A stretch of DNA of 10,364 nt from Chloroflexota bacterium. Its GTDB lineage: Bacteria > Chloroflexota > Limnocylindria > Limnocylindrales > CSP1-4. Under the pieces are notes generated by a model. The model worked only from the letters and a program-made list of their open reading frames with translations, made no database searches and was not told where the DNA came from. Shown here piece after piece: positions 1 through 10,364 of the stretch (position 1 is the first letter of the stretch; every line of letters begins with the position of its first letter). A program made the translations under genes and the position numbers. The stretch covers positions 1 to 10,364 of the forward strand of contig JAKAMV010000270.1 of the NCBI GenBank assembly GCA_021812735.1, given 5' to 3'.

Positions 1-342
1 GATCCGTGCGGGCGCCTGGCCCGGCTTGTTGAAGCGCGCCTGGTCGACGTAGGCCCGGGCGTCGGCGTACACGAGCCCCTCGAACCAGCCGTGGGTCGGG
101 CAGCGCTTGCGCAGGTAGACCTTGTCGTCTCGGAGGAGCACCTGGGCGTCGATCACGGCCCGGCACTCCGGGCAGATCGAGCGGGTCACGTCGTGAAGGA
201 TCTCCCCGGCAGGGCGCGGCTGCGCGGGTCTGGTGGGGACGAGCTCGGGTGCGAGCGGAACGGGACGCGAGGGCGCGCTGCCGGCCTCGGGAACCGCTGC
301 CGCGGACGTGGTTGGGGATGAGCCGATCACGGGTGTGTCCAT
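1..342 (-). CDS. Radical SAM protein of the Tes/MJ0619 (COG1964) type, N-terminal part only
   Basis: The gene runs off the left edge, and its first 114 codons are visible. A Pro/Ala-rich, probably disordered segment (about residues 1-45) is followed by a Cys-rich module: SICPECRAVIDAQ with Cys57 and Cys60, then KVYLRKRCPTHGWFE with Cys81 and His84. This layout matches the N-terminal metal-binding module of COG1964 radical SAM proteins, which include archaeal tetraether lipid synthase Tes and bacterial homologues implicated in joining or bridging membrane lipids. The radical SAM CxxxCxxC motif itself would lie beyond the window, so the family call rests on the N-terminal module. The ATG at 342 gives an unbroken frame, but no strong ribosome binding site precedes it. 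A CRP-like site is centred exactly 41.5 bases upstream of this ATG, which would suit a leaderless transcript. The exact reaction is not known from this piece. Confidence 0.72.
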   Translation of the reverse strand, partial: MDTPVIGSSPTTSAAAVPEAGSAPSRPVPLAPELVPTRPAQPRPAGEILHDVTRSICPECRAVIDAQVLLRDDKVYLRKRCPTHGWFEGLVYADARAYVDQARFNKPGQAPARI

Positions 343-348
343 CCCGGC

Positions 349-354
349 ATCGTC
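349..354 (-). promoter_or_regulatory. Candidate -10 element of the radical SAM gene
   Basis: Read on the minus strand this is GACGAT, with the two most important -10 bases (A at -11, T at -7) if transcription starts at the A of the ATG at 342. It lies at the correct distance from the CRP-like site at 377-390 for a class II CRP-type promoter with no -35 box. This is inferred from spacing only. Confidence 0.35.
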
Positions 355-357
355 AGA

Positions 358-373
358 CCGGCGGGATCGCCGG
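358..373. repeat. Inverted repeat CCGGCG-N4-CGCCGG
   Basis: A perfect 6-bp inverted repeat with a 4-base loop lies between the CRP-like site and the radical SAM start. If transcription begins at 342 it is promoter DNA rather than leader RNA. In sequence this GC-rich it could be chance. Confidence 0.3.
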
Positions 374-376
374 GAT

Positions 377-390
377 GTGATGCACCACAC
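377..390 (-). promoter_or_regulatory. CRP-like operator, copy 1 (GTGTGGTGCATCAC)
   Basis: On the minus strand the site is GTGT-GGTGCA-TCAC, seven of eight matches to the E. coli CRP core GTGA-N6-TCAC. It agrees in 12 of 14 bases with the copies at 2475-2488 and 8056-8069. Its centre (383.5) is at -41.5 from the ATG at 342, the typical class II activator position. The likely reader is the Crp/Fnr protein encoded at 6413-7168. Confidence 0.6.
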
Positions 391-440
391 ACTTGGGCGA
401 GGGACACCGAGCAATGCGCGTGCAGCGCCGGACGTTCTGG

Positions 441-464
441 CTCCGCGGCCTCGCGGCCGCGGAG
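441..464. terminator. Strong GC hairpin downstream of the flavoprotein gene
   Basis: CTCCGCGGCC and GGCCGCGGAG form a perfect 10-bp stem around a TCGC loop. It lies about 45 bases past the stop of the minus-strand flavoprotein gene and upstream of the radical SAM promoter, so it probably ends the flavoprotein transcript. No T tract follows it, so it may act as a 3' stabilising hairpin or a Rho-assisted terminator. The rest of the 343-508 gap holds the operator and -10 element listed separately. Confidence 0.5.
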
Positions 465-508
465 TGCACCCCTGCCTGCGGCAACAGCACGTCTGTCGGC
501 GTCACTCG

Positions 509-1861
509 TCAGAGCATGTATGAGACATCGGAGGCAGCCGTGGGGTAGGCGTAGACCATGTGTCGCAGATCATCCGCCCGCAGGTCCGCGCGGATGGCGA
601 GTGCGAAGAGGTTGATCGTCTCACCCGCATGCTCGCCCAGCAGGTGCGCGCCCAGGATGCGATCCGTGCCCTCCTCGACGAGGACCTTGACGCCGGTGTG
701 AGCGAGCCCGACGCGCCGCGACGAATACCAGCCGGACGTGTCCTGCAGGTTCGTCCGGAAGCGCAGGCCCTGCTCGCGCGCCGCAGCCTCGCCGAGCCCG
801 ACCGCGGCGAGCGGGGGCACCGTGAAGGCGACGCTCGGGATGCCCCGGTAGTCCGGACGGCGATGATTGCCCTTGAGCAGGTTGCTTGCCACGATCCGAC
901 CCTGCATTCCCGCCACCGGCGTGAGCGGGAACCCGCCGCTGGCGACCGCGTCGCCGGCCGCGTAGACCGCCGGGTTCGAGATGCTCTGGAGGTACTCGTT
1001 GACGGTCACGCCCCCCGCCTCGCGGGCCACATCGCCCGCCTCGAGGTCGAGGTCGTCGATCTCCGGGACCCGGCCCGCGCTGTGGACCACGAGATCGGTC
1101 GCGATCGTGCTCGCCGCTCCGCCTCTCGAGACATGGACGAGGAGCTCGTCGCCGTGCCGCTCGAGGCCGGTCACGGCCGTCTCGAGATGGACCGCCACAC
1201 CCAGCTCCCGGGTCGTCTCAACGAGCATGCCGACGAGATCCGGGTCGAAGCGCCGCAGCGGCTGCGGCCCGCGATGGATGATCTCGACGTGGGCGCCGGC
1301 CCGAGCGGCGACGTGGGCGAACTCGAAACCGATGTAGCCCCCGCCGACGAAGACGATCCGGCGGGGCAGGTGCTCGAGTTCCAGGAACTGCGTGCTGGTG
1401 GCCAGGAGCGCCTCGCCGGGGATGCCCAGCTCAGCGTGGCGAGCGCCAGCCGCGATGACGACGTGCTGCGCCGCGAGTGTGTCGTCACCGATGCGGAGGG
1501 TTGTCCGGTCGACGAAGCGGGCTCGCCCGTGGGCCATCCCGATGCCCGCCCGGGCGAAGGCCGCCTCGTTCGCTTCGGGCACCGATTCCGTGAACGTGCG
1601 CTTGAAGCGCATGAGCGCGGGCCAGTCGATGGCCGAAGGGCCCGCGCCTGCGCCACGGCCCGCCATCCTGCGGTTCCAGTCGGCCAGCTCGGCCCCCCCG
1701 ACGAGCACCTTCTTGGGGTCGCAGCCCCGCAGCTCGCAGGTGCCGCCGAAGGGCCGCGAGTCGATCACCGAGACGCTCCAGCCGGCCGAGCGACACTCGT
1801 ACGCCACGGCGGCGGCAGCAGCGCCGGTCCCGATCACGGCCAGGTCGACCGTCGAATGCAT
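509..1861 (-). CDS. Class I pyridine nucleotide-disulfide-type FAD oxidoreductase lacking the C-terminal His-Glu pair
   Basis: A 450-residue flavoprotein of the glutathione reductase/dihydrolipoamide dehydrogenase/mercuric reductase family. Visible in order are an FAD-binding Rossmann start (DLAVIGTGAAA, residues 6-16), the redox-active disulfide in GGTCELRGCDPKK (Cys42 and Cys47), an NAD(P)-binding motif VGGGYIGFEF (172-181), the second FAD motif VYAAGDAV, and a complete dimerisation domain. In true disulfide reductases the C-terminus carries HPTxxE, the acid-base pair. Here it reads YPTAASD, with Tyr439 for His and Ser444 (then Asp445) for Glu, so lipoamide or glutathione disulfide reduction is doubtful. 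The substrate is unknown. ATG 1861 is chosen because it starts right at the fold, has GGGAG 7 bases upstream, and lies 31 bases after the upstream membrane-protein gene; a start at 1924 would overlap that gene. The two form a probable operon. Cytoplasmic. Confidence 0.92.
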   Translation of the reverse strand: MHSTVDLAVIGTGAAAAAVAYECRSAGWSVSVIDSRPFGGTCELRGCDPKKVLVGGAELADWNRRMAGRGAGAGPSAIDWPALMRFKRTFTESVPEANEAAFARAGIGMAHGRARFVDRTTLRIGDDTLAAQHVVIAAGARHAELGIPGEALLATSTQFLELEHLPRRIVFVGGGYIGFEFAHVAARAGAHVEIIHRGPQPLRRFDPDLVGMLVETTRELGVAVHLETAVTGLERHGDELLVHVSRGGAASTIATDLVVHSAGRVPEIDDLDLEAGDVAREAGGVTVNEYLQSISNPAVYAAGDAVASGGFPLTPVAGMQGRIVASNLLKGNHRRPDYRGIPSVAFTVPPLAAVGLGEAAAREQGLRFRTNLQDTSGWYSSRRVGLAHTGVKVLVEEGTDRILGAHLLGEHAGETINLFALAIRADLRADDLRHMVYAYPTAASDVSYML

Positions 1862-1892
1862 GTCCGTGCTCCCGGATCTCTGCTCTTCCCGA

Positions 1893-2411
1893 TCAGGCGC
1901 GGGACGGATGAGAGGCGCGCGCAAGGATCAGCCCGAGCACCGAGCCGAAGAAGAACGTGTGGGCCACGAACTGAACCGCGGCGTTCGTGTTGTCGGGGAA
2001 CCAGGTCCAGCCGAACAGGTTGGCGAGGAGGTAGAAGTTGACGATCCAGAGCAGGAACCCGGCCACGCTGGCGCTGGCGACGATGGTGCCCCACGAGCGC
2101 GCGAGCTGCGGCACGCTGGCGATGACCGCCGCGAGGATCACGCCGAACATCATCGAGAGGACCATGTGGATCACGAGCCCTGTGCCCCCGGCGCTGAGGA
2201 GCGAGGTGCCCGGCATGAGGGCGGACTGCCCGAGGGCGATGCCGCCGATCATGCGGAGCGGCATGAAGAAGGCGGCGCTGCCGTTGAGCACGAGCGCCAT
2301 CATCATCTCGAACATCGCGAACACGATGCCCGCGACGATGCCGCCCGCGATCCCGTAGCGGAGCCAGTGGCTCGGCTCGCTGCGCGCTCGATCGAATGTT
2401 GTCGTTGCCAT
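1893..2411 (-). CDS. Small multi-helix membrane protein of unknown function
   Basis: The product has 172 residues. After a short charged N-terminus it has hydrophobic segments at about residues 19-42, 70-95, 105-130 and 143-163, plus a weaker one near 45-62, so four or five transmembrane helices. Polar residues inside or next to helices include a His in GLVIHMVLSMMFG, an Asn in WIVNFY and a His in FVAHTFFFG. I do not recognise a named family. The ATG at 2411 is preferred over one at 2426 because GGAGG lies 8 bases before it. The flavoprotein gene follows 31 bases downstream, so the two are probably co-transcribed and may work together in a membrane-linked redox step (inference). A CRP-like operator and a good -10 element lie upstream. 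Confidence 0.85.
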   Translation of the reverse strand: MATTTFDRARSEPSHWLRYGIAGGIVAGIVFAMFEMMMALVLNGSAAFFMPLRMIGGIALGQSALMPGTSLLSAGGTGLVIHMVLSMMFGVILAAVIASVPQLARSWGTIVASASVAGFLLWIVNFYLLANLFGWTWFPDNTNAAVQFVAHTFFFGSVLGLILARASHPSRA

Positions 2412-2446
2412 TGGTAGATCCTCCATGGGATGAACTGGATGGTTCG

Positions 2447-2452
2447 ACCGTA
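2447..2452 (-). promoter_or_regulatory. Candidate -10 element of the membrane protein-flavoprotein operon
   Basis: On the minus strand this reads TACGGT, a full match to TAnnnT. With a start point at 2440 it sits at -12 to -7 and the CRP-like site upstream is centred at -41.5. The leader would then be 29 bases, containing the GGAGG ribosome binding site. Confidence 0.5.
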
Positions 2453-2474
2453 TGCCTGCACCCCGGTCGCCGCC

Positions 2475-2488
2475 GTGATGCAGGACAC
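2475..2488 (-). promoter_or_regulatory. CRP-like operator, copy 2 (GTGTCCTGCATCAC)
   Basis: Minus strand GTGT-CCTGCA-TCAC, identical in all 14 bases to the copy at 8056-8069. It lies in the 160-bp gap between the membrane-protein start and the DsrE stop. Its centre at 2481.5 is at -41.5 relative to the start point set by the TACGGT box. Nothing else was recognised in this gap. Confidence 0.65.
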
Positions 2489-2571
2489 ACCGGCGGTCTC
2501 ACCAGCCGCAGTCGATCATCGGTTGACCGTTCGTTCGGCGACAGGCGGCCGGGTCGGTGGATTGCCGCCGC

Positions 2572-2949
2572 TCACAGGATCCACACGGCGAATCCCTCCG
2601 CCACGTGCGAGACGACGCTCGGATGGTCCATGTAGGCCGCGGTCAGGAGCTCACCTGCCTGCACGAGCTGATCCCGGACGTCGAAGGCGCCCGCGCAGTA
2701 GTCGCAGACCTCATAGGTCAGCCCGCCGTCGGTCAGCTCGCGGAACAGCGCGGCGAGACGGCCTCCCTGCTGCGCTGGATCACGGAGGCGCGCCAGCCAC
2801 TCGGTGCCGGCACCGTCAAAGGTCAGCCGGACGGTCGCACCCGCCTCGTGCAACTCCTTGGCGTACAGAAGGGCGTGCAGTGCCCGGGCCTGGCCCTCGT
2901 GGGTCTCGGTGCCGGCCTGGAGGATGATAAGGATGCGCGTGTCGTTCGT
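2572..2949 (-). CDS. DsrE/DsrF-like thiol protein, probable ACG start
   Basis: A 125-residue protein with the DsrE-like fold pattern: a first strand TRILIILQAGTETHEG, then LHALLYAKELHEAGATVRL, and a CDYC motif (Cys82 and Cys85, in EVCDYCAGAFDV) followed by HPSVVSHVAEGF. DsrE-family proteins are small cytoplasmic proteins that often carry or relay sulfur on cysteines; here the CxxC pair is the likely reactive site. The frame is open far upstream, but no ATG, GTG or TTG occurs near the natural N-terminus. The codon where the initiator Met belongs is ACG (2949-2947), 6 bases after AAGGAG. Either ACG is used, or a single base differs from ATG by mutation or sequencing error. Transcribed divergently from the thioredoxin gene. 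Confidence 0.84.
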   Translation of the reverse strand, partial: TNDTRILIILQAGTETHEGQARALHALLYAKELHEAGATVRLTFDGAGTEWLARLRDPAQQGGRLAALFRELTDGGLTYEVCDYCAGAFDVRDQLVQAGELLTAAYMDHPSVVSHVAEGFAVWIL

Positions 2950-3163
2950 GGCAGTCTCCTTTCTCTGTCGACCCGCGGCAGGGCCGGTTCCGTCGTGTGC
3001 GATCGACGCGCTGTCTTCGCGACACGGCCGCGTGCCAGCCCATCGTGCAGGCGCGTAACGCGCCCATCCGTAGCGTCGCTTACATTCACCGCGCCCCTGC
3101 GCGGATAGGGTTCCCGACATCGCGCCGAGCCGTGGAGCCGGCGGAGAAAGGGAACTGGGTCGG
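2950..3163. promoter_or_regulatory. Divergent intergenic region between the DsrE-like and thioredoxin genes
   Basis: This 214-bp gap must carry promoters for both genes. It contains a perfect hairpin CCGCGC-CCCT-GCGCGG at 3089-3104, directly followed by TAGGGT at 3106-3111, which could serve as a -10 element for the thioredoxin gene. A short TGTC-N5-GACA inverted repeat lies at 3012-3024. No copy of the CRP-like operator was found here. No convincing -35 box was seen. Confidence 0.35.
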
Positions 3164-3505
3164 ATGGCTGAGATCAAGCACGCAACCGACGAGACCTTCG
3201 AGGCACTCGTCCTGGACAACCCGAAGCCCGTCGTCGTCGACTTCTGGGCAAGCTGGTGCGGGCCGTGTCGCATGGTCGCACCCGAGCTCGAGAAGCTCGC
3301 CTCGAAGTACGCGGACAGCGTCGAAGTGGTCAAAGTCGATGTCGACGCCAGCCCGCGCCTCTCCCGCACCTACAACATCCTTTCGATCCCGACGATCGCG
3401 TTCTTTGCGCCCGGTGAACCGCCGCGCGGCGTGGTCGGAGTGCAGCGCCTCGAGCAGCTCGAGGAGGTGTTCGGGCTCACGGGGCACGATTCAATGCTCC
3501 GCTGA
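3164..3505 (+). CDS. trxA: Thioredoxin
   Basis: A 113-residue single-domain thioredoxin, the usual size. It has the active site WCGPC at residues 31-35 within VVVDFWASWCGPCRM, the buried Asp26, the cis-proline at Pro76 in SIPT, and the expected strand VEVVKVDVD in between. It reduces protein disulfides in the cytoplasm and needs a thioredoxin reductase; the fusion protein at 8197-9471 is a candidate partner. The ATG at 3164 starts right at the fold. A purine-rich GAGAAAGGGAA stretch lies a little farther upstream than ideal. It is transcribed alone: the next plus-strand gene starts 210 bases later. Confidence 0.97.
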   Translation: MAEIKHATDETFEALVLDNPKPVVVDFWASWCGPCRMVAPELEKLASKYADSVEVVKVDVDASPRLSRTYNILSIPTIAFFAPGEPPRGVVGVQRLEQLEEVFGLTGHDSMLR

Positions 3506-3715
3506 ACCCGGAACGGCCGCCTGTCGTGCCGCACGCCGGCGACCGTGACTCAAGGTCGGGCGCCGCGGATGGCTGCGCCGGAGCGGCTCGGTGCCCGCCC
3601 GCCAGCGACGACTGGGGCGTCGGGAGACCGGCGTCGCAGTGCGGCCCGCCGACCGTACCATGTGGATCTCGCAGCGGCGCCATGCCGCGCGAATGGAGAG
3701 GAAAGGGGGTACCCA
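3506..3715 (+). other. Intergenic region before the substrate-binding protein gene
   Basis: 210 bases between the thioredoxin stop and the lipoprotein start. The only clear signal is the purine-rich ribosome binding site GGAGAGGAAAGGGGG near 3694-3710, just before the GTG at 3716. No strong terminator, operator or CRP-like site was seen. Confidence 0.4.
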
Positions 3716-4768
3716 GTGCGGTTCCACCGCATGCTGGCCCTCGGGGCGTCTGCGCTGGTGCTCGCGAGCGCCTGCGGGACGGGAGGGGGCAGCACCCCGG
3801 CCGCCACGGTCGCGCCGGTCACCCAGCCATCCAGCCAGGCCAGCGCGCCCGCCTCGGCGGCTCCGTCGGCCCCGGCATCGCCGGCCGCGTCGGTCGCGGC
3901 AGCGTCCGCGGCGGCCAACTCGATCGCCAGTCGCCTCGTCCTCGGCGGCCCGCCCGAGTGCCCGCAGCGGCCGTTCTGCCTGATCGGGCTGCAGAAGGTC
4001 TACGGGCTGACGTTCAAGTCGTTCGTCCCGCTCGACGCGGGCGGTCCGCTCACGGTCGCGGCGCTGCAGACCGGCAAGGTGCAGGTCGGGCTGCTCTTCA
4101 CGTCCGACCCCAGCATCCAGGTCGACGGGTTCGTCCTGCTCAACGACGACCAGCACCTGCAGGCCTCCGACAACATCGCCCCGGTCATCCGGACGGCGGT
4201 GCTCACCGCGCATCCCGACCTCGCGACCCTGCTCAACGAGATCTCCGCCAAGCTCACGCAGACGCAGCTCACCTCGCTCAACAAGCAGGTCACGGTGGAC
4301 AAGACGGACCCCGCCGACGTGGCCCGCGCCTGGCTCCAGCAGCAGGGCTTCGTGCCGACCGGCGGCGCCCACAAGGGCACGATCGTGGTGGGCTCCACCA
4401 ACTTCTCCGAGCAGCTGGTGCTCGCGGAGCTCTACGCCCAGCAGCTGCAGGCGAACGGCTACACGGTGACCCGCAAGTTCAACCTGGGGAGCCGGGAGGT
4501 CGTCCAGCCGGCCATCCAGAGCGGCCAGATCGACCTCTACCCGGAGTACCTCGCCTCGCTCACCGAGTACCTCGACAAGGGCACCGGGCTCGCCACCACC
4601 GACCCGGCGAAGACCTCGCAGGTCCTCGCCGGCCTGCTCGCCCCGAAGGGCGAGTCGGTGCTGGCCTATGCCCCGGCCACCGACGAGAACGGGTTCGCCG
4701 TCACGAAGCAGACCGCGCAGCAGTACGGGCTGGTCAACATCAGCGACCTCGCCAGGCCCGCGCCGTAG
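3716..4768 (+). CDS. OpuAC-type substrate-binding lipoprotein with swapped half-domains
   Basis: A 350-residue exported protein. Residues 1-20 are a signal peptide ending in LASAC, so Cys20 is the likely lipid anchor; residues 21-70 are an Ala/Pro/Ser linker. The rest resembles the quaternary-amine (glycine betaine/choline) binding protein family OpuAC/ProX, but in reversed half order. Residues 72-213 (RLVLGGPPECPQRPFC to ADVARAWLQQQGF) match the part that normally ends the protein. Residues 219-346 (HKGTIVVGSTNFSEQ to LVNISDLA) match the part that normally begins it. Each half occurs once, joined by about six residues (VPTGGA). It may fold as a circular permutant, or be a relic of a tandem pair that lost its outer halves. 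The start is GTG 3716 with a strong purine-rich site upstream. No permease or ATPase gene is adjacent, so its transporter is elsewhere or absent. Confidence 0.93.
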   Translation: MRFHRMLALGASALVLASACGTGGGSTPAATVAPVTQPSSQASAPASAAPSAPASPAASVAAASAAANSIASRLVLGGPPECPQRPFCLIGLQKVYGLTFKSFVPLDAGGPLTVAALQTGKVQVGLLFTSDPSIQVDGFVLLNDDQHLQASDNIAPVIRTAVLTAHPDLATLLNEISAKLTQTQLTSLNKQVTVDKTDPADVARAWLQQQGFVPTGGAHKGTIVVGSTNFSEQLVLAELYAQQLQANGYTVTRKFNLGSREVVQPAIQSGQIDLYPEYLASLTEYLDKGTGLATTDPAKTSQVLAGLLAPKGESVLAYAPATDENGFAVTKQTAQQYGLVNISDLARPAP

Positions 4769-4769
4769 C

Positions 4770-4814
4770 GAGCGCAGGGCCACGATGCGGGCCGGCCCGC
4801 ATCGTGAGACGCTC
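4770..4814. terminator. 26-bp perfect palindrome between convergent genes
   Basis: CACGATGCGGGCC (4781-4793) is followed directly by its exact reverse complement (4794-4806). An outer GAGCG/CGCTC pair (4770-4774, 4810-4814) extends the stem across a small bulge. It starts 2 bases after the lipoprotein stop and lies about 40 bases from the stop of the minus-strand DinB-like gene, so it can end transcripts from both sides. There is no T tract, as is common in very GC-rich genomes. Confidence 0.7.
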
Positions 4815-4853
4815 GGCGCCTGTGAAAGCAGCTGGCTTCCGCGGAGGCGCCGC

Positions 4854-5459
4854 CTACTCTCCAGTCCCATCGATGGCCATCGTCGTCACCAGTCGGTCGA
4901 GCTGCTCGAGGTGCATGAGGTCGTGCACGCCGGCGAAGAGAAGCCAGCCCCCGCACCGGAAATGGCCGACCAGCGGGTGGTCAAGCTCGCATGGGTCGGA
5001 CTCGTGCCCCGCGACACGGAGGGCGGCGCGCTCGATGAATCGCTGGCTGCGGGCGAGGGATTGGTGCAGGGCGGGAAGGGTGACATCCTCGCGACCGGCC
5101 AGACCGGGCACGACAGAGCCAGCTGCTGACGGCCAACGTCCCGTGGCCGTCAGCAGCGCGGCGAGGGCAAGACCCTCCCGCGCGGCGATCATGTGCCCGA
5201 TGGTCTGGACGATGCTCCAGTCCCCCGTGGCGCCCGACGCGGCCAGCATGCCCGGAGGGACCGCGGCCAGGAGGCCGGCGACGTGTCGGGCGACGGCCGC
5301 GTGCTCGGCGGCCAGTCGAGCCGCCGAGCCCGGCCCGGACCTTACGCGGCACGCCTGCTTCATCGCCTGGAGCCGACCGTTCCGGTACGCGCGATACGGC
5401 GCCACGAAGTCCGGCGCGGCGTCCACCAGTTCGCGGAGCCATCCGGGGTCCGATTTCAT
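4854..5459 (-). CDS. DinB/YfiT-like metalloprotein
   Basis: A 201-residue helical protein with the pattern of the DinB superfamily: a first His in a long helix (GDWSIVQTIGHMIAARE, His89) and an HxxxH pair near the end (GVHDLMHLEQLDRL, His179 and His183). These three His normally hold a metal ion. Family members include thiol-dependent transferases (bacillithiol or mycothiol S-transferases) and stress proteins of unknown role, so a thiol-linked detoxification function fits the neighbourhood but is inference. The ATG at 5459 has GAGGGGG 7 bases upstream. The open frame continues far upstream but without family resemblance. It is divergent from the DUF1684 gene and convergent with the lipoprotein gene. 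Confidence 0.85.
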   Translation of the reverse strand: MKSDPGWLRELVDAAPDFVAPYRAYRNGRLQAMKQACRVRSGPGSAARLAAEHAAVARHVAGLLAAVPPGMLAASGATGDWSIVQTIGHMIAAREGLALAALLTATGRWPSAAGSVVPGLAGREDVTLPALHQSLARSQRFIERAALRVAGHESDPCELDHPLVGHFRCGGWLLFAGVHDLMHLEQLDRLVTTMAIDGTGE

Positions 5460-5554
5460 GGAGGCAGCCCCCTCGTCATCGAGGATCGATCCGACGGCCA
5501 GGTCGGGGCGCCCAAGCTCCCTCTCCGAGCCGGCCAGCGCTGCGTCGGCCCATT

Positions 5555-5572
5555 GTCGGCGACGACGCCGGC
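5555..5572. repeat. Inverted repeat GTCGGCG-N4-CGCCGGC
   Basis: A 7-bp stem with one G-T pair and an ACGA loop, in the 195-bp gap between the divergent DinB-like and DUF1684 genes. It could be a leader hairpin or chance in GC-rich sequence. Confidence 0.25.
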
Positions 5573-5574
5573 AG

Positions 5575-5595
5575 TCTGGCGACGAGATTGCCAGA
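5575..5595. promoter_or_regulatory. Operator-like palindrome TCTGGC-N9-GCCAGA
   Basis: A perfect 6-bp inverted repeat with 9-base spacing (21 bp in all) sits in the shared upstream region of the DinB-like and DUF1684 genes, about 60 bases before the GTG of the latter. The size and spacing suit a dimeric regulator covering two helical turns. No regulator gene is adjacent, and it does not match the CRP-like motif. Confidence 0.35.
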
Positions 5596-5654
5596 TTTCG
5601 GAGGTCCTGCCTGAACGACGGCTCGAGATTCCGTCGACCGACCGGAGTCCTCAG

Positions 5655-6326
5655 GTGTCGCTGACGCTGCTGGACTGGCGGCGAGCCGTCGCCGCACTCT
5701 ACGCCGACGTCCGCGCCGCCCGGCCGGGCGGCGCGGCTGAGGCGCTCGCGCGCTTCCGCGCCGGCCGCGACCGGCTGTTCCGCGAGCACCCGGACTCGCC
5801 CCTGCCCCCGGAGGCGCGCGCCGCCTTCGGCGGGATCCCGTACTGGCCCCACGACCCGACGCTCCGCTTCGCGGCGGAGGTCGAACCTCTGCCGCCGATC
5901 GCGACGGTGGCCGTCAGCCTGGACGGGGAGGAGTTCCCCCTCGAGCGGATCGGCCGCGTCCGCCTGCCCGTTGGCGATCTCGAGATCTACTGGATCGCGG
6001 TGTACGGCGGCGGGGTCTTCGTCCCGTTCCGGGATGCGACCTCCGGAACCGAGACCTACGCGGCGGGGCGCTACCTGCTCGACACGGTGAAGGGCGCGGA
6101 TCTCGGGGGCTCGGGCGGGCGCCTGGTCCTCGACTTCAATTACGCCTACCACCCTTCGTGCGCCTACGATCCACGCTGGAGCTGCCCACTTGCTCCGCCC
6201 TCCAACCGGCTGAACGCGGCGATCAGGGCCGGGGAACGCCTGGCGAGGCATCCACTCCCTGGCGCCGTCTCGAACTCAACCCCGGAGCGTGACGGCGCCG
6301 CCCGGCTTGGCCGACGCCGTCCGTAG
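5655..6326 (+). CDS. DUF1684 family protein
   Basis: A 223-residue protein with the pattern of DUF1684: an N-terminal helix (LDWRRAVAALYADVR), FREHPDSPLPPEARAAFGGIPYWPHDPTLRF, then a beta-rich domain with FVPFRDATSGTETYAAGRYL and the signature LDFNYAYHPSCAYDPRWSCPL (split around residues 158-178) followed by PPSNRLNAAIRAGER. The function of the family is not established. The last 25 or so residues are a low-complexity tail. The GTG at 5655 is chosen because GGAG lies 7 bases upstream and the fold begins directly after it; the frame is open further upstream but only opposite the DinB-like gene. There is no signal peptide, so it is probably cytoplasmic. Confidence 0.9.
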   Translation: MSLTLLDWRRAVAALYADVRAARPGGAAEALARFRAGRDRLFREHPDSPLPPEARAAFGGIPYWPHDPTLRFAAEVEPLPPIATVAVSLDGEEFPLERIGRVRLPVGDLEIYWIAVYGGGVFVPFRDATSGTETYAAGRYLLDTVKGADLGGSGGRLVLDFNYAYHPSCAYDPRWSCPLAPPSNRLNAAIRAGERLARHPLPGAVSNSTPERDGAARLGRRRP

Positions 6327-6336
6327 CGCATCGACG

Positions 6337-6371
6337 GCCGGCGCCAGGGTCGCCCAACGCTGGATGCCGGC
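6337..6371. terminator. Imperfect hairpin between convergent DUF1684 and crp genes
   Basis: GCCGGC near 6337 pairs with GCCGGC ending at 6371, and CCAG with CTGG inside, around a 12-base loop. It lies in the 86-bp gap between two converging genes and may serve the plus-strand side. No T tract follows. Confidence 0.35.
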
Positions 6372-6386
6372 GGCTGCGTCGGGCCC

Positions 6387-6405
6387 TCAAACGAAGCCTG
6401 CGGCT
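6387..6405 (-). terminator. Small hairpin after the crp stop
   Basis: On the minus strand, AGCC-GCA-GGCT is followed by TCGTTTGA, the only T-rich tail near a hairpin in this window. It begins 8 bases after the stop of the Crp/Fnr gene. The stem is short, so the call is weak. Confidence 0.35.
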
Positions 6406-6412
6406 GCCCGAG

Positions 6413-7168
6413 TCACTCGCTGTCGCCTTCCGCGATCTCGGTCAGTCGCTGCGCGTCGCGGATCACGACCTGGTGCGCGACCGTGTCGAGCAGACCCCGC
6501 CGCCGAAAGTCCGCGAGTGTGTGGGCGAGCGTCTCGCGCGTCGTGCCGATCATGTCCGCGAGCTCCTGCTGGGTGAGGCGCGCTTCGATGAGGGTACCCC
6601 GGACGGTCTTCACGCCGAACCGCTGGCCGAGGTCGATGAGGCGGTGCGCCAAGCGCTGGCCGACGCGCTGGTAGGCCATCGCCTCAAGCTCGCGCTCAGC
6701 CTCCTGGAGGCGACGCGAGAGGTGTCGGATGACGTTGAGCCCGATCGTCGGGTAGCGCTCGATGAGCTTACGCAGCTCGTCCGGGGTGATCGTGCAGATC
6801 ACTGCCTCGTCGAGCGTCTCGGCGTACGCCTCGGGGAGACGATCCTGACCGAGCAGGGTCATGTCACCGAGGATGGTGCCCTTCTCGTAGATGTCGAGCG
6901 TCAGTTGCTTGCCGTCGGGCGTCATGCGATACATGCGGACGCGGCCCTTCTTCAGGATATGGATGCGATCAGGCTGATCTTCAGGCGAGAGGATCCGCTG
7001 GCCGACGGTGCAGTGGGTCATCGTGGTGGCGTGCCCGATTGCCTCGATGTCGGACGGGCCCAGGCCCGCGAACAGCTCGAGCTCGCGCAGCAGGCCGAGC
7101 TTCTCGGCCAGCGAGCGGCTCGCCGGGCGATCTGAGACTGCGCCGGTCACGGAGGCCATTGTAGGCAT
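6413..7168 (-). CDS. Crp/Fnr-family transcription regulator without the cAMP-binding residues
   Basis: A 251-residue regulator with an N-terminal cyclic-nucleotide-binding-type beta barrel (about residues 30-140), a dimerisation helix (about 145-175) and a C-terminal winged helix (about 180-235). The recognition helix GTTRETLAHTLADF has Arg211 and Glu212, equivalent to Arg180 and Glu181 of E. coli CRP, and His216 where CRP has Arg185. This predicts reading of GTG-type half-sites. The phosphate-binding cassette is altered: GDMTLLGQ in place of GELGLF, and Pro112-Glu113-Ala114 in place of Arg-Ser-Ala, so cAMP binding is unlikely. There is no N-terminal Cys cluster for an Fe-S centre; the signal is unknown. 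The ATG at 7168 shares its A with the nnrE stop (TGATG), indicating translational coupling; an alternative ATG lies at 7159. It is the likely reader of the GTGT-N6-TCAC sites. Confidence 0.94.
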   Translation of the reverse strand: MPTMASVTGAVSDRPASRSLAEKLGLLRELELFAGLGPSDIEAIGHATTMTHCTVGQRILSPEDQPDRIHILKKGRVRMYRMTPDGKQLTLDIYEKGTILGDMTLLGQDRLPEAYAETLDEAVICTITPDELRKLIERYPTIGLNVIRHLSRRLQEAERELEAMAYQRVGQRLAHRLIDLGQRFGVKTVRGTLIEARLTQQELADMIGTTRETLAHTLADFRRRGLLDTVAHQVVIRDAQRLTEIAEGDSE

Positions 7169-7962
7169 CACGACGCGAGTTCCACGATGCGACCGGTGGC
7201 GAAAGGTGCGTCGACGGCCAGGCCGAGCCGGGCGTAGAGCGCGGCGGGAAGGCCCAGGTCGGCGAGGTACAGTCGGCCCGCATGGGACCGGCCCGTCGGC
7301 GTGAGCAGCCCACGCTTGGGGAGCGCGAGGGTGAGCGTCGCGGTCGCGTTGATGGCGATCCCGGGTGCCTCCCCGGTGTCCGGGTCCAGGCCGGACGGCA
7401 GATCGAGGCTCAGGATCGGCCGGCCCGCGCTGCTGACCCGCTCCAGCAGAGCCGCCACGTCTCCTCGCGGCGGTCCTGCGATGTTGTACCCGAGGAGGGC
7501 GTCGACGACAAGGTCCGCGTTCGCGAGCGCCGCGGTCACCTCGGCGGCCGGCAGGTCGTAGCCGTTCACGCAACACGACACGCTCATGGCGAGCAGTGTG
7601 CCGAGCTGATGGCGCGCGGCTTCGCTGAGCCGGAGGGCGGGGCGAGCGAGGACGACACGGACGTTCGCCCCGCGGTTGGCGAGGTGCCGCGCGGCTGCCA
7701 GGCCGCCCCCGCCGTTGTTGCCCGGGCCGACGACGATCACGATGGAATGGCCGCGCAGGTCGCCCCCCAGCATCAGCCGCGAGAGCTCGGCGAGGTGGGA
7801 GCCGGCCTGTTCCATCATCGCGAGCAGGGGGACGCCGAACTCGCCCAGCGCCAGGCGATCGACCTCTGCCATCTGAGAGGTACTCACGGTGGGGACAAGG
7901 GCCGCCGCCACGCGGGGGGCGTCTGCTGCGGCAGATGCGGTCGTCGAGATCAGCTCGGTCAC
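7168..7962 (-). CDS. nnrE: NAD(P)H-hydrate epimerase-like protein (YjeF N-terminal domain)
   Basis: A 264-residue stand-alone YjeF_N/NnrE domain. Members epimerise damaged NADHX and NADPHX so the dehydratase NnrD can repair them. Visible are TSQMAEVDRLALGEFGVPLLAMMEQAG (positions 28-54, near the usual QM..D and MENAG motifs), the nucleotide-binding loop GPGNNGGGG (79-87), VVDALLGY, LDLPSGLDPDTG, and ALPKRGLL. The loop normally reads GNNGGDG; the Asp is Gly86 here, and MENAG is MEQAG, so activity is less certain. The NnrD domain often fused to it is absent. The start is GTG 7962 with AGGAGGAG 7 bases upstream. It overlaps the Crp/Fnr gene by one base, forming a two-gene operon divergent from the thioredoxin reductase fusion gene. 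Confidence 0.87.
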   Translation of the reverse strand: MTELISTTASAAADAPRVAAALVPTVSTSQMAEVDRLALGEFGVPLLAMMEQAGSHLAELSRLMLGGDLRGHSIVIVVGPGNNGGGGLAAARHLANRGANVRVVLARPALRLSEAARHQLGTLLAMSVSCCVNGYDLPAAEVTAALANADLVVDALLGYNIAGPPRGDVAALLERVSSAGRPILSLDLPSGLDPDTGEAPGIAINATATLTLALPKRGLLTPTGRSHAGRLYLADLGLPAALYARLGLAVDAPFATGRIVELAS

Positions 7963-7976
7963 TCGCGAGCTCCTCC

Positions 7977-8018
7977 TGTGTGCGCCGGACGAACGACTGT
8001 GTGCGCCGGACGAACGAC
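7977..8018. repeat. Two perfect tandem copies of a 21-bp repeat upstream of nnrE
   Basis: Positions 7977-7997 and 7998-8018 are identical 21-bp units that start TGTGTGCGCCGGACG. A related 13-base piece, CTGTGTGCGGCGG, recurs at 8080-8092. The repeat touches the nnrE ribosome binding site, so it lies in the leader or core promoter of nnrE. The 21-bp length equals two DNA turns, as expected for repeated protein sites, but a recent slippage duplication explains it equally well. Confidence 0.85.
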
Positions 8019-8033
8019 GTCACGCCTGTTGGG

Positions 8034-8039
8034 GGTATC
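8034..8039 (-). promoter_or_regulatory. Weak candidate -10 element for nnrE-crp
   Basis: On the minus strand this reads GATACC, the only TA-containing box between the operator and the tandem repeat. It does not place the CRP-like site at -41.5, so this promoter assignment is weak. Confidence 0.2.
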
Positions 8040-8055
8040 GTCTCAGGTCCTCGCT

Positions 8056-8069
8056 GTGATGCAGGACAC
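8056..8069. promoter_or_regulatory. CRP-like operator, copy 3 (GTGTCCTGCATCAC on the minus strand)
   Basis: Identical to the copy at 2475-2488. It lies in the 234-bp divergent region between nnrE-crp and the thioredoxin reductase fusion gene, so it could govern either or both, including autoregulation of crp. Unlike the other two copies, no -10 element sits at the class II distance on either side. A TATGGT box at 8118-8123 would put the site at about -67 for the plus-strand gene. Confidence 0.6.
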
Positions 8070-8082
8070 GCGAATGCGGCTG

Positions 8083-8096
8083 TGTGCGGCGGCACA
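8083..8096. promoter_or_regulatory. Second inverted repeat TGTGC-GGCG-GCACA
   Basis: A perfect 5-bp inverted repeat of TGTG/CACA type lies 13 bases past the CRP-like site, upstream of the thioredoxin reductase fusion gene. It could be another regulator site or a weak hairpin; its spacing differs from the CRP-like motif. Confidence 0.25.
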
Positions 8097-8196
8097 TCTG
8101 ACCTGGCGGGCGGCGCCTATGGTGGCCTGGCGTTGGACCGCGGCCGCCTGGAGAGACCGGGCGGCGATCAGGCCGACAGCAGGACGGGACGGACAC

Positions 8197-9471
8197 GTGG
8201 ATCAGATCGCATTGTATGGGGCGCCCTGGTGCCCTGACTGTCGCCGCTCGAAAGCGTTCCTCATGGAACAGCGGATCCCCTTCAGCTGGATTGACATCGA
8301 CGCCGACGCAGCCGGGCTGCGGTTCGTGGAGGAGCTGCAGCACGGCGGGCGCACCATCCCCACGATCGTCTTCCCTGACGGCAGCCACCTGCTCGAGCCA
8401 TCCAACGCCGAGCTGGCGGAGAAGCTCGGTCTCCGGCTTCGCGCGGAGCGGATGGTCTACGACGTCCTGATCCTCGGCGGCGGCCCGGCCGGGTTGTCGG
8501 CGGCGATCTATGCGGCGCGCGAGGGCCTCGAGGCACTCGTGATCGAACGTGGCGCCCTCGGTGGCCAGGCCGGCACGACCGATCGCATCGACAACTACCC
8601 GGGGTTCCCGGAGGGCATCGGCGGTGCCGAGCTCGCCGGGCGGCTCATTGCCCATGCCCGCCGCTACGGCGTCGAACTGTTGTCAGCCGTGGAGGTCACG
8701 GGCATCCGTCGGGAAGGTAGCTGCGTCATGGTCACCACGGCGTTGGGTGACACGTATGGCGCCGACGCCGCGATCGTCGCAACGGGATCGCGGTACCGCC
8801 GTCTCGGCGTGCCCGGCGAAAGCGGTCTCATCGGTCTCGGCGTCCATTACTGCGCCACGTGCGACGGGCCGTTCTACCGGGGTGCGGGGGAGCTGGTCGT
8901 GATCGGTGGCGGAAACTCGGCGCTCGAGGAGTCGCTCTTCCTCGCCACGCTCGCCGACAAGGTCACCATCCTGACCCGGGGCGAGCTTCGTGCGAGCGAT
9001 CTCGTGAAGGAGGCAGTTCGCTCCAACCCGCAGATCGAGGTCCACACCGGGATGGACATCCTCGACTTCGAGCGGGCGGACGGGCGCCTCGGTGCGGTCC
9101 TGGCGCGGGAGCGGGCGACCGACCAGGTTCGCCGCTTCGAGCCAGCGGCGGCGTTCGTCTTCGTCGGCCTGGATCCGAACACACAGTTCCTCCGTGGCGT
9201 CGTGGACCTCGACGACCAGGGCTTCGTCGTGACCGACGACACGTATGCCACGTCGCTTGCCGGTGTCTATGCGGCGGGCGACGTGCGCGCTGGCGCGACC
9301 AAGCAGGTCGGCAGCGCGGCGGGGGAGGGCATCGCTGCGCTCCTGTCCATCCGGCGAGCCCTGGAGAGGGACCATCTCAAGGCCGTCACCATGATGGACG
9401 AGACAGCGGTGGGAGCCGGCACCGACCGCGTCGCCGGGTCCCGCTCGCGGTCCGGCGGAGTCGGTCGCTGA
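8197..9471 (+). CDS. trxB: Glutaredoxin-thioredoxin reductase fusion
   Basis: A 424-residue two-domain enzyme. Residues 1-82 form a glutaredoxin/mycoredoxin-like domain with CPDC (Cys12 and Cys15) in YGAPWCPDC and the cis-Pro in TIPT (Pro55). From residue 87 a full low-molecular-weight thioredoxin reductase follows: FAD motif GGGPAG (94-99), [16 protein letters not shown], the redox pair CATC (219-222), the NADPH-domain motif GGGNS (237-241) and YAAGDVR near the end. Electrons would flow from NAD(P)H via FAD and the CATC disulfide to thioredoxin, or to the attached CPDC domain. The NADPH-specificity motif, usually HRRxxxR, reads LTRGELR, so coenzyme choice is uncertain. A tail of about 35 Ser/Arg/Gly-rich residues ends the protein. 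The start is GTG 8197, directly at the glutaredoxin fold; the ribosome binding site is weak. It overlaps the rpiB remnant by one base. Confidence 0.96.
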
Positions 9472-9578
9472 TGCGTGTCGCCCTGGCTGCCGACCACGGG
9501 GGCGCCGGCCTGAAGGCCGAGCTGCTGGGCGGGCTCGCGGCTCCCCCCACGGCAGCAACAGAACGGACAGTCGTATGA
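9471..9578 (+). pseudogene. rpiB: rpiB remnant (ribose-5-phosphate isomerase B, N-terminal 22 or so residues only)
   Basis: A 35-codon frame starting [19 protein letters not shown], which is the N-terminus of RpiB (family pattern M-R-I-A-L-A-x-D-H-A-G). The match ends near residue 22, and [11 protein letters not shown] then leads to a stop. Full RpiB has about 150 residues, so nearly all of it, including the catalytic Cys region, is missing. The frame overlaps the reductase stop (TGATG) and the zwf start (ATGA), so it still links translation of the two genes. An internal deletion of an ancestral trxB-rpiB-zwf operon is the simplest explanation. An assembly error is possible. Confidence 0.78.
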
Positions 9579-10364
9579 GCACAGCCACCGCGCCGGAGGC
9601 CGACGCGCGAGAGATCGCAGACGTCCTCGTGATCTTCGGGGCTACCGGCGACCTCGCTCGCAAGAAGCTCCATCCGGCGCTCTACCGCCTCGCGACGCGG
9701 GGCCGCCTGACCGTCCCTGTCGTCGGCGTCGCCCGGTCGGCGTGGAGCGACGACCAGCTCCGTGCGTATGCTCGCGAAGCTGTGGTCACCCGGCTCGGAC
9801 CGGCCCCGGAGCCGGAGCTCGACGCATTCGCCGGGCGCCTGTCATACGTGAGTGGCGACTACGGCGATCCGGCGACCTACGAACGCCTGCGGGAGAAGCT
9901 GGGCGCCGCGCGCCACCCCGTCTTCTACCTGGCGATCCCACCCAGCATGTTCGACGGGGTGATCGGCGGCCTCATGGGGGCCGGGCTCCACCTGGGCGCT
10001 CGGGTGGTGGTCGAGAAGCCGTTCGGGCGCGACCTCGCCTCGGCCCGGGAACTGAACGCCTGCCTGCACCGCGCCTTCGACGAGCGGGCGATCTACCGGA
10101 TCGACCACTACCTGGGCAAGGAGACCGTCCAGAACCTGCTCGCCTTCCGCTTCGCGAATGCCCTGCTCGAGCCGGTCTGGAACCGGCGCTACGTGTCCAG
10201 CGTGCAGATCACGATGGCCGAGTCGTTCGGCGTCGAGGGGCGCGGCGCCTTCTACGAGGAGGTGGGCGCGCTGCGCGACGTCGTCCAGAACCACCTGCTC
10301 CAGGTGGTTGCCCTGCTGGCCATGGAGCCGCCCGTCGGAGCCGATGCGGATGCGTTGCGCGACG
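9575..10364 (+). CDS. zwf: Glucose-6-phosphate 1-dehydrogenase, N-terminal part
   Basis: The first 263 codons are visible; the gene continues beyond the window. It oxidises glucose 6-phosphate to 6-phosphogluconolactone, making NADPH or NADH at the entry of the oxidative pentose phosphate pathway. Seen are the coenzyme-binding motif [12 protein letters not shown] (residues 21-32), EKPFG (147-151), the substrate-binding signature RIDHYLGKE (175-183) and the catalytic His240 in QNHLLQ. The ATG at 9575 overlaps the stop of the rpiB remnant (ATGA), indicating translational coupling. NADPH made here could feed the upstream thioredoxin reductase, which fits their shared transcript. Confidence 0.97.

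Follow-up and report, generated by a model that had tools for sequence, protein, structure and literature searches.

A naturally circularly permuted substrate-binding lipoprotein of the OpuAC/OsmF type and the apparently repeated permutation of its family

The 10.4-kb stretch of DNA analyzed here (the window, on whose numbering its positions and strands are given) very probably encodes a substrate-binding lipoprotein of the OpuAC/OsmF type that is a natural circular permutant and probably functional, with a predicted importer role, as judged from its sequence and its predicted structure. The order of its half-domains, with the canonical C-terminal half first and the canonical N-terminal half last (C-N as opposed to N-C), is real and conserved among relatives. 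Swapped half-domains had already been claimed in a sequence-only reading of this DNA, and the alignment with the Pfam profile OpuAC (PF04069) proposed there as a check bears the claim out: the protein is matched not in a single colinear stretch over the profile but in two separate segments whose order is reversed (178 bits vs. a curated cut-off of 21.2), the best of which aligns residues 68–209 with profile positions 113–257. When the two pieces are scanned separately, the first scores 92.3 bits (profile 113–257) and the second 90.2 bits (profile 2–112), whereas two canonical relatives, L009 and G407, give one PF04069 stretch each. Sequence matches in the PDB are equally reversed; in the best of these, the ergothioneine-binding EgtUC, chain positions 8–134 correspond to query positions 223–347 and 154–275 to 89–213. 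It should be noted that the cut-off of the OsmF equivalog NCBIfam NF049931 is not reached (120.3 bits vs. 400) and that the canonical G407 protein is also under it (86.3 bits).

Table 1. The permuted lipoprotein gene, its parts and adjoining signals in the window.
Feature	Position	Strand	Remarks
OpuAC/OsmF-type permuted substrate-binding lipoprotein gene	3716..4768	+	350 aa + stop
Shine-Dalgarno-like GGAGAGGAAAGGGGG	3695..3709	+	6 bases 5' of GTG; read from sequence
Signal peptide and lipobox-like LASA-C20, residues 1–20	3716..3775	+	putative, read from sequence
Ala/Pro/Ser-rich linker, residues 21–68 (48 residues)	3776..3919	+	sequence
Canonical C-terminal half, now first; residues 69–213, Pfam profile 113–257	3920..4354	+	
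Joint of old C and N ends, residues 214–217	4355..4366	+	inferred
Canonical N-terminal half, now last; residues 218–347, Pfam profile 2–112	4367..4756	+	
Perfect palindrome of 26 nt, without T run, 3' of gene	4781..4806	.	sequence

The reading frame is unbroken from the start codon GTG at 3716 to the stop codon TAG at 4768 (350 codons), in agreement with the earlier view that the gene is not an obvious pseudogene, and the lipobox and ribosome binding site named there have their putative counterparts in Table 1. Of the terminator also named there only the palindrome stands: it has no T run, and a scan of 3400–5000 gave no candidate terminator for the + strand. Rfam gave zero matches at gathering thresholds. 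The GC content stays at 67–74% throughout the window and does not shift at the gene.

Among the best 120 of 3238 homologue matches (window included), 118 of the 119 other proteins listed have the C-N order, on contigs of up to 2.36 Mb; for the lone exception, P0027 (251 aa), the C half alone was found. Because the same order recurs in 118 of these 119, chance is excluded and a misjoin within this one gene is insufficient as an explanation; where the sequence-only reading had named a normal gene in related genomes as evidence against it, the homologues listed have, P0027 apart, the swapped order instead. The halves are thus homologous to one parent, exchanged, and conserved in this form across genomes, as is characteristic of a natural circular permutant. 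What had been proposed as the circular permutation of a single protein holds with respect to the permuted order and the confident predicted fold; it is, however, a matter of a whole family with further separate origins rather than an oddity of one genome.

Structure prediction and superposition had likewise been proposed as a check. The AlphaFold model of the protein is confident (pLDDT 94) and, despite an identity of only 17%, superposes end to end on OpuAC from Bacillus subtilis, with the chain order of the latter over the whole fold; in a Foldseek search the ProX-type chains 3mam and 4wep match over the whole length with a TM score near 0.4 and an rmsd near 8. That the natural permutant would fold is therefore well supported by the model. 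In EgtUC, whose residue numbers are obtained by adding 229 to the chain index (K242, F293, and T296 served as controls), lobe D1 comprises residues 232–331 and 445–503 and lobe D2 residues 341–432 (PMC9732360). By alignment the cut falls between the positions corresponding to residues 363 and 366 of EgtUC, and in all three permuted clades discussed below (A1, to which the window protein belongs, A2, and A3) it lies in the same loop, after SDLA and before (I/V)AS. Since this is inside D2, D1 is contiguous and D2 is split. In such a rearrangement the former termini, which both belong to lobe D1, would have been bridged by a short linker and the chain opened in D2, with D1 now a single piece, and the lipid anchor at the N terminus would hold D2 in place of D1.

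The cleft is, as far as aligned residues can tell, left alone by the permutation. The window protein has Y278 at the site of EgtUC F293, N325 at that of N339, F327 (Y341), F128 (Y419), D152 (Y443), S281 (T296), and T228 (K242); E81 (E375) and R85 (R379) were assigned via the alignment of L009 with ProX from Archaeoglobus fulgidus and are less sure. Most of these residues recur in the 42 canonical proteins of the tree described below: 41 have Tyr in the position of F293, 40 have Asn in that of N339, 40 have Phe in that of Y341, and 39 have Asp or Glu in that of Y443. The K242 site is variable in all groups. Of the four-sided aromatic cage of quaternary-amine binders (subcluster F-III), Y278, F327, and F128 are aromatic and the fourth residue is D152 according to the alignment. 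A cationic solute is the probable ligand, though perhaps not glycine betaine. The protein is predicted to bind a small, probably cationic solute in its cleft, with cleft residues as in unpermuted relatives, and to hand it to an ABC importer with two permeases, the genes of which would, for the window copy, be located elsewhere or have been lost.

In a survey of the best 80 of 324 genome loci, 7 carry C-N lipoproteins like that of the window (L001–L007), 29 have the canonical order (L008 shows part only), 24 encode Bacteroidota proteins with a C-N domain, and 20 encode actinobacterial proteins with a third order, C2-N-C1, which is cut near the hinge; Pfam agrees with the assigned orders on all six examples scanned. 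The Bacteroidota proteins mostly have 515–536 aa with a permease on the N-terminal side (e.g., locus L058, 5290–6858: fused permease first, permuted domain after). In the canonical L236 the binding domain precedes the permease, both in one frame. In the canonical L010 (5803–6638), the N and C halves are in different frames, owing to a sequencing error or a broken gene. The C2-N-C1 order is found in L025, L026, L031, L036–L039, L043–L045, L049, L050, L052, L054, L055, L061, L065, L068, L072, and L073, in Micromonosporaceae, Cellulomonas, and others, with an extra cysteine pair in the examples read.

Genome surveys indicate how common these forms are. In Chloroflexota the permuted profile is matched in 127 of 301 genomes; among the matches listed, those of G001, G021, G187, and G203 run fully through in permuted order, and weaker through-matches in G058 and G235 are read as C-N. 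The proteins from the latter two genomes (L151, L152) are distant from the window clade and stand near Bacteroidota forms in one tree, on long branches. In the bacterial order of G001, 78 of 126 genomes match, at least 15 with an intact C-N gene, and the matches in G356, G380, and G231 resemble C-N genes truncated where the contig ends. In that of G021, 14 of 18 match (5 permuted and 9 canonical); the permuted match in G410 reaches only residue 286 of 325, in a shorter frame. In that of G419, 15 of 27 match, four of them with a permuted gene, and G441, G442, and G446 carry a canonical paralogue in addition to the permuted gene. Of 148 Bacteroidota genomes 20 match, eight with C-N through-matches and 12 in two pieces, and the five of the latter that were fetched are all N-C. 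With a C2-N-C1 query, 107 of 198 Actinobacteriota genomes match; among the matches listed only that of G003 runs through, and the proteins fetched from G698, G623, G668, G756, and G647 are C-N.

Upstream of the permuted gene and on the same strand, ATPase and permease genes are present at all seven loci L001–L007, whereas none was found in the 10.4-kb window. The DNA likeness of the window to L001–L003 starts at 3670–3717 and ends at 4761–4779, and in the interval 3164–3670 a thioredoxin gene occupies the place of the relatives' permeases. A rearrangement or contig misjoin lies between 3505 and approximately 3670, after the thioredoxin gene and upstream of the lipoprotein gene. A thioredoxin relative is present in all eight related genomes (best matches 42–70% identity), and the DinB-like flank gene is matched, weakly, in one of the eight. 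Downstream of the lipoprotein gene follows a DUF1684 gene (approximately 5655–6323, + strand). Of 153 loci fetched, 17, both canonical and permuted, likewise have DUF1684 in the vicinity of the binding-protein gene, and in L127 and L136 it comes directly after the permuted gene; the downstream side therefore looks like the usual neighborhood of the family, with the break upstream. It is possible that DUF1684 is a functional partner of the OpuAC gene. The window is redox-rich at 509–3505 and 7168–9471 (disulphide oxidoreductase, DsrE-like, thioredoxin, and a glutaredoxin/thioredoxin-reductase-like gene); between these lie YjeF_N and a regulator of the CRP type.

For the question of origin, 61 proteins brought into one common half order (42 canonical, 12 A1, 3 A2, and 4 A3; 56 in an earlier careful version) were used for an unrooted tree. 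A1 (supports 83/82), A2 (100/99), and A3 (97/86) are three separate clades, A2 being nested in one canonical clade (100/99) and A3 in another (96/91), and the starred branches force three changes between permuted and canonical. AU tests reject A1+A2+A3 as one group (p = 2.8e-8) as well as A1+A2 (1.1e-4), A1+A3 (2.4e-4), and A2+A3 (8.4e-6). When the halves are analyzed separately, A2 is nearest to the canonical G407 and G115 proteins in both the N and the C tree, A3 takes one change in N and two in C, and A1 breaks up, with three changes in N and two in C, so that A1 may comprise more than one event or there is too little signal per half; permuted vs. canonical amounts to five changes in each half-tree. 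In a first quick tree of 77 proteins the starred branches had forced only two changes for A, and one that included a candidate fourth clade (L230, L232, and L233) gave four permuted/canonical changes. From these sequence comparisons there seem to be at least three separate permuted clades among the sampled relatives from Chloroflexota and Actinomycetota.

A fresh example is in the order of G021, where the canonical G407 protein and the permuted G203 protein are 75% identical in each half. Their operons, each composed of a divergent ATPase gene, two permease genes, and the binding-protein gene, can be aligned with 72–80% DNA identity, the halves being exchanged in the binding-protein gene: 4466–4845 of G407 corresponds to 4569–4948 of G203, and 4857–5257 to 4132–4532. 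The permutation is therefore seen within a single operon context. Comparison of the downstream regions revealed no remaining copy of either half. The N-C-N-C form that the sequence-only reading had suggested looking for in relatives did not turn up among 270 homologue entries (179 C-N, 64 N-C, 22 C-N-C, and 5 C only, duplicate loci included; the underlying protein search covered lengths of 0.55–1.75 times the query). Tandem duplication followed by loss of the outer halves is a plausible route, although a guess.

Several other explanations have to be weighed. A normal gene misjoined in the assembly, or a broken, decaying copy, would account for a reversed order in one contig, and the upstream neighbors of the window gene do differ from those of its relatives; with the same order in nearly all listed homologues, on long contigs, an intact frame, and a confident fold, this can practically be dismissed. 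It is also improbable that the protein is a stand-alone binding or sensing lipoprotein that no longer serves an importer: the lack of permease and ATPase genes in the window and the adjoining thioredoxin and reductase genes would fit, but the closest named relatives (L001–L004) keep both importer genes directly upstream and the cleft residues are conserved.

As to history, all permuted clades could be one lineage from an ancestor in common with B. subtilis OpuAC, whose chain order they have and with which the cut in the same loop of A1, A2, and A3 would agree. This is very improbable, however, given the 17% identity to B. subtilis OpuAC vs. 64 and 59% (C and N half) to canonical L009, the AU tests against the three clades and every pair of them, and the placement of A2 next to canonical G407 not only in the whole tree but in both half-trees. 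The 'IAS' before LVLGG was considered as a sign of a single origin and discarded, canonical L020 having it and L108 having it with Val for Ile. Alternatively, this branch had a single permuted ancestor, and some descendants later reverted to the canonical order or lineages swapped halves with one another. In favor of this, a gain looks the same as a loss in an unrooted tree, and A1 breaks up in the half-trees; but the canonical neighbors of A2 are the same for either half, an agreement for which half exchange was rejected in the case of A2, and the solved ProX, OsmF, OpuBC, and EgtU types have the canonical order, so that this history, too, is unlikely. Returns would themselves be permutations, and the events would thus be several even if returns had occurred.

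The preferred reading, separate permutations in several lineages, can tentatively be taken further. It is possible that the OpuAC fold is a hot spot in which the same D2 loop is opened repeatedly, in the operon and with an unchanged cleft, because moving the anchor or permease tether from D1 to D2 pays in some transporter geometries; A1, A2, A3, perhaps the fourth, actinobacterial clade, the Bacteroidota permease fusions, and B. subtilis OpuAC would all be cases of it. As the same rearrangement seems to have taken place three times or more at one spot, a direct study of how it evolves becomes possible. The close pair in one operon and the recurrence at one site form a natural replicated series, in which one can ask by what steps a permutation comes about, whether its product is functional from the outset, and whether the choice of the tethered lobe makes a difference. 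It also follows that Pfam and NCBIfam family names can mask a reversed chain order.

Circular permutation among these binding proteins has been published before (PMC2395249, section 11), the natural permutants given there being distant pairs with less than 24% identity. TpMglB-2 from Treponema pallidum is a natural circular permutant of a lipid-anchored binding protein and still binds its ligand (PMC4990184); it is of the type I fold class and has another cut than the window protein, and the passages and Discussion consulted describe neither a close canonical sister nor a repeated origin. Judged by titles and the beginnings of abstracts, no report of recurrent permutation in the OpuAC family was recognized, and within the literature searched the recurrence and recency of the permutation appear to be new. 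The topology as such is already known: B. subtilis OpuAC (PDB 2B4L, 2B4M, 3CHG, and 5NXX) has the same chain order as the window model, but with only 17% identity, the window sequence belonging to the ProX/OsmF/EgtU branch. The swapped order, which had been called unusual for OpuAC/ProX proteins, is therefore unusual only with respect to that branch. B. subtilis OpuAC is absent from the 50 entries listed for the canonical control, which excludes nothing. PDB entry 5nxy has OpuAC in its title and OpuCC as molecule name. OsmF/YehZ, A. fulgidus ProX, and EgtUC resemble the window protein in the sequence of each half, and the pocket positions of EgtUC are shared, whereas the chain order differs and Asp replaces one of the aromatic pocket residues in the window protein. 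The canonical OpuAC proteins of Chloroflexota share operon layout and cleft residues with the permuted family; they have their halves in ProX order and give one Pfam stretch instead of two.
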